A DNA stretch of 64,000 nucleotides from Gemmatimonadaceae bacterium. Its GTDB lineage: Bacteria > Gemmatimonadota > Gemmatimonadetes > Gemmatimonadales > Gemmatimonadaceae. Below, one piece after another: positions 1-64,000 of the stretch (within the stretch, counting starts at the first letter, position 1; each line of letters starts with the position of its first letter). The stretch is taken from assembly GCA_030647905.1 (NCBI GenBank), contig JAUSJA010000008.1:1-64000 (forward strand), in the 5' to 3' direction. The position numbers and the translations under genes were made by a program. The notes beneath the pieces are model-generated. The model ran no database searches. It was not told the DNA's origin and worked only from the letters and a program-made list of their open reading frames with translations.

Positions 1-779
1 TCGGTGGGATGCCGCGTGCCGTGATATCGGATATAGCGGATAATCCATCCCACGTATGCCCGCTCTGTACGCGGGCTCAGGTGTCGCGCGCGCATGCGGC
101 CTTTCACCTGGGAAAGCAATCGCGGCTTTTCTGCGGGCATAGCCTTGGCCGGTGCTGGTTATCGCTGCAGGAGCCCACAACCTGATGCCTCCGCCCGCAG
201 AGCGTGTCACCACAACATTGCCAACGCATCATTCGGTCGCACGACCCGCATTCGCCCACCATTCGTCCCTCCCCGGTTGGGTGCCAGGGCTGGCCTGCAA
301 TCGCTCTCGCGCCGGGTCGTCGCCGGCCTACGAGCCGAACGAGCTCCATGGTGTGCACGCCGCTAACCCCGGCCAGCTCGATCCTCGATGCGGCCGAGCA
401 GGCGAAGCAGGCCGTCGAGAATCGTCAACGGGTGTGGCGGGCAGCCCGCGATCCACAGATCGACGGGGATCGCACGATAGGCATCAATCGCAGCTCGTCA
501 AGTATGCGAACGTCCCCACGCCGTGAACAAGCGGCGCGTCAAGACGCGTCAAGACCACATGTGTGCCGGCTGGGTGGGCTGCGGGCCACGGCGGGCTCCA
601 CCGGGTCACCCGTGATTTCTCGGCGTGATGGCCGGCGTGGAACCAGGCGCGCCGGCGACCGCGCGGGCCGGAGCGGACCACGTGACGCGCCACGCGGCCC
701 CGACGAGTGGGCCGGGGCGGGGGGTGACGCTCAGGACGGGTGAGCGCAGCTTAACGTCGACACGCTCAACGTCGACATC
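1..779. other. No supportable gene
   Basis: Open frames here are short, overlap on both strands and show no recognisable domain, start signal or codon pattern like the genes further right. Small imperfect direct repeats occur near 530-555 and 750-780. The stretch lies inside what I interpret as the end of an integrated element, so decayed mobile DNA is the simplest reading. I see nothing that can be named. Confidence 0.5.
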
Positions 780-960
780 GGTGGGCGGGGGGAGCGCCGG
801 CCTGGGGGCTGCGCGGCCCCTGCGTACCCACCGGCGTGGCAGCGCGCGTCCGGGGAGGTGCGTCAGGATGCGATCGATGACGGCCCGCGCCGTGATGACC
901 GCGATGATGCGCATCGCCGCCCCTTCGGCTCCCGCTCGAGGAGAACGCCGGGATCGCACG
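780..960 (-). pseudogene. Possible transposase C-terminal remnant
   Basis: On the reverse strand, from about 914 downwards, the frame reads MRIIAVITARAVIDRILTHL followed by a Pro/Arg-rich tail. This resembles the C-terminal tail of IS91/IS801-like transposases, where a zinc-ribbon motif precedes a similar 'IAVI..VI.RIL.HL' stretch and a Pro-rich end. The upstream zinc-binding part is not readable in the same frame, and no catalytic region is present before the integrase gene begins. I read it as a decayed fragment. The assignment rests on pattern memory only. Confidence 0.3.
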
Positions 961-1124
961 CCGGGAGTAGCCCACGCTGTACCACCTTCGCTATTGCCTC
1001 ATACCGTAGTTCGCAGTAACAATTGGTAGCACAACACATATCGCCCCGCAGGGCACACTCGCGAGACTCTTCGCGACACCAATGTGGGGCGTTTGCTCAC
1101 CCGTATTTAGCTCCGGCGCGCGTC

Positions 1125-2159
1125 CTAGCGTCGCCGTGTGGCAATATCGACGACGGGGGCAGTGTGGATGTACGGGTCCGCTGCCATCGCGGCGCGGATC
1201 GTCTCGCCTACGTCGTCCGCCATAATCTTCCGCGCGTCGTCGGCTAAGTGCGCGTATCTCTCCGTGCTTCGCGCCGTTTTGTGGCCCAGGAGCTTGCCAA
1301 TCAGGAACAGCGAGTAGCCTTGTCCGCCGGCGAACGACGCGACGGAATGGCGTAAGTCGTGAAGGCGCACGCCTTCGAGTCGCGCCTCTGAGCGCACGGC
1401 TGTCCAGAGCCGATGTACGCTCTCTAGGGGCTTCTGTGGATCGCGACCGGGGAAGACGTAGGCCGATCCCTTCACGCGCGCTTGTGCGCCCAGCAGCTCA
1501 AGCGCCGGGGCGGTAATGGCTCGCACGTTCTTCCCGCTTTTCGTGTCGCCGAGCGTGGCGATCCCCGCCGAGAGATTCACGTCCGACCACTTCAACGTCA
1601 TCGCCTCCTGCTCGCGCCAGCCGGTGAAGATGAGGAACCGCAACGCGGCGAGCGTGACCGGACTCGCGGGTTGCAGCTCACTCTTGAACATTCCCGAATT
1701 GCGCGCCCGCTTCACACTTTTCGTCAGTTTGTGCTCAGGGGCCGGGGGAAGGCCGATTGTCTCGGCGACGCACAACGCTTGACCGACGCGCGCCATTTCT
1801 TCGACGGTGAGGAACCGCTCGCGCGGGTGCTCGGCGTACAGCTCAACATTCCGCGCCGGATTCGTTCCGCTGAATAGTCCGCCTCGCTCAAGCCAGTAGA
1901 AAAACGCTTTCACCATCTGCACGCCGCGGTTCGCGGTGCCCGGCTTATCCTCTAGACTGAGGTGCAGCCGCGCTATGTCTCGCGTGGCGACTTTCGCGAC
2001 GGGCAGCGAGCCGATGGCGGGCAACACATAGAGCCGCGCGAGACTTTCGTATGACTCAATCGTCCGCTCTTTGACGTGTGCACGGCCATAGTCGAGATAA
2101 TCGGCGAAGAGCCGTTCGACTGTTTCCTCTCGCGTGGCACGTCGCGCGTCGGCGCACAC
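1125..2159 (-). CDS. Tyrosine recombinase / phage-type integrase (5' part disrupted)
   Basis: Site-specific recombinase that would integrate or excise a genomic island. The 344-residue frame keeps the core-binding domain (about residues 12-100) and the catalytic domain. Catalytic residues are visible: Arg182 (GWREQE), His267 and Arg270 (HDLRHS), His293 (LGHK) and the nucleophile Tyr302 (ERYAH). The GTG used as start is probably not the native one: the N-terminal arm-binding domain lies just upstream in another frame, and the linker that normally joins them is missing. The gene reads away from the tRNA-Ala fragment at 2434-2475, the usual layout for an element integrated at a tRNA. Probably non-functional or altered. 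Confidence 0.85.
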   Translation of the reverse strand: MCADARRATREETVERLFADYLDYGRAHVKERTIESYESLARLYVLPAIGSLPVAKVATRDIARLHLSLEDKPGTANRGVQMVKAFFYWLERGGLFSGTNPARNVELYAEHPRERFLTVEEMARVGQALCVAETIGLPPAPEHKLTKSVKRARNSGMFKSELQPASPVTLAALRFLIFTGWREQEAMTLKWSDVNLSAGIATLGDTKSGKNVRAITAPALELLGAQARVKGSAYVFPGRDPQKPLESVHRLWTAVRSEARLEGVRLHDLRHSVASFAGGQGYSLFLIGKLLGHKTARSTERYAHLADDARKIMADDVGETIRAAMAADPYIHTAPVVDIATRRR

Positions 2160-2319
2160 GATGTAAGCCAGGTGCGTAGTAGCCCGCGACGAACGTCTTC
2201 GAGCCGCCCGGCTTCACGCGCACACCGAAGCCGCGTAGCTCGCGGTCCCAGAGAAACACATCGCTCGACGTGTCGGGCTTCAGTCCATCTACGCTCCGCT
2301 TCGTTAGCTTCCCGCGCAT
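2160..2319 (-). pseudogene. Integrase arm-binding (DUF4102-type) N-terminal fragment
   Basis: Starting at the ATG at 2319, the frame encodes a domain typical of the N-terminus of tRNA-targeting integrases: KLTKRSVDGLKP, then LWDRELRGFGVRVKPGG and SKTFVAGYY. After about 50 residues the match stops and the integrase core continues in a different frame (1125-2159). In related proteins about 30-35 residues, including a conserved 'TLG.yg.lt..eAR' segment, join the two parts. Here they are absent, so a deletion plus frameshift split one ancestral gene. Confidence 0.65.
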
Positions 2320-2433
2320 CGGACATCCCCCAGATCGACTTGTGAGGCAAGGAATCACAATAGCGGGTTTCCCCTATGAGAATCGCGTAAAAACGGAAAC
2401 GGGAGGAATTGTGAGGAACGCCGAACCCTCTTA

Positions 2434-2475
2434 TTTGCAACCAGGAGGTCGCAGGTTCGATCCCTGTACGCTCCA
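2434..2475 (+). other. tRNA-Ala(UGC) 3' half, probable attachment site (attR)
   Basis: From the anticodon loop to the discriminator base this reads as a tRNA: loop TTTGCAA (2434-2440, anticodon TGC), 3' anticodon stem CCAGG, variable loop, T-arm GCAGG-TTCGATC-CCTGT (2451-2467), acceptor strand ACGCTCC (2468-2474) and A2475. T2472 would pair with G3 as the alanine identity G3:U70. The 5' half is missing: bases before 2434 do not pair. Tyrosine recombinases often cross over in the anticodon loop, so this is best read as an element end, with the intact tRNA expected left of the window. Confidence 0.65.
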
Positions 2476-2486
2476 TGCGTAAAGTG

Positions 2487-2520
2487 AAGGCCCTGCAGTC
2501 AAATCGACTGCAGGGCCTTT
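2487..2520 (+). terminator. Rho-independent terminator after the tRNA-Ala tail
   Basis: A perfect 14-bp stem (2487-2500 with 2506-2519), loop AAATC, ending in T residues. Its place 12 bases after the tRNA discriminator base suggests it is the native terminator of the tRNA-Ala gene, separated from its promoter and 5' half by the integration. The stem is symmetric and may also end the reverse-strand gene at 2562-2876. Confidence 0.85.
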
Positions 2521-2561
2521 GTATCTATTCGGCCGGGGGAGCGTGCCCGGGCCGCGGCGCG

Positions 2562-2876
2562 TCAGACTTTGGCCGGCGTTGTCGAGGCGGCTGGACTCAG
2601 TTCCTCGGGGGGAGGCACACGCACCGGCTTCTGCCAGGCCAGCCTCTGATGTACCGGTCGTCCTTTGATCACCAGCAACTCCGCATAGTAGGCGACAATC
2701 CGCGCCTGCACTGACTGCTTCGTGTCTTTCGCCGAAGCCTCGAACGGAGCGTAGCGCGTGCTCCCCTCGGTGTCGAGGCGGACCCACCACCACGGCGGCA
2801 TCCCCGCGTGCCGGGGCGCCTCGACCGAGCAGAAGAACTTGCGCCCTGCATCCACGAACTCGAATTCCTGCGTCAC
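2562..2876 (-). CDS. Hypothetical protein, 104 aa
   Basis: A compact soluble protein beginning MTQEFEFVDAGRKFF and containing an unusual Trp triplet (PPWWWVRLD). It has no membrane segment, signal peptide or motif I can name. The frame is clean and spans most of the interval between the two tRNA-Ala tail copies, so it may be cargo of a small insertion. Its end faces the terminator hairpin at 2487-2520. The Pro-rich C-terminus (VPPPEELSPAAS) looks disordered. Function unknown. Confidence 0.6.
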   Translation of the reverse strand: MTQEFEFVDAGRKFFCSVEAPRHAGMPPWWWVRLDTEGSTRYAPFEASAKDTKQSVQARIVAYYAELLVIKGRPVHQRLAWQKPVRVPPPEELSPAASTTPAKV

Positions 2877-2935
2877 TTTGCCCCTTGAACGTATGATTCA
2901 ATCTACCCTATTGAGCAAGGCGCCGGGGCATTGAA

Positions 2936-2965
2936 GTCGCAGGTTTCGATTATTGTACGCTCCAT
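2936..2965 (+). repeat. Second, degenerate tRNA-Ala 3' tail copy
   Basis: Positions 2936-2965 repeat 2448-2476 (GTCGCAGGTT...TACGCTCCATG) with an inserted T and changes in the T-loop and T-stem that destroy the fold. It is a direct repeat of the tRNA tail 490 bases further on, consistent with an older integration at the same target or a duplicated attachment site. Confidence 0.6.
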
Positions 2966-2985
2966 GAAACGACGAAAGCACCGCT

Positions 2986-3045
2986 GTGAAGCTCGATCAG
3001 TGGCTTTGTGCCGCATTTCGCGGAATAATCGCAAATTGCGGCGGA
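2986..3045 (+). pseudogene. Fragment of an S4-domain (Hsp15-like) gene
   Basis: The GTG at 2986 opens a frame starting MKLDQWLCAAFR. This strongly resembles the start of S4-domain RNA-binding proteins of the Hsp15/RlmN-neighbour type (MRLDKWLWAARF...). After about 15 residues the similarity is lost and the frame runs into the start of the nucleotidyltransferase. It looks like the surviving 5' end of a gene lost during rearrangement next to the tRNA scar. The fragment is short, so the match could be chance. Confidence 0.35.
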
Positions 3046-3052
3046 TTTTCAA

Positions 3053-3880
3053 ATGAACATTTTATCGAGTCCGGACGTCAGCTCTGCCGTGATTCTCGCG
3101 CGCGGTCTCGGGACGAGAATGCGGAAACCGGATTCGGAAGCCGCCGTCGAATCGGCGCAGGCGGCGGTAGCCGATTCGGGAGTGAAGGGAATGATCCCCA
3201 TCGGGCGACCATTCCTGGACTACGTGATCAGCGCGCTTGCAGACGCCGGATACTCACGGGCCTGTCTCGTCATTGGTCCTGAGCACGAGGCCATCAGGGA
3301 GCATTACACTGTCGCGTCGCCACCCCGACGGGTCACGCTGCAATTCGCCGTGCAGGAAAAACCCCTCGGCACTGCCGACGCGGTCCTGGCCGCGGAGGAG
3401 TTCGCGGCAGGCGAGCCGTTCATCGTGCTCAACTCGGACAACTACTATCCGTTGGCGGCACTGCGCGCGCTTCGCGTGACGCGCCCGCCGGCACTCATCG
3501 CCTTCAGCGTGCGCGCACTGATCGAGATTGGGAACGTCTCGCCCGATCGTGCGCGTCGTTTCGGGTCATTGAATATCGGCGAGGACGGCATGCTCCGTCG
3601 CATCGTTGCGATCGGAGCCGCCGACGCGGCGTTCGATGAGGAGCCTTACGCCAGCATGAACTGCTGGTCGTTCACGCCCGCAATCTTCGAGGCGTGCCGT
3701 CGCGTGCCCGTGTCCGCGCGCGGCGAGTTCGAGCTGCCGCAGGCGGTTGCGCTCGGAATCCGTGAGCTCGGAATGCGGTTCACCGCAGTGCGAATGCGTG
3801 AAGCGGTTCTCGATCTTTCGACACGCGCAGACATCGCGGAAGTGCAGCAACGTTTGCGCGATACGTTTGTGGAAATCTGA
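3053..3880 (+). CDS. Nucleotidyltransferase (sugar-1-phosphate NTP transferase family)
   Basis: Transfers an NMP group to a phosphorylated sugar or similar acceptor. The 275-residue protein begins with the family's nucleotide-binding loop (AVILARGLGTRMR, residues 12-24), a variant of the usual 'AGGxGTR' in which Arg replaces a Gly. Then come GMIPIGRPFLDYVI (base and acceptor recognition), EKPLGTADAVLAAEEF and the metal-binding segment LNSDNYYPL (about residue 125). The left-handed helix domain common at the C-terminus of GlmU is absent, so this resembles stand-alone glucose-1-phosphate-type transferases. Substrate unknown. It ends just before the riboswitch candidate. Confidence 0.8.
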   Translation: MNILSSPDVSSAVILARGLGTRMRKPDSEAAVESAQAAVADSGVKGMIPIGRPFLDYVISALADAGYSRACLVIGPEHEAIREHYTVASPPRRVTLQFAVQEKPLGTADAVLAAEEFAAGEPFIVLNSDNYYPLAALRALRVTRPPALIAFSVRALIEIGNVSPDRARRFGSLNIGEDGMLRRIVAIGAADAAFDEEPYASMNCWSFTPAIFEACRRVPVSARGEFELPQAVALGIRELGMRFTAVRMREAVLDLSTRADIAEVQQRLRDTFVEI

Positions 3881-3907
3881 ACTGTGACAAAAAAGTCATA
3901 AAAAAAA

Positions 3908-3989
3908 GATTGAGCTCGGTCTCAACCGGTCGCGAGGCCGGTCCGCAAAGCCAAAGGGTCTCCTGGACAGGAGATAGCCTGGTTGTCGT
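3908..3989 (+). promoter_or_regulatory. c-di-GMP-I (GEMM) riboswitch candidate
   Basis: The RNA has the main GEMM-I marks in order: a helix closed by a GNRA tetraloop (ACCGGTC-GCGA-GGCCGGT, 3925-3942), the joining motif CCGCAAAGCC (3943-3952), then a second helix (TCTCCT/AGGAGA, about 3959-3973) flanked by GGGTC and GATAGCC-TGGTTGTCG, as in the tetraloop-receptor helix and closing strand. It lies about 50 bases before the SD of the secreted-protein gene at 4040. The related cAMP-GMP class cannot be excluded from sequence alone. Confidence 0.7.
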
Positions 3990-4020
3990 AAAGGTCGCCG
4001 GAAATTCCGGCAAACCTTTA
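3989..4020 (+). promoter_or_regulatory. Hairpin between riboswitch and gene (possible expression platform)
   Basis: A 7-bp outer stem TAAAGGT/ACCTTTA (3989-3995 with 4014-4020) encloses a 5-bp stem GCCGG/CCGGC (3997-4001 with 4007-4011). It overlaps the last base of the aptamer and ends 5 bases before the SD (AAGGAG, 4027-4032). No T tract follows, so translational control or transcript stability is more likely than termination. Confidence 0.45.
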
Positions 4021-4039
4021 TGTATCAAGGAGCACTGGC

Positions 4040-4486
4040 ATGAAGAAGGCAATTTTCCTCCCCGCGGTGGCGCTCTGCCTCACCCTGACGTTCGATCTCT
4101 ACGTCATTGGAACGTGGGACGGAGCTGGAATGCAGGGCTTCGGTGCAGACACCTGGCAGCTCGAAGTGAGCAAGGCCGGTGGAGCACGCGAGAACGTCTT
4201 CCACACGTCGTTCTCGAACCAGGCGACGAAGCCGCAGAATTATCCGAAGCAGGTTGATCAGGGCGGCACGAGCCCGAGCGGGCGTGGCGCGCTGGCGGTG
4301 AACACGCTTGGATATCCCAGGGCCATGAACAAGAACGACCTCGGCGACGCCATCTACCGCATGAGCTTCACGGTAGCAAATCCGGGATTGCGCGAACTGG
4401 TGTTCTCCTTTCACACCACCACGACGCTTCAGGGCGTCGGTGACGAGAGCTGGGGACTGGACAACGTCCTCGTAACTCTCAACTAG
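4040..4486 (+). CDS. Small secreted protein under riboswitch control
   Basis: 148 residues with a Sec signal-like start (MKKAIFLPAVALCLTLT) and no later membrane segment. The body (DLYVIGTWDG, TWQLEV, NTLGY, DESWGLDNVLVTL) matches what I recall of a beta-sandwich domain in PEP-CTERM-type exported proteins ending 'DE.WGLDNV.V'. The signal peptide runs straight into the middle of that domain and no C-terminal sorting segment follows, so the gene may have lost an internal piece. SD AAGGAG ends 7 bases before the ATG. It would be an extracellular or surface product tuned by c-di-GMP. It converges on trxC, 7 bases away. Confidence 0.75.
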   Translation: MKKAIFLPAVALCLTLTFDLYVIGTWDGAGMQGFGADTWQLEVSKAGGARENVFHTSFSNQATKPQNYPKQVDQGGTSPSGRGALAVNTLGYPRAMNKNDLGDAIYRMSFTVANPGLRELVFSFHTTTTLQGVGDESWGLDNVLVTLN

Positions 4487-4493
4487 GCAGCCG

Positions 4494-4994
4494 TCAGGCG
4501 AGTGACCGCGCGCGGTCGAGGAGCGATGCCAGCATCTGATATGGCATCGCTCCCGACTGACGCGAGGTTTCCTTTCCCCCGATGAAGACTATCGTGGTGG
4601 GGATCCCACGAATCTGGAACGACTCGGACGTGCGCGGCGCGAGGTCGGTGTTGAGCTTGGCGACGATCGCCTTTCCAGAATAGTTCGCCGCGAGCTGGTC
4701 AACGGCCGGCGCCATCATTTTGCAGGGGCCGCACCAGTCGGCATTGAAGTCCACGATCACGGGCACCTCGCTTTCCGCGATTGTCCTCGCGAAGCTCTCC
4801 TCATCGAGCACGATGGGACGGTCGAGGAGCATCGGCTTCCCGCATTTGCCGCACTTCGGCTTGTCCGCCGCCCGTGCGACGTCAATCCTGTTCCAGCTGC
4901 CACAGAACTGGCAGCGAAGAGTGGCTCTCGTTGACGGGTCGGTCCTGACAGTTGCGGCTTCCATCGGCGATTCTCCCGATTCTGTTAATTTCAC
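4494..4994 (-). CDS. trxC: Thioredoxin 2 (zinc-finger thioredoxin)
   Basis: Cytoplasmic disulfide reductase. The N-terminal zinc ribbon has two CxxC pairs (Cys28/31 and Cys48/51), followed by a thioredoxin fold with the active site WCGPC (residues 87-91), the preceding VIVDFNADW strand and the cis-Pro loop GIPTTIVF. Length (166 aa) and layout match TrxC. The start used here gives about 20 residues before the zinc ribbon. An internal Met at residue 11 is an alternative. A peroxiredoxin-like stub lies head to head on the other strand. Confidence 0.9.
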   Translation of the reverse strand: MKLTESGESPMEAATVRTDPSTRATLRCQFCGSWNRIDVARAADKPKCGKCGKPMLLDRPIVLDEESFARTIAESEVPVIVDFNADWCGPCKMMAPAVDQLAANYSGKAIVAKLNTDLAPRTSESFQIRGIPTTIVFIGGKETSRQSGAMPYQMLASLLDRARSLA

Positions 4995-4997
4995 CGG

Positions 4998-5111
4998 ATG
5001 ACGACTTCAAATCTGCAAAAAGTGCCGCAGCCAGGCGACATCGTGCCGGATTTTGCCGCGCTCTCGACGACGAATGAGGAGATTCTCGCGGAAGTAGCGA
5101 AGCTCCCGTAA
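4998..5111 (+). pseudogene. Peroxiredoxin-like N-terminal stub, 37 codons
   Basis: The ATG at 4998 opens MTTSNLQKVPQPGDIVPDF and stops at 5111. 'GD..PDF' about 15 residues from the start is the usual opening of AhpC/TSA (Bcp-type) peroxiredoxins, but the reading frame ends before the catalytic cysteine. It lies back to back with trxC, a functional partner of peroxiredoxins, which makes a truncated peroxiredoxin gene plausible. The downstream 150 bases show no continuation in another frame that I can recognise. Confidence 0.4.
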
Positions 5112-5259
5112 ACAACCGATCCAGCTTTCAGACGGCCGTGGCGCTGGTCCTTGTGACTTGCGCGACGGCCGCTCGTCATTGTGGTGCATCGACAGGCTGA
5201 ACGAGCCCGCGTGGGAGAGATCAGCGCCCGGCTTTATTCACGTAATGATGAAGGAGTCT

Positions 5260-5766
5260 ATGCGCCTCATGTGCGCCAGCGCACCCAGCCGGCGGCGTCG
5301 CGGATTGAATCGCGCCTCCGGCTTCAGCATGCTCGAGATGTTGGTGGTCATGCTCATCATCGGCGTGCTTGTCGCGATCGGCGTTCCGAAGATTGGGCGC
5401 ATCATTCAGCACGAGCGTGTCAACCGCGCCGCACAGGTCCTCGTCCAGGACCTTCAGAACGGATTCGCCATGGCCGGCCGGCAGCGTGCCCCGGTGCGTC
5501 TGACGTTCACGCCTGACACGAAGACATACGTCCTCAGCGATCGGGCGACCGGAACAGTCCTCCAGACCCGGATCATGAGCCAGGGGTCCGAGTACTCGCT
5601 CACCGGAATGAGCTCTTACAACGCCTCCGGACAGCTGGCCAATACAGTAGACATTCTGCCCAACGGAATCGGATCCACAGAGTTCACGGTGACGCTGACG
5701 CTGAACGACTACTCACGTAAGGTCAGCGCGTCGAGTGCCGGCTTCGTCAGGATGACTCCACAGTAA
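5260..5766 (+). CDS. Prepilin, GspH/FimT-like minor pilin
   Basis: Pseudopilin with a class III signal: a basic leader (PSRRRRGLNRASG), cleavage G/FSMLEM with Glu at +5 of the mature chain, then the hydrophobic helix MLVVMLIIGVLVAIGVP. The C-terminal part is a beta-rich head of about 110 residues (RVNRAAQVLVQDLQNGFAMA...), as in GspH/FimT. Start chosen at ATG 5260 because GAAGGAG lies just before it. The in-frame ATG at 5269 has better SD spacing, and 5245 is also possible. First of four prepilin genes in a row. Confidence 0.85.
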   Translation: MRLMCASAPSRRRRGLNRASGFSMLEMLVVMLIIGVLVAIGVPKIGRIIQHERVNRAAQVLVQDLQNGFAMAGRQRAPVRLTFTPDTKTYVLSDRATGTVLQTRIMSQGSEYSLTGMSSYNASGQLANTVDILPNGIGSTEFTVTLTLNDYSRKVSASSAGFVRMTPQ

Positions 5767-5780
5767 AGGAGAGAACCATC

Positions 5781-6266
5781 ATGGTCGAATACTCTGCAGA
5801 GGCGGGTCCTCCCGTCGCCAGCGCCCCGGGCACCGGGTCTCCGGCCGAGCGCGGCATACGCGCTCGCCGGGGCGGGTTCATCCTCATGGAAGTCATCGTG
5901 GCGATGACGCTGCTCGCTCTCATCATGACCCCTCTCGCGGCGATGGTCTACAAGATCACCGCGCGGTCGCACCGGACCATCGGCAACACTTACCGGAACG
6001 GAGTCCTGATGCAGCAGGTGAACTTGCTCGAGGCGCTTCCCTATGACAGCCTGACCGTGGGCACCAGTACCACCACGATCACCGCGATGCCTTACCCGCA
6101 CACCACGACTGTCACCGTGGTGCAGTACTTCCAGAGATGGCAGCTGAAGGCCAAACGCGTCACGCTCATCATCACGCCGACCAATCCGCTCTACCGGCCG
6201 GATACGACGGAATTCATACGGTCCAGCGCGGCTACGAGGACGAGCTTCGTGGACGACGGCCAATGA
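5781..6266 (+). CDS. Prepilin, PilV/GspI-like
   Basis: 161 residues. The long leader (about 31 residues, rich in Gly/Pro/Arg) ends at RRGG/FILMEVIVAMTLLALIMTPLAAMVYK, a type III signal with the conserved Glu at +5. The mature head has alternating Thr/Val strands. The ATG at 5781 has AAAGGAGAG 14-6 bases before it. Its stop overlaps the start of the next gene. In type IV pili and type II secretion, PilV/GspI proteins form the tip complex with PilW/PilX (GspJ/GspK). The match is by architecture and order. Confidence 0.8.
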   Translation: MVEYSAEAGPPVASAPGTGSPAERGIRARRGGFILMEVIVAMTLLALIMTPLAAMVYKITARSHRTIGNTYRNGVLMQQVNLLEALPYDSLTVGTSTTTITAMPYPHTTTVTVVQYFQRWQLKAKRVTLIITPTNPLYRPDTTEFIRSSAATRTSFVDDGQ

Positions 6267-7123
6267 TGAGGTCCTTCACGGCTGGTCCGCGGAAAGGTCT
6301 CAGCATCGCCGAGCTCATCATCGGTATGGTCATCCTGGCGATAATCGGGCTGGCATTGACGAAAGTCCTCAGGTCGCAGGCGATGTATTTCGATCATCAG
6401 AAGACAAGCAATCTCGCGCGCAGCGTTGCGAGGGGACCGCTGAACCGCGTCGTCTCCGATATTCGAATGGTTGAAGCGCGTGGCGGCGTGATCACCGCAT
6501 CGGCTTCCGTGGTCGAGCTGCGCGTGCCGTATGCGATGGGCGTGGTGTGCGGGCCGGGACCGAACAACACCACGACGCACATCAGCCTTCTTCCGGTGGA
6601 TTCGGCCATGTTCTCCGCACCAGGCTACTCGGGATACGCGTGGCGGGGCGGGAATGGCGTGTACCGATACAGGGAGGACAACCAGACGAAGGACGTTGGA
6701 ACGTTGGATGTCTGCAACGCCAAACAGATCGGGACACTCACGTCCCAGGGCGCGAGGATAGTACAAATAACTCCCTTGCTTCCGGATACCGCCAGTATGG
6801 GCACTGCGGTGTTTCTCTACCGGAAAATCCGCTACTCGTTCGCGGCGTCCACGACCCTGCCCGGCTCGATCGGTCTCTTCCGCACGAGGATGGAAACCAA
6901 TCAGTCGGAGGAGTTGTCGGCGCCGTACGACGCTTCCGCCAGATTCAGGTTCTTCGTCGGCAGCAGCTTCACGGCACAGGATGCCCCGCCCGCCGATCTC
7001 TCCACGCTTCGGGGCATCGAGCTGAACATGACGGGGCTGAGCGAGCGCGCACCTTCCGGCGCCTCGCAGCCCCAGCGGGCGCCTTTCGTCACCGCAATCT
7101 TCTTCAAGAACCGTCTCGACTGA
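6263..7123 (+). CDS. Prepilin, PilW/GspJ-like
   Basis: 286 residues. Short leader with cleavage at RKG/LSIAELIIGMVILAIIGLALTKV, Glu at +5, then a large C-terminal head. Two consecutive ATGs (6263 and 6266) overlap the upstream stop (ATGA), which indicates coupling. The leader lacks the usual Phe at +1 (Leu instead). The larger head fits the PilW/GspJ position in the operon. Function inferred: minor pilin in initiation or tip assembly. Confidence 0.8.
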   Translation: MMRSFTAGPRKGLSIAELIIGMVILAIIGLALTKVLRSQAMYFDHQKTSNLARSVARGPLNRVVSDIRMVEARGGVITASASVVELRVPYAMGVVCGPGPNNTTTHISLLPVDSAMFSAPGYSGYAWRGGNGVYRYREDNQTKDVGTLDVCNAKQIGTLTSQGARIVQITPLLPDTASMGTAVFLYRKIRYSFAASTTLPGSIGLFRTRMETNQSEELSAPYDASARFRFFVGSSFTAQDAPPADLSTLRGIELNMTGLSERAPSGASQPQRAPFVTAIFFKNRLD

Positions 7124-7135
7124 ACGGAGACCTCA

Positions 7136-8209
7136 ATGTCACTGGAACAGCATAGAAAGGGTTTTGCGCTTCCGATGGCGATTCTCGTGATCGGCATTCT
7201 CTCGATCTCGATCGCCGCCGGCTTCACTCTCGTGAACTCCGAGCGCCGAGGCGTGGACGATCAGAAGGCGCAGGTCAGTGCATTCGTGCTCGCCGAGCAG
7301 GGGCTGGAGATATTCTTCGTCAAGCGTGATTCGCTGGGGTTCATCTCGAGGCCTCCCGCGGTGAAGGAAGGTCCAATCCGCATTTACATGAAGGGCGGGT
7401 ATGCCGATGTGCAGCTCGATCGCGTACGGCCGCCGACCGGCTCACTGGCCGGAGTCTTCGTCGTTCGATCGAAAGGCACGCAGACGCAGGGCGCCATTGG
7501 GGGCGCACCTGCCGGGGTGCGCACGGTGGCCCAGTACGCCGCGTGGGAGCCGGCATCCATGCAAGTGCTCGCCGGGTGGACCGCTATCAGCGGAATCATG
7601 AAGAAGGGTAACTCCGGCTCGTTCCTCGGTGTGGATGCCTGCGTTGTGTCGGACACCATCGCTGGAGTGGCAGTCCCGCAGGTTCCGGGATTCAATCAGC
7701 CGGGCACGACGGACAGCCTCGCATACCTTGCCGACAGCGCCAGGGCGGGCGCGGCAAGAGTTGAGATTGACTGGGCGGGCATTCTTGCTGGTACCGCGCT
7801 GACCCCCGACTACACCGTGCCGCCTGACGCCATTCCGTCTTTCGCCGACACGACATTCTATCCGACGATCCTCATGATGGGTACCGGCAACATCGGCAGC
7901 TCGTCGCTGAACGGCGGCCGGGGAACTCTCATCGTGCAGGGAAATCTCGACACCGGCAGCGGCGCGACATTCAACTGGAACGGAGTGGTTCTCGTCGGCG
8001 GGGACCTCACGGGAAACGGAAACAACTACATCAAGGGCGCGATCGTGAGCGCTCTCAACGTGAAGCTCGGCCAGACTGTACCGATCAATACCGTGAATGG
8101 AACGAAGCTGTACCAGTACAACTCGTGCGAGGTGGCGAAAGCACTGATGGGGCTTGGAGCGCTGGTGCCGCTGCCCAACACATGGGTGGATAACTGGGTG
8201 GAATACTGA
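7136..8209 (+). CDS. PilX/GspK-like pilus assembly protein
   Basis: 357 residues. It begins MSLEQHRKGFALPMAILVIGILSISIAAGF, a PilX-type N-terminus (Lys-Gly/Phe followed by a hydrophobic helix with Pro instead of Glu at +5, as GspK/PilX proteins often lack Glu5). The long Gly-rich C-terminus (GGRGTLIVQGNLDTGSG and similar turns) suggests a beta-solenoid-like exported domain. It sits 12 bases after the PilW-like gene and closes the operon. No pilus ATPase, platform protein or secretin is present nearby. Confidence 0.75.
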   Translation: MSLEQHRKGFALPMAILVIGILSISIAAGFTLVNSERRGVDDQKAQVSAFVLAEQGLEIFFVKRDSLGFISRPPAVKEGPIRIYMKGGYADVQLDRVRPPTGSLAGVFVVRSKGTQTQGAIGGAPAGVRTVAQYAAWEPASMQVLAGWTAISGIMKKGNSGSFLGVDACVVSDTIAGVAVPQVPGFNQPGTTDSLAYLADSARAGAARVEIDWAGILAGTALTPDYTVPPDAIPSFADTTFYPTILMMGTGNIGSSSLNGGRGTLIVQGNLDTGSGATFNWNGVVLVGGDLTGNGNNYIKGAIVSALNVKLGQTVPINTVNGTKLYQYNSCEVAKALMGLGALVPLPNTWVDNWVEY

Positions 8210-8212
8210 TAC

Positions 8213-8287
8213 TAGAGACGCAGAGGACTGCGCCACGCAGAGACGCAGAGGAACCGCTTGGCTGCGCCACGCAGAGACGCAGAGGGA
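8213..8287 (+). repeat. Short tandem repeats of a GCAGAGACGCAGAG unit
   Basis: Two near-identical 26-base copies (8228-8253 and 8262-8287, CTGCGCCACGCAGAGACGCAGAGG) and a partial copy from 8213. They lie between the last pilin stop and the IS element. Repeats with this 'cagagacgcagag' core recur in environmental genomes. No coding sense is seen. Confidence 0.8.
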
Positions 8288-8316
8288 AGCGCAAGAGACG
8301 GAACTGCAGCTAGGAG

Positions 8317-8333
8317 CAATGCTGTTCAGTTAA
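8317..8333. repeat. IS left terminal inverted repeat
   Basis: CAATGCTGTTCAGTTAA pairs with the complement of 9714-9730 at 16 of 17 positions and ends about 100 bases beyond the transposase frame. Confidence 0.85.
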
Positions 8334-8441
8334 CAGGTCGCCGACTCCACGTTTTCGTGCGACGATGCCGGTGGAGCACGTGGACGCGGTAGCTGGGTTT
8401 GTGCGTACGCTGCCGTCGCCGGGGCCGGAGGGAAAAGTTAC

Positions 8442-9671
8442 TCATCTTTCGCTTGACGCCGCGGGGCACGGCGCGGCCGCGACTGGAGGTGACCACTTCC
8501 GCGCGCAGTTCCTCGAGGATCGTGTACCGCGCGCGCCGCGCGCGCGTGGAAGTGCACCCAACGCCGCCTCGTGCATGAGCGCGCGGAGCGCGAAGTGCGC
8601 GAGCAGGAAGCCCCACGCCTCCTGCCGCACGAGCTCAGGGGTTTTGCTGCGGAGCACGCGCTGTCCGCCGCGCAGATGCGTCTTGAGCTCGTCGAACGCC
8701 GTTTCCATCTCCCACCGCTCATGGTAGAGCGTGGCCAGTTCGGCCGCGGGGGCGCGCGCGGGTGCCAGCACGGTGGTCACCAGCCGGTACGACGCGTGGG
8801 TCGTGGGCACACCGGGCAGCGTGTACTCGATGACGCGCACTGGCATCGGCGTCCGGTCGGGGCTCGTGCACTGACGATTCCAGCGCAACTCACTGCGATA
8901 CGACCCATCCGGGAACCGCTCCAGGACCGGCAGCGTGAACGTCACGCCGGCGCGCCAGAGGAGCGCCGCGCCCGTGGCAGACGCCTGGCGCCAGAGATCG
9001 AAGCTGAGCAGGCCACGATCGGCGAGACACAGCATCTCGCCCGTGAGGTGGGGCACCACGTCCGCCGCCATCGCGACTTCACTGGTGCGGTACGCCCCGA
9101 GTTGCGCCGCACAAATGGCATATGTCCCGTTCTCCAGCAGCCCCACGAGGCGCAGCTGCGGAAAGGCCCCGGTCGTGTTCGCCCCGCGCGCACTGGCCGG
9201 CCGCCCGAAGACGCGCGCATTCGCCGCCGTGTCCCCGACATCGAGCGTCGTCCCGTCCAGGCTCATCACCCGCCAGCCGCGGTACCAGGCGCCGGGCGTC
9301 CCCGTCGTGGCCACCGGGGCCACGACGGCGCGATACAAGGCTTCAAGCGGAGCCGCGCCGAGCCGGGTCCGCGCCTGCGAGATCCCCGACTTGCTGGGCA
9401 TCGTGGTCGCGGTCGGGTCGCCCAGCCAACGGGCTCCTTCCACGACGCACCGGAGCACCTCGCGCGTCGAGACGTCCGCGTAGAGCGCGAGCGCGATGGC
9501 GTAGTAAACCATGACATGCGCCGGCAGGTCGCGCTCGCGTTCACTCACGCGCTCCGTTTCAAACAACACCTGCTCGACCAGCTCCGCGGGGAATTGCGCC
9601 GTCAACACCCCAAGACTGATGTGATCGGCCAAGCGCATCCCTGCGGGCAACACAGCGGCGGTCCGAGCCAT
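8442..9671 (-). CDS. IS4-family DDE transposase (3' end frameshifted)
   Basis: 409-residue frame with the IS4 signature: first Asp in MSLDGTTLD, second Asp in LCLADRGLLSFD, and the YREK motif YHERWEMETAFDELK spaced Y-(2)-R-(3)-E-(6)-K. The C-terminus after ALMHEAAL turns into Arg/Ser-rich sequence unlike the family. The expected ending (VKRKMSNF...) is readable downstream in another reverse frame (about 8326-8530), with a short stretch in the third frame between. Two small indels near 8510-8575 probably inactivated or altered the protein. The catalytic core itself is intact. Confidence 0.85.
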   Translation of the reverse strand: MARTAAVLPAGMRLADHISLGVLTAQFPAELVEQVLFETERVSERERDLPAHVMVYYAIALALYADVSTREVLRCVVEGARWLGDPTATTMPSKSGISQARTRLGAAPLEALYRAVVAPVATTGTPGAWYRGWRVMSLDGTTLDVGDTAANARVFGRPASARGANTTGAFPQLRLVGLLENGTYAICAAQLGAYRTSEVAMAADVVPHLTGEMLCLADRGLLSFDLWRQASATGAALLWRAGVTFTLPVLERFPDGSYRSELRWNRQCTSPDRTPMPVRVIEYTLPGVPTTHASYRLVTTVLAPARAPAAELATLYHERWEMETAFDELKTHLRGGQRVLRSKTPELVRQEAWGFLLAHFALRALMHEAALGALPRARGARGTRSSRNCARKWSPPVAAAPCPAASSER

Positions 9672-9713
9672 GCAACCTCACGGTGGCGTCGAACCAATCT
9701 AGTCACTTACCAC

Positions 9714-9730
9714 TTAACTGAACAGTATTG
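9714..9730. repeat. IS right terminal inverted repeat
   Basis: TTAACTGAACAGTATTG, inverted match to 8317-8333, located about 45 bases upstream of the transposase start. Confidence 0.85.
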
Positions 9731-9737
9731 GCGGTAG

Positions 9738-9996
9738 CGGGCGAGTGCGGGCGCTGACGAGCCCGGGTTCGTCGCTCTCTGCAGAAAGATCGAGCGTGAC
9801 CGCAAGTTCCGTTGCTGAAGCTGCAAGGACTCCTGTACTTCACCCGCGAGACGCAGGAATGGCTCTTTACCGCTTCCACGACCTGTTGCTGCCGGGCGGT
9901 TTCCTCGTCTTAGGGAAAGTGGAGACGCTGCTCGGAAAATCGCGCGAAATGTTCGCGCCGGTGAGCTCCCGGGAGCGAGTCTTCCGCCGCCTGTAA
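9738..9996 (+). pseudogene. cheR: cheR remnant with the middle deleted
   Basis: CheR methylates receptor glutamates using SAM. Only its two ends survive. One frame reads DEPGFVALCRKIERDRKFRC (9756 onward), like a CheR N-terminus. The next pieces read LQGLLYFTRETQEWLF and then, one frame away, FHDLLLPGGFLVLGKVETLL and SSRERVFRRL, the classic CheR C-terminus. The SAM-binding core of roughly 170 residues is absent. The N-terminal frame meets a TAG right at the IS boundary. It sits 22 bases before cheB, its usual partner. Confidence 0.65.
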
Positions 9997-10018
9997 CGCC
10001 CATTCCGGTTCCAATTCA

Positions 10019-11092
10019 TTGCGACAGACGAAGCGAGTGCTGGTGGTAGATGACAGCGCCTTCATGCGCCGGCTCATCACCGAGATCGTGGAATCACGTC
10101 CCGAGTTCGTCGTCGTGGGAACGGCGCGCGACGGCTCGGACGCGCTCGCCAAGACCAGATTGCTGCGTCCCGACATCGTCACGCTCGACATCGAGATGCC
10201 GGGGATGGACGGTCTCACGGCTCTCGCACAGATCATGACGGAGATGCCGCGCCCGGTGGTGATGTTGAGCGCGGCCGGTTCGGAATCCGACAACTCGCTG
10301 ACGATCCGCGCACTCGAGCTCGGCGCGATAGAATTCGTGCGCAAGCCGTCCGGGCCCATAAGCATTGACCTTGCCCTGGTCCGCGCGGAGCTGATGCGCG
10401 CGCTCAACGCGGCGTCCATGGTGCGAGTGGCTCACGTCGTCGCACCGCTCAGGATCGAGCGCGCCGAGCCGGTCACGGAGCGCGCTCCTCTGCACAACGA
10501 GCCGGCGAGAGCGGCGGTCGTGATAGCCGCCTCCACGGGGGGCCCGAAGGCACTATCCGAGGTGATGTCGCATCTGCCGGAGCGACTCGATGCTGCCGTG
10601 CTGATCGTTCAGCACATGCCCGAGGAATTTCTGCACTCGCTCGCCCGGCGGCTGAGCCAGCTCGGGCCGCTGCCGGTGAAGGTGGCCGCCGACGACGAGC
10701 CGGTGATGACGGGACGCGTTTACCTCGCGCCTGGAGATCGACACATGTCGGTTGTGATGCGGCGGGGAAGGCCGTTCGTGAGGATCGACTCGGGCCCGGC
10801 GATCTGCGGAGTACGACCGTCGGCCGATCCACTCTTCGCCAGCGCCGCTCTCGCGTTCGGTGAGAATCTCGTCGGAGTAGTGCTGACGGGAATGGGCCGT
10901 GACGGATCCGACGGCCTCCGCGCGGTTCGCGCCGCCGGGGGCGGCGCGATCGTGCAGGACAGAGCGAGCTCGATCATCTACGGCATGCCGCGCGCGGCGC
11001 TCGCCGCGGCGGGCGCAGATCGTGTCGTCGCGCCTCGACTCGTCGGCGCCGCGGTCGCGGATATCCTCTCGTCCCGGAGGGCAGTCGCATGA
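10019..11092 (+). CDS. cheB: Chemotaxis response regulator protein-glutamate methylesterase
   Basis: Removes methyl groups from chemoreceptors, or deamidates them, when phosphorylated. Receiver domain at residues 6-125 with phosphoacceptor Asp57 (TLDIEMPGMDG) and acidic pocket DD11-12. Methylesterase domain from about 165 with Ser172 (ASTGGP), His199 (VQHMP) and Asp295 (GMGRDGSDG) as the catalytic triad. 357 residues, normal length. TTG start at 10019 chosen because it gives the usual 'KRVLVVDDS' opening. The GTG at 10037 is too far in. It overlaps the next gene by ATGA. The adjacent cheR is destroyed and no cheA, cheW or receptor is in the window. Confidence 0.93.
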   Translation: MRQTKRVLVVDDSAFMRRLITEIVESRPEFVVVGTARDGSDALAKTRLLRPDIVTLDIEMPGMDGLTALAQIMTEMPRPVVMLSAAGSESDNSLTIRALELGAIEFVRKPSGPISIDLALVRAELMRALNAASMVRVAHVVAPLRIERAEPVTERAPLHNEPARAAVVIAASTGGPKALSEVMSHLPERLDAAVLIVQHMPEEFLHSLARRLSQLGPLPVKVAADDEPVMTGRVYLAPGDRHMSVVMRRGRPFVRIDSGPAICGVRPSADPLFASAALAFGENLVGVVLTGMGRDGSDGLRAVRAAGGGAIVQDRASSIIYGMPRAALAAAGADRVVAPRLVGAAVADILSSRRAVA

Positions 11093-11736
11093 CGCCCGCC
11101 CGCGCGACAGCGCTAATTCGCCCGATCCGCGAGGATCACCTCGGTGCATCCACGTTCGTCGAGAAGGGATGGCATCTGATCGCCCACGAGGATTTTGTCC
11201 GCGCGGAGGCGGCGATCGAGAACGCACTGCGTCTGGCGCCGAGCGACCAGCGTGCGCGAACGCTGCTTGGCTGGGCGAGAATGCGGCAGGGAAGGTACGA
11301 CGAGGCGCTTGTAATCCTCGACGAAGTCCTCGGGCAGGACGCGATGAACGGGCTCGCCCGCGCGAGTCTCGGGTACGTCTGCATGAGGAAGGGTCTGCTG
11401 CGCGAAGCGCACGAGCACATGTCGCGCGCTGAGGCCCAGATGGGCGACCCGAAAGCGGCGCTCTACGGATGCTTCTTTCTCGGGCTGCTATACAGTCAGC
11501 AGCGCGACGTGATCGAGGCGGAGCGTTATTTCTGGCGCACTCTGTCAATGGCGCCGAACTTCATCGAGGCGTACTACGAGCTCGGGCGGACCTTCTGGAT
11601 GGTCGGCAAGCCCGCGGAAGCCGAGAACGTGTGGCGCGGAGGCAACGCCGCGAACCGTTTCAGCGTGTGGGGCAAGCGCTGCGCCGAGGCGATTCGTCTC
11701 GTGCGAGCGGGGCAGGAGCCACCCAGCTTCAGCTGA
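11089..11736 (+). CDS. Tetratricopeptide-repeat protein
   Basis: 215 residues with at least four TPR-like helical pairs between about 20 and 190 (e.g. 'DFVRAEAAIENALRLAPSD', 'GRYDEALVILDEVL', 'EAERYFWRTLSMAPNFIEAYYELG'). No signal peptide or membrane segment. It overlaps cheB by four bases (ATGA), so the two are translated together. TPR partners of CheR/CheB occur as fused or separate scaffolds in alternative chemosensory pathways. A similar scaffold role is inferred. Confidence 0.8.
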   Translation: MTPARATALIRPIREDHLGASTFVEKGWHLIAHEDFVRAEAAIENALRLAPSDQRARTLLGWARMRQGRYDEALVILDEVLGQDAMNGLARASLGYVCMRKGLLREAHEHMSRAEAQMGDPKAALYGCFFLGLLYSQQRDVIEAERYFWRTLSMAPNFIEAYYELGRTFWMVGKPAEAENVWRGGNAANRFSVWGKRCAEAIRLVRAGQEPPSFS

Positions 11737-11796
11737 ATGCCCCGTTAGCACAACATTAAGATACAATGAGGCATGCGCCCGCGAGGGCGATCGCGC

Positions 11797-11825
11797 TTGA
11801 CACGCTTTTCCCGCTCCTCTACACT
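11797..11825 (+). promoter_or_regulatory. Sigma70-type promoter, TTGACA-17-TACACT
   Basis: Consensus -35 TTGACA (11797-11802), 17-base spacer, -10 TACACT (11820-11825). Transcription would start at about 11832-11834, at or next to the ATG of the 66-residue gene at 11834, so the mRNA is probably leaderless. The tRNA-Val gene lies downstream in the same direction and may be read through from it. Confidence 0.75.
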
Positions 11826-11833
11826 ACCGCCCT

Positions 11834-12034
11834 ATGGCTGAATCCGAAGCGGGAAGAGGACTGTCTGTCGGCGAGCGGATGAATCCGCGCACGAAGTCCA
11901 TCGCGCTCTGGATTGCCGCGCTGGCTACAATTGCCATAGGTTTCGCGGATCTTGCGCGCGGCGGCACTACGATTGCCCCAGTGCTGCTCGTGCTTGGGTA
12001 CTGCGTGCTTGTCCCTGTTGCCATTCTGAAGTAG
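11834..12034 (+). CDS. Small membrane protein, 66 aa
   Basis: Hydrophilic N-terminus (MAESEAGRGLSVGERMNPRTK) followed by two hydrophobic segments (about residues 22-38 and 46-64: IALWIAALATIAIGF and APVLLVLGYCVLVPVAIL), so a two-pass inner-membrane protein. No SD precedes the ATG, and the promoter at 11797-11825 would place the transcript start on the start codon. Unknown function. The clean frame, good promoter and typical composition support a real gene. Confidence 0.7.
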   Translation: MAESEAGRGLSVGERMNPRTKSIALWIAALATIAIGFADLARGGTTIAPVLLVLGYCVLVPVAILK

Positions 12035-12055
12035 GGCTGGGCTCGGCTCTGCACC

Positions 12056-12130
12056 GGGCGAGTAGCTCAGTTTGGTTAGAGCGCCTGCCTTACACGCAGG
12101 ATGTCGGGGGTTCGAGTCCCTCCTCGCCCA
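12056..12130 (+). tRNA. tRNA-Val (UAC)
   Basis: Full cloverleaf: acceptor GGGCGAG (12056-12062) with CTCGCCC (12123-12129), D-arm AGCTC..GAGC, anticodon stem CCTGC/GCAGG around loop CTTACAC (anticodon TAC), T-arm GGGGG-TTCGAGT-CCCTC, discriminator A12130. CCA is not encoded. Confidence 0.97.
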
Positions 12131-12217
12131 TGAATGTTTCTGGACCAGTAGAATCGCCGCGGTGTACGGATGTTCATACGTTTCGAGGCTAGAACATTGA
12201 GTGCAAGGAGTCTGACT

Positions 12218-13903
12218 TTGGGTCACTATCGAATTTCCGCCCGGTGCGCGTTCGTCGCGCTGGCTACGCTTGCCGCCGCGCCTCTTGCGGCTGCTTCCGC
12301 CCAACGGCGTCCCCCGGATCCGGTTCCGCGCGTGATGATCGCGACGTTCTCAAGCCCGGAGAAGGATCTCGGCATTCAGACCGCCGAGGCGCTCCGCTCG
12401 CGCGTCACCCGCGACGTGGATGTGAGAAAGCTGGTCGTGATTCCCAAGACGGACATCAACAACACCCTGCAAGCGTCCGGCTACTCGACCACCGAGGCCC
12501 TCGCGTCCAACGACGCCAAGCAGCTGGCTACGTTGCTGCGCGCGGACGAGTACGTCGAAGGCACGGTGTCGAAGACTCCGACAGGGGTCAGGATCGACGC
12601 CCGCATGGTATTGTCGCGCGACCAGACGCTGCAGCAGCCTCTGCCGCCCGCTGAGGCGGCCAAGGTTGACCAGGCCGCCGCCGCAGTCTCGAAGTCCTAT
12701 CAGGCCGCCCGTGAGCAGCTGGCCGCGGAAAAGACCTGCTACATGCTTTTCCGCGACCGGAAGTACGCTGAAGCCGGGATGATGGCCCGCTCGGCGCTCT
12801 CGAAATATCCCAACGGCACGATCGCGATGGTGTGCCTTGCCAATGCGTATCAGGAGCTCAAGCAGACTGACTCCGTGCTGGCGGTATCCGAGCGCATCAC
12901 GGCCATTGACCCTCGCAACATCGCTGCGCTTCGCTTCAAGGCCGAGATCTATCAGACTCGTGGGAACACCGAAAAGGCGACCGAAGCCCTGACCGGCCTC
13001 ATGGCGGCCGATCCGAGCAACGACCGTCTTCGCGACCAGGTCATCGCCAGCCTCGTCACCACCGGTCGCGTGAAGCTCGCGCTGCCGATCGTGGAGGATG
13101 CGCTGCGGGCCAATCCGGGTGATCCGAAGACTCTCAACATGGCATGGCGCGTGTACCTTGCCGCTCAGGACTACGAGAAGGCGCTGGCGACTGGTGCCGA
13201 GCTGATCAAGGCCGACACTGCCGCTGCCGACACCACTTATTACGTCCGGAGCGCGGCCGCCGCGTCACAGATCAGCCCGGCCCGGGCAGCCGGGATCCTG
13301 TCGCAGGGAATCGCGAAGTATCCGGCCAATGCTTCGCTGCTTCTCGTGCAGGCCAATGCGCTGAGCAAGGCCGGCCAGAACGCGCAGGCGCTCGTATCGG
13401 TCAACCGGGCGTTGGCGATCAGTCCCAGGATCGAAGGCGGCTACGCTCAGAAGGCGCTGATCTTCAGCGGACTGAACCAGCCGGACAGCGTGCTCGCCGT
13501 GATCCGCACCGCCTCGGCGAGCGGCGCAGACAAGAAGAGCCTGGCCCAGGTCGCGCTCAAGACGGGAAGCGACGCCTACAAGGCAGGCAACGCGTCGAAG
13601 AACCGCGCGGACCTGCAGCGTGCCGTGCAGTTCCTGATGCTGTCCGATCAGCTCGAGGGATCAGCGGATGCCAAGTTCCTCGCCGGCGCCTCGGCCTTCC
13701 TCATCGGCCAGAGCGCGGTGAACGAGGCGCAGGAGACGAAGAGCTGCTCGCTCGCGCGTCTCGCCAAGGAGTCGTTCGCGACGGCGCAGGAGAACGTGCC
13801 GGCCGGACTCCAGTCATACTCCGAGGCGGCCAAGCAGCTTCTGACCGCCATTCCGCAGTTCACCCCGGCGGTAGACGACCAGATCCGTCGCTTCTGCAAG
13901 TGA
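12218..13903 (+). CDS. Secreted TPR protein preceding the dcw cluster
   Basis: 561 residues. TTG 12218 is chosen because AAGGAG (12205-12210) sits 7 bases upstream. The resulting protein starts with a signal peptide (RISARCAFVALATLAAAPLAAASAQ). Residues about 35-160 form an alpha/beta domain (VMIATFSSPEKDLGIQTAEALRSRV, LLRADEYVEGTV) reminiscent of periplasmic FlgO/CsgG-like domains. The rest is TPR-like (AEIYQTRGNTEKATEALTGL; AQALVSVNRALAIS). Four Cys residues are scattered (e.g. EKTCYML, MVCLAN, KSCSL, RRFCK). The stop overlaps the GTG of rsmH. Probably a periplasmic scaffold. Role unknown. Confidence 0.85.
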   Translation: MGHYRISARCAFVALATLAAAPLAAASAQRRPPDPVPRVMIATFSSPEKDLGIQTAEALRSRVTRDVDVRKLVVIPKTDINNTLQASGYSTTEALASNDAKQLATLLRADEYVEGTVSKTPTGVRIDARMVLSRDQTLQQPLPPAEAAKVDQAAAAVSKSYQAAREQLAAEKTCYMLFRDRKYAEAGMMARSALSKYPNGTIAMVCLANAYQELKQTDSVLAVSERITAIDPRNIAALRFKAEIYQTRGNTEKATEALTGLMAADPSNDRLRDQVIASLVTTGRVKLALPIVEDALRANPGDPKTLNMAWRVYLAAQDYEKALATGAELIKADTAAADTTYYVRSAAAASQISPARAAGILSQGIAKYPANASLLLVQANALSKAGQNAQALVSVNRALAISPRIEGGYAQKALIFSGLNQPDSVLAVIRTASASGADKKSLAQVALKTGSDAYKAGNASKNRADLQRAVQFLMLSDQLEGSADAKFLAGASAFLIGQSAVNEAQETKSCSLARLAKESFATAQENVPAGLQSYSEAAKQLLTAIPQFTPAVDDQIRRFCK

Positions 13904-14844
13904 CACCGGGGGCACCAGGCGCGTGGGACAGCGCCTATCACGCGCCGGTGCTCGCGGATGAAATAGTCGGACTGTTCAGTGGTACCCGAACGATACTGGA
14001 CTGCACACTGGGGGGCGGCGGACACAGCGCCGCCCTTCTTGCTATTGGCGCCAACGTCACCGCGATAGATCGCGACCCGGAAGCGATTCGAACGGCCCGA
14101 GACCGGCTTGCCGCGTATGAGGCGGCAGGCCGGTTTCGCGTTATATTGGGCAACTTCGCCGAGGCAGACAGGTTGCTCCCCGATCCATCACAGAAGTTCG
14201 ACGGCATTCTCGCCGACCTCGGTGTGTCGTCACATCAGTTTGACGACGCGGCCCGCGGCTTCTCATTTCGCGAGGGTGCGACGCTCGACATGCGAATGGG
14301 AGAGCGATCCGCGCAGACCGCCGGCGATCTGCTCGATACGGCGGAAGAGGAGGAGCTCGCGCGGATCTTCCGCGAGTACGGCGACGAGCCGCGCGCCAGA
14401 CGTATGGCGCGGCAAGTCGTACGCCGCCGCCAGAACAGACCTTTTGCAACGAGCGACGACCTGGTGGGTGCGATCCGCGCCGTTCTCGGGCCCCGGTCGG
14501 GGTCGAGCGACTTCGCCCGGATCTTTCAGGCAATCCGCATTGCGGTCAACGATGAAATGCGGTCGCTCGAGACGGCGCTCCCGATGCTGCGCGACCGGCT
14601 CGAGCCCGGTGGAACGCTGGCGGTCATATCGTATCACTCGGGCGAGGACCGGCTGGTGAAGCACGCCATGCGCGAGTGGTCGCTCGATTGCGTATGCCCC
14701 CCACGACAGATCCAGTGCACGTGCCGCGGCCGCGCGCTCGGCAGGCTGCTCACGAGAAAGGCGGTCAAGGCAGGGGATGCCGAGATACAACGCAATCCGC
14801 GCGCGCGCAGCGCGCGCCTGCGCGCATGGCGAAGCGAGGGCTGA
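13900..14844 (+). CDS. rsmH: 16S rRNA (cytosine(1402)-N(4))-methyltransferase
   Basis: SAM-dependent enzyme (MraW/RsmH) that methylates C1402 in the ribosomal P site. First gene of the dcw block. The sequence shows AYHAPVLADEIVGL at the N-terminus, the SAM site LDCTLGGGGHSAALL, then DGILADLGVSSHQFD, GFSFREGATLDMRM and the C-terminal FQAIRIAVNDE and VISYHSGEDRLVK segments. 314 residues, normal. Start GTG 13900 overlaps the upstream stop (GTGA). mraZ, the usual neighbour and regulator, is absent. Confidence 0.96.
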   Translation: MTPGAPGAWDSAYHAPVLADEIVGLFSGTRTILDCTLGGGGHSAALLAIGANVTAIDRDPEAIRTARDRLAAYEAAGRFRVILGNFAEADRLLPDPSQKFDGILADLGVSSHQFDDAARGFSFREGATLDMRMGERSAQTAGDLLDTAEEEELARIFREYGDEPRARRMARQVVRRRQNRPFATSDDLVGAIRAVLGPRSGSSDFARIFQAIRIAVNDEMRSLETALPMLRDRLEPGGTLAVISYHSGEDRLVKHAMREWSLDCVCPPRQIQCTCRGRALGRLLTRKAVKAGDAEIQRNPRARSARLRAWRSEG

Positions 14845-15134
14845 AGCGCGGCCGCTGGATGATCGCCGGCGGCCTCACCGTGTTCGTTCTCGTTTCCGCC
14901 GCGGTGATCGCGCGGCGGAGTTACGGCCACAGGGAGGGACTCGAGCTGACGGCGCTGCAGCGTCGAAGATCGAACCTCGAAAGCGAGCGCGTGCGGCTCT
15001 CCCAGGACATACGTGATGCGTCGTCGCGCCCCGTAATAGTTCCGATCGCCGAGCACCGCCTCGGCATGCACATACCGTCGGAATTGCAGATCGTGATACT
15101 GAACAGGATTGCGAGGAAGAATGGTGCGCCTTAG
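14826..15134 (+). CDS. ftsL: Cell division protein FtsL-like
   Basis: 102-residue bitopic protein between rsmH and ftsI, the position of ftsL. Basic N-terminus (MAKRGLKRGR), one transmembrane helix (about 11-29, WMIAGGLTVFVLVSAAVIA), then a heptad-like stretch (ELTALQRRRSNLESERVRLSQDI) as in septum-complex coiled coils. The ATG at 14826 lies inside the end of rsmH. Its end overlaps ftsI by 14 bases. Sequence identity in this family is low, so the call rests on topology and order. Confidence 0.8.
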   Translation: MAKRGLKRGRWMIAGGLTVFVLVSAAVIARRSYGHREGLELTALQRRRSNLESERVRLSQDIRDASSRPVIVPIAEHRLGMHIPSELQIVILNRIARKNGAP

Positions 15135-17160
15135 CCGCGTCAGCGTAATCCATCTCATTCTCGCTCTGTTTGCGGTGGCGCTGATCACTCAGGCGGCGCG
15201 CGTGCAGCTCGTGCAGGGCAAGGACTGGGCGGAGCGTGCGCGGCGCCAGCAATACAGGAACGGAGATGTCGCGGCGGCGCGCGGAAATATCTTCGACGCA
15301 TCCGGCAACGTGCTCGTCGAGAGCCGCGAGATGTTCCGATTGAACGTTGCGCCCGGCGAGGTGAAGGATGCGCCCCGGCTCACGCGTGAGCTCAGGAGGG
15401 CCGGGGTAGGGCAGGAGTGGATCCGCGCGTCCACCGACAGGAAGCGGAAATGGGTCTCGCTTCCCGGGCTGTACGTTGCGGCCGACGTTGCCACCTTCAC
15501 TTCGCTCGCCGGCGTGCACTTCGTTCCGCTCATGATCAGGGAGTACGCGAACACGGCAGGAATCCGTCGGATCGTCGGGAATCTCGATCCCGACGGCCGC
15601 GCACTTGGCGGCATCGAGCTCGCGCTGGACAGCGTGCTGAGCGGCGACTCACTGCGCTCGCCCGTCGCCCGGGACGTGCGCGGCCGCCGGCTCGGCTCGC
15701 CGGGCGAATGGGAAACAATTCCGCGAGCGGGAAGCAATGTCACGCTTACGATCAATCGTGATCTGCAGGAGATCTGCGAGCGCGCGCTGGCCCGCGCCAC
15801 CGACAGTCTGAATGCCAGCGGGGGAGACATCGTCGTGATGAATCCCAACAATGGCGAAGTGCTGGCGATGGCGAGTCGGCGGCAGGGAGTGCGCTCGCTG
15901 TCGAACACAGCGGTGACCGAGCCGTTCGAACCGGGGTCCACACTCAAGCCGTTCATCGCGGCAGCTCTCCTCGATCGCAAGCGCGCGCGCGCTGACGAGA
16001 TGATGAACACATTCGGCGGCGAGATGGTGCTGGACGGCCGTCGGTTCACGGACGTTCACAAGGCGCGCGAGCTCACTCTCGCCGATGTCATCAGGTACTC
16101 GAGCAACATCGGCATCGTGCAGTTCGCGGCGCGTCTCACGCCGCGCGAGGAGTACGAGACGCTGCGCGACCTCGGGTTGGGGACGGCCACCGGCGTGCCG
16201 CTTCCGGGTGAGGCCGACGGCACGCTGCGCGAGCCCCGTCGGTGGACCAATAAATCTGCGGCCTCGATGGTGATGGGGTACGAGCTCAGCGTGACTCCGC
16301 TCCAGCTCGTCGCGGCGTACGCGACTCTCGCGAACGGTGGTGAGCTGCTGCAACCGCACGTCATTCGCGAGGTTCGCGGATCCGACGGCGAGCTGATCTA
16401 CAAAGCCAGGAGGCGCGTTCTGCGCCGCGTGTTCAGCGAACACGCCGCGAACGAGGTAAGGGGATTTCTGAAGAGCGTGGTGGACAGCGGAACCGGCGTG
16501 AAGGCAGACCTCGCAACGTTCGAGATGGCGGGCAAGAGCGGCACGGCGCGGCGTGCGGTGCGGGGGCAAGGGTACGTCGAGGGCGATTACACGGCATCGT
16601 TCGTGGGCCTCTTTCCCGCCGACAAGCCCCAATACATCGTTCTGGTGAAGCTCGATTCGCCTCGCGGCGCCTATTATGGTGGTGAGATCGCGGCACCCGT
16701 TTTGGCGGTCGTGCTGCGGGCGGCACTCGCGGCGCGGGACGCCGCGCTCAATCGCGAGGATCTGGCGAGCGTCGAGCGCGAAGTTCAGCTCCCGTCGTCC
16801 GCGGACAGCCCGGCCGCCGGGAAAGCCTCGCCGCAGCGCCCGGCAGCGTCGGTTGAAGATGCAGCCGCGGAGCCGGATACACCGGCGGTTTTCGGCGTTG
16901 ATCCGGCGCCGTACTCCGAGAAGACGCCGCAGCCAGCGCGGGTCATCTCTCTCCCGTTCGTGCCGGCGCGGGTTCCCGAGGACCGATCCCCCAGGGCCGT
17001 TCCTGACGTTCGGGGGCTCCCGACAAGAAGCGCGGTTCGCGCTTTGCATGCATCCGGATTCAGAGTGACGCTCGTGAGCTCTCAGGACGCGCCGACCATT
17101 CCCGCGCCAGGCACAGTGCTGCCGGCGGGCGCAATCGTCAAACTTCAGCACAACCCCTGA
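15121..17160 (+). CDS. ftsI: Septal peptidoglycan transpeptidase FtsI (PBP3) with PASTA domain
   Basis: Class B penicillin-binding protein that crosslinks septal murein. One N-terminal anchor helix (about 8-25), a PBP dimer domain, then the transpeptidase with SxxK Ser273-Lys276 (PGSTLKPF), SSN 327-329 and KSGT 472-475. A Pro/Ala-rich linker (about 565-620) leads to one C-terminal PASTA repeat starting VPDVRGLPTRSAV (about 622-679). 679 residues. ATG 15121 is preceded by GAGGAAG and overlaps ftsL. The stop overlaps murE (ATGA). PASTA on FtsI is common outside Proteobacteria. Confidence 0.95.
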   Translation: MVRLSRVSVIHLILALFAVALITQAARVQLVQGKDWAERARRQQYRNGDVAAARGNIFDASGNVLVESREMFRLNVAPGEVKDAPRLTRELRRAGVGQEWIRASTDRKRKWVSLPGLYVAADVATFTSLAGVHFVPLMIREYANTAGIRRIVGNLDPDGRALGGIELALDSVLSGDSLRSPVARDVRGRRLGSPGEWETIPRAGSNVTLTINRDLQEICERALARATDSLNASGGDIVVMNPNNGEVLAMASRRQGVRSLSNTAVTEPFEPGSTLKPFIAAALLDRKRARADEMMNTFGGEMVLDGRRFTDVHKARELTLADVIRYSSNIGIVQFAARLTPREEYETLRDLGLGTATGVPLPGEADGTLREPRRWTNKSAASMVMGYELSVTPLQLVAAYATLANGGELLQPHVIREVRGSDGELIYKARRRVLRRVFSEHAANEVRGFLKSVVDSGTGVKADLATFEMAGKSGTARRAVRGQGYVEGDYTASFVGLFPADKPQYIVLVKLDSPRGAYYGGEIAAPVLAVVLRAALAARDAALNREDLASVEREVQLPSSADSPAAGKASPQRPAASVEDAAAEPDTPAVFGVDPAPYSEKTPQPARVISLPFVPARVPEDRSPRAVPDVRGLPTRSAVRALHASGFRVTLVSSQDAPTIPAPGTVLPAGAIVKLQHNP

Positions 17161-18626
17161 TGAGCTTTACGCTGGGCACAATCGTCGACGCTCTCGTGCG
17201 GGCGGGGTTGCTCGCCGGCGTGCGAGGTGACCTCCCCGACGTGGTGGAGGGCATTTCGGACGACAGCCGCCACGTCTCTCCGGGGTCTCTCTTCATCGCC
17301 GTCCGTGGATCGGTTCTCGATGGTCACGACTATCTCGACCGCGCGGGCGAGCGTGGCGCATCAGCGGTGATGGTGGAGGATGCGGGTTGGACATCGCTTC
17401 CGGCTATTCTCGTGCGCGAGGGCCGCAAGGCGGCCGCGGTCGCCGCCGGCGCGGCGTTCGGTGATCCGTCCAAAGAGCTGAGGATGATCGGCGTCACCGG
17501 TACCAACGGAAAGAGCACGACCGCCGGAATTCTTCGCCACCTTCTCGATCATCCGGGTTCGCGCGCGGCTTCCATCGGAACGCTCGGCGTTTTGTTCGGT
17601 ACGGAGGCGGAGGTCGTGCCCGGCGGAGCCGAGCTGACGACTCCGGGGCCTGTCGAGCTGCAGCGCGTGCTGCGTGTGCTCGTGAATCGAGGCGTAAAGA
17701 CTGTCGCGATGGAGGTGTCGTCGCACAGTCTCGACCAGCGGCGGATTGACGGGCTCAGCTTCGATGCCGCGGTGTTCACTAACCTCACTCGCGATCATCT
17801 CGACTATCACCGGACGATGGAAGCTTACTTCGCCGCGAAGGCGCGGCTGATGGACTACCTGAAGCCGGACGGCGCCGCGGCGATCAACATAGACGACGAG
17901 AACTGGACCGCGCTGGCCAATTCGCGGAGGAAGATTCTCTTCGGCGTGGACCCCCGCGCCGACGTGCGCGCCACGGACGTACGATTCTTTCCATCCGGAA
18001 GCGAGTGGAACCTCACGTACGGCGGCGAGGCTATTCCGGTCAAGCTGCCGCTCATCGGCGACGTCAATGTGCACAACGCGCTTGGCGCCGTGGCGGTCGG
18101 TCTCACGATGGGTGTGCCGCTGGCCGAGTTGGCGTCGTCTCTCGGAAATCTGCCGCAGGTGCCGGGACGCCTCGAGGTGATCTCGCAGAATCCGACGGTG
18201 CTCCGGGATTACGCGCACACGCCGGATGCCATCGAGCGTGCGCTCGCGGCGATCCGCCCATTCACATCGGGGCGGCTCATCCTCGTCTTCGGATGTGGCG
18301 GCGACAGGGATCGTGGCAAGCGCGCGGAGATGGGGCGCGCGGCGGAGGCCGGCGCGGATCTGGTGATCGTCACCAATGACAACCCCCGCACCGAGGATCC
18401 GGAGCGGATCCTCGACGACATCGAATCGGGCATGTCGCCCGGCCGGCATCTGCGCATTGTCAAAAGGAAGACGGCGATCCGGCGCGCCATCGAGGAAGCG
18501 GGTGACGGCGACGTCGTGCTCCTCGCCGGCAAAGGACACGAAACGTATCAGATAATAGGCACGGCGAAGCTTCCATTCGATGAAAATATTATCGTGAAGG
18601 CCCTCGTCGCGGAGCTTGGTAATTGA
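17160..18626 (+). CDS. murE: UDP-MurNAc-tripeptide synthetase (meso-DAP adding)
   Basis: Adds the third stem-peptide residue. Mur ligase with N-terminal UDP-binding domain, ATP loop GVTGTNGKST (111-120), carbamylated Lys227 in YFAAKARL, and the DNPR motif (407-410), which in characterised enzymes selects meso-diaminopimelate rather than lysine. 488 residues, full length. Start ATG 17160 overlaps the ftsI stop. A TTGA overlap joins it to murF. Confidence 0.97.
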   Translation: MSFTLGTIVDALVRAGLLAGVRGDLPDVVEGISDDSRHVSPGSLFIAVRGSVLDGHDYLDRAGERGASAVMVEDAGWTSLPAILVREGRKAAAVAAGAAFGDPSKELRMIGVTGTNGKSTTAGILRHLLDHPGSRAASIGTLGVLFGTEAEVVPGGAELTTPGPVELQRVLRVLVNRGVKTVAMEVSSHSLDQRRIDGLSFDAAVFTNLTRDHLDYHRTMEAYFAAKARLMDYLKPDGAAAINIDDENWTALANSRRKILFGVDPRADVRATDVRFFPSGSEWNLTYGGEAIPVKLPLIGDVNVHNALGAVAVGLTMGVPLAELASSLGNLPQVPGRLEVISQNPTVLRDYAHTPDAIERALAAIRPFTSGRLILVFGCGGDRDRGKRAEMGRAAEAGADLVIVTNDNPRTEDPERILDDIESGMSPGRHLRIVKRKTAIRRAIEEAGDGDVVLLAGKGHETYQIIGTAKLPFDENIIVKALVAELGN

Positions 18627-19981
18627 GCTTCTGGACTCTCGCCACCGTGGCCGAAGCGCTGGGAAGCTACGTGACGACGAAGCCGCCGCGCGGACCGGCC
18701 GAGCTCGGCGGCATCAGCACCGATTCCCGATCGGTGTCCGCCGGCCAGCTCTTCGTCGCGCTGATCGGAGAAAAGTTCGACGGACATGACTACGTGGAGG
18801 CCGCGCTGCGGCAGGGCGTATCCGCGGTGATCGTGTCGCGTCCGGTCCGGATCGAATCGCCGGGCGTTGCCGTGTACGAGGTGCCCGACACGCTCGTAGC
18901 GCTCGGCAGACTGGCGAGCCACTGGCGCCGCGCGTGGGGCGGCGCGCTGGTGATGGTGGCGGGAAGCAATGGCAAGACGACGACCAAGGATCTCATCCGC
19001 GTTGCGCTTTCGAGGGCGATGCGCGTGCACGCAACGACTGGCAATCTCAACAATCGCATCGGCGTTCCGCTGACACTGCTGGCGATCCCTCACGACTGCG
19101 AGATCGCGGTCGTCGAGGCGGGCACGAATCTGCCCGGCGAAGTGGCGATCCTCCGCGCAATCGCGGATCCCGACATCTCCGTCGTCACGTCAGTCGCGGA
19201 GGAACATCTCGAAGGTCTGGGCGATCTCGCCGGGGTCCTTCGCGAAGAAGCCGCGGCGTTCGATGGCGTGCGCATCGCCATCACTCCTGCTTCGCAGCCG
19301 GAAATCGGCGACGCCGCGCACGAGCGGGCGGAAGAGGTCATCACCGCCGGACTTGACGAAGGCGACGTGAAGCCCGACTCATGGTCCATATCGAGCGATG
19401 GCGTCGGCACCGTTCGATTCGGCAACGTCACAATGACGCCGCCGCTTCGCGGGATTCACAACCTTCGGAACGCGATGCTCGCGATTGCCGTATCGCGCGC
19501 GTGCGGCGTGAGCGACGAGATTGCCGCGGCGGGGATAGAGGCGATGCCGGCGCTGCGGATGCGTGTTGCATGGGAGCAACTCGGCAGGGCAACACTGATC
19601 AACGACGCGTACAACGCCAATCCCGGCTCCACACGCGCGGCGATCGAGCTCGTGAAGAGTGTCGGACCCGGAAGGCAGAGGGTGATCGTGCTCGGTACCA
19701 TGCGCGAGCTGGGCGAAGCGTCGACGCGCTGTCACGACGACATCAGCCGGCTGGCGCTCGACTCGGGAGCTGACGTCGTAGCCGGAATCGGCGAGTTCGC
19801 CGAGTCCCTGGCACGAATCGGTAAAGAGGACCCGAGGATCGTCACGGCTGAATCCGTCAGCGAGCTGTGGCCGCGGTTATTCCCGCGGATGCAGCCCGAC
19901 GCGGTTATTCTATTGAAGGCCTCTCGGGGGGTCCAGCTGGAGCAGCTCGTTCCGCACCTCACAACCTGGGCAAATCCCTAG
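18623..19981 (+). CDS. murF: UDP-MurNAc-pentapeptide synthetase
   Basis: Adds D-Ala-D-Ala to the tripeptide precursor. 452 residues with the ATP loop VAGSNGKTTTKD (about 112-123), the Mur-ligase segment ATTGNLNNRIGVPLTLL, NDAYNANPGS in the C-terminal domain and VLGTMRELGE. Start is TTG 18623, overlapping the murE stop (TTGA). No better start exists close by. Its stop shares a base with the GTG of mraY. Confidence 0.96.
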   Translation: MSFWTLATVAEALGSYVTTKPPRGPAELGGISTDSRSVSAGQLFVALIGEKFDGHDYVEAALRQGVSAVIVSRPVRIESPGVAVYEVPDTLVALGRLASHWRRAWGGALVMVAGSNGKTTTKDLIRVALSRAMRVHATTGNLNNRIGVPLTLLAIPHDCEIAVVEAGTNLPGEVAILRAIADPDISVVTSVAEEHLEGLGDLAGVLREEAAAFDGVRIAITPASQPEIGDAAHERAEEVITAGLDEGDVKPDSWSISSDGVGTVRFGNVTMTPPLRGIHNLRNAMLAIAVSRACGVSDEIAAAGIEAMPALRMRVAWEQLGRATLINDAYNANPGSTRAAIELVKSVGPGRQRVIVLGTMRELGEASTRCHDDISRLALDSGADVVAGIGEFAESLARIGKEDPRIVTAESVSELWPRLFPRMQPDAVILLKASRGVQLEQLVPHLTTWANP

Positions 19982-21114
19982 TGCTCAACTACCTGCTGGT
20001 TCCGCTGGTCAGGGACTTCGGATTCCTGCGAATCTTCAACTACATCTCCTTCCGCGCGGCGGGGGCGGCGGTGACGGCGCTGCTTGTGTCGTTCATCGTC
20101 GGGCCGCTCATCATCAAGCGGCTGAGGCGGATGCGGCTGCACCAGGTAATCCGCGAAGGAACGCCGGACAGTCACCAGGAAAAGAAGCGGATCCCGACGA
20201 TGGGTGGGCTGATCATTCTCGCCGCGACTCTGATACCGACCTTCCTCTGGGCCAAGCTCAACAATCGCTACGTACTGATAGCGATGTTCGTGATGCTGTG
20301 GATGGGGTTCATCGGATTCGTCGATGATTATCTGAAGCTGAAGCAGAGGCAGGCCGGAAAGGAGAACACCGGGCTCATCGAGGGCTACAAGCTCATCGGC
20401 CAGGTGTCGATCGGAATCGCGCTCGGATGGTATCTCTGGCACTTTCCGCTCTCCACTCTGCCCGGTGCTTCGACGACGCTGCCTTTCTACAAGTACATCC
20501 TGGTTGTCCCGACGTTCGCATGGGTGTACGTGCTGTTCGTCACCTTCGTGCTCACCGGCACGAGCAATGCGGTGAACATCACCGATGGCCTCGACGGCCT
20601 CGCGGCGGGGCTCACCGCCATCGCCGTGCTCACTCTCGCGCTGTTCGCCTACGTCATCGGACGCATCGACGCGTCGGCGTATCTGCAGGTGTTCTATCTG
20701 CGCGGCGCCGGAGAGCTGACCGTCTTCTGCGCGGCGATCATGGGCGCGTGCATCGGATTTCTATGGTATAACACCCACCCCGCGCAGGTATTCATGGGTG
20801 ACACGGGCTCGCTTGCGCTTGGCGGAGCCCTCGGCGCGATCGCCATCCTGCTGAAATCGGAATTCGTTCTGCTGCTCGTGGGCGGCGTGTTCGTGGCGGA
20901 GATGGTGTCGGTGATTCTTCAGCGTGTCGTTTTCAAGTTGAACAAGAGGATGAAAGGGCTCGAGTATGCGCAGACTCATCGGGTGTTCCGGCTGGCGCCG
21001 CTTCACCACCACTTCGAAAAGGGCGGATGGGACGAGAGCCAGGTCGTAGTGCGCTTCTGGATTCTCGGGATTCTGTGCGCGTTCCTGGCGCTGAGCACAC
21101 TGAAGCTCAGATGA
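19981..21114 (+). CDS. mraY: Phospho-N-acetylmuramoyl-pentapeptide transferase
   Basis: Makes lipid I from UDP-MurNAc-pentapeptide and undecaprenyl phosphate in the inner membrane. 377 residues, about ten hydrophobic helices. Family motifs: RIPTMGGL near residue 70, GFVDDYLKL (the Asp pair), NAVNITDGLDGLA, WYNTHPAQVFMGDTGSLALGG and the His-rich loop APLHHHFEKGGW. GTG 19981 overlaps the murF stop. The end overlaps murD by four bases. Confidence 0.97.
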   Translation: MLNYLLVPLVRDFGFLRIFNYISFRAAGAAVTALLVSFIVGPLIIKRLRRMRLHQVIREGTPDSHQEKKRIPTMGGLIILAATLIPTFLWAKLNNRYVLIAMFVMLWMGFIGFVDDYLKLKQRQAGKENTGLIEGYKLIGQVSIGIALGWYLWHFPLSTLPGASTTLPFYKYILVVPTFAWVYVLFVTFVLTGTSNAVNITDGLDGLAAGLTAIAVLTLALFAYVIGRIDASAYLQVFYLRGAGELTVFCAAIMGACIGFLWYNTHPAQVFMGDTGSLALGGALGAIAILLKSEFVLLLVGGVFVAEMVSVILQRVVFKLNKRMKGLEYAQTHRVFRLAPLHHHFEKGGWDESQVVVRFWILGILCAFLALSTLKLR

Positions 21115-22478
21115 CGGAGGCGGAGCGACCCGGAGGCGAGGTTGCCATCCTGGGGCTCGGAAAGAGCGGCACCGCGGCTGCCAGGCTGCTCCTCGCTGAC
21201 GGAAAGCGTGTGTACGTGTCGGACTCCGGATCGTCGCCGGCACTGGAGGCGACCGCCCGGCAGTTGCGAGATCTCGGCGCAGCAGTGGACGTGGGCGGCC
21301 ATGACCTCGCTCGAATAGCGCGGGCGTCGCGCGTCGTTGCGAGCCCGGGAATCGATCCCGCCGCTCCACCGATCGCGGCGGCGAGAGAGGCAGGGAAGCC
21401 ACTCGTCAGCGAGATAGAGATCGCGCTCAGCTACCTGGAGGGAACGCGGATCATTGCCGTCACGGGCACGAACGGAAAGACGACGACGACAGCGCTCATC
21501 GGCCACATCCTGCGCGGACTTCGTGAAAATGCCGTAGATGCCGGCAACATCGGCACACCGTTGTCCGACATTGCCCGGCGGGACGATCACCCTGATTGGA
21601 TCGCTCTGGAGATGTCGTCGTTCCAGCTTCACGACACACCGAGCCTTGCGCCAGACATCGGAGTTCTCACCAACCTCAGCCCTGATCACCTGGACCGGTA
21701 TCCGACAGCCGAGGAATATTATTCGGACAAGTCGTTGCTGTTCGCGAACGCGGATGACGACTCCCGGTGGGTGCTCAACGCGGATGACGAGCGCGTGATG
21801 CGTATGGCCGCCGGCATCGCAGGAACGAAATCCGGATTCTCCGTGCGCCACGAGGCCGATGCGTGGCTCGACAACCGCACCGGCGCGCTGCACGTGCTGG
21901 GATTGCCACTGATGGCGAGGAACGAGATCAATCTTCTCGGCGACCACAACGTCGCCAACGCGCTCGCCGCCGCGCTCGCCGTCTCCCTCGCTGACGCGCG
22001 TTTCACGGAGCCCGACGCAAGGCGCGACATGGCGGCCGCGCTCGGCAGCTTCAACGCGCTCGAGCACCGGCTCGAGGTTGTCGGCGAGAAGAACGGTGTG
22101 CAATGGATCAACGATTCGAAGGCGACGAACGTCAGCTCTTCGCTCGTGGCAATTGCGGCCATGCGCAAACCGACGATTCTGCTGCTCGGCGGCAGGCACA
22201 AGGGCGAGCCATACACCGGCCTGGCCGACGCAATCCGCCGGTCGGTGAAGAAAGTCATCGCGTACGGCGAGGCCGCGCCCATGATCGAGAAGGATCTGGA
22301 TCGAGTCGTGCCGGTCGAGCGGCTGGGCTCCGATTTCGATGAGGTAATGCGACACGCCCGCGAAAGCGCCGAGCCGGGCGATGTGGTCCTGCTTTCACCA
22401 GCGTGCTCGAGTTACGACATGTTCCGCAATTACGAGGAGCGCGGCGCGCGGTTCAGAGAGCTGGCGATGGAGCAATAG
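21111..22478 (+). CDS. murD: UDP-MurNAc-L-alanine:D-glutamate ligase
   Basis: Adds D-Glu, the second stem residue. 455 residues: N-terminal Rossmann part VAILGLGKSGTAAARLL, ATP loop VTGTNGKTTTTAL (about 122-134), substrate segments EMSSFQL and LTNLSPDHLDRY, and C-terminal NDSKATN and LSPACSSYDMFRNYEERG. ATG 21111 overlaps the mraY stop (ATGA). Confidence 0.97.
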   Translation: MTEAERPGGEVAILGLGKSGTAAARLLLADGKRVYVSDSGSSPALEATARQLRDLGAAVDVGGHDLARIARASRVVASPGIDPAAPPIAAAREAGKPLVSEIEIALSYLEGTRIIAVTGTNGKTTTTALIGHILRGLRENAVDAGNIGTPLSDIARRDDHPDWIALEMSSFQLHDTPSLAPDIGVLTNLSPDHLDRYPTAEEYYSDKSLLFANADDDSRWVLNADDERVMRMAAGIAGTKSGFSVRHEADAWLDNRTGALHVLGLPLMARNEINLLGDHNVANALAAALAVSLADARFTEPDARRDMAAALGSFNALEHRLEVVGEKNGVQWINDSKATNVSSSLVAIAAMRKPTILLLGGRHKGEPYTGLADAIRRSVKKVIAYGEAAPMIEKDLDRVVPVERLGSDFDEVMRHARESAEPGDVVLLSPACSSYDMFRNYEERGARFRELAMEQ

Positions 22479-23657
22479 ATGGCAGTGTCCGTTGCGGATG
22501 TGCGATTCAGATGGTACATGGGGCCGGAGGCGCGGCTCATTCTTCTCATGACCGCATGCCTGCTCGCGTTCGGGCTGGCGACCGTGTACAGCGCCAGTGC
22601 GATTCTCGCCCAAAGCAAGGACCTCGGCAGCGGCTACTTCTTCATCCGGCAGCTCGCCGGTATCGCGGTGGGACTGGTGGCGCTCGCGGTTTTCGCGAAG
22701 GTGGATGCTGAACTGTGGAGCAAGTACGCATGGCCGTTGATGCTACTGTCGCTGTTTCTCCTGCTGCTCATCATCATGCCCTTCACCGAATCCATTGCGC
22801 CGCGGATTCGCGGATCGCGACGATTTCTGGTGGGATCGTCGCTTCAACCGTCGGAGCTCGGCAAGATCGCGGTCATAGCGTGGACCTCGATGCTCGTCGT
22901 GAAGAAAGGAGACGCGTTGCGCCGGTTGACCAAAGGGCTGCTGCCATTTCTGGTGGTCGTCGGAGCGCTCGACATACTCGTCGCCCTCGAACCGGATCTC
23001 TCGGTGGCGATGATGTACACGCTCATAATGGGAATCATCCTCTTTGCGGGCGGGGTTCGCATCGGGCATTTCGTCGTCCTCGGGATCGTCGCTGTGCCGC
23101 TTCTGTGGGGACAGATGCAGCGGCTGAACTACGCACTCCTCCGCATGACGGCGTTCTTCGACCCAGGCAGCGCGCCGACCCACGTCAGCGATCAGTTGAA
23201 GCAGTCTCTCATCGCCGTCGGATCCGGCCAGATCTTTGGCCTTGGCTTCGGGCGGGGCAGGCAGCAGCTCGGATTCCTTCCGCTCGCATACGACGATTTC
23301 ATCGCCGGATCCATTGGCGAGGAGCGGGGATTCGTCGGACTCGCGCTTCTGATTCTGGCGTTCGCGGCTTACGCGTTTCTCGGCTTCAGAATCGCAAAGA
23401 AGGCGCGCTCTCCATTTCTTCAGCTCACGGCGGTGGGAATTACCGCGACCGTGGTCATCACGGCGTTTCTTCACATTGGCGTCGCGATCGGCCTTCTTCC
23501 GACAACCGGGCTGACGCTGCCGTTCGTATCGTACGGGCGGTCGAACATGGTGCTTTCGCTGCTCATGACGGGAATTCTCGTCAACATCGGCAGCACGCGT
23601 GAGAAAGTGATCGGATCGCGCGCCACTGATCCGTCGTTCGCCATGCAGAGAGTCTAG
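22479..23657 (+). CDS. ftsW: Septal SEDS glycosyltransferase FtsW
   Basis: Polymerises lipid II during division with FtsI. 392 residues, ten predicted helices. SEDS features: LATVYSASAILA in helix 1, RRFLVGSSLQPSELGKIAVIAW, ALEPDLSVAM (catalytic Asp region), GSGQIFGLGFGRGRQQLGFLP, NDF-like DDFIAGSIGEE and GLTLPFVSYGRSNMV near the end. It starts directly after the murD stop. Confidence 0.96.
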   Translation: MAVSVADVRFRWYMGPEARLILLMTACLLAFGLATVYSASAILAQSKDLGSGYFFIRQLAGIAVGLVALAVFAKVDAELWSKYAWPLMLLSLFLLLLIIMPFTESIAPRIRGSRRFLVGSSLQPSELGKIAVIAWTSMLVVKKGDALRRLTKGLLPFLVVVGALDILVALEPDLSVAMMYTLIMGIILFAGGVRIGHFVVLGIVAVPLLWGQMQRLNYALLRMTAFFDPGSAPTHVSDQLKQSLIAVGSGQIFGLGFGRGRQQLGFLPLAYDDFIAGSIGEERGFVGLALLILAFAAYAFLGFRIAKKARSPFLQLTAVGITATVVITAFLHIGVAIGLLPTTGLTLPFVSYGRSNMVLSLLMTGILVNIGSTREKVIGSRATDPSFAMQRV

Positions 23658-23658
23658 C

Positions 23659-24753
23659 GTGCGCATCCTGTTCGCCGGTGGCGGCACCGGTGGCCATCTC
23701 TATCCCGGTCTCGCAATCGCTCGCGCAATGCAGCGACTTTCGCCTGATGTGCGCCCGTTCTTCATTGGCGCGCAACGAGGAATTGAAAAAGGTGTGCTGC
23801 CGGACGCCGGATTCCCCTACGAGCTGCTCGACCTGCATCCGCTCTACCGGTCGCGGCCGTGGGAGAACTGGAAGACGATTCGCGGAGGCGCGACGGCATG
23901 GTCGCGAATGCGGCAGATCGTCGCCGACGAGCGGCCGGCGTGCGTAGTGGGGACCGGGGGTTACGCGTCCGGCATCGCACTGGCATATGCGGCGACGCGC
24001 GGGATTCCCTTCGCGATTCAGGAACAGAACAGCTTCCCCGGGCTCACGACGCGTTTTTTCAGCCGCTATGCCCGACAGGTTCACAATGGATTTCCCGAGG
24101 CCGCGGCTCATCTGAGACCGGGGAAGGACACACAGGTGTTCGACTCGGGCAATCCGATCGAGCCGCCGCCTAGCCCTCGATCCGACCGGTCAGCCGCGCG
24201 TCTCGCGTGGGGGTTCGCGCCTTCGGGCGGGCGAGTGATGCTGATCTACGGCGGAAGCCAGGGGTCGAAGGCAATCAACGACGTCGTCGCGGAATGGGTT
24301 AAGCGCGGTGTACCGGATTCGTTGTTCGTCATCTGGGCGACGGGGCGCAATACGCATGCGGATTACGCCGCGCTCGAGAGCAGCCGCGTGCGCATTCGCG
24401 CGTATCTGTCGCCAGTCTCGGATGCATACGCCGCTACCGATTTCGCGCTCTCGCGCGGCGGAGCCATTGCCACCGCCGAGCTCTGCGCGTGGGGAATTCC
24501 GCCGATCGTAGTGCCCCTGCCAACCGCCGCCGCGGATCATCAGACGGCGAACGCTCGCGCTCTCGCGCAAGCCGGAGCGGCGGAATTCATTCGTCAGAGC
24601 GATCTGACTGCAGAAACGCTCGACCGCTCCGTGGGTGCGCTGATCGGCGATCCGGATCTTCTCGCCAGCCGCACCGCGTCGGCATCTGCACGCGCGCGGC
24701 CGCACGCCGCCGAGGAGATCGCCAGCCGGATTCTCGGGATGGTGCGCGCGTGA
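23659..24753 (+). CDS. murG: UDP-GlcNAc:lipid I GlcNAc transferase
   Basis: Converts lipid I to lipid II on the inner face of the membrane. 364 residues, GT-B fold: G-loop FAGGGTGGHLYPGLA (5-19), second loop IYGGSQGSKAIND (about 196), and acceptor/UDP region SRGGAIATAELCAWGIPPIVVPLPTAAADHQ. GTG 23659 follows the ftsW stop by one base. The 45 bases before murC hold no gene. Confidence 0.96.
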   Translation: MRILFAGGGTGGHLYPGLAIARAMQRLSPDVRPFFIGAQRGIEKGVLPDAGFPYELLDLHPLYRSRPWENWKTIRGGATAWSRMRQIVADERPACVVGTGGYASGIALAYAATRGIPFAIQEQNSFPGLTTRFFSRYARQVHNGFPEAAAHLRPGKDTQVFDSGNPIEPPPSPRSDRSAARLAWGFAPSGGRVMLIYGGSQGSKAINDVVAEWVKRGVPDSLFVIWATGRNTHADYAALESSRVRIRAYLSPVSDAYAATDFALSRGGAIATAELCAWGIPPIVVPLPTAAADHQTANARALAQAGAAEFIRQSDLTAETLDRSVGALIGDPDLLASRTASASARARPHAAEEIASRILGMVRA

Positions 24754-24798
24754 AACCGCTTGAGGCGGCGCCCCACTCGTCTGGATTGACGGTGTCCG

Positions 24799-26181
24799 AT
24801 GACTGAGCCGCGTCCCGACAACACGCGTCCGATTCATTTCGTTGGCATCGCCGGTGCCGGCATGAGCGCGCTGGCGGAGCTGTACGTGAGGCGCGGCTAT
24901 CTCGTCACCGGCTGCGACACCAACGTCGCATCGGTTGGCGACCTCGTGCGGCTCGGGATCCCCGTCGCGCAGGGCCACGACCCGGCCCACGTCGAAGGGG
25001 CCGCCGAAGTCATCGTAACGTCGGCCGTGCGGCGTGACCATCCCGAGCTCGTGCGCGCGCGCGAACTCGGCATTCCCGTCACGCGCCGCGCCGAAGCGCT
25101 TGGTCGCGCCGTCTCCGGCGGGCAACTGGTGGGAGTCGCCGGCACGCATGGAAAGACGACCACGACCGTAATGACTACACAGGCTCTCGCCGCGGCGGGG
25201 ATGGAGCCGACTGGAATCGCGGGTGGTCGCGTCGGCGCGTGGAACGGCAACATCAGCGAGGGAAGCGATCGCCTGTTCGTCGTCGAAGCCGACGAATATG
25301 ACAGGTCGTTCCATGCTCTCGCTCCGACTGTCGCGGTCGTCACGAACATGGAAGCGGACCACCTCGACATATATCCAGGCGGAATCGAAGAAATCCGTGC
25401 GGCATTCGCGCAATACATCCGCGGTGCCCGTGCGATTGTTCTCTGTGCTGACGACTATGGAGCGTCCACGCTGCCCACACCGAGCACTGCCGAGGTGATC
25501 CGGTACGGGACACATCCGGGCGAGGTCCGGCTCGTTGCGCACGCGATCGAGCCGTTGCCCGGAGGGTCGCGCTACCTCTGCATGTACGACGGGAAAGAGC
25601 TCGGAGAAGTTCGGCTTGGCGTGCCGGGCATGCACAACGTTCGCAACTCCCTCGCCGCCATTGCTTCCGGTCTGGCACTCGGCGCCGAGCTTGGACGGAT
25701 GACGCCGGGGCTCGAGTCGTTCACGGGAGTCGAGAGGCGATTTCAGGTGATCGGCGAAGTGCGCGGCGCGACGATCATAGACGACTACGCGCATCACCCG
25801 ACGGAGATCGAGGCGACTCTCGAAGCGGCGCGATCAGCCTTCCCGAACCGGCGGATCATCGCCGCGTTTCAACCGCATCTCTATTCGCGAACGCGCGACT
25901 TCCACGTGGAGTTCGCACGCGCGCTTTCGCGCGCTGACATGGTTTTTCTCTGCAGCCTGTATCCCGCACGCGAGGAGCCGATCGAGGGAGTGTCGTCCGA
26001 TATGATCGCCTCTCCGATGAGGGATGCGGGAAGCGCACCGGTATGGGAAGGCCCGCGGGACGAGCTTGCGCACGCGCTCCTGAAAGTGGTCAGGCCGGGC
26101 GACGTCGTGATCACGATCGGCGCCGGTGATATCACCGCCACCGGTCCGGAGCTGCTGTCGCTGCTCGAGCAGAGCGCATGA
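24799..26181 (+). CDS. murC: UDP-MurNAc:L-alanine ligase
   Basis: First amino-acid ligase of the murein precursor pathway. 460 residues: IHFVGIAGAGMSALAEL at the N-terminus, ATP loop VAGTHGKTTTTVM, EADEYDRSFHALAPT, AVVTNMEADHLD, IIDDYAHHPTEIEATL and IAAFQPHLYSRT. The stop overlaps ftsQ (ATGA). In many dcw clusters murB and ddl lie between murC and ftsQ. Neither is here. Confidence 0.97.
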   Translation: MTEPRPDNTRPIHFVGIAGAGMSALAELYVRRGYLVTGCDTNVASVGDLVRLGIPVAQGHDPAHVEGAAEVIVTSAVRRDHPELVRARELGIPVTRRAEALGRAVSGGQLVGVAGTHGKTTTTVMTTQALAAAGMEPTGIAGGRVGAWNGNISEGSDRLFVVEADEYDRSFHALAPTVAVVTNMEADHLDIYPGGIEEIRAAFAQYIRGARAIVLCADDYGASTLPTPSTAEVIRYGTHPGEVRLVAHAIEPLPGGSRYLCMYDGKELGEVRLGVPGMHNVRNSLAAIASGLALGAELGRMTPGLESFTGVERRFQVIGEVRGATIIDDYAHHPTEIEATLEAARSAFPNRRIIAAFQPHLYSRTRDFHVEFARALSRADMVFLCSLYPAREEPIEGVSSDMIASPMRDAGSAPVWEGPRDELAHALLKVVRPGDVVITIGAGDITATGPELLSLLEQSA

Positions 26182-26981
26182 CAGGTCCGCTTCCGCTCGA
26201 GGGCGAAGCCCCGAGAACGACCGGCAAATGGAAGCTGATCGCGCTGATCGTACTTCTGCTGCTGATTGCGCCCGCGTCGTGGCTCGCCCGCCGCGGAGCT
26301 TCGAAGCTCGCATTCTTCCATCTCAGAACGGTGTCGGTCGAGGGTACGCGATATCTGAAGCCGGAGACAGTGATGCAGCATCTGGCGCTCGATACGACGC
26401 GCTCCGTCTGGGACGACACAGGTCCGCTCGCCGTGAAACTGCGCCTCATGTCACAGGTGAGCGAAGTGCGCATCACCCGGAAACTCCCGGGCACCCTCGT
26501 CGTGACGATCAGGGAAAATCTTCCCGTCGCGCTGGCGCCGAGCCCGCGGGGACTCGAGGCGGTGGACGGCACGGGAACGGTGCTTCCGATAGACCCGACT
26601 CGCGACGATCTGGACCTGCCCATCGCTGCACAGCGTGACAAGTCGATCCTTTCGCTGCTCGCCGACGCCCGCGCTCGCAATCCGATGCTTTTTCGCCGTA
26701 TCAGCGAGATCGCGCGCGACGGCAGGGACGGATTGGTGCTGAGTCTTGTGCCGCTTGGCCGGCCGCAGGCGGAGACGCCGGAGCCCTCGGCCGACAGCGC
26801 ATCGGCGGCGAACGCAGTCGCTGTGGCGCCGCCCTCTCTTCGCGTTCGCGCCTCGCTGGGGGTGTCCGTCTCGCGATTGGCCGATATCTTTCCCGTCGAG
26901 TCAGACCTTCTGCGGCGCCGGGCTAATGTCGCCGAGCTCGACCTACGCTACCGTGATCAAGTGATCGCAAGGCTTCAATGA
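26178..26981 (+). CDS. ftsQ: Cell division protein FtsQ (DivIB-type)
   Basis: Bitopic septum-complex protein linking FtsA/FtsZ and FtsI/FtsW. 267 residues: cytosolic tail, one helix (about 18-37, LIALIVLLLLIAPASWLA), POTRA domain (about 46-110; FFHLRTVSVEGTRYLKPETV...) and a beta domain carrying VTIRENLPVAL. A low-complexity Ala/Ser/Pro insertion (about 195-215) is extra. Position between murC and ftsA and the topology support the call. Confidence 0.92.
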   Translation: MTGPLPLEGEAPRTTGKWKLIALIVLLLLIAPASWLARRGASKLAFFHLRTVSVEGTRYLKPETVMQHLALDTTRSVWDDTGPLAVKLRLMSQVSEVRITRKLPGTLVVTIRENLPVALAPSPRGLEAVDGTGTVLPIDPTRDDLDLPIAAQRDKSILSLLADARARNPMLFRRISEIARDGRDGLVLSLVPLGRPQAETPEPSADSASAANAVAVAPPSLRVRASLGVSVSRLADIFPVESDLLRRRANVAELDLRYRDQVIARLQ

Positions 26982-28237
26982 ATCCTGAACGTGTCATCGC
27001 CGGTCTCGATATAGGGTCCGCGAAAACAACGGTGGTCATCGCGGAAGCGACAGGCGATCTCCAGCGTCGGACATCCCTGAGGATTCTGGGCGTAGGGCAG
27101 GCGAGAACCACCGGTCTTCGCCGCGGTATCGTCGCCGACATCGAGGAGACCACGCGCTCGATCAAGAAGGCAATCGAAGATGCCGAGCGCATGGCGGGAA
27201 CGAAGATCGAGTCCCTCTACGCCGGCATCGCGGGCGAGCACGTGCGGGCGATGACGAGCACGGGAATCGTCGCCGTCAATGGCGACGAGATCTCGAGGGC
27301 GGACGTGAATCGCGCCAACGAAGTTGCCCGCGCCCAGCCAATCCCGCAGGATCGCGAGCTCCTCCATGCCATTCCCCAGGAATACACGGTAGACAAGAAC
27401 CATGGGATCAGGGATCCGATCGGGATGATCGGGACCCGCCTCGAGACCGAGATGTACCTCGTGACGATCGGCAGCTCGCCGGCAATGAATCTCCGCAAGT
27501 CGGTCGAGAGGGCGGGGTATCACGTGAAGGAGCTCGTGCTCGAGCCGCTGGCGAGCGCACTGGCCGTCCTCACCGAGGACGAGAAGGAACTGGGAGTCGC
27601 TCTCGTGGAGATGGGCGCCGGCACGACCGACGTCGCGATCTTCCACGAGGGAAAGATCCGTCACCTCGCGACGGTGAGCTTCGGTGGCAGCAACGTCACG
27701 AGCGACATCGTGCAGGGGATCGGCGTGACCCAGGCAGACGCCGAACGGCTGAAGGAGCGCTACGGATGCGCGTACGAGCCGATGGTGGACCCCGACGACG
27801 TCGTGGAGCTGCCCAGCACCGTGGCACAGGGTGAGAGACACATCCCGCGCGAGGTTCTCGCCCACATCATCCACCAGCGCATAGACGAGATCTTCTCGCT
27901 GGTGCACGGCGAGATTCAGCGCGCCGGGTATGCCAACCGGTTGAGCGGAGGCGTCGTCGTTACCGGCGGAGCGGCCGCCATGCAGGGTGTGGCGGAGCTG
28001 GCGACCGACGTGTTCGGCACCGGCGTCCGGATCGGACTGCCGACCGAGAACGTGGGCGGTCTCAGTGATTCGGTCGAAGCCCCGCGTTTCTCGACGGTGG
28101 TCGGTCTGGCGCTTTATGGAGCCAACCGGATGGCGATCGGGGGTGCTTCAGCGGGCGGAAAACGGCGCGCGATTTCTTCGCCCAACATGGATCGTTTCGT
28201 GCAGCGTGTGAAGACCTGGCTTCAGGATTTTTTCTAG
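26978..28237 (+). CDS. ftsA: Cell division protein FtsA
   Basis: Actin-like ATPase that tethers FtsZ to the membrane. 419 residues: phosphate 1 motif IAGLDIGSAKTTVVI, SHS2 insertion, VEMGAGTTDVAIF (phosphate 2), GGVVVTGGAAAMQGV (adenosine), and a C-terminal amphipathic helix RFVQRVKTWLQDFF that would bind the membrane. It overlaps ftsQ by four bases (ATGA). A 218-base gap with a promoter candidate separates it from ftsZ. Confidence 0.97.
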   Translation: MNPERVIAGLDIGSAKTTVVIAEATGDLQRRTSLRILGVGQARTTGLRRGIVADIEETTRSIKKAIEDAERMAGTKIESLYAGIAGEHVRAMTSTGIVAVNGDEISRADVNRANEVARAQPIPQDRELLHAIPQEYTVDKNHGIRDPIGMIGTRLETEMYLVTIGSSPAMNLRKSVERAGYHVKELVLEPLASALAVLTEDEKELGVALVEMGAGTTDVAIFHEGKIRHLATVSFGGSNVTSDIVQGIGVTQADAERLKERYGCAYEPMVDPDDVVELPSTVAQGERHIPREVLAHIIHQRIDEIFSLVHGEIQRAGYANRLSGGVVVTGGAAAMQGVAELATDVFGTGVRIGLPTENVGGLSDSVEAPRFSTVVGLALYGANRMAIGGASAGGKRRAISSPNMDRFVQRVKTWLQDFF

Positions 28238-28378
28238 ACGGCTCGAACTCCGGCAAGTCGAGCAGGCACCGGCTGTTGGCTGTGTCCACATCATAAAGTT
28301 TCCCGGTCCGCTGCCATTGTGGGAAATCGGCGCGCGCGGCCGCCGGTAAGAATCTTCACGCGATAGGCCGATTGGCTA

Positions 28379-28409
28379 TTGGATGAGGCGAGGGAAACGC
28401 ATATATATT
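28379..28409 (+). promoter_or_regulatory. Candidate ftsZ promoter
   Basis: In the 218-base ftsA-ftsZ gap, TTGGAT (28379-28384) lies 17 bases before TATATA (28402-28407), in an AT-rich island (CATATATATTG) that stands out from the GC-rich surroundings. The gap is the largest in the cluster and would allow ftsZ extra transcription. Confidence 0.5.
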
Positions 28410-28455
28410 GGCCGTCCGCTCTTCCCCACCCAGAAGCTTCGGAGTACCCCGCCTG

Positions 28456-29661
28456 ATGAATTTCGAGTTTGAGGAGAGCGCGTCCCAGATTGCTCGCATG
28501 AAGGTCGTGGGCGTTGGCGGTGGTGGTGGCAACGCCGTCAACCGGATGATCGAGGAGCGGCTTTCGGGCGTCGAGTTCATCTCGATCAATACTGACGCGC
28601 AGGCCCTTCTCAACTCGAAATCCGACGTAAAGATCCAGATCGGGAAGAAGCTTACGCGCGGGCTTGGCGCCGGAGCTCGTCCCGAGATCGGCAAGCAGGC
28701 TATCGAGGAGAATCGCGAGGAGGTGTCCTGCGCTCTCACCAATTCCGACCTGGTCTTCGTGACGTGCGGAATGGGCGGCGGTACGGGTACCGGCGCGGCG
28801 CCCACTATCTGCGAGCTGGCCCGCGAAGCGGGAGCCCTCACCGTCGGAATCGTGACGCGGCCATTCCTCTTCGAGGGACGGAAGCGGCTGCGCCAAGCGG
28901 AGCTCGGCATCGCCGAGATGCGGAAGCACGTGGACACGATGATCGTCGTGCCCAACGAGCGGCTGCTCGCCGTTGTCGGGAAGGGGATCCCGTTCCACGA
29001 CGCGCTCAAGAAAGCTGACGAGGTTCTGCTCCATGCGACGCAGGGAATCTCGACGCTGATCACCGTCACCGGATTGGTGAACGTCGATTTCGCCGATGTG
29101 CGCACGGTGATGCAGGAAGGCGGTTCCGCGCTCATGGGCACGGGAATCGGCCGCGGGGAGAACCGCGCGACGGACGCGGCGCAGCAGGCGATCGCCAGTC
29201 CGCTGCTCGACAACGTGTCCGTCTCCGGCGCCACCGGCGTGCTCGTCAACATCACCGGCGGCGACGACCTCACGCTCGGCGACGTGCACCAGATCGTCGA
29301 GATCGTGAAGGACGCCGTCGGCGAAGACGCCGAGATCATCTTCGGAACGGTGAATGAGAAGGCGATGCAGGGCGAGTGCCGCGTCACGGTCATCGCGACT
29401 GGTTTCGACAAGGCGCCGGCGCAGATTGCCGCCGCGGCCGCCAAGGAGCCGCATGCGGCGAAGTTTGGCACTCCCGTGATTCAGCTGCCGGTACGCGGCC
29501 GTGCCCCGACACTGCATGCCCGGAACATCGCGCCGAACGATCCAGCCCGCCGCGTTACCCCACTGTCCGGCCCGTCGTCATCCCCGGAGAAGTTGGACGG
29601 AAACGGTCAGGATCTCAGCGACATGGAGATTCCGACGTTTATTCGGAGACAGATGGATTGA
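28456..29661 (+). CDS. ftsZ: Cell division protein FtsZ
   Basis: Tubulin-like GTPase of the division ring. 401 residues: [15 protein letters not shown] (about 17-31), tubulin signature [14 protein letters not shown]7 loop [11 protein letters not shown], and a C-terminal peptide [12 protein letters not shown] that fits the FtsA/ZipA-binding tail. The linker (about 335-385) is Pro/Ala/Arg-rich. ATG 28456 is preceded by CGGAG. The further-upstream frame start at 28408 would put residues over the promoter candidate. Confidence 0.97.
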
Positions 29662-30740
29662 CGGTTCGCAGCGCACGTGCAGTCACGTATTCGGTAGTCG
29701 GCCTGTTTACGATCTTCGCGGTGCGCATGACGCCGCCGATCGCCCGCACACCGGGCACCCGCGCACTCGGCGGGTTCAGCAGTCAGACCTACACGAACAA
29801 CCCCGATGAATTGGCGGCCGCTCCCGCAATGGCTCCGGTCATCGTTGAGCCGACCGAGTCGATGGTCGCACCGGTTGTCGTCGTTGCGTCGAACAAGGTG
29901 AAGGTTGACACGGTTACTGTAAGCGGCGTCATCCAGTCGAGCCTCTTCTCGGCGCTCGACAAGAGCAGTGGTGCCTCGCTCCCGCGGTCCGCTCGCGCCG
30001 AGCTCGCGTTCTCGCTCGCCGACATCTTCGAGTACCGCGTGGACATGAGCAGGGATCTGCAGGTCGGCGACAAATTCCACATTCTCGTGGAGCGACTGCA
30101 GAAGCCCAACGGCGCTATCATCATCAACAAGGTCCTCGGCGCGCGGCTCGCGCTGTCGGGGAGCGAGATCGAGGCGATCCGCTTCGAGAGCCGCGCGGCC
30201 AGCGGGCAGTACTTCGACGGTGGAGGCAAGTCGCTGCGCGCTTCGTTCCTGCGCGCCCCGGTCGCATTCCGCCGCGTCTCCAGCATCTTCGGCGGACGCC
30301 GTCATCCCGTCCTCGGTATCTGGCGAAAGCACAGGGGCACTGATTACGCGGCGTCCATGGGCACACCGGTGCGATCCATCGGCGACGGAGTGGTCATCTT
30401 CGCCGGCCGGAAGGGTGGTTACGGAAACGTCATAGATATCCGTCACCGCAACGGATTCGTCAGTCGTTATGGGCACCTGAGGAATTTCGCGAAGGGAATC
30501 CGAGCCGGCACCCGCGTCTCGATAGGCAGCACCATCGGCGGCGTCGGACAAAGCGGCCTGGCGACCGGTCCGCACCTGCACTTCGAGGTGCTTGTCAACG
30601 GCGTCCAGCGCGACCCGCGGGTCGCCCTCAAGATGAAGGGAGGCGAGCCGATCCCGTCATCCGAGCGAGGCGTCTTCCAGCAGCTCCGGAGCCGCACCCT
30701 CGCCACCTTCGCTTCGTCGAGCCCCACCGCCAGCAACTGA
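29658..30740 (+). CDS. M23 family metallopeptidase
   Basis: Putative murein endopeptidase or an EnvC-like activator. 360 residues from TTG 29658 (overlaps the ftsZ stop, TTGA). N-terminal hydrophobic stretch ([13 protein letters not shown]) acts as signal or anchor. A Csd3/OapA-like middle domain ([16 protein letters not shown]...) is followed by the LytM domain with zinc ligands in HRGTDYA and HLHFEV and the core [10 protein letters not shown]. The Csd3-type layout (SPOR-like middle plus M23) matches DD-endopeptidases. Coupling to ftsZ suggests a role in septal wall processing. Confidence 0.9.
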
Positions 30741-30742
30741 TT

Positions 30743-30772
30743 CCGCGCACCTGAGCACGACTCGGTGCGCGG
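30743..30772 (+). terminator. GC-rich hairpin after the M23 gene
   Basis: A 9-bp stem CCGCGCACC/GGTGCGCGG, extended by GAG/CTC with one bulged T, begins 2 bases after the stop codon. No T tract follows, so it may stabilise the 3' end or attenuate rather than terminate outright. Downstream ftsY has no strong promoter that I can see. Confidence 0.4.
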
Positions 30773-30893
30773 CTGCATCGGCGCGTATGGCACGCAGCCA
30801 CGAACGCGATCTCGCTACAGTCCCATCTCAGGCGCACCGCCCCGGACTGTTATCTTTCATCGCGCAGCGATTCTTCCACCTCTGAACAGCAGC

Positions 30894-31826
30894 ATGCCAC
30901 GGATTCTCAGACGTGCCGGCGACGTTCCGATACGCTCGCTATGGCAGCGGGTCAAGGACGTCGCTATGCTCGACGTCACGACGCTTGCGCGTGGCGGGAG
31001 CATTCAGGGATCCCTCGAAAAACTCGAGGAAGTTCTCATCGAGGCGGATTTCGGCGTGGCGACCAGTATGCGGCTCGTCGAGGACGTCGAGAGGATGGCG
31101 AAGCGCGGTGAGGTGCGTTCGCAGGACGATTTCCTCCGTGCACTCGAGGAAGGCGTTGCGCGGTCGCTGGGCGCCGATACGGACGACTCTTCGATGCATT
31201 TCGCCGCGGAGCGTCCGACGGTGGTTCTCGTAATCGGCGTCAACGGCGCGGGGAAGACGACCTTCATCGGCAAGCTCGCGGCGCTGATGCAGGCGCGCGG
31301 GAAGAAGACTCTGGTCGGCGCCGCGGACACGTTCCGCGCCGGGGCGGTCGATCAGCTCAGGCGCTGGGCCGAGAGGAGCGGTGCCGAGTTCGTCGGCGCG
31401 AAGGCGGAGAGTGATCCGGCCTCCGTAGCGTTCAACGCAATAGATGCAGGGGTCACGCGCGGCTCCGACGTCGTCATCATTGACACGGCCGGACGACTGC
31501 ACACGAGCTCCGGCCTGATGGAGGAGCTGAAAAAAATCCATCGCGTGATCGCCCGGCGCATTCCTGGCGCGCCGCACGAGACGCTCCTCGTCCTCGATGC
31601 CACCATCGGCCAGAACGCGCTGGCACAGGCGCGGACCTTCTCGGAGGCGATCCCCATAACCGGGCTCGTGATGACGAAACTCGACGGTACCGCGCGCGGC
31701 GGAATCGTCGTCGCCGTTCGCGAGGCGCTGGGCGTTCCCGTGAAGTTCATCGGAACTGGAGAGACGATCGCTGACATCGAGCCGTTCAATCCCGTGGCAT
31801 TCGCTGCGAAGCTGGTCGAGGGATAG
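30894..31826 (+). CDS. ftsY: Signal recognition particle receptor FtsY
   Basis: SRP GTPase that docks ribosome-nascent chains at the membrane. 310 residues: short N domain, P-loop GVNGAGKTT (115-123), AADTFRAGAVDQL, IDTAGRLHT and TKLDGTARGG. It lacks the long acidic A domain of E. coli FtsY, as in many bacteria. ATG 30894 chosen because it gives the usual N-domain start. The frame is open upstream to 30765 without a credible start signal. Confidence 0.95.
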   Translation: MPRILRRAGDVPIRSLWQRVKDVAMLDVTTLARGGSIQGSLEKLEEVLIEADFGVATSMRLVEDVERMAKRGEVRSQDDFLRALEEGVARSLGADTDDSSMHFAAERPTVVLVIGVNGAGKTTFIGKLAALMQARGKKTLVGAADTFRAGAVDQLRRWAERSGAEFVGAKAESDPASVAFNAIDAGVTRGSDVVIIDTAGRLHTSSGLMEELKKIHRVIARRIPGAPHETLLVLDATIGQNALAQARTFSEAIPITGLVMTKLDGTARGGIVVAVREALGVPVKFIGTGETIADIEPFNPVAFAAKLVEG

Positions 31827-31829
31827 GCG

Positions 31830-33929
31830 TTGAGCGACGGCGAACGGCGAGGTTCGACGTCCGGAAAACTCTATCTCGACATGCCCGTCACCTATCTCAA
31901 AGGTGTCGGACCGATGCGGGCGGAGGCGCTCCGCAAGCTGGGGATCGTCACGGCGCGCGATCTCCTTTTTCACGTTCCGCACCGGTATGAAGACGCCAGC
32001 ACTGTCAGGCCGATATCGTCGCTCGAGCCGGGGATGGATGCGACGGTCATCGGCCGTGTCGTGTCGAAGGGCATCATTCCAACGCGGAAGGGCCTGCGCA
32101 TCTTCCAGGCGGTCGTGCGCGACGACAGTGGTATCATCGAGGCGTCCTGGCCGGGGCAGCCGTTCCTCGACCGCGTGATCTCCAGGGACGACACACTGCT
32201 GCTGACGGGCTCGGTGAGATTTTTCCACGGCCGTCAGCTCCAGCCGCGCGAATATGTGAATCTCGGAAGTGATCCCTCGGGAATCGCGGAAGGGCGCGTG
32301 CTGTCCGTCTATCCGGCGACCGAAGGACTGTCGTTCAAGGTCATTCGCGGAATCATCGAGTCGCACCTCGATGCTCTACTCCCGCTCGTGCGTGAGTATC
32401 TGCCGAAGGCGATGCTACGGCAATCGGCGCTTCCGCCGCTCGGCGACGCACTCCGCATGCTTCATCGTCCGGCATCCATTGCCGAAGCGGTGCGCGGCCG
32501 CGACCGGCTCGCCTACGAAGAGCTCCTGTTCATGAACATTCTTCAGCGTCGCGCCAACCGGCTCGCTCGCGAGCGCCGCACGGGAATCGCCTTCACCAAC
32601 CGGCGAGAGCTCACGTCCGCCCTTCGCGCCGCGCTTCCGTACACGCTCACCTCGGCGCAGACGACTGCCATACGAGAGATCTTCGCCGACATGTGCAGCG
32701 ATCGGAAAATGCACCGGCTGCTGCAAGGCGATGTCGGGAGCGGAAAAACGATCGTCGCACTCTTCGCCGCGCTTCTCGCCATGGAGAACGGTTACCAGGC
32801 GGCGATGATGGCTCCGACCGAGCTCCTTGCGGAGCAGCACTGCCAGACGATCTCGCAGCTCGTCGAGCCGCTCGGTATCCGGCCGCTTCTGTTGACGGGA
32901 AGTCTCACCACGCGGGAGCGGGCAGAAGCGGCGGCACGAATGTCTGCGGACGCGCCGCTTCTCGTGATCGGCACGCACGCCCTCGTGCAACAGAGCGTGG
33001 CCTTCGCGCGGCTTGGGTTCGTCGCCATAGACGAGCAGCACCGATTCGGAGTGGAGCACCGCGCCGCGCTCTCCGCGAAGGGCGATTCGCCCGATGTACT
33101 CCTGATGAGTGCGACACCGATCCCTCGCTCGCTCGCGCTGACTTACTACGGCGGCCTCGACGTCTCCACGCTGCGGGAGCGGCCCGCGGGCAGGCAGCCG
33201 GTCACGACTGTCATCCGCGCCGAGAAGGGGCGGGAGAAGGTGCTCGAGTTCGTGAAGCGCGAGACAGAAGCCGGCAGACAGGCGTACATCGTCTATCCCG
33301 TGATCGAGGAATCGGAGAAGACCGATCTCAAGGCCGCGACGACGATGTATCGGGAGCTTTCAACGGGTGTCTTCGACGGGAAGCGCGTGGCGCTGCTCCA
33401 TGGGCGGGTTTCCGCTTCCGAGCGGGAGGCTACGATGCGCGAGTTCCGGGATGGGTTGATAGACGTGCTCGTCGCCACCACCGTCATCGAGGTCGGCATT
33501 GACGTTCCCAACGCGACAGTGATGTTGATCGAGCATCCGGAGCGATTCGGGCTGTCGCAGATGCACCAGCTGCGCGGCCGCGTCGGACGCGGGGCCGAAG
33601 CGTCCTACTGTATCCTGCTCGGCGACTTCGGACCCGACGCCGCCGATCGTCTGCGAATCTTCGCCTCGACAGAAGACGGATTCGAGATCGCTCAGGCCGA
33701 TCTCCGCATTCGCGGAATGGGAAATCTTTTCGGCGAGCAGCAGAGTGGCGAAAGGACGTTTCGCATCGCCGATCTCGTTCGCGACGAGCGCCTCAACAGC
33801 GAAGCGCTCGAGGCGGCGGAAAAACTTCTTGACGACGATCCCGAGCTGGAAAAGAAAGAGCACGCCGGAATTCGTGGCGTGCTCTCGGCGCGATACGCGC
33901 GCGCGCTGCAGCTGTTCCGGGTCGGCTAG
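31830..33929 (+). CDS. recG: ATP-dependent DNA helicase RecG
   Basis: Branch-migrating helicase for stalled forks and recombination intermediates. 699 residues: wedge/OB domain (VTYLKGVGPMRAEAL..., VVRDDSGIIEASWPGQP), Walker A QGDVGSGKTIVAL (about 298-310), DEQH box near 400, QRxGRxGR-type motif VI (LRGRVGRGAEASYC) and the C-terminal hook. TTG 31830 lies 3 bases after the ftsY stop. Its stop shares CTAG with the reverse-strand lipoprotein gene. Confidence 0.96.
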   Translation: MSDGERRGSTSGKLYLDMPVTYLKGVGPMRAEALRKLGIVTARDLLFHVPHRYEDASTVRPISSLEPGMDATVIGRVVSKGIIPTRKGLRIFQAVVRDDSGIIEASWPGQPFLDRVISRDDTLLLTGSVRFFHGRQLQPREYVNLGSDPSGIAEGRVLSVYPATEGLSFKVIRGIIESHLDALLPLVREYLPKAMLRQSALPPLGDALRMLHRPASIAEAVRGRDRLAYEELLFMNILQRRANRLARERRTGIAFTNRRELTSALRAALPYTLTSAQTTAIREIFADMCSDRKMHRLLQGDVGSGKTIVALFAALLAMENGYQAAMMAPTELLAEQHCQTISQLVEPLGIRPLLLTGSLTTRERAEAAARMSADAPLLVIGTHALVQQSVAFARLGFVAIDEQHRFGVEHRAALSAKGDSPDVLLMSATPIPRSLALTYYGGLDVSTLRERPAGRQPVTTVIRAEKGREKVLEFVKRETEAGRQAYIVYPVIEESEKTDLKAATTMYRELSTGVFDGKRVALLHGRVSASEREATMREFRDGLIDVLVATTVIEVGIDVPNATVMLIEHPERFGLSQMHQLRGRVGRGAEASYCILLGDFGPDAADRLRIFASTEDGFEIAQADLRIRGMGNLFGEQQSGERTFRIADLVRDERLNSEALEAAEKLLDDDPELEKKEHAGIRGVLSARYARALQLFRVG

Positions 33930-34462
33930 CGGCTGGGGTTCGCCAGCCTCTTCTTGATGCGCTCCAGCTCCGCGTTCGCCTTCGCGAGCTGGTCCCGCAG
34001 CGTAGCGATCTCTTCCTCACGTGTGACCAAGACCGTGTCGCGTCCGACGATTTTTGGGGTGGCCTGCGCGAGCCGAAGCGTCAGCACCGTCTGCGCCATG
34101 CGCCTCAGCACCTGCGCCTGCGGCCGATACAACTTCGCGCCCGGCGTGGCGAGATAGATGTCGAGAGCATTGACTCCCTCAGCCATCGCGGCGGTCCTGT
34201 TGGCTGGATCGACCATGTACACTGCACGCCAGAACGATATCTCAGTCCCTTCGGTCGTCCCCTTCGCCTTGAGCGCGAAATCGGCCAGGATTCGGTCAGC
34301 TCCGGCGTAATCACCGGCTTCGATACGCTTGTTCGCCGACGCTACCACACCGGCGAATACCTCCGCGGGTGCTGGCGGCTTACCCGCCTGGCCTCTGCCG
34401 CAGCCGACGGTCAGCAGTGCTGCAATTACTGCGATTCTCCTGAACGGGGAGCTTCCGATCAA
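33926..34462 (-). CDS. Lipoprotein downstream of sensor kinase (QseG-like position)
   Basis: 178 residues with a lipobox (LLTVGC, Cys about residue 21), a helical domain resembling TPR (GDYAGADRILADFALKAKG, GVNALDIYLATPGAKL) and a C-terminal coiled coil (REEEIATLRDQLAKANAELERIKKRL). It starts inside the stop of the kinase gene (ATGA), so the two are co-translated. The arrangement recalls the qseE(glrK)-qseG pair of enterobacteria, where an outer-membrane lipoprotein controls the kinase. Homology is not proven. Confidence 0.8.
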   Translation of the reverse strand: MIGSSPFRRIAVIAALLTVGCGRGQAGKPPAPAEVFAGVVASANKRIEAGDYAGADRILADFALKAKGTTEGTEISFWRAVYMVDPANRTAAMAEGVNALDIYLATPGAKLYRPQAQVLRRMAQTVLTLRLAQATPKIVGRDTVLVTREEEIATLRDQLAKANAELERIKKRLANPSR

Positions 34463-35958
34463 GCGACTTCCTCGACGACTGGTGTGCGGCGGAATGGAGT
34501 GCGGCGGGTGATGGCCGCCCGCACTGGGAGAATAATAGAAAAAATCGTGCCCATTCCAAGGGTGCTTTCAACCTTTATCGTGCCGCCATGGGCTTCCACG
34601 ATCTCCCGCGCGATGGCGAGGCCCAGACCCGTCCCCTTCGCGGCAGCGTAAGCCTGGTTGCTCGCCTGGAAGAATTTCTCGAAGATGTGAGGCAGCTGCT
34701 CCGCCGCGATCCCCACTCCGGTATCGCGTATCGTGATGGAAACCTCGTTCTCGGATCCTTCGACACCGAGCTCGACCGTGCCGCCCCGGTCCGTGAACTT
34801 GAACGCGTTCGACAGAAGATTTCCGAGCACTTCGTTGATGCGGTCCTCGTCCCACAGGACGTGCGACGGCAGATCGCCCCCACGCACGACGCGGAAGCTG
34901 ATCTCGCGCTGAAGCGCCAGGACCTGGAACGACGTCTCGAAGGAATGCAGGAACCGGTCGAGATCCACCTGACGGCGCTCGAGCTTTCCGCCGCCAGCCT
35001 CGAAGCGGCTGATGTCCAGCAGCCGCTTCACCAGGCGCGTGAGTGTGTGCGCCTGTTTGCCGAGCGTGCCGCAGATCTCGCGCTGCTTCGGGTTGAGCTC
35101 ACCGTAGATGTTCTCCTGGAGCAGCTCCAGATATCCGACGATCACGTTGATCGGCGTCTTAAGCTCATGTGACGCAACCGATACGAATTCTGCCTTCAGC
35201 TTGTCGAGCTCGGCGAGCTGCGCCGTCATTCCGTGATAGCTGTTGGCGAGCCGCCCGAACTCATCCGTCCGCTTCTCCATCGCGGGGAGGCGCTGCGTGA
35301 AGTCGCCGTCGGCGACCGCCTGCATTCCCTTGTCGAGCTCGAAGACGGGGTGGCTGATCGAGCGAGTGAGCCAGATCGCGATCAGCGTCGCGATGAGAAG
35401 CGCGATTGCCAGCGAGCCGGCGGCGGTGCGCTGCGCGTCAACGGTCATGGACGCCGCTTCCTCTACGCGCTCGTAAGTCTCGTCCCGAAGACGCGCTTCC
35501 GTCCGGGCGATGACTCTGTCGATTGTGAGCAGGGCGGGGCGAGTGCGCTGTGCCGATATGTCGTCTGCCGTGTTGACGGCGCCCGACGCGGCCGCCTGCC
35601 ACTCGGCTTCAGTGGATGCCCGCAGAGCGAGGATCGCGTTCGACAGGTCGGTGGACGACTGGCGGGGCATGAACTGCGTGAGTGACCCGGCGCGCGTCGC
35701 GAGCAGGTCAATCTGCTTCCGCATACGCTCGAGCGAGGCCGGCTCGGCAACGAGTATGAGCGCGTCCTCACTTCGCTTGACGTCGTCCGCCAGCTCACGG
35801 AAACCGCCGAGGAGAAGCGATGCCGCGAACTCGCGGTCACGAAGCAGGCGTGTCTGCTCGTGGACGGCATCGAGAGAACGCAGGGCAAGGATCAAAGGGA
35901 CAAGCAGGATCACGGTGATCGAAACGATCCCCAATCCGAGACGCGTACGCAGTTTCAT
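34459..35958 (-). CDS. Membrane sensor histidine kinase (HAMP-HisKA-HATPase)
   Basis: 499 residues: helix 1 (about 8-27), periplasmic helical sensor of about 150 residues, helix 2 (about 181-197), HAMP (about 198-250), HisKA with His264 (VASHELKTPINV), and HATPase with DEDRINEVLGNLLSNAFKFT (N box), DTGVGI (G1) and GTGLGLAIAREIVE (G2). The all-helical sensor bundle and HAMP resemble QseE/GlrK kinases. No response regulator gene is adjacent. Its promoter would lie in the short gap shared with asnS. Confidence 0.93.
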   Translation of the reverse strand: MKLRTRLGLGIVSITVILLVPLILALRSLDAVHEQTRLLRDREFAASLLLGGFRELADDVKRSEDALILVAEPASLERMRKQIDLLATRAGSLTQFMPRQSSTDLSNAILALRASTEAEWQAAASGAVNTADDISAQRTRPALLTIDRVIARTEARLRDETYERVEEAASMTVDAQRTAAGSLAIALLIATLIAIWLTRSISHPVFELDKGMQAVADGDFTQRLPAMEKRTDEFGRLANSYHGMTAQLAELDKLKAEFVSVASHELKTPINVIVGYLELLQENIYGELNPKQREICGTLGKQAHTLTRLVKRLLDISRFEAGGGKLERRQVDLDRFLHSFETSFQVLALQREISFRVVRGGDLPSHVLWDEDRINEVLGNLLSNAFKFTDRGGTVELGVEGSENEVSITIRDTGVGIAAEQLPHIFEKFFQASNQAYAAAKGTGLGLAIAREIVEAHGGTIKVESTLGMGTIFSIILPVRAAITRRTPFRRTPVVEEVA

Positions 35959-35964
35959 GCGCGG

Positions 35965-35993
35965 TTGACACCCCTATAGGGGACACCTAGCTT
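35965..35993 (+). promoter_or_regulatory. Candidate asnS promoter containing a 12-bp palindrome
   Basis: TTGACA (35965-35970), 17-base spacer, weak -10 TAGCTT (35988-35993). The spacer starts with the perfect palindrome CCCCTATAGGGG (35971-35982), lying between the divergent kinase and asnS genes, which could be an operator or a bidirectional promoter core. Confidence 0.45.
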
Positions 35994-36025
35994 GCCGCGC
36001 ACCCGCCCAGTTGAACCAGAACCCA

Positions 36026-37327
36026 ATGACTCCCCCATACGTACGTATAGCCGAACTCAGTCCTCACGCCGGACAGAATGTCCAGGTGAAGGGCTGGGTC
36101 ACCCATCTACGCTCCTCAGGCAAGGTTGCCTTCGTCGTGATGCGCGATGGGAGTGGCATTCTGCAGTGTGTTCTGGTGAAAAGTAGTCTCCCCGCCGAAG
36201 CGTGGGAACGGTACTCGGAGCTTACACAGGAAACGACGATCGAAGTCACCGGAGAGGCACGTCCCGACAAGCGGGCTCCAGGTGGCTTCGAGCTTGGCGT
36301 AACCGACCTTGCCATCGTCGGCCCGAGCCCGGTGGACTACCCCATTCAGCCGAAGGAGCACGGGATCGATTTTCTCCTCGATCACCGCCACCTGTGGCTG
36401 CGCACCGAGCGCCAGTGGGCCATCGCGCGCGTACGCCACGAGACGGAGCAGGCGATCCGCGATTTCTTCTACGAGCGCGATTTCACGCTGGTGGACACGC
36501 CCATCCTCACAGCGGCCATCGGCGAGCGGAGCGGGCTTTTCTCCACCGAGTACTTCGACGAGGGGGTGGCGTATCTCGCGCAGACGGGCCAGCTCTACGG
36601 TGAAGCCGCGGCCGCCGCGCTTGGTCGCATCTATTGCTTCGGCCCGACATTCCGCGCCGAGAAGTCGAAGACGCGCCGCCACCTGTCCGAATTCTGGATG
36701 GTCGAGCCCGAGGTCGCGTTCAACGACTCCGACGACAACATGCGGCTGCAAGAGGAGTTCGTCTCGTACATAGTGCAGCGCTGCCTCGAGCGTCGCCGCG
36801 ACGAGCTTCTCATCCTCGAACGCGACCTTTCGAAGCTCGAGACCGTCGTCTCTCCGTTCCCGCGAATCGACTATGCCGAAGCGGTTCACATCCTCCAGGA
36901 GAAAGGCAGCTCCGTGGTGTGGGGCGACGACCTCGGTGCGGAGGACGAATCGCTGCTCGTCGAGGGATACGATCGCCCGATCTTCATATACAACTACCCG
37001 AAGGAAGCCAAGGCCTTCTACATGAAGGAGAACCCGGCCGATCCGCGGACCGTGCTCTGCAACGACCTGCTGGCGCCAGAGGGCTACGGCGAGATCATCG
37101 GCGGCTCACAGCGCGAGGATGACTACGACAAGCTGCTGCACCGGATCGAGGAAGAGAAGTTGCCGCTCGATGCATACAGCTGGTACCTGGACCTGCGCCG
37201 CTACGGGACGTTCGTGCACTCGGGATTCGGACTCGGACTCGAGAGGACCGTGTCATGGATCTGCGGTCTTCCGCATTTGCGGGAGGCGATCGCGTTCCCC
37301 CGCATGATGAATCGCCTTAGGCCATAG
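36026..37327 (+). CDS. asnS: Asparaginyl-tRNA synthetase
   Basis: Class IIb synthetase that charges tRNA-Asn. 433 residues: N-terminal OB fold (VQVKGWVTHLRSSGKVAFVVMRDGSG), class II motif 2 (FGPTFRAEKSKTRRHLSEFWMVEPE) and motif 3 (GFGLGLERTVSWICG). Presence of AsnRS suggests that Asn-tRNA does not depend only on GatCAB. ATG 36026 is preferred over TTG 36011, although neither has a clear SD. It converges on mazG with 4 bases between stops. Confidence 0.96.
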   Translation: MTPPYVRIAELSPHAGQNVQVKGWVTHLRSSGKVAFVVMRDGSGILQCVLVKSSLPAEAWERYSELTQETTIEVTGEARPDKRAPGGFELGVTDLAIVGPSPVDYPIQPKEHGIDFLLDHRHLWLRTERQWAIARVRHETEQAIRDFFYERDFTLVDTPILTAAIGERSGLFSTEYFDEGVAYLAQTGQLYGEAAAAALGRIYCFGPTFRAEKSKTRRHLSEFWMVEPEVAFNDSDDNMRLQEEFVSYIVQRCLERRRDELLILERDLSKLETVVSPFPRIDYAEAVHILQEKGSSVVWGDDLGAEDESLLVEGYDRPIFIYNYPKEAKAFYMKENPADPRTVLCNDLLAPEGYGEIIGGSQREDDYDKLLHRIEEEKLPLDAYSWYLDLRRYGTFVHSGFGLGLERTVSWICGLPHLREAIAFPRMMNRLRP

Positions 37328-37331
37328 CGCA

Positions 37332-38129
37332 TCAGCCGGGGCTGGCTCTCCCGGCGCGGTTCTTGACCTCGTTCCAGATCGAATCGAGCTGATCCAGTCC
37401 GGCCGATCGGATGTCCAGACCACGCTCGCGGGCCGTGCTCTCCACTTCCCGGAAGCGCTCCTCGAACTTCGCGTTCGCCTTGTCCAGAGCCAGTGCTGCG
37501 TGGACGCCGGCCTTCCTGCAGAGGTTGACGCATGCGAACAGCAGGTCTCCCAGCTCGGATTCGAGCTCACCATGCGCCGCGTCGAGCAACGGCGGTGCGC
37601 CGGGGGCCGAAGCGGGCCGCCCTGCGAGGTGCTCCCGGACTTCGGCCAGCTCCTCTTCGATTTTTCCCGCGGGGCCGTCGGTATCCGGCCAGTCGAAGCC
37701 GACGCTGGCGGCCCGGTCCTGAAGGCGATGCGCACGGTGCAGGGGAGGCAGCGCCATGGGGAGTCCGTCGGCAATAGATTCGCGCTTCTTCGATTTCATC
37801 TTCTCCCACGGTTCCTTCACCCCGTCGCCGTACAGATGCGGGTGGCGCGCTTTCATCTTCGCGATGAGCCCGCCCGCGACATCATGCACGTCGAACTCGC
37901 CGCGCTCTTCGGCGATTACCGAGTGAAAGAGGACCTGGAGGAGCAGGTCACCGAGCTCTTCACGAAGCAGCGCCGGCTTGCCTTCGCGTATCGCGTCGTC
38001 AAGCTCGTGGCATTCCTCGATCAGATAGGGGCGCAGCGATTCGTGCGTCTGCGCAGCATCCCAGTCGCATCGTTTGCGGAGATCGCGCATCAGCGCGATC
38101 GTGTCGTCGAGTGTGGATCTGTCGTCCAT
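37332..38129 (-). CDS. mazG: Nucleoside triphosphate pyrophosphohydrolase MazG
   Basis: Hydrolyses NTPs/dNTPs to NMP and PPi (house-cleaning). 265 residues with two MazG domains. The first has the metal site EECHELDDAI and ELGDLLLQVLFHSVIAEE. The second has KIEEELAEVREHL and ELGDLLFACVNLCRK. Start ATG 38129 chosen, as the frame upstream overlaps the alr start region and has no SD. Divergent from alr with a 65-base gap. Confidence 0.94.
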   Translation of the reverse strand: MDDRSTLDDTIALMRDLRKRCDWDAAQTHESLRPYLIEECHELDDAIREGKPALLREELGDLLLQVLFHSVIAEERGEFDVHDVAGGLIAKMKARHPHLYGDGVKEPWEKMKSKKRESIADGLPMALPPLHRAHRLQDRAASVGFDWPDTDGPAGKIEEELAEVREHLAGRPASAPGAPPLLDAAHGELESELGDLLFACVNLCRKAGVHAALALDKANAKFEERFREVESTARERGLDIRSAGLDQLDSIWNEVKNRAGRASPG

Positions 38130-38194
38130 GGAGGGCTGGCTCGCTAGATTGGGCGTGTGATTGCAATAGTACCGGACCCCCGCTGCCGCCGGCA

Positions 38195-39265
38195 ATGCTG
38201 AGCCGCGCATGGATGGAGGTGGACCTCGCCGCGCTGGTGCGGAACGCGGCCGCGCTCCGCGATCGCGCAGGGGTTCCGCTCATCCCCATGGTCAAGGCAG
38301 ACGCGTATGGCCTCGGGGCCATACAGGTGGCGCATGCGCTCGAACAGCTCGATCCGCATGGCTTCGGCGTCGCGACGGTTGCCGAAGGTGCCGAGCTCCG
38401 CGCTGCCGGCATCGTTCGTCCCATCATCCTCTTCAGTCCGCTTCTGCCAGAGGAGATGGGGGCAGCCAACGTAGCGCGGCTGACGCCCACGCTGGGCTCG
38501 GCGGAGGAGATCGCCGCGTGGAAAGCATACGGAGGCCCATATCACCTGTCGATTGACACCGGCATGTCGAGGGCGGGTGTGCCGTGGCGGGAGATGGGAG
38601 CACTCGCCGGCGTGATTGCGGATCATCCGCCTGAAGGCGCGTTCACGCATTTTCATTCGGCGCAGCTCGACGACGGCTCGATGGAGCTTCAGGAGTCGCG
38701 ATTCCGCGAGGCGCTCGCGACGCTCGCACTCGGCCCCGCGCTGCTTCACACCGACAACAGCGCGGCGATCGTCCGGCACGGGCGCTCGCCGTGGAATGCG
38801 ATTCGTCCCGGCATTTTCCTGTACGGAGTCGGCAGCAGTGAAAGCGCCGCCCTTCAGCCCGAGTGCGTCGTGCACGTGAGAGCGCGCATCGTCGAGATGC
38901 GCTGGGTCGAAGCGGGGGACACGGTCAGCTACGACGCGACCTGGACAGCTGCCGGGCGTCGGCTGATCGCGACTGTTCCGGCGGGGTATGCCGACGGTTA
39001 TCCGCGCGGCGCGAGCAACGCCGGACGCGTGCTCGTACGCGGATATCCTGCGCCGATCGCGGGCAGAGTGACGATGGACATGATCATGCTCGATGTCACG
39101 GACTCGGGTGCGGAAGTCGGCGACGTCGTCACGCTTGTTGGTGACGGATCAGCGTCGAAGGCGCCGGTGGACGTCGCATCGGTTGCGGCGATTGCGGGAC
39201 TGTCGCCCTACGAGCTGCTCACCGGATTGCGCGGGCGCCTGACCCGCGTTTACAGAGGCCAGTGA
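38195..39265 (+). CDS. alr: Alanine racemase
   Basis: PLP enzyme that makes D-Ala for the murein stem. 356 residues: Lys34 in MVKADAYGLG binds PLP, Tyr246 (DTVSYDATW) is the second catalytic base, and SRAGV and RVTMDMIMLDVT are also conserved. ATG 38195 is chosen. The stop overlaps the GTG of deoB (GTGA). Confidence 0.95.
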   Translation: MLSRAWMEVDLAALVRNAAALRDRAGVPLIPMVKADAYGLGAIQVAHALEQLDPHGFGVATVAEGAELRAAGIVRPIILFSPLLPEEMGAANVARLTPTLGSAEEIAAWKAYGGPYHLSIDTGMSRAGVPWREMGALAGVIADHPPEGAFTHFHSAQLDDGSMELQESRFREALATLALGPALLHTDNSAAIVRHGRSPWNAIRPGIFLYGVGSSESAALQPECVVHVRARIVEMRWVEAGDTVSYDATWTAAGRRLIATVPAGYADGYPRGASNAGRVLVRGYPAPIAGRVTMDMIMLDVTDSGAEVGDVVTLVGDGSASKAPVDVASVAAIAGLSPYELLTGLRGRLTRVYRGQ

Positions 39266-40434
39266 AGATGAACAGAGCGGTCATTCTCGTTCTCGATGGC
39301 GTCGGGGCTGGCGATGCCCCGGATGCCGACGCATATGGAGACGTCGGAAGCAATACGCTCGGGCACGTCGCGCGCGCCGTCGGCGGATTCAACCTGCCTG
39401 CGCTCGCGCGTTACGGACTTGGCAACGTCCTCGAACTTGTCGGGATTCCGCGAGAGCCCGCCTGCGAGGCCGCGTGGGGGAGGATGCAGCCCGCTTCCGC
39501 AGGGAAAGACAGCACGGCGGGCCACTGGGAGATCGCCGGCGTTCACCTTGCGCACCCTTTCCCGACGTATCCTCACGGATTCCCCGCCGAGGTGGTGAGC
39601 GAGTTCAGCCGGCTCACGGGGCGCGGAGTCATCGGCAATATCGCCGGCAGCGGAACTGCTGTCCTCGATCAATACGGCGAAGAGCACGCCCGTACCGGCG
39701 CCTGGATACTCTACACATCCGCTGATTCGGTCTTTCAGATCGCCGCCAACGAAGCGGTCGTTCCGTTGGAAGAGCTGTACGCGGCGTGTGAGACCGCACG
39801 GCGGATGCTCGTTCCGCCGCACGACGTCTCGCGGGTGATCGCCCGTCCATTCGTGGGCTCGGCGGGATCGTTCCAGAGAACCGCCAACCGGCGCGACTAC
39901 TCGATCGAGCCGCCGGAGAAGACGCTTCTCGACGCGCTGGCCGATGCGGGCATCGACAGACACGGCGTCGGCAAGGTGGACGATCTTTTCGCCAGGCGGT
40001 CGATCGTCGCGCAGCATACGGCATCCAACGCCGAGGGAATCGATCTCGTTCGCCAGTGGCTCGAGAGCGACCAGAGTGGGCTGCTCTTCGCCAACCTAGT
40101 AGATTTCGACCAGTTGTACGGGCACCGCAACGACGTTGGGGGATTCTACAACTCGCTACGGGAGTTCGACTTCGCTCTCCCGCTAATCACCGACGCCATG
40201 CGCGAGGACGATCTGCTCTTCATAACCGCCGACCATGGCAATGACCCCACCACTGCATCAACGGATCACGCCCGGGAAATGGTCCCGCTGCTCGCCATCG
40301 GCGCGCGGGTCCGGGCGGGCGATCTCGGGGTCCGCCGGACTTTTTCGGATCTGGGCGCAACTGTCGGGGAGTGGCTTGGTGTCTCATTCCGCGGGCAGGG
40401 TGAATCGTTTCTTCGTCAGCTGATCGCCACGTGA
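39262..40434 (+). CDS. deoB: Phosphopentomutase
   Basis: Interconverts (deoxy)ribose 1- and 5-phosphate in nucleoside salvage. 390 residues, alkaline-phosphatase superfamily: metal residue Asp12 (LVLDGVGAGDAPDA), KDSTAGHWEIAG (Thr nucleophile region), FANLVDFDQLYGHRND and ITADHGNDPT. GTG 39262 overlaps alr. ATG 39268 is an alternative. cdd follows in the same pathway and overlaps it. Confidence 0.96.
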   Translation: MKMNRAVILVLDGVGAGDAPDADAYGDVGSNTLGHVARAVGGFNLPALARYGLGNVLELVGIPREPACEAAWGRMQPASAGKDSTAGHWEIAGVHLAHPFPTYPHGFPAEVVSEFSRLTGRGVIGNIAGSGTAVLDQYGEEHARTGAWILYTSADSVFQIAANEAVVPLEELYAACETARRMLVPPHDVSRVIARPFVGSAGSFQRTANRRDYSIEPPEKTLLDALADAGIDRHGVGKVDDLFARRSIVAQHTASNAEGIDLVRQWLESDQSGLLFANLVDFDQLYGHRNDVGGFYNSLREFDFALPLITDAMREDDLLFITADHGNDPTTASTDHAREMVPLLAIGARVRAGDLGVRRTFSDLGATVGEWLGVSFRGQGESFLRQLIAT

Positions 40435-40856
40435 GTGGAGCGGACGATACGATGAGCAAGCCCGACGCCCTGCGTCAGGCTGCGTTTGCCGCCATGGAGA
40501 ACGCCTACGCGCCTTACTCGCGGTTCCGTGTCGGAGCCGCGGTGAGGACCGCGACGGGGGAAATCGTGGCCGGCTGCAACGTCGAGAACGCCGCATATGG
40601 CGAAGCGCTCTGCGCTGAGCGGGCGGCTATCGCCGCGGCGGTCGCTCGGGGACTAAGGGATTTCGAGGAGATCGTGATCGCCAGCGAATCGGACGATCCG
40701 ACGCCTCCGTGCGGATCGTGCCGTCAGACGATGAGCGAGTTCGCTCCCGACCTGAAGGTCACGAGCTATGCGAAGAACGGAAAGCAGGCGACGTGGCGTC
40801 TCACCGATCTTCTGCCCGCGGCGTTTACGCTGAACCATCTACGTGGAAGGCAGTAA
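40431..40856 (+). CDS. cdd: Cytidine deaminase
   Basis: Converts cytidine to uridine. 141 residues: YAPYSRFRVGAA, zinc/catalytic CNVENAAYGEALCAERAAI (Cys and Glu of CAE) and PPCGSCRQTM. The GTG at 40431 overlaps the deoB stop, and an internal ATG at 40452 is possible. With deoB it forms a nucleoside salvage pair. Confidence 0.95.
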   Translation: MSGADDTMSKPDALRQAAFAAMENAYAPYSRFRVGAAVRTATGEIVAGCNVENAAYGEALCAERAAIAAAVARGLRDFEEIVIASESDDPTPPCGSCRQTMSEFAPDLKVTSYAKNGKQATWRLTDLLPAAFTLNHLRGRQ

Positions 40857-42119
40857 GTGGAATTGATTTCAGCCCGGCTCAGGCTGGCCGGCCTAGTGAT
40901 ACTGACCACCATCGCCGCCGCCTGTACCGAGAAGCTCGACAACAGCGCCGGCTGCCCGATCCTCTGCCCGGACCAGGGCGGACAGATCGAGACGATCACC
41001 ATCGATCCGGTGTCGCTCGATTCGACGGTGTCGGCGCTCACGGGCCAGGGAACGGAGTCTTCGCTGCTGCTCGCAACGCGCGGCGATACCCTCGACTCCC
41101 GCGCCATCATTCGCTTCGACAGCATCCCGGCGAGATTCAGTCGCCCGGGAAGCGATACGACAACGACGGCGATCACGACTGTGGACAGCGCGTTTCTTCG
41201 CCTTCGTGTGGATACGATCGGAGCGAAGATTCCGGGCCCGCTCACGCTCGATCTCTACGACGTGAACTCCGACGCGCCCGACAGCGCCGTCGTGCCGATC
41301 GCCGCGCTGTTCACGCCCGATCGCCTCATCACGTCCGCCACGTACGAGAAAACGGCGCTCAAGGACACGATCCTCGTGGCGATTCCGTCGGGGGTAATCC
41401 TCGCGCGCAAAGGCGGGCCGATGCGCATCGGGATCCGCGCCCGCAGCACGCAATCGGTCGAGGTGCGGCTCCTCTCGCAGGAAGGTGCGGGCAATCCGTC
41501 GCTCCTGTCGTTCCGCGTCTCGCCTGACACGACGATCGCCAAGGTCTCGCTCACTCCGTACTCGAAGACGCCCGCGAATCAGACAGTGCTGGCCGGCTCG
41601 CTCGCGGATTACACCCTGCTGGTGAAGGGCTCGCCCGCCGGGCCGCTGAGCTCGCTGAACATCGGCGGGCTTCCTGCGCGGCGCGTGTACATGCGGTTCA
41701 ACATTCCAGCGTTCCTCGTGGACTCGGTTGATGTCGTGCGCGCGACTCTGCTCCTGACGCAGATTGCCAATCCGGGGCTCGATGCGACCGACACGGTGAG
41801 TATCATCCCTCACGTTTCGCTCGCAGCGACGGCTGTGACCGACGTCGCCAAGGCGGCCCAGATCACTGCGCTCGCCAACACCGACACGCTTCGCGTGCAG
41901 CCCGGCGGAAGCGGCGTGAGAAGCGTTGAAGTGGCGTCGGTCGTCGCTCTCTGGCGTCTTCAGAAGGTCGAAGACACGCCGCGCGCTCTCGTGCTGCTCA
42001 GCATTCGGGAAGGCGTATCCCCTCTCGAGGCCCGCTTCTATTCGATTGAAGCGAGTCCGGACCGCCGGCCGCGGCTGCGGATCAGTTATTCGGCCAGAAA
42101 ATCAACGGGGCTCCCCTGA
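40857..42119 (+). CDS. Surface or periplasmic lipoprotein (DNRLRE-like repeats)
   Basis: 420 residues with lipobox (LTTIAAAC, Cys23), start GTG 40857 directly after cdd. The mature chain is beta-rich and has two similar halves with 'ALIRFDSIP...' and 'RVYMRFNIP' segments followed by DSA/DVVRATLLL strands, as in DNRLRE-type fibre-binding domains seen in outer-membrane or extracellular proteins. No enzyme motif. Overlaps the next gene (ATGA), a predicted barrel protein. Likely partners at the cell surface. Confidence 0.75.
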   Translation: MELISARLRLAGLVILTTIAAACTEKLDNSAGCPILCPDQGGQIETITIDPVSLDSTVSALTGQGTESSLLLATRGDTLDSRAIIRFDSIPARFSRPGSDTTTTAITTVDSAFLRLRVDTIGAKIPGPLTLDLYDVNSDAPDSAVVPIAALFTPDRLITSATYEKTALKDTILVAIPSGVILARKGGPMRIGIRARSTQSVEVRLLSQEGAGNPSLLSFRVSPDTTIAKVSLTPYSKTPANQTVLAGSLADYTLLVKGSPAGPLSSLNIGGLPARRVYMRFNIPAFLVDSVDVVRATLLLTQIANPGLDATDTVSIIPHVSLAATAVTDVAKAAQITALANTDTLRVQPGGSGVRSVEVASVVALWRLQKVEDTPRALVLLSIREGVSPLEARFYSIEASPDRRPRLRISYSARKSTGLP

Positions 42120-43273
42120 TGCGGCATACTCCCGGACGGACAGCGGCGTTCTTTTTCCTCGTCGCGTCGATTCCCGCCGCGTCAGCCGGCGCGCAGGGCA
42201 CGCTCAGCACACAGGGGTTCGGCTACCCCACGGGGCAGCTCAGCGCGCGAGCGCTCGCTACCGGCGGCGGAATCTCCGAATTCGATCCTGACAGCCCGCT
42301 CAATCCGGCGGCAATCGCGCTCACCTCGGATCCGCGGATGTTCCTCCAGTACGAGCCCGAGTTCCGCAAGCTGACCAACGGGAGCGCGTCGTCGAACAGC
42401 ACGACGGCTCGTTTCCCCGTGGCATCGGCGTCGATGCCATTCGGGTCGAAGGGAAGCATCGGGCTTTCCGTGGCGACGTTGCTCGATCGCTCGTCGTCCA
42501 CCACCAGCACTCGCGAACAGGAAGTCGGTGGCGTCGTCGCCACGATCACCGAGACGACACGGACACTCGGCGCGATCAACGACATCCGCCTGGCCGGCGG
42601 ATGGGCACCGAGCCCGAAGGTCCAGTTCGGCGTCGGAGGGCACGTTTACACCGGCCAGAATCGCGTATTCTTCTCGCAGTCGTTCCCCGACACGCTCAAG
42701 TTCAGCGGCGTTTCGCAGGTCTCTACGCTCGGCTTCACTGGATTTGCGGCTTCCGCGGGCGTTCTGGTTCGTCCTTCCCGGAACATCGGGTTCGCACTGA
42801 GCGGCCGTAAAGGTGCAAGGATTGAAGCGCGTGCTGGTGATTCGACGGTGTCGAAGGCCAACATTCCGGACCGGTACGCAGCCGGCGTGTCGTATGAAGG
42901 AATCCCGGGCTCGAGCATTTCGGCGCATCTCGCGCGCGAGCAGTGGTCGAGCCTGAACGGCCTCGGATCCAGCGCGGCAAACGCGGTGGATACGTGGGAG
43001 GGCGGGTTCGGCGTCGAATCGCTCGGCCCTCGCGTCGCCGACAGGCAGACCGTGCTGAGACTGGGCGCGCGGTATCGCACGCTGCCGTTCACCGCCGCGG
43101 GTAACGAGGTGAAGGAGCTGTCGTTCGCCGGAGGAATCGGCGCGCAGTTCTTCCGCAACCGCGCGACGTTCGACATGACGGTCGAGCGCGCGGGGCGTTC
43201 CGTGAGCGCGGGCAGCCTCGACGCGCGCGAGCGTGCGTTCATCCTCAGCTTCGGGCTGCGCGTCCGCCCGTAA
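42119..43273 (+). CDS. Outer-membrane beta-barrel candidate
   Basis: 384 residues: signal peptide (TAAFFFLVASIPAASAGAQ), then alternating strands rich in Gly/Ser/Thr/aromatics (GFALSGRKGARIEARAG, VLRLGARYRTLPF, FDMTVERAGRS) ending with a terminal strand AFILSFGLRVRP. The N-terminal 'SARALATGGGISEFDPDSPLNPAAIAL' resembles the plug segment of FadL/PorV-type transport barrels. It starts inside the lipoprotein stop. Substrate unknown. Confidence 0.8.
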   Translation: MRHTPGRTAAFFFLVASIPAASAGAQGTLSTQGFGYPTGQLSARALATGGGISEFDPDSPLNPAAIALTSDPRMFLQYEPEFRKLTNGSASSNSTTARFPVASASMPFGSKGSIGLSVATLLDRSSSTTSTREQEVGGVVATITETTRTLGAINDIRLAGGWAPSPKVQFGVGGHVYTGQNRVFFSQSFPDTLKFSGVSQVSTLGFTGFAASAGVLVRPSRNIGFALSGRKGARIEARAGDSTVSKANIPDRYAAGVSYEGIPGSSISAHLAREQWSSLNGLGSSAANAVDTWEGGFGVESLGPRVADRQTVLRLGARYRTLPFTAAGNEVKELSFAGGIGAQFFRNRATFDMTVERAGRSVSAGSLDARERAFILSFGLRVRP

Positions 43274-43278
43274 TTATC

Positions 43279-44499
43279 ATGGCCGAGCCGGTTATTGAAT
43301 CGGGCCCGCTCGTTCTGGTGGCCGATGATGTCCCGACCAATGTCGAGCTGCTGATAGACCAGCTCCACACGCTCGGATACAGGACGATTGGCGCTCATGA
43401 CGGCCCTTCAGCGGTCGCCGCGTGCTTCGAGCACAATCCCGATCTCTGCATTCTCGATGTGTCCATGCCCGCGGGCGACCTGGGCGTGGACACGCGCTCG
43501 ACCGGCTTCGAGGTCTGCCGTCGCATCAAGCGCGACCCCCGCACGTCGCGCATCCCCGTGATATTCGTGACGGCGATGAACGACACGACCGATCGTGTGC
43601 GCGGCATCGAGGCCGGCGGAGACGATTTTCTCACCAAGCCGCACAATCGTCTCGTGCTCGGCGCCCGCGTTCGCAGCCTGCTCAAGCTGAAGGCGGCGAC
43701 CGACGCGCTCGAGAACAGCTATCGCAAGCTCCGCGAGCTCGAGAAGGTTCGCGACGACCTGATGAAGATGATCGTGCACGATCTCAAGACCCCGCTGACA
43801 TCCGTGCTTGCGACGCTCGAGCTGCTCGCCGACGGTGATTTCGGCGGCCTGACGGACGACCAGAAGCGCGCGGTGAGCGACGCTGAGGGGAAGGCGGAGG
43901 ATCTTCTCGCCCTCATCGAGGACATCCTCGAAGTGTCGCGCATCGAGGAGTCGGCGGTGAAGCTGTCGCGTACGCCGATCGCGCCGGCGGCGCTATTGAG
44001 TGAACTGGTTTACGAGTGGCAGCACCGGTTCCAGCAGGAGAAAACGACTGCCTCGCTCAAGGTGGACGAGGACACTCCCGTCTTCCACGCCGACAAGGCG
44101 CTGCTCAAGCGCGTGTTCTCGAACCTGATTCAGAACGCGGTGACGCACTCGTCCAGTCCAATTGATCTCGTGATGAGCGCGCGCCAGGCGGGAGATTCGG
44201 TGTTGTTCACGGTCTCCGACAATGGGCCAGGAATTCCACCGGAGTATCATGAGGTGATCTTCCGCAAGTTCGGCCAGGTCGCCGGAACCAAAACGCCACG
44301 TGTTCGCAGCTCCGGCCTCGGACTCACCTTCTGCAAGCTCGTAGTGGATCTCCACGGCGGGATGATCTGGGTGCGGAGCCACGAGGGGGAGGGAAGCGCG
44401 TTCTTCGTGCAGATTCCCATCAAGCCAGTCGAAGATTCCGGCACCGAGGAGGGAACCGCGCCACGGACGCGCTCACGCGGAACGCTCCCGGGCGGCTGA
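43279..44499 (+). CDS. Soluble hybrid response regulator-histidine kinase
   Basis: 406 residues, no membrane segment. Receiver domain (about 12-135) with Asp60 (CILDVSMP) and a slightly enlarged beta3-alpha3 loop (AGDLGVDTRSTG). HisKA with His167 (MIVHDLKTPLTSV), then HATPase with N box (LLKRVFSNLIQNAVTHS), DNGPGIPPE and SSGLGLTFCKLVV. It likely receives a signal by phosphotransfer or protein contact and autophosphorylates. It follows the barrel gene by 5 bases and overlaps mtaB. Confidence 0.92.
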   Translation: MAEPVIESGPLVLVADDVPTNVELLIDQLHTLGYRTIGAHDGPSAVAACFEHNPDLCILDVSMPAGDLGVDTRSTGFEVCRRIKRDPRTSRIPVIFVTAMNDTTDRVRGIEAGGDDFLTKPHNRLVLGARVRSLLKLKAATDALENSYRKLRELEKVRDDLMKMIVHDLKTPLTSVLATLELLADGDFGGLTDDQKRAVSDAEGKAEDLLALIEDILEVSRIEESAVKLSRTPIAPAALLSELVYEWQHRFQQEKTTASLKVDEDTPVFHADKALLKRVFSNLIQNAVTHSSSPIDLVMSARQAGDSVLFTVSDNGPGIPPEYHEVIFRKFGQVAGTKTPRVRSSGLGLTFCKLVVDLHGGMIWVRSHEGEGSAFFVQIPIKPVEDSGTEEGTAPRTRSRGTLPGG

Positions 44500-45767
44500 T
44501 GAAGGTTTTCGTACGCACGTACGGCTGCCGCGCGAACCAGTACGATACGGAAGCGGTGCGACAGATGCTCGCATCCGCCGGCGTCGAAGAGACCGTAGAT
44601 CCTTCGGAAGCAGATTACGCTGTCCTCAACAGCTGCACCGTGACCGCATCGGCGGAAGCGGATCTACGTTCCGATGTCAGGGCGCTGGCGCGCGGCAATC
44701 CCGGCATCCGGACGGTGATCATGGGTTGCGCGTCGGGACTTCCCGGGCGGGACGAGGGCGTTGCGCCGCTGAGGACGCTTCCGCGTGTGAGCGAGATCGT
44801 CGCCGGCGCGGATGTTCCGGCCGTCGCCGCCGCGCTGGGGATACGGCGCTCCGAACCGGCCGGCGCCGCTTCACCGGGTGAAGTTGCAATGCAGACTGGG
44901 GCTCGTGCGCTGCTTCGCATCCAGGAAGGCTGCGACGAGCACTGCACGTTCTGCGCGACGACGCTGTCGCGTGGATCGAGCCGCTCGCGTGCGGTTGCCG
45001 ATGTTCTTCACGAAGCGCGAGGGCTTGCGGTATCACACCCGGAAATTGTCCTGACCGGAATTCACATCGGGAGCTACGGACTCGACATCGGATCGTCACT
45101 GGGTGAGCTGGTCGAGACACTGATCGGCGGCATCCCGGATGTGCGCTTTCGTCTGTCTTCCGTCGAAGCGACCGAAGTGGATGACCGCCTCGCCGCGCTG
45201 CTTGGCTCCGGTGGGTCGCGATTGGCGCCCCATCTTCATGCACCGCTCCAGTCCGGATCCGATTCGGTACTTCGACGTATGGGCCGACACTGGTATACAG
45301 CCTCGGCGTACGAGGCGGCTGTCCTCCGCCTTACGGGGACCGGGCGGCCGTTCGGCCTTGCCGCCGATGTCATCAGCGGTTTTCCCGGTGAGAGCGAATC
45401 GGATCACATGGACACCGTTCGACTCGTCGAGCGGCTGCCCTTCACGTCGCTGCACGTATTCCCGTATTCGCCGCGTCCCGGGACCGCTGCTGTCGGGCTC
45501 GGCGATCATGTGCAAGCGTCGGTCGCCGGCCGTCGTGCGCGCGAGCTCCGCGAGCTCGCGAAGGAGAAGGCGGCAACTTACCGATCGAGGCGCGCGGGAG
45601 GGGATTGCGACGTCGTCGTCACTGGGCGCGGCAAAGGGCTCACCGAGGATTATCTTTCGGTCTCGGTTTCGGACGCATCCATGCCGAGATGCTCCCGCTT
45701 CACGGGAGTTCTTCGCGATGTTGATGGCCAGCTCATCGCGTTTCCTGCCGGCGATACCCAGGCATGA
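44499..45767 (+). CDS. mtaB: tRNA t6A37 methylthiotransferase MtaB
   Basis: Radical-SAM enzyme that makes ms2t6A37. 422 residues: N-terminal [4Fe-4S] ligands in YGCRANQYDT, NSCTVT and MGCAS, radical SAM CDEHCTFC near 146-153, and a short TRAM-like C-terminus. The RANQ segment and the lower match to MiaB distinguish the subfamily. It overlaps miaB (ATGA), so two related methylthiotransferases are made together. Confidence 0.88.
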   Translation: MKVFVRTYGCRANQYDTEAVRQMLASAGVEETVDPSEADYAVLNSCTVTASAEADLRSDVRALARGNPGIRTVIMGCASGLPGRDEGVAPLRTLPRVSEIVAGADVPAVAAALGIRRSEPAGAASPGEVAMQTGARALLRIQEGCDEHCTFCATTLSRGSSRSRAVADVLHEARGLAVSHPEIVLTGIHIGSYGLDIGSSLGELVETLIGGIPDVRFRLSSVEATEVDDRLAALLGSGGSRLAPHLHAPLQSGSDSVLRRMGRHWYTASAYEAAVLRLTGTGRPFGLAADVISGFPGESESDHMDTVRLVERLPFTSLHVFPYSPRPGTAAVGLGDHVQASVAGRRARELRELAKEKAATYRSRRAGGDCDVVVTGRGKGLTEDYLSVSVSDASMPRCSRFTGVLRDVDGQLIAFPAGDTQA

Positions 45768-47104
45768 CAGAAGTGAACCGCTCCACAGTCTACATCGAGA
45801 CCTACGGTTGCCAGATGAACGTCAGCGATTCCGAGTTAATGCTCGGAAAGCTCGCTGCGTCCGGGTATGACGAGGTGGAGACACCCGAAGCGGCCGACGT
45901 GATTCTGGTCAACACCTGCGCGATCCGTGAGCACGCGGAACAGCGTGTCATGGGCCGCCTCGGCGAAATGAAAAGCAGAATGAAGCCCGATGCGATACTT
46001 GGCGTCACGGGTTGCATGGCGCAGCGCCTGGGTCCTCAGATTCTCGAGCGCGCGGGTCATGTGAGCCTCGTCATCGGGCCCGATGGATATCGCTCGCTGC
46101 CGTTTCTCCTGGAAAACGCGCGGCGCGGGATGAAGGCGACGGCGACCGACTTCGATCTCGAGGAGCATTACGAGGACTTCAAGCCGCGCCGGTTCGACAA
46201 GGTCAAGGCGTGGATCCCCGTTCAGCGCGGATGCGACTACCGGTGCACCTACTGCATCGTGCCGACGACGCGCGGTCCGGAGAGAAGCCGGCGCCTCGAG
46301 GAAGTCGTGCGTGAAGCTGGCGAAGTCGTCGCCGAAGGGATGTCGGAAGTGGTGCTGCTCGGCCAGACGGTAAACTCCTACACCGATGGCCGGCATGACT
46401 TCGCCGATCTTCTTCGTGAGGTGGGAAGCGTCTCCGGCATTCGTCGGCTGCGGTTCACCAGTCCGCATCCGAACGACTTCAGCGACCGTGTAATTGACGC
46501 GATCGCCGGGACCGCGGCGGTGTGCGAGCATGTTCATCTGCCGATGCAGTCCGGGTCCACGCGGGTTCTCAAGCGCATGCTCAGGCGTTACAGCCGCGAA
46601 GGGTACATGGAGTGCGTCGCGCGTCTCCGCCGCGCGGTGCCGGGACTCTCGCTGACGACGGACATCATCGTCGGATTTCCCGGCGAGAGCGATGCCGACT
46701 TCGAGGAGACGCTGAGCGCCGTTCGGGAGGTCGGATTCGAGGACGCCTACACGTTCAGGTTCTCCCCGCGCGAAGGTACTCCGGCGACGCGGATGCCGTC
46801 CAGCGAGACGATTGCCGATGACGTCGCCAGCGAGCGACTGACGCGGCTCATCGAGACGGTCCGCGCGGGAACGCGAGCGCGCAATCTGCGCATGCTCGGC
46901 GAGCGAAGAGAGGTGCTCGTCGAGAAGGAAGCGCGCCGCGGCGGCCTGCTCCAGGCGCGCACGCGCGACTTCAAGACCGTCATCATTCCGGGGGAGGCGT
47001 CGCTGATCGGCAGCTACGCGACGGTGGAGCTGACAGGCACGACGGGATCCACGTTCACCGGATCCATCGTGCGCGACAGGGCCCATCTGCCGGTAGCGGT
47101 CTGA
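45764..47104 (+). CDS. miaB: tRNA i6A37 methylthiotransferase MiaB
   Basis: Adds the 2-methylthio group to i6A37. 446 residues: YIETYGCQMNVSDSE, VNTCAIREHAEQR and GVTGCMAQRLG (auxiliary cluster Cys), radical SAM CDYRCTYCIVPTTRG, HLPMQSGS, IIVGFPGES and a C-terminal TRAM domain (VLVEKEARR...). Full length. Confidence 0.96.
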   Translation: MTEVNRSTVYIETYGCQMNVSDSELMLGKLAASGYDEVETPEAADVILVNTCAIREHAEQRVMGRLGEMKSRMKPDAILGVTGCMAQRLGPQILERAGHVSLVIGPDGYRSLPFLLENARRGMKATATDFDLEEHYEDFKPRRFDKVKAWIPVQRGCDYRCTYCIVPTTRGPERSRRLEEVVREAGEVVAEGMSEVVLLGQTVNSYTDGRHDFADLLREVGSVSGIRRLRFTSPHPNDFSDRVIDAIAGTAAVCEHVHLPMQSGSTRVLKRMLRRYSREGYMECVARLRRAVPGLSLTTDIIVGFPGESDADFEETLSAVREVGFEDAYTFRFSPREGTPATRMPSSETIADDVASERLTRLIETVRAGTRARNLRMLGERREVLVEKEARRGGLLQARTRDFKTVIIPGEASLIGSYATVELTGTTGSTFTGSIVRDRAHLPVAV

Positions 47105-47200
47105 CGCAGCAGTAGCATGTCCCGCGCGGCGAAGTGATGCCGCGCGATTCGCTCACGCGACCATAGTGGGACGATTGCCGCACAGGATCGCCCGCTGCCT

Positions 47201-49231
47201 TTGATCGCGTTCGCATATTTCTGGTTCGCCGCGGGCCTTGTCGCGGGCTTCGGTGGATTCGCCTGGATCGCCTGCACGATGGGGCTGTTCGCTCTGCTCG
47301 TGGCCGCGGTGTGCCGCCGTACGAAAACTGCGGCACTTGCTCTGATGCTCATCGGCGGGGCGCTGTTGCCATTGACTTCGCAGGCGCCGACTCGGCGACA
47401 TGCCCCGAGGCCAGCCGATGCCGCGCGTCCGCCCGCTGTGACGCAGGGTCAGGACGCCAATCAGCTTCTCGAAGGCATGCGCGACCGGGCCTCGCGCGCA
47501 ATTGATCGATACTTCGGGCGGGACGCTCCGATGGCGCGTGCGCTGTTGATCGCGGATCAGCACCGCATTCCTCCCGAAATGCGTGACCGCTACGCGCGCG
47601 CCGGCATGGTGCACATGCTGTCGATTTCCGGATTGCACGTCGCGATAGTTGCCGGCGCAGTGATCCTGCTGCTGCAGGCCGCGCGAATACCTCGCGGCAC
47701 GGCCACGCTTCTCGGTGTCGGGATCACGGCGTTCTACGTTGCTGTAATCGGAGCTCCGGCCCCGGCCGTGCGCTCGGCGATGATGCTCGCCATCATCGCG
47801 GCCTCGCGGGCCACGCAGCGGCCGACTTCTCCGTGGGCGGGGCTCGCGGTGGGCGCGTTCGCGCCGCTGATAGTGCCGCGCACGGTGCTCGATCTCGGAT
47901 ATCAGCTCAGCGTCGTCGGGATCGCGGGGCTGATCGCGAGCGGAATGCTCGCTCGCAGGGTGCTGGTGAATCGCCTCGACGGATGGCGGCTCAGGATTGG
48001 GAAGGCGCTGTTGACATCGGTTGTCGCGACGGTGGTGACCGCGCCCCTCATTGCGTGGTATTTCGGCCGCATCAGTCTGATTGGGCCATTCGCGAACCTC
48101 GCCGCTGGTCCGGTCATCTCGATACTTCAGCCGACGCTTTTCCTGGCGCTGGCGTTCGCGCCCGCGCCGGTCTTCGCTCAGTTCTTCGCCGATGCCGCGC
48201 ATCCCATGCTGATCCTGTTCGACGACATCGCGAGGGTCTCGGCCGCGCTGCCGGCCGCATCGGTCACGGTAATTCCCTCGCTGCTCGCTGTCGTCGCCGG
48301 CGGGGCGGCCGTGACTGCGTTCGTGGCCGCGTGCATGAGCCGCTATCCAGGGCGGCCGATAGTGGCGGGTGCGGCGTGCCTTTGCTTCATCGCGTGGGCG
48401 CCCGCATTACCGCTGCCCTATGGCGGCGGCATGGAGATGCACGTGCTCGACGTGGGGCAGGGAGACGCCATCCTGGTCCGGTCGGACCGCGGCCGGTGGA
48501 TCGTGTTCGACGCCGGGCGGATATGGAGCTCGGGCGACGCCGGTCGCGCGACAATCGTTCCGTATATCATGAGCCGCGGCGGAGCGGTTTCCGCGTTCGT
48601 GTTATCGCACGCGCACGCCGACCATGTCGGCGGCGCGGTGTCGGTGATCAGGTCACTGCGTCCGCGCGTCTTCTGGGATTCCGCGTTTCCACAGGGAAGC
48701 GGCGTCTACGAGGAGACTCTGAAGGCGGCGCGAAGTAACGGTGTGGAATGGCGGCGCGTGCATGCGGGCGACTCGCTGCGCGTGGATGGAGTGCTCATTC
48801 AGTTTCTCGCGCCGGATTCAGCGTGGACGTCGTCGCTCGCCGATCCAAACGAGGCGAGCACGATCGCCCTCGTGCAATACGGCTCGACGCGATTCCTGCT
48901 CACCGGCGACGCTGAGCGTGCGGAGGAAAGCTGGCTCCTCGATCACGCGCGAAGCGATCTTGCCGCCGACGTCCTCAAGGTCGGACACCATGGGAGCTCG
49001 ACGAGCAGTGGGGACGATTTTCTTGCGGCCGTGCATCCGTCGCTGGCGATCATCTCCGTCGGAGCCGATAATCTGTATGGGCATCCGAGCGCCGACGTTC
49101 TCGCCGCGCTCGGGCGCGTCGGGGCGCGGACCGTGCGAACCGACAGATCGGGAACCGTCGTTGTCCGGAGCGACGGCACGCGCATAACGTTCGAAGCGGG
49201 CGGAGAGCATTGGGATATCTCGCGAGAGTAG
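47201..49231 (+). CDS. comEC: DNA uptake channel ComEC/Rec2
   Basis: Inner-membrane channel for transforming DNA. 676 residues: competence domain with HMLSISGLHVAIVAG and PAVRSAMMLAIIAAS, several helices, then a metallo-beta-lactamase domain (LDVGQGDAILVRS, SHAHADHVGG, TGDAERAEESWL, KVGHHGSS). It is shorter than the 750-850 residues usual for the family, with little left of the N-terminal OB part. TTG 47201 is the most upstream usable start. Two-metal His/Asp ligands are intact. Confidence 0.92.
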   Translation: MIAFAYFWFAAGLVAGFGGFAWIACTMGLFALLVAAVCRRTKTAALALMLIGGALLPLTSQAPTRRHAPRPADAARPPAVTQGQDANQLLEGMRDRASRAIDRYFGRDAPMARALLIADQHRIPPEMRDRYARAGMVHMLSISGLHVAIVAGAVILLLQAARIPRGTATLLGVGITAFYVAVIGAPAPAVRSAMMLAIIAASRATQRPTSPWAGLAVGAFAPLIVPRTVLDLGYQLSVVGIAGLIASGMLARRVLVNRLDGWRLRIGKALLTSVVATVVTAPLIAWYFGRISLIGPFANLAAGPVISILQPTLFLALAFAPAPVFAQFFADAAHPMLILFDDIARVSAALPAASVTVIPSLLAVVAGGAAVTAFVAACMSRYPGRPIVAGAACLCFIAWAPALPLPYGGGMEMHVLDVGQGDAILVRSDRGRWIVFDAGRIWSSGDAGRATIVPYIMSRGGAVSAFVLSHAHADHVGGAVSVIRSLRPRVFWDSAFPQGSGVYEETLKAARSNGVEWRRVHAGDSLRVDGVLIQFLAPDSAWTSSLADPNEASTIALVQYGSTRFLLTGDAERAEESWLLDHARSDLAADVLKVGHHGSSTSSGDDFLAAVHPSLAIISVGADNLYGHPSADVLAALGRVGARTVRTDRSGTVVVRSDGTRITFEAGGEHWDISRE

Positions 49232-49611
49232 GGAAGGAACTTGTTGGCAACCCGGTGGACCTGCCGGAGGCGTTGACTGAGTCGTGGCCGGAGCTCGTCA
49301 CGCTGCGTTTCAGACGGGGCGGCCTGCCGCTGCGGATAGGCGGTTGGCTGCTCGGTCAGGCGACCGTTGCGGCGATCACTCTGGGACGAACGATCTTTCT
49401 TGCGCCTGCCACCCGGTTCGACCCTGAGCTGCTCTTGCACGAGCTTCGTCACGTCCAGCAGTTTTCCGAGCGCAGATCGTTTCCCCTCCGTTACATTTGG
49501 GAGAGTCTGCGGAGAGGCTATCACGCCAATCGCTACGAGGCCGACGCGCGCAGCTACGCCGCTCGCCGCCTCGCGCGCGCTACCGGATCCGGGTCCGAAG
49601 AGGATGCATAA
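49210..49611 (+). CDS. Small protein with an HELRH metallopeptidase-like motif
   Basis: 133 residues, TTG 49210, overlapping the end of comEC by 22 bases and the start of fbp by 8. The centre reads LLLHELRHVQQFSE, an HExxH-type zinc motif with Leu-Arg between (HELRH keeps H, E and H), then YIWESLRRGYHANRYEADARSYA with an EADA that could supply the third ligand. Similar small HExxH proteins of unknown substrate accompany DUF4157-like domains. No signal peptide. Function unknown. Confidence 0.75.
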   Translation: MGYLARVGKELVGNPVDLPEALTESWPELVTLRFRRGGLPLRIGGWLLGQATVAAITLGRTIFLAPATRFDPELLLHELRHVQQFSERRSFPLRYIWESLRRGYHANRYEADARSYAARRLARATGSGSEEDA

Positions 49612-50649
49612 CGTGGTGCAGCATACGGCTACTTCGGTCGTGACGATCGAGCGGTACATCATCGAGCAGGAAAAGCTTCACCCGGACGCGACCGGCGAGC
49701 TGTCGGGCCTTCTCTACGATCTGGCACTCGCGGCGAAGATGATCGCCAACAAGGTGCGCAGCGCCGGGCTCGCCGACATCCTCGGATCCGCTGACCACAC
49801 GAACGTCCAGGGCGAGACGCAGCAGAAGCTCGACGTCATCTCCAACGAGATCATCATCAAGGCGGTGGATCACGGCGGCCGTCTGTGCGCTCTGGCGTCG
49901 GAGGAAGAGCCGGACATCATCCAGATTCCGGACAACTTCAAGTGCGGCAAGTACTGCCTGCTGTTCGATCCGCTCGACGGCTCGTCCAACATTGACGTGA
50001 ACGTGCCCGTGGGGACGATTTTCTCCGTGGTGAAGAAGATCAGCCGCGGCGCACGCGGCGAGATGGAGGACATGCTGCAGCCGGGACGGCGCCAGGTCGT
50101 TGCCGGCTACGTCATCTACGGATCGAGCACGATGCTCGTGTACACGACGGGACGGGGCGCGCACGGATTCACGCTGGATCCATCCATTGGCGAGTTCCTC
50201 CTTTCGCACCCGAACATCCGCATTCCCAACAGCGGCAGGTATCTCTCGGTCAACGACTCGTATGAGCAGCTGTGGTCGGACAAGGTGCGCGCAGTGATGC
50301 GGCGCTTTCGCGGTATCGACGGCGAGCGGACGCCGATGAGTGTCCGGTATGTCGGATCTCTCGTCGCGGACTTCCACCGCAACCTTCTCGGAGGCGGCTT
50401 GTTCGCGTATCCGTCGAACACCAGGAACCCCAAGGGAAAGCTGCGGCTGCTGTACGAAGCAAATCCGCTCGCATTCATCGTCGAGCAGGCTGGCGGCGCG
50501 GCGACCAACGGCGACACCCGGATTCTCGACCTTGAGCCGACTGATCTGCATCAGCGTACTCCGCTGTACATCGGCAGCAAGGGCGACGTGGACATCGCGA
50601 CCTCGATGCTCGCCGGGTCCGTTCCGGATGAGACGCCGCTAGCGGCCCG

Positions 50650-50653
<4 letters not shown>
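49604..50653 (+). CDS. fbp: Fructose-1,6-bisphosphatase class I
   Basis: Gluconeogenic phosphatase. 349 residues: [26 protein letters not shown] (metal Glu pair), [16 protein letters not shown] signature, [32 protein letters not shown] 49604 chosen (AGAGG just upstream). The frame is open further 5', but it would overlap the HELRH gene. The ATGA overlap couples it to the mutase gene. Confidence 0.96.
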
Positions 50654-52260
<1,607 letters not shown>

Positions 52261-52289
52261 CCGGTCGTCTGCCATGTCTCTGCACTCGT

Positions 52290-52314
52290 CACGGAGACAC
52301 AAAGAACACGGAGG
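52290..52314 (+). repeat. Left arm of imperfect inverted repeat
   Basis: CACGGAGACACAAAGAACACGG matches the complement of 52501-52524 (CCACGGAGACACGAAGACACGG) with two differences. Such 'cacggagacac' repeats recur in many genomes. Confidence 0.75.
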
Positions 52315-52377
52315 GAAACGGTTGTTGGGGGAACTGCGGGACCACGCATAGTGCGGTGCTGAGGGCCTCCATTGAGC

Positions 52378-52491
52378 ATGAGCCTGAGCCATAAGGAGAC
52401 CGAGAGCCTCACGAAACGTATTATCGGCGCTGCGATAGAAGTGCATCGGCATCCTGGACCGGGATTGCTGGAATCGACATACGAAGATTGA
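52378..52491 (+). pseudogene. Truncated GxxExxY-type gene
   Basis: ATG 52378 opens a 37-codon frame: [20 protein letters not shown], then [16 protein letters not shown] and TGA. The 'IIGAAIEVH...GPGLLES.YE' block is the N-terminal signature of GxxExxY (PD-(D/E)XK-like) proteins, which normally run to about 120-140 residues. The rest of the family sequence is missing. The fragment sits between the two arms of the inverted repeat. Confidence 0.7.
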
Positions 52492-52500
52492 GGCGTTTTT

Positions 52501-52524
52501 CACCGTGTCTTCGTGTCTCCGTGG
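52501..52524 (-). repeat. Right arm of imperfect inverted repeat
   Basis: Complement of 52290-52314 with two differences. With the left arm it brackets the truncated GxxExxY frame in the 400-base gap between the mutase and fmdB-like genes. Confidence 0.75.
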
Positions 52525-52663
52525 CAAGCAGGGCGGCTCGCCTCCATCCTGCCAACTCGAAACTGACCCACTACTGTAGATAGGGTCGTCGCTTGAGGGA
52601 GCCACCGCGCCCTCGTAACTTTGAAGGTTCGCGTCCCAAGTGCGTCCCTTCCCGTAATTCAGC

Positions 52664-53047
52664 ATGCCGCTGTACGAGTTTCGCTGCCCGATTGGGCATG
52701 ATTTCGAAAAATTCTATCGCTCCATAGGCTCCGCCAGCTCGGAGGAAAAGTGTCCCGAGTGCGGCGCCACAGCCGTGCGCCGAATCTCCGCGACCGGTCT
52801 CGTGTTCAAGGGATCCGGCTTCTACATCACGGATTACGGAAAGGACGGAAAGAAGGCGGAACGGGCTGCTGCAGCCAGCAGCGCCGCGAAAACCACATCG
52901 GCGGAAACCAAGCCCTCGACGGCCGAGGCGACGCCGGCAAAGCCGGCAGAGAGCAGCTCGGGCTCGGACGCGCCGAAAGCAGTCTCGGAGCCCAAGCCGG
53001 CCGCGACGCCAGCAAAGCTGGCTGCGACGCCCAGGAAATCCGAATGA
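52664..53047 (+). CDS. FmdB-type zinc-ribbon protein with low-complexity tail
   Basis: 127 residues. Residues 1-50 are the zinc ribbon MPLYEFRCPIGHDFEKF...EKCPECGATAVRRI (CP.GH variant followed by CPxC), and then KGSGFYITDYGKDGKK is typical of the FmdB regulatory family. Residues about 65-127 are Ala/Lys/Pro/Ser repeats (AKPAESSS, KPAATPAKLAATP) likely disordered. Role in this family is unclear. It overlaps argS (ATGA). Confidence 0.85.
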   Translation: MPLYEFRCPIGHDFEKFYRSIGSASSEEKCPECGATAVRRISATGLVFKGSGFYITDYGKDGKKAERAAAASSAAKTTSAETKPSTAEATPAKPAESSSGSDAPKAVSEPKPAATPAKLAATPRKSE

Positions 53048-54684
53048 GCTCTGCCGACCGCATTCGCGTGGAGCTCGTTGCCGCCGCCCGTGAGCTGGGC
53101 GCGGATGAATCCGTGGACCCTGTCATCGAGAGGCCGCGCGATCCCTCGCTCGGCGACTGGACGACGAACCTCGCGATGACGCTCGCGCGCCCTCTTCGCA
53201 AGCGCCCAGCCGAGATCGCCGGACTGCTGCGCGACCGCATGCATCTGGCCGATGCCGCCGTGGAGAAGGTGGACATCGCCGGACCGGGGTTCATGAATTT
53301 CTGGCTCGATCCGGCGAGCATCGCCGAGTCGGTCCGCGACGTCATTGCGGCGAACGATAAGTTCGGCCGCACCGACGTCGGGCACGGCGAGCGCGCAAAT
53401 GTCGAGTTCGTGTCCGCGAATCCCACTGGCCCGCTTCACGTCGGCCACGGCAGGCAGGCGGCGCTCGGCGATGCGATCTCCACGCTCCTCGAGTGGACCG
53501 GATGGAATGTCTCGCGCGAGTTCTACTACAACGACGCCGGCGCGCAGATCGAGAATCTCGCGGCGAGCGTGCGTGCGTGGATCGAGTCTGCGCAGGGCGG
53601 TGAGATGATCATTCCCGAAGGCGGTTATCACGGGGAGTACATCCGCGAGATCGCCGAGCGGTACGCGCGCGAGCGCGGATCAGTGGATGGGAGCGACGAG
53701 GGCGACGTGAAGGACTACGCGATCGCGGCGCTCCGTGCCGAGCAGGATCTCGATCTCCAGGCCTTCGGTGTGAAGTTCGACAGGTACTTCCTCGAGTCGT
53801 CGCTTTACTCCGACGGCAAAGTGGATGAGACCGTCCAGGCTCTCAATGCCGCGGGCATGACGTACGAGTCGGATGGAGCACTCTGGCTTCGTACCAGTCA
53901 GTTCGGCGACGACAAGGACCGCGTGATGCGGAAGAGCGACGGCACCTACACGTACTTTCTCCCCGACGTCGCGTATCACGTCACCAAGTGGCAGCGCGGA
54001 TTCCATCGCGCCATAGATGTGCAGGGCGCCGACCATCACAGCACTACGACGCGCGTCCGTGCCGGCCTCCAGGCGCTCAACATGGGCATCGCGCCCGACT
54101 ATCCGGAGTACGTCCTTCATCAGATGGTGACGGTGATGAAGAGCGGCGAGGAGGTGAAGATCTCCAAGCGCGCAGGAAGCTACGTGACGGTGCGCGATCT
54201 GATCAACGAGGTTGGCCGCGACGCGGTTCGCTTCTTCTTCCTCATGCGGAAGAGCGATTCGCAGCTCGTTTTCGACATTGACGTGGCGCTCAAGCAGTCG
54301 GAGGAGAATCCCGTCTATTACGTGCAGATGGCGCATGCGCGGATGTGCGGCATCTTCCGCGTCGGCGAGATCGACCGTGAGACTTTCTCCGCTGACGGCA
54401 TTGACCTTGGTGTGCTGCGCGAGCCCGAAGAGCAGGAGCTGATAAAGGCGCTCGCCGATTTTCCGCAGGTCGTCGCCGCTGCCGCCGCATCACTGGAGCC
54501 GCACAGGATCGCCACATATCTGACCGAGACCGCGCGCCTCGCGCATCTCTGGTATCACAGGCATCACGTGCTGGGAGAGCCCGAGCTCATCATGCAGGCC
54601 CGCCTCGCCCTCGCTCGCGCCGCCCAGATCGTCATCCGCAATGCACTCGGCATCCTCGGGATCAACGCCCCCGAGCGCATGTAG
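53044..54684 (+). CDS. argS: Arginyl-tRNA synthetase
   Basis: Class Ia synthetase. 546 residues: N-terminal Add-1-like domain, HIGH motif as HVGH (132-135, ANPTGPLHVGHGRQAALGD), VQGADHHS, MKSGEEVKISKRAGSYVTVRDL carrying the KMSKS-like KISKR, and a DALR anticodon domain ending ILGINAPERM. ATG 53044 overlaps the fmdB-like stop. Confidence 0.97.
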   Translation: MSSADRIRVELVAAARELGADESVDPVIERPRDPSLGDWTTNLAMTLARPLRKRPAEIAGLLRDRMHLADAAVEKVDIAGPGFMNFWLDPASIAESVRDVIAANDKFGRTDVGHGERANVEFVSANPTGPLHVGHGRQAALGDAISTLLEWTGWNVSREFYYNDAGAQIENLAASVRAWIESAQGGEMIIPEGGYHGEYIREIAERYARERGSVDGSDEGDVKDYAIAALRAEQDLDLQAFGVKFDRYFLESSLYSDGKVDETVQALNAAGMTYESDGALWLRTSQFGDDKDRVMRKSDGTYTYFLPDVAYHVTKWQRGFHRAIDVQGADHHSTTTRVRAGLQALNMGIAPDYPEYVLHQMVTVMKSGEEVKISKRAGSYVTVRDLINEVGRDAVRFFFLMRKSDSQLVFDIDVALKQSEENPVYYVQMAHARMCGIFRVGEIDRETFSADGIDLGVLREPEEQELIKALADFPQVVAAAAASLEPHRIATYLTETARLAHLWYHRHHVLGEPELIMQARLALARAAQIVIRNALGILGINAPERM

Positions 54685-54721
54685 CCGGCCGCTTGACCGC
54701 AACCCACCTTCACTCAATTCA

Positions 54722-55639
54722 ATGTCCGTACTTGTCGTCGGATCTGTAGCGCTGGACTCGGTCGAGACACCATTCGGCAAGGCCGATGACGTGCTCGGTG
54801 GATCAGCAACCTTTTTCTCCGCCGCCGCGAGCCTGCTCACGCCGGTACAGCTCGTCGGCGTCGTCGGCACGGATTATCCCGTCGAGAAGCTCCAGCCGCT
54901 GGCTGACCGCGGGGTAGATCTCTCCGGTCTCGAGCACGCGGAAGGCCCGTCGTTCAGATGGAGGGGACGCTACAGCCACGACCTCAACTCGGCGGAGACG
55001 CTCGAGACACACCTGGGTGTGTTCTCGCGCTTCAGTCCGAAGATTCCCGAGCAATTCCGCAATGCGCCGTTCGTCTTTCTCGGCAACATAGACCCGCGAC
55101 TGCAGCTCGACGTGCTGAAGCAGGTCGAGCGGCCGCGCCTCGTCGCCTGCGACACGATGAATTTCTGGATACAGAGCCGCCGTCCGGATCTGATCGAGCT
55201 GCTCTCACACGTGGATCTCGTCACGCTCAATGACGGTGAAGCGCGACAGCTGACCGAAAAGGTGAACCTCGTTCAGGCCGCGAGATGGATCATGGACTGC
55301 GGGCCGAAACACGTCATCATCAAGAAGGGCGAGAACGGCGCGTTCATGTTTAACCGCGAGAGCATCTTCTTCGCCCCTGCGTTTCCTCTCGAGAACGTCT
55401 TCGATCCCACCGGAGCGGGCGATTCGTTCGCCGGCGGATTCATCGGATATCTCGCGCGCACCGGCGACCTGAGCGAAGCGAACATGAGGCGCGCGGTGAT
55501 GTACGGATCGGCGATGGGATCGTTCGCCGTGGAGAAGTTCTCGACCGAGCGCCTGATGACGCTGACGCGCGAGGAGATCGCGGCACGCATCGGAGACCTG
55601 CGTAAGCTCGTGGCGTTCGAGGAGGAGCTGCCCGCTTGA
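54722..55639 (+). CDS. PfkB-family carbohydrate/nucleoside kinase
   Basis: 305 residues, ribokinase fold: VLVVGSVALDSVETPFG at the N-terminus, GGSATFFSAAASLL, VTLNDGEARQLT, VIIKKGENGAF and the family signature FDPTGAGDSFAGGFIGYLA with the catalytic Asp. Substrate cannot be read from sequence. In several genomes this subgroup sits next to purM, as here (stop overlaps purM, TTGA). Adenosine- or ribose-type sugars are candidates. Confidence 0.9.
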   Translation: MSVLVVGSVALDSVETPFGKADDVLGGSATFFSAAASLLTPVQLVGVVGTDYPVEKLQPLADRGVDLSGLEHAEGPSFRWRGRYSHDLNSAETLETHLGVFSRFSPKIPEQFRNAPFVFLGNIDPRLQLDVLKQVERPRLVACDTMNFWIQSRRPDLIELLSHVDLVTLNDGEARQLTEKVNLVQAARWIMDCGPKHVIIKKGENGAFMFNRESIFFAPAFPLENVFDPTGAGDSFAGGFIGYLARTGDLSEANMRRAVMYGSAMGSFAVEKFSTERLMTLTREEIAARIGDLRKLVAFEEELPA

Positions 55640-56664
55640 CCGCCGATGCGCTCCACTACCGGAGTGCGGGCGTCAATCTCGACGCCTCTGACGACGCCAG
55701 GTCGCGAATCGCGAAGCTCGTCGCCTCGACGCGCACTGCGGGATCAGTCGGAGCGTTCGGCGGATTCGGCGGGATGTTCCGGATGCCCGCCGGGATGCGG
55801 TCTCCGGTGCTCGTGTCGAGCGCCGACGGCGTCGGTACCAAGATCAAGGTGGCGATCGAGTCAGGACGCAACGATACGGTCGGCCACGATCTCGTCAATC
55901 ATTGCACGAACGACATCCTGGTCCAGGGCGCGCGGCCGCATTTCTTTCTCGATTATGTCGCATTCGGCAGGCTGGACCCGGTTGTCCTCGAAGCTGTCGT
56001 GGCGGGAGTCGCAGCCGGCTGCCGCGAGAACGAGTGTGCTCTCGTCGGCGGAGAGACGGCCGAGATGCCCGGACTTTATACGCCGCCCGATTACGACCTC
56101 GCCGGATTCATTGTCGGCTCGGTCGAGGAGGACGCCGTCCTCGGCGTCTCGCGCGTAATGACCGGTGATGTGCTCATCGGGCTCGAGAGCTCGGGACTTC
56201 ATACCAACGGCTATTCACTGGCGCGGAAGATCGTTCACGAGCGGCTGAAGCTCGGCTACGACGCAGCTTTCCCGGACATGGACGCGTCCGTCGCCGACGT
56301 AATGCTGGCAATCCATCGCTCGTATCTTCGCGCGCTCGAGCCCGTGCTTCCGCGAATTCACGCGATGGCGCACATCACCGGAGGCGGACTCCCCGGTAAC
56401 CTCGATCGCGCTCTTCCGCAGTCGCTCGACGCGATCATTGATGCGGGAAGCTGGGAGGTGCCACCGGTCTTCACGGTTCTCGAGGCGGCGGGGAATGTGC
56501 CGCGTGACGAAATGCTGCGCGTCTTCAACATGGGTGTCGGCATGGTTGTGATCGCTGATCGCCGCGAGGCCGACGCCATTGTTGGAAGCGCGCGCGTCGC
56601 CGGAGTGGTCGGCTGGGTCATGGGCGATGTCAGAGAGGGGAACGGTGAGGTCCGGATTGGCTGA
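55636..56664 (+). CDS. purM: Phosphoribosylformylglycinamidine cyclo-ligase
   Basis: AIR synthetase of purine biosynthesis. 342 residues: YRSAGVNLDASD, SSADGVGTKIKVA, DLVNHCTNDILVQGARPHFFLDY, CALVGGETAEMPGLY, GLHTNGYSLAR, HITGGGLPGNLDR and FNMGVGMVVI. Start TTG 55636 overlaps the kinase stop. Start codon of ribD lies inside its end. Confidence 0.96.
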   Translation: MTADALHYRSAGVNLDASDDARSRIAKLVASTRTAGSVGAFGGFGGMFRMPAGMRSPVLVSSADGVGTKIKVAIESGRNDTVGHDLVNHCTNDILVQGARPHFFLDYVAFGRLDPVVLEAVVAGVAAGCRENECALVGGETAEMPGLYTPPDYDLAGFIVGSVEEDAVLGVSRVMTGDVLIGLESSGLHTNGYSLARKIVHERLKLGYDAAFPDMDASVADVMLAIHRSYLRALEPVLPRIHAMAHITGGGLPGNLDRALPQSLDAIIDAGSWEVPPVFTVLEAAGNVPRDEMLRVFNMGVGMVVIADRREADAIVGSARVAGVVGWVMGDVREGNGEVRIG

Positions 56665-57805
56665 CACCGCTTCCATGGCGCGCTCCGCCAACGTCACCTC
56701 CTTCGGGAGAATGAAGCCGGAAGATCTGGATGCCGCGCGCATGGACATGGCGCTGGCCATCGCGCAGCGCGGATGGGGGCAGACTGCACCGAATCCGATG
56801 GTTGGTGCGGTGGTATTCAACGGCAATGAGAAAGCCGGCGAGGGATTCCACGCCCGGTTCGGAGCTCCGCACGCCGAAGCGATGGCCCTGGCGGATGCGG
56901 GGGGTCGTGCGCGCGGCGGCACGCTCTACGTCAATCTCGAGCCGTGTAACCACATCGGCCGCACACAGCCGTGCACTGACGCGATTATCGCCGCGGGAAT
57001 CGCGCGCGTCGTCGCGGCGATGCCCGATCCGAATCCCGTCGCCTCCGGTGGCGCTCAACGGCTGCGGGCGGCGGGCATCGCTGTGGACTTCGGCGTTCAC
57101 GAGCGCGAGGCGCGCGAGCTGAACGCGCCGTTCATCCATCGAATGACCTCCGACCGTCCGTGGGTTACGCTCAAGCTCGCGCTTTCGCTCGACGGCGCGA
57201 TCTCCGGCGCGCATTCCGGCGCGCATCGCACGAAGGGCTGGCTTACCAACGAACAGTCGCGCGCGGTGGTTCAGAGAATGAGAGCCAACTCTGATGCGAT
57301 CGCGGTCGGAGCGCAAACGGCCATCGCCGACGATCCGAAACTCACCGCGCGAACCGATCCACCGCCGCGCGTGCTGCCGACGCGCATCGTGTTCGACCGC
57401 TCGGCGCGCCTTTCGCCCAAGACCGTGCTGGCGCGCACCGCACGCGACATTCCGACGCTGCTTGTCACATCGTCATCCGTCACGCTTCCGCCAGCACTCG
57501 CGCGCCTCGGCGTGGATGCCATTCCTGCGCACGACCTCGGCGAAGCGCTGAGGACGCTCAGGGAACGCGGCGTCAACTCGCTGCTCGTGGAAGGCGGAGC
57601 CGGCCTCGCCGCTTCGTTTCTTGCGGGCGGCTACGTCGATCGCCTCGTGATTTTCAGAGCGCCTGTCATACTGGGTGACGGGGCCCTGGGTGGATTTTCC
57701 GGCATCGCGGCGCAGGAGCCCGACCATGCTCCACGATTCGAATTGATCGACGTCCGCGCGCTCGGAGACGACGTGATGACGGTTTACTCCGTGAGGCGGC
57801 CGTAG
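56645..57805 (+). CDS. ribD: Riboflavin biosynthesis deaminase/reductase RibD
   Basis: Bifunctional. The deaminase domain has zinc ligands in PHAEAMAL and EPCNHIGRTQPC, and APNPMVGAVV. The reductase domain shows WVTLKLALSLDGAI, GAQTAIADDP, LLVEGGAGLAASFL. 386 residues from GTG 56645, chosen because GAGGGGAA precedes it. ATGs at 56675 and 56711 are alternatives. It overlaps purM, so there is no room for an FMN riboswitch in front of the rib genes. Confidence 0.94.
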   Translation: MRSGLADTASMARSANVTSFGRMKPEDLDAARMDMALAIAQRGWGQTAPNPMVGAVVFNGNEKAGEGFHARFGAPHAEAMALADAGGRARGGTLYVNLEPCNHIGRTQPCTDAIIAAGIARVVAAMPDPNPVASGGAQRLRAAGIAVDFGVHEREARELNAPFIHRMTSDRPWVTLKLALSLDGAISGAHSGAHRTKGWLTNEQSRAVVQRMRANSDAIAVGAQTAIADDPKLTARTDPPPRVLPTRIVFDRSARLSPKTVLARTARDIPTLLVTSSSVTLPPALARLGVDAIPAHDLGEALRTLRERGVNSLLVEGGAGLAASFLAGGYVDRLVIFRAPVILGDGALGGFSGIAAQEPDHAPRFELIDVRALGDDVMTVYSVRRP

Positions 57806-58429
57806 ATGTTCACCGGCCTGGTGGACGGCGTCGGCACTGTCTCCGCAGTGACGGGAACCGACGCTGGAATTGAGCTCCGCATCGAATGCGCGTACGACGA
57901 TCTTGCGCCTGGTGAAAGCATCGCCGTGAACGGAGTCTGTCTCACGGTGCTCGACTGTGGCGCCGGATGGTTTACCGCCGCGGCGATGGTGATGACGATG
58001 AGCCGCACCGCGATCGGGGACTGGATGCCGGGCCGCAGGGTCAACCTCGAGCGAGCGATGCGCGCCGACAGCCGATTCGGCGGCCACATCGTCCAGGGCC
58101 ATGTTGACGGGGTTGGGACGGTGAAAAGGACGGCCCGCCTGGATGACACCTTGCTGCTCGATGTGACCCTCGACGCAGGCCTCGCCGAAACACTCGTTCT
58201 GCACGGCTCCGTCGCCCTCGACGGGGTCAGCCTTACCGTCAACCGCCTCGACGGTGATAAGTTGCAGGTGGCGCTCATAGACTACACCTTGCAGCACGCC
58301 GCCCTCGGCGACCTGAAAGAGGGCTCCAGGGTGCACGTCGAGACAGATGTCATCGGGAAGTACGTCCAGAGACTCGTCGCGCCGTACCTGAACCGGAAAC
58401 CGCCTCCGGGCGGCCCAGGGGCAACGTAA
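57806..58429 (+). CDS. ribE: Riboflavin synthase alpha chain
   Basis: Dismutates two lumazines to riboflavin. 207 residues with two similar barrel halves: MFTGLVDGVGTV, SIAVNGVCLTV, FGGHIVQGHVDGVGTV and SVALDGVSLTVNRL. It starts right after the ribD stop, and its TAATG joins ribBA. Confidence 0.96.
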   Translation: MFTGLVDGVGTVSAVTGTDAGIELRIECAYDDLAPGESIAVNGVCLTVLDCGAGWFTAAAMVMTMSRTAIGDWMPGRRVNLERAMRADSRFGGHIVQGHVDGVGTVKRTARLDDTLLLDVTLDAGLAETLVLHGSVALDGVSLTVNRLDGDKLQVALIDYTLQHAALGDLKEGSRVHVETDVIGKYVQRLVAPYLNRKPPPGGPGAT

Positions 58430-59637
58430 TGCAATTCGGAAGCGTCGAGCAGGCGATCGCCGACATCAGGGCGGGCAAGCTCATCCTCGTCGCGGATGAT
58501 GAAGACCGCGAGAACGAGGGCGATCTCATCTGTGCCGCCCAGCTGGTGACGCCGGAGCTCATAAATTTCATGATCAGAAAGGCCGGCGGATGGATCTGCC
58601 TGGCCCTCACCGGCGAGCGCGCCGACCAGCTTCAGCTCCCGCAGCAGAGCGAGGAGAACACCGAGGAGCAGCGCACCGCCTTCACTGTCAGCATTGATGC
58701 CGCCGCGCGGTTCGGTGTCACGACCGGCATCAGCGCGCAGGATCGCGCCAGGACGATCCATGTTGCGGTGGATCCGGCGACTGTCCCTGCGGATCTCAGG
58801 CGGCCCGGACACATTCCGCCGCTTCGCGCGAGGGATGGCGGCGTTCTCCAGCGCGTCGGACACACCGAAGCGGCGATAGATCTGGCGAGACTCGCCGGTC
58901 TCTATCCGGCTGGAGTCGTCTGCGAGGTCCTGAACGAGGACGGCACGACATCGCGCCGTCCGCAACTCGAAAAATTCGCCGCCGAGCATGGGCTCACTTT
59001 CATCACGGTGGCTCAGCTCGTCGCGTATAGACTTAAGTCCGAGCGTCTTGTGCACCGCGTCGCCGAGGCGCGCCTGCCGACCGAATTCGGCGTGTGGCGC
59101 GTGATCGGATACCGGAACGATGTAGACCACCACGAGCACATTGCGCTGGTGTTCGGTGACATCGCCAACCTCGAGGAGAGCGTGCTCGTCCGCATGCATT
59201 CCAAGTGTCTCACCGGCGACGTCTTCCACTCGCTGCGTTGTGATTGCGGATGGCAGCTGAATACGGCGATGCAGATGATATCCGATGAAGGCCGGGGAGC
59301 GATCGTGTACCTCGACCAGGAAGGCCGCGGGATAGGTCTGCTCAACAAGCTCAAGGCCTACGAGCTCCAGGACACCGGAGCCGACACGGTCGAAGCCAAC
59401 GAGCAGCTCGGCTTCAAGCCCGACCTGCGGAATTACGGGATCGGTGCTCAGATCCTTCTCGATCTGGGCCTTCGCCGCATCCGTCCGGTGACGAACAACC
59501 CGCGCAAGCTCATCGGGCTCGAGGGTTACGGCCTGCAGGTGGATGACCGTGTTGCGATCGTCCCCGAGCCGACGGCGGAGAACGCCGGTTATCTGGACGC
59601 CAAGCGCGACAAGCTCGGTCACCTGCTGGCGTCGTGA
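58429..59637 (+). CDS. ribBA: Bifunctional DHBP synthase / GTP cyclohydrolase II
   Basis: Makes both riboflavin precursors. 402 residues: RibB half with [37 protein letters not shown]; RibA half with [23 protein letters not shown] (zinc Cys), [14 protein letters not shown] and NNPRKLIGL. The RibB loop reads [15 protein letters not shown], slightly different from the usual 'GHVFPLRA'. Confidence 0.96.
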
Positions 59638-60117
59638 ATGGCTGAGCTTTCGGGAACCCCGGTCGGATCCGGCCGGCGGCTGGCCGTCGTCGCCAGCCGG
59701 TTCAATGAAATCGTCACGCGCGCTCTCGTGGATGGCGCGCTTGACGCGCTCGTCCGGCACGGCGCCGCCTTCGACGACATTGACGTCATCTGGGTGCCCG
59801 GCGCGTGGGAGCTGCCGCTCGGTGTTCGCCGCGCGATGGCGAGTGAGCGCTACGATGCTATCGTCGCGCTCGGCGCCGTTATCCGCGGTGACACTCCGCA
59901 CTTCGACTATGTTGCCGGCGAAGCGTCACGCGGTCTCGCCGATGCGTCACGCGACTCCGACATCCCGCTCGGCTTCGGCCTGCTCACCTGCGACACGATG
60001 GAGCAGGCGATGGCCCGCTGCGGTGGAGAGCACGGCAACAAGGGATGGGATGCCGCCCTTGCCGCGCTCGAGATGACCGACCTGCTCGACCAGCTGGACG
60101 TGACCGATGAGGGTTGA
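59638..60117 (+). CDS. ribH: 6,7-dimethyl-8-ribityllumazine synthase
   Basis: Joins DHBP with the pyrimidine to make lumazine. 159 residues: VVASRFNEIVT, WVPGAWELPLG, ALGAVIRGDTPHFDYVAGEASRGL, GLLTCDT and KGWDAALAALEM. Overlaps nusB by 11 bases. Confidence 0.95.
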   Translation: MAELSGTPVGSGRRLAVVASRFNEIVTRALVDGALDALVRHGAAFDDIDVIWVPGAWELPLGVRRAMASERYDAIVALGAVIRGDTPHFDYVAGEASRGLADASRDSDIPLGFGLLTCDTMEQAMARCGGEHGNKGWDAALAALEMTDLLDQLDVTDEG

Positions 60118-60517
60118 GTCCCGCGGGCGCGCTCGCGCGTTGCAGGCCCTCTATGCGTGGGATCTTCGCGCGGGCGAGGATCTGACGCGGGTGGCGTTGA
60201 AGGTCTGGGATGACCTCGCGGTCAGCCCCGAAGAGAGAAATTTCGCCGGCGGCATCGTGCGCACGGTCGCCGCGTCGCATACGCAGCTCGACGCCGATCT
60301 CATGGCGGTCACCGACAACTGGCGTCTGGAGCGAATCGGAGCCATCGAGCGGTCCGTCCTTCGCCTCGGCGCGGCGGAGCTGCATCGCGGAGAAGCGCCC
60401 CCGCGAGTCGTCATTCAAGAGGCGGTGCGGCTTGCCGAAAGGTTCGGAACAGCCGCCAGCGCGCGCTTCGTCAATGGCGTTCTCGACGCATACGCCCGGC
60501 GGGCCGGCGTGCTGTAG
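60107..60517 (+). CDS. nusB: Transcription antitermination factor NusB
   Basis: RNA-binding factor for rRNA antitermination. 136 residues, all helical: RARALQALYAWDL, AVTDNWRLERIGAIERSVLRLGAAEL, VIQEAVRLAERFGTAASARFVNGVLD. The ribH-nusB pairing is widespread. GTG of the next gene overlaps its stop. Confidence 0.95.
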   Translation: MRVESRGRARALQALYAWDLRAGEDLTRVALKVWDDLAVSPEERNFAGGIVRTVAASHTQLDADLMAVTDNWRLERIGAIERSVLRLGAAELHRGEAPPRVVIQEAVRLAERFGTAASARFVNGVLDAYARRAGVL

Positions 60518-61635
60518 TGCGGATTCTCGTCGTCAACTGGAACGATCGGGAGAATCCGTTCGGAGGGGGTGCCGAAGTCCATCTGCATGAAATCTTCGGC
60601 CGCCTGGCTGCACACGGTCACCGGGTGGACCTGCTTGCGAGCGGTTGGAAGGGTTGCTCACCGCGCGCGTTTCTCGACGGCATAGACGTTCATCGCACGG
60701 GTACGCGGTACTCCTTCCAGTTTCTCGCCCGGCGCTACTTCCGCGAGCGACTCGCGCAGCAAGGCTACGACGTGCTCATCGAAGACCTGAACAAGATTCC
60801 CCTGTACACGCCGCGGTGGTCCGGGCCGCCTGTAGTGGCGCTTGTCCATCACCTGTTCGGAGCGACAATCTTCCGCGAGGCGCCAGTCCCGATGGCGGCC
60901 GCCGTGTGGCTTGCCGAGCGCGGCATTCCGCTGGTCTATCGCGATCGGCCGTTCGAGGCGGTGAGTGAAAGCACCGCTGATGATCTGGTCGCTCGCGGCA
61001 TACCGCGAGAGAGCATCAGGGTGATATATAACGGTATTGACACGACATTCTTCACTCCGTCGTCCGGCTCGCGCTCTCCGCGGCCGCTCTTCGGATACGT
61101 GGGGCGTCTCAAGCGATACAAGGGCGTGGATCTCATCCTGCGGGCGTTCGCGAAGCTGGACCGCGACGATGCGCGGCTCGAAATTGCCGGAGCGGGGGAT
61201 TATCGCGACGAGCTCGAACGGCTCTCCGCGCAACTTGGTGTGTCGGACCGCGTGCGATTTCCTGGCTTCATCTCACCGGAGGAGAAGCGGAGCCTCATGC
61301 GTCGCGCGTGGGCCACGGTTTTCGCGTCGCCCAAGGAGGGATGGGGGCTGACCAATCTGGAGACAGCAGCGTGCGGCACGCCGGTGATCGCCAGCGACTC
61401 CCCGGGCCTTCGCGAATCGCTCGTGGATGGGGAGACGGGGATTCTCGTGCCACACGGGGATACGCGGGCTCTCGCGCAGGCGATGGGCCGGATCACCGAT
61501 TCCGCTGACCGCGTTGAAGCGATGGGAAGCGCGGGCAGGCGTTTTGCCGAACGGTTCACGTGGGACCAGTCGGCAGACAACACTCTATCGCACCTGCAGG
61601 AAGTGGTGCAGCGAGGCACTCAGCAGTGGAAATAA
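60517..61635 (+). CDS. GT4-family glycosyltransferase
   Basis: 372 residues, GT-B fold: FGGGAEVHLHEIFGRLAAHGHRV in the N-domain, PLFGYVGRLKRYKGVDLILRAFA in the C-domain, and the nucleotide-sugar motif EGWGLTNLETAACGTPVIASDSPGLRES. No membrane segment. Donor and acceptor cannot be inferred; surface polysaccharide or lipid glycosylation is likely. GTG 60517 overlaps nusB. Ends 10 bases into hpf. Confidence 0.92.
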   Translation: MRILVVNWNDRENPFGGGAEVHLHEIFGRLAAHGHRVDLLASGWKGCSPRAFLDGIDVHRTGTRYSFQFLARRYFRERLAQQGYDVLIEDLNKIPLYTPRWSGPPVVALVHHLFGATIFREAPVPMAAAVWLAERGIPLVYRDRPFEAVSESTADDLVARGIPRESIRVIYNGIDTTFFTPSSGSRSPRPLFGYVGRLKRYKGVDLILRAFAKLDRDDARLEIAGAGDYRDELERLSAQLGVSDRVRFPGFISPEEKRSLMRRAWATVFASPKEGWGLTNLETAACGTPVIASDSPGLRESLVDGETGILVPHGDTRALAQAMGRITDSADRVEAMGSAGRRFAERFTWDQSADNTLSHLQEVVQRGTQQWK

Positions 61636-61952
61636 TTTTTCACGCCCACCATGCGAACGTCTCCGAGCGCATGCGCAAGCGCGCCGAGGCAGCCGTGCGC
61701 CGCGCCGGACAGAGACTGGCGCGGGCGGTTGACGCGATCATTCGCTTTGAGCAAGATGGACGCGTGAAGCGAGTCGAAATTGTTCTCCACGCCCCCCGGC
61801 AGCGGGATCTTGTAGCGCGCGGCGAGGCGCCGTTCTTCGGCCCCGCCTTCGCCAGCGCCATGGAGCGATTGTCCAGCCAGATCCGGACGCTGCGCAGCAC
61901 CCGCAGGACCGCTCAGCGCGTCCCAGCGGCGGGGAAGGCGGCCACCGCTTGA
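61626..61952 (+). CDS. hpf: Ribosome hibernation factor, short HPF/S30AE type
   Basis: 108 residues: MEIIFHAHHANVSERMRKRAEAAV and HAPRQRDLVARGEAPFFGPAFASAMERL recall the S30AE fold that binds the 30S decoding region. It is the short form without the dimerising C-terminal domain. GTG 61626 chosen from the motif. It overlaps the glycosyltransferase (10 bases) and hprK (TTGA). An hpf-hprK-PTS order is common in bacteria with a regulatory PTS. Confidence 0.8.
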   Translation: MEIIFHAHHANVSERMRKRAEAAVRRAGQRLARAVDAIIRFEQDGRVKRVEIVLHAPRQRDLVARGEAPFFGPAFASAMERLSSQIRTLRSTRRTAQRVPAAGKAATA

Positions 61953-62926
61953 GCCAAATGCTCACCGTCGGGCAGTTTCTCGAACGCACCGGAGAGTCGC
62001 TCAGTCTCCGCGACATCGGCGACGGCGTCGGTCTCGAGCGGACTATTCCCAACTCCGACATCTCCAGTCCCGGGCTGGCTCTCGCCGGTTACATGGATCG
62101 CTTCGTCGCCGAAAGGCTGCAGGTGCTGGGAGAGACGGAAATCACCTATATCGCGTCTCTCCCGAGGGCGGAGCGGAACAGGATTCTGGAGAGCTTCTTC
62201 AGCTTCCAGATGCCGGCGGTGATCGTCACGAAGAACCAGGAGCCGCCGGATGGATTGCGCGCCGCGGCTGCGGCGGCCGGTATTCCGCTTCTGCTGACGC
62301 GGCTCAAGACGGCCGAGTTCTACCGGCGCATCAAGCCGGTGCTCGAAGGAGAGTTCGCCGAGACGACGACGCTCCATGGCTCGCTCGCCGACGTCTTCGG
62401 CGTGGGTCTCTTCTTCACCGGCCAGAGTGGAATCGGAAAATCCGAATGCGTCCTCGATCTCGTCGAGCGCGGCCACCGTCTCGTCGCCGACGATCTGGTG
62501 ATCACAATCCGCCGCGGAAACGACGTTCTGATCGGAAAGGGACACGAGCTCCAGCGCCATCACATGGAGATCCGAGGCATCGGCCTCATTGATATCCCGT
62601 CCATCTTCGGTGTACGGGCCGTCCGCCAGCAAAAGCGCATCGAGGTGGTAGTGCGCCTCGAAGAATGGGTCCAGAGTGCGGTCGTGGACCGCACCGGACT
62701 CGACACCGAGACCACGACGATCCTCGGCGTCCAGATCCCGCTCATCACAGTTCTCCTCAATCCCGGCAAGAACATCACCGTCATTGCCGAGGTGATCGCG
62801 CTCAACCATCTCCTGCGCTACTCGGGAATCAATCCCGCCGAGGCATTCAATCAGCGGCTGATCGGGCGCATGCAGCAGGCGGCGGCTGGAAACGTGCGGG
62901 AATATCTGCAGGAAGATGACGAATAA
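61949..62926 (+). CDS. hprK: HPr kinase/phosphorylase
   Basis: Phosphorylates Ser46 of HPr and removes the phosphate. 325 residues: N-terminal DRTGG-like domain, His143 (TLHGSLADVFG), P-loop GQSGIGKSE (158-166), VADDLV, MEIRGIGLIDIPSIFG signature and NITVIAEVIALNHLLR at the end. TTG 61949 overlaps hpf. EIIA starts inside its end. Confidence 0.96.
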   Translation: MSQMLTVGQFLERTGESLSLRDIGDGVGLERTIPNSDISSPGLALAGYMDRFVAERLQVLGETEITYIASLPRAERNRILESFFSFQMPAVIVTKNQEPPDGLRAAAAAAGIPLLLTRLKTAEFYRRIKPVLEGEFAETTTLHGSLADVFGVGLFFTGQSGIGKSECVLDLVERGHRLVADDLVITIRRGNDVLIGKGHELQRHHMEIRGIGLIDIPSIFGVRAVRQQKRIEVVVRLEEWVQSAVVDRTGLDTETTTILGVQIPLITVLLNPGKNITVIAEVIALNHLLRYSGINPAEAFNQRLIGRMQQAAAGNVREYLQEDDE

Positions 62927-63338
62927 CGCGGAGGGAATCGCCGCCGACTCATCGCCGCCGCGTCCGCGCGCCATAGTTGCCGGCCACGGCGATTTCGCCA
63001 CCGGGCTCATCAGTGCGGTCCAGCAGATCTCCGGCCTGGGCGACGTGTTTCTGCCCCTCTCCAACGCCGGCCTGAGCGCCGAGGACATCGAGAACAGGTA
63101 TCGCGAGGAGGCCTCCGCGTCCGGAGTCCACGTGTTCTTCACCGATCTGCCCGGCGGGAGCGCGACGCTCGCGGTGAGGCGCATCATGCGGGTGGACCCG
63201 GAGATGGTTCTGATAACCGGTGCGAACCTCGCGACGCTGCTCGAGTTCGTGTTTCAGCCCGACTCCGACCCGCGCGAGGCAGCATTGCGTGCGGCGGAAA
63301 AAGGAAAGGCCGCTCTCGCCGTATTCGGGGGGCCGTAA
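62916..63338 (+). CDS. PTS EIIA, mannose family
   Basis: 140 residues. Phosphoacceptor His24 in AIVAGHGDFATGLISA, then FFTDLPGGSATLAVRRIM and LITGANLATLLEFVF as in EIIA-Man. An N-terminal extension of about 18 residues is extra. It overlaps hprK by 11 bases and ends one base into EIIB. Stand-alone EIIA with EIIB follows as separate genes. Confidence 0.93.
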   Translation: MTNNAEGIAADSSPPRPRAIVAGHGDFATGLISAVQQISGLGDVFLPLSNAGLSAEDIENRYREEASASGVHVFFTDLPGGSATLAVRRIMRVDPEMVLITGANLATLLEFVFQPDSDPREAALRAAEKGKAALAVFGGP

Positions 63339-63841
63339 TGGCGATCGCGCTCTGTCGCATTGACGACCGCCTCATCCACGGACAGGTGGTCGTCGGATGG
63401 GGCCAGCCGCTCAACATCGGCTTCATCGTCCTGGTTGACGACAACGTCGCGACCTGCGACTGGGAGCAGGACCTCTACCGGATGGGCGTGCCGCCGGAGA
63501 TGGACATCATCTTCAACGATGTCGCCACGGCGGTCAGGAATCACGCCGCCTACGTCTCTGATCCCCGGCGAGGCATTCTCGTCACGCCGGACATCGCAAC
63601 GATGCAGCGACTCGCCTGGGCACTCCCCGGAATTCGCGAGGTGAATATCGGCGGAATCCATCACCGCGCGGGGAGAGTGCAGAAGCTGCGTTACGTCTTC
63701 CTCGCACCGGAGGAGGAAGCACAGTTGCGCGAGCTTGTCTCCGCCGGGCTTCGTATCACGGCGCAGGATGTCCCTGCTGCGCGGGCCGTTCCGGTGAGTG
63801 AGGTGCTCGCCGATCCGTCTTCGGGAGAGAAGTCGGCGTGA
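63338..63841 (+). CDS. PTS EIIB, mannose/sorbose family
   Basis: 167 residues. Phosphoacceptor His14 in RIDDRLIHGQVVVGW, then VLVDDNVATCDWEQDL, VNIGGIHHRAGRVQKL as in sorbose/mannose EIIB. Starts at ATG 63338 overlapping EIIA. Its stop overlaps the GTG of EIIC. Confidence 0.94.
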   Translation: MAIALCRIDDRLIHGQVVVGWGQPLNIGFIVLVDDNVATCDWEQDLYRMGVPPEMDIIFNDVATAVRNHAAYVSDPRRGILVTPDIATMQRLAWALPGIREVNIGGIHHRAGRVQKLRYVFLAPEEEAQLRELVSAGLRITAQDVPAARAVPVSEVLADPSSGEKSA

Positions 63842-64000
63842 TTCTCATGGATCTTCTTCCTGTTGCAATCCTCGGCGGATTTCTCGGCATGGACGTCGTT
63901 ACGTTTCCACAGGCGATGATCTCACGGCCGATTGTCGCGGCCACGGTTGCCGGGGCGTTCATCGGAAACGCACCCGCGGGATTGATGATGGGCGTCGTGC
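63838..64000 (+). CDS. PTS EIIC, mannose family (cut by window edge)
   Basis: The first 54 residues (MILMDLLPVAILGGFLGMDV, then QAMISRPIVAATVAGAFIG) are hydrophobic and match the start of EIIC of the mannose/fructose/sorbose family. GTG 63838 overlaps the EIIB stop, and ATG 63847 is an alternative start. The frame is open at the edge. EIID, HPr and EI would be expected beyond. Confidence 0.88.
   Translation, partial: MILMDLLPVAILGGFLGMDVVTFPQAMISRPIVAATVAGAFIGNAPAGLMMGVV

Follow-up and report, generated by a model that had tools for sequence, protein, structure and literature searches.

A probably 5'-truncated and ligand-blind relative of the c-di-GMP-I riboswitch before an exported-protein gene in a Gemmatimonadaceae genome

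The leader at positions 3908-4039 of the DNA analysed here, a stretch of 64,000 nucleotides from a Gemmatimonadaceae bacterium that we call the window, belongs to a known riboswitch class as a relic or a derivative. It is probably a 5'-truncated, ligand-blind derivative of the c-di-GMP-I (GEMM-I) type, of the G20/A47/U92 subtype, with its 3' parts kept and its ligand-holding strands gone. Judged from sequence comparison, the leader has most likely decayed into a copy that no longer responds, and it stands before a shortened secreted-protein gene.

Family membership and architecture of the leader

A cmscan search of the whole window returned a sole c-di-GMP-I match, to RF01051 at 3908-3990 on the plus strand; its 36.9 bits (E 0.0014) lie just above the gathering score of 35. 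The covariance search thus bears out the GEMM-I origin proposed in an earlier sequence-only reading, yet the score derives wholly from 3926-3990. In a scan of the short stretch, the clan's best model for the element was RF03168 (c-di-GMP-I-UAU), at 40.7 bits against its own cut-off of 65.9. The leader folds with -61.4 kcal/mol (z -4.53), and none of 200 shuffles was equally stable. The element is real, beyond chance, and its kinship with the riboswitches that sense c-di-GMP is genuine. Its parts are arranged as follows.

3908-3925, plus strand: where the P1 5' strand and ligand-contacting J1/2 would lie, here unrelated sequence GATTGAGCTCGGTCTCAA (score and matrix tests)
3908-3927, minus strand: terminator-like hairpin GGTTGAG-ACCGAG-CTCAATC, then T8 (terminator scan)
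3926-3941, plus strand: P2 helix with GCGA tetraloop, identical in copy 2, a second element of this genome (Rfam alignment)
3942-3952, plus strand: joining region and conserved core UCCGCAAAGCC, with the A47 equivalent at 3947 (invariant among relatives)
3950-3985, plus strand: P3 helix, every model pair standard (RF01051 alignment without mispair marks)
3986, plus strand: C92 equivalent, U here and also in copy 2 (alignments)
3987-4022, plus strand: post-aptamer hairpin CGUAAAGGU...ACCUUUAUG, inner GCCGGA/UUCCGGC (folding)
4027-4032, plus strand: Shine-Dalgarno (SD) sequence AAGGAG (sequence)

The RF01051 core is present, comprising P2 with its GNRA loop, the GCAAAGCC core with A47, and P3. 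The sequence-only reading had recognized these parts: its GNRA-capped helix is P2 (CCGGUC-GCGA-GGCCGG, 3926-3941), its joint is CCGCAAAGCC (3943-3952), its second helix is P3 (GGGUC/GAUAGCC, 3956-3979), and its hairpin before the SD is that at 3987-4022, about 4 nt upstream. It had also rightly placed the element 5' of an exported-protein gene; the platform faces the ribosome site and carries no U-tract, and no plus-strand terminator, defined as hairpin plus U-tract, was found at 3987-4022. The hairpin of copy 2 is of similar build with other bases. At the position of C92, which pairs with a ligand guanine, the window has U (3986), and U92 is also seen among relatives whose 5' strand is intact. 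Of the RF03168 triad, A47 and U92 are present, and U20 appears only under gapless alignment.

The missing 5' strand

The c-di-GMP-I pocket is built by J1/2 together with C46-A47 and C92. DNA similarity between the window and copy 2 begins at 3926, the first P2 base, and extends to 3994, with 81% identity over 69 columns. When the 18 bases at 3908-3925 are cut away, the best Rfam score (RF03168) rises from 40.7 bits to 42.4. Copy 2, trimmed in the same way, falls from 44.7 to 32.4 bits in its best score, a loss of about 12, and its best clan member shifts from RF01051 to RF03167. A weight matrix covering the 14 bases that precede P2 was built from 54 relatives, each left out in turn for its own score, and all relatives reached at least 5.3 bits (median 14.0; copy 2, 11.5). 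The window scored -23.8 without gaps and -5.9 at best over 18 placements, where the 95th percentile of random 14-mers from the window was -7.7. The strand that should supply the J1/2 ligand contacts (G14-C22) therefore scores like random sequence, and G21-C22, retained in 69 of 71 elements, is absent from the window in gapless alignment. Because the pocket's 5' strand scores in this way, the earlier proposal that the element still senses its messenger is unsupported.

P1 itself is not recovered in the window. For the helix that the tail would form with the stretch where the 5' strand should lie, the predicted energy is -1.6 kcal/mol, against -3.5 to -12.0 in 25 subtype members, a comparison of little weight because the pairing in those members is not locus-specific. 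For the same reason, a claim of P1 covariation in the U92/CCGG subtype was dropped: complementarity exists, with -7.3 observed versus -7.45 across loci. In Vc2, loss of P1 abolishes c-di-GMP binding (PMC9262584).

These data bear on whether the element could still act as a c-di-GMP-I riboswitch, its 5' strand having diverged without losing function (G20, G21, U22, a 2-nt insertion and U92), and so govern how the exported protein is translated. The RF01051 score above the gathering score and the mispair-free alignment are consistent with such a switch, as are the GGDEF and EAL proteins encoded in the genome. Against truncation, RF01051 can also fit GGU to G20-G21-C22 with a 2-nt insertion. The strand nevertheless makes no contribution to the score and resembles random sequence beside the 54 relatives, A17/A18 and C22 are lost and the P1 partner is absent, and we regard a working switch as unlikely. 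Membership of c-di-GMP-I-UAU, with a U20/A47/U92 pocket and a changed ligand preference, would explain why RF03168 scores best and why gapless alignment gives U at both 20 and 92. The score is 25 bits under the family's gathering score, however, removal of the U20 strand raises it, and of the two U residues only U92 is shared with copy 2, which carries G20. This assignment is extremely improbable, and the U20/A47/U92 pocket was dropped because the strand that provides it adds no score.

A degenerate 5' strand might instead persist at about 3885-3898, separated from P2 by an inserted 27-nt block (A8 plus the hairpin that is terminator-like on the minus strand). There, GTGACAAAAAAGTCA is similar to CCGACAAAGGCA, and the weak candidate strand GACAAAAAAGTCA, 27 nt further up, scores 4.4, in the low tail of the relatives, with an estimated chance level of 0.05-0.26 (0.125 with the insertion). 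G21 would have become U, however, the match may be due to chance (0.125), and the aptamer would be interrupted all the same; we hold this arrangement to be very unlikely.

The replaced strand could also be a new cis-regulator, with GCUCGGUCUC (3914-3923) pairing with GAGcACUGGC over the ribosome site until a protein, an RNA or temperature opens it. This helix occurs in the minimum-energy fold of 3880-4045 and has a probability of 0.5-0.7 in two fold windows, but this falls to 0.05 once 15 further bases of the open reading frame (ORF) are included, and the duplex energy is no better than that of shuffles (p 0.107). A switch in which the 5' strand binds the SD was accordingly rejected, its energy being no better than that of shuffles and the helix being unstable across fold windows, and a cis-regulator of this kind seems improbable.

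On the minus strand, the terminator-like hairpin with its T8 coincides with the lost 5' strand; four terminator-like sites were found against 2.2 expected in shuffles, which is suggestive only. This hairpin (3908-3927) is antisense to the riboswitch and may mark the end of an antisense or a read-through thioredoxin transcript.

Downstream gene, genomic setting and proposed working

The element lies between two genes of opposite orientation, together with the gene that it precedes.

3053-3880, plus strand: nucleotidyltransferase (NTP_transferase), upstream neighbour (Pfam PF00483, E 8e-13)
4040-4486, plus strand: beta-rich exported protein of 148 aa, a paralogue of the copy-2 lipoprotein with a shortened N-terminus
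4494-4994, minus strand: convergent thioredoxin 2-type gene, parting the cassette from the pilin cluster (Pfam PF00085, PF21352)

The 148-aa protein shares 35-38% identity with the 276-aa copy-2 lipoprotein (38% over residues 5-145). Relative to that protein it lacks some 100 residues at the N-terminus, the lipobox among them, and a short signal-like start is joined directly to the FDLYVIGTWDG domain. This C-terminal domain is shared with a protein from Eisenbacteria and with one from Syntrophus that has a PEP-CTERM-like tail; a search upstream of these two homologues found no riboswitches. A sample of 179 genomes of the family yielded no orthologue of the copy-2 lipoprotein. The structure prediction for the 148-aa protein (mean pLDDT 48.8) was set aside.

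The leader begins within tens of bases of the nucleotidyltransferase stop, and a promoter scan found no sigma-70-like promoter between the two. Two congeners, G013 and G003, have no cassette at this place: their NTP-transferase and thioredoxin genes converge as direct neighbours, about 100 or 0 bases apart. The cassette was thus either gained here or lost there. The pilin-like cluster (5158-8209) begins on the far side of the thioredoxin gene, which runs the opposite way, and its genes are therefore not part of the cassette transcript. The chemotaxis region consists of an intact CheB next to a C-terminal CheR fragment and an IS4-type transposase, the latter two at 8442-9996. The sequence-only reading had joined the element to pilin and chemotaxis remnants in a motility-to-adhesion program, for which these surroundings give no support. 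Of that interpretation, family descent and the position before an exported-protein gene stand, while messenger sensing and the joint program are unsupported.

In our preferred reading, in which the aptamer was truncated, the 3' two-thirds (P2, the core, P3, the post-aptamer hairpin and the SD) would have been kept, and the P1 5' strand and J1/2 lost. The tail CGUAAAGG would then have no competitor, the hairpin at 3987-4022 would form by default, and the SD directly behind it would remain open. The leader would bind no cyclic dinucleotide, and the shortened protein would be translated without ligand control. Element and gene form a riboswitch-gene cassette, absent between the flanking genes of the two congeners.

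Several features speak against plain truncation, namely the full pairing of P2 and P3, a hairpin rebuilt with other bases and an open ORF. Retained helix pairs and a rebuilt hairpin suggest that the RNA is under some constraint and not simply rotting, and some remaining use is therefore possible, for example in mRNA stability or in exposure of the ribosome site. It is highly improbable that the scaffold, having lost its small-molecule pocket, now serves as another kind of RNA regulator whose new 5' strand pairs with the ribosome site.

Relatives, pocket subtypes and comparison with known systems

The genome holds three elements, in the window (36.9 bits), in copy 2 on contig C30 (44.7 bits) and at C8:118310 (70.9 bits), the last a canonical element before an M15-type peptidase gene. 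A search with RF03168 finds relatives in 67 of 99 related genomes, none above its cut-off. Of 298 genomes of the phylum, 151 have matches to a model, R1, built from 16 such elements including the window element and copy 2.

Pocket positions are numbered as in Vc2, with ligand contacts from PMC7288161. Among 71 elements tallied, 46 were G20/A47/C92, 15 A20/A47/C92 and 7 G20/A47/U92, with three other types represented once each; the window is one of these singletons, and L069 was counted as U92 on an ambiguous call. In several of the phylum's families, G20/A47/U92 elements with a near-identical P2, CCGGYCGCGAGGCCGG, precede lipoprotein genes (L002, L015, L195, L196, L206, L212). U92 could favour adenine in the ligand. 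A20/A47/C92 aptamers, which have the pocket of the Geobacter cGAMP riboswitches, precede STAS-motif genes (L010, L013, L017, L028, L177, L179, L181, L182, L185, L188), with Pfam STAS confirmed for L010, L013 and L028; L024 has a STAS neighbour but G20.

Canonical c-di-GMP-I elements precede M15-type peptidase genes (L001, L038, L040, L042, L044, L062, L065), and many genomes of the genus keep them. Their SD, GAGGAG, sits right in the tail sequence that P1 would use, an arrangement like that of an OFF switch. Two c-di-GMP-I-like elements (L026, L075) lie immediately upstream of a GspH-like pseudopilin gene, and others occur in tandem, 84-90 bases apart, at L234 (G384:C48 33394 and 33478) and at G424:C120 (10685 and 10775).

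Our comparison shows that an Rfam match above a curated threshold can turn out to be a riboswitch that lacks the strand for ligand binding. The intact and truncated elements of one genome, each with a paralogous gene, form a natural pair and a testbed for the regulation left after pocket loss. The pocket subtypes, G20/A47/U92 before lipoproteins and A20/A47/C92 before STAS genes, make their ligands directly testable. With their consistent gene neighbours, the U92 and A20 subtypes are likely to be more useful than the window element itself.

Compared with RF01051, the window shares the P2 GNRA loop, the core with A47, P3 and the site before an exported-protein gene, but it has no family-like J1/2 or P1 5' strand, bears U at 92 and lacks the canonical GGCUAA receptor in P3. 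With RF03168, its best-scoring Rfam model, it has U92 and a P3 of GGGUCUCC type in common, and differs in the shortfall from the gathering score and in having no matching 5' strand. The Geobacter 3',3'-cGAMP riboswitches (GEMM-Ib) belong to the same fold family, with A20 and C92, neither of which is shown in the window. Copy 2 (G000 C30:136686-136762, minus strand; L002) has the same P2, core, U92, post-aptamer hairpin, SD and paralogous exported protein; unlike the window, it keeps the 5' strand ACGAUAAGGGCACC and encodes the full 276-aa lipoprotein.
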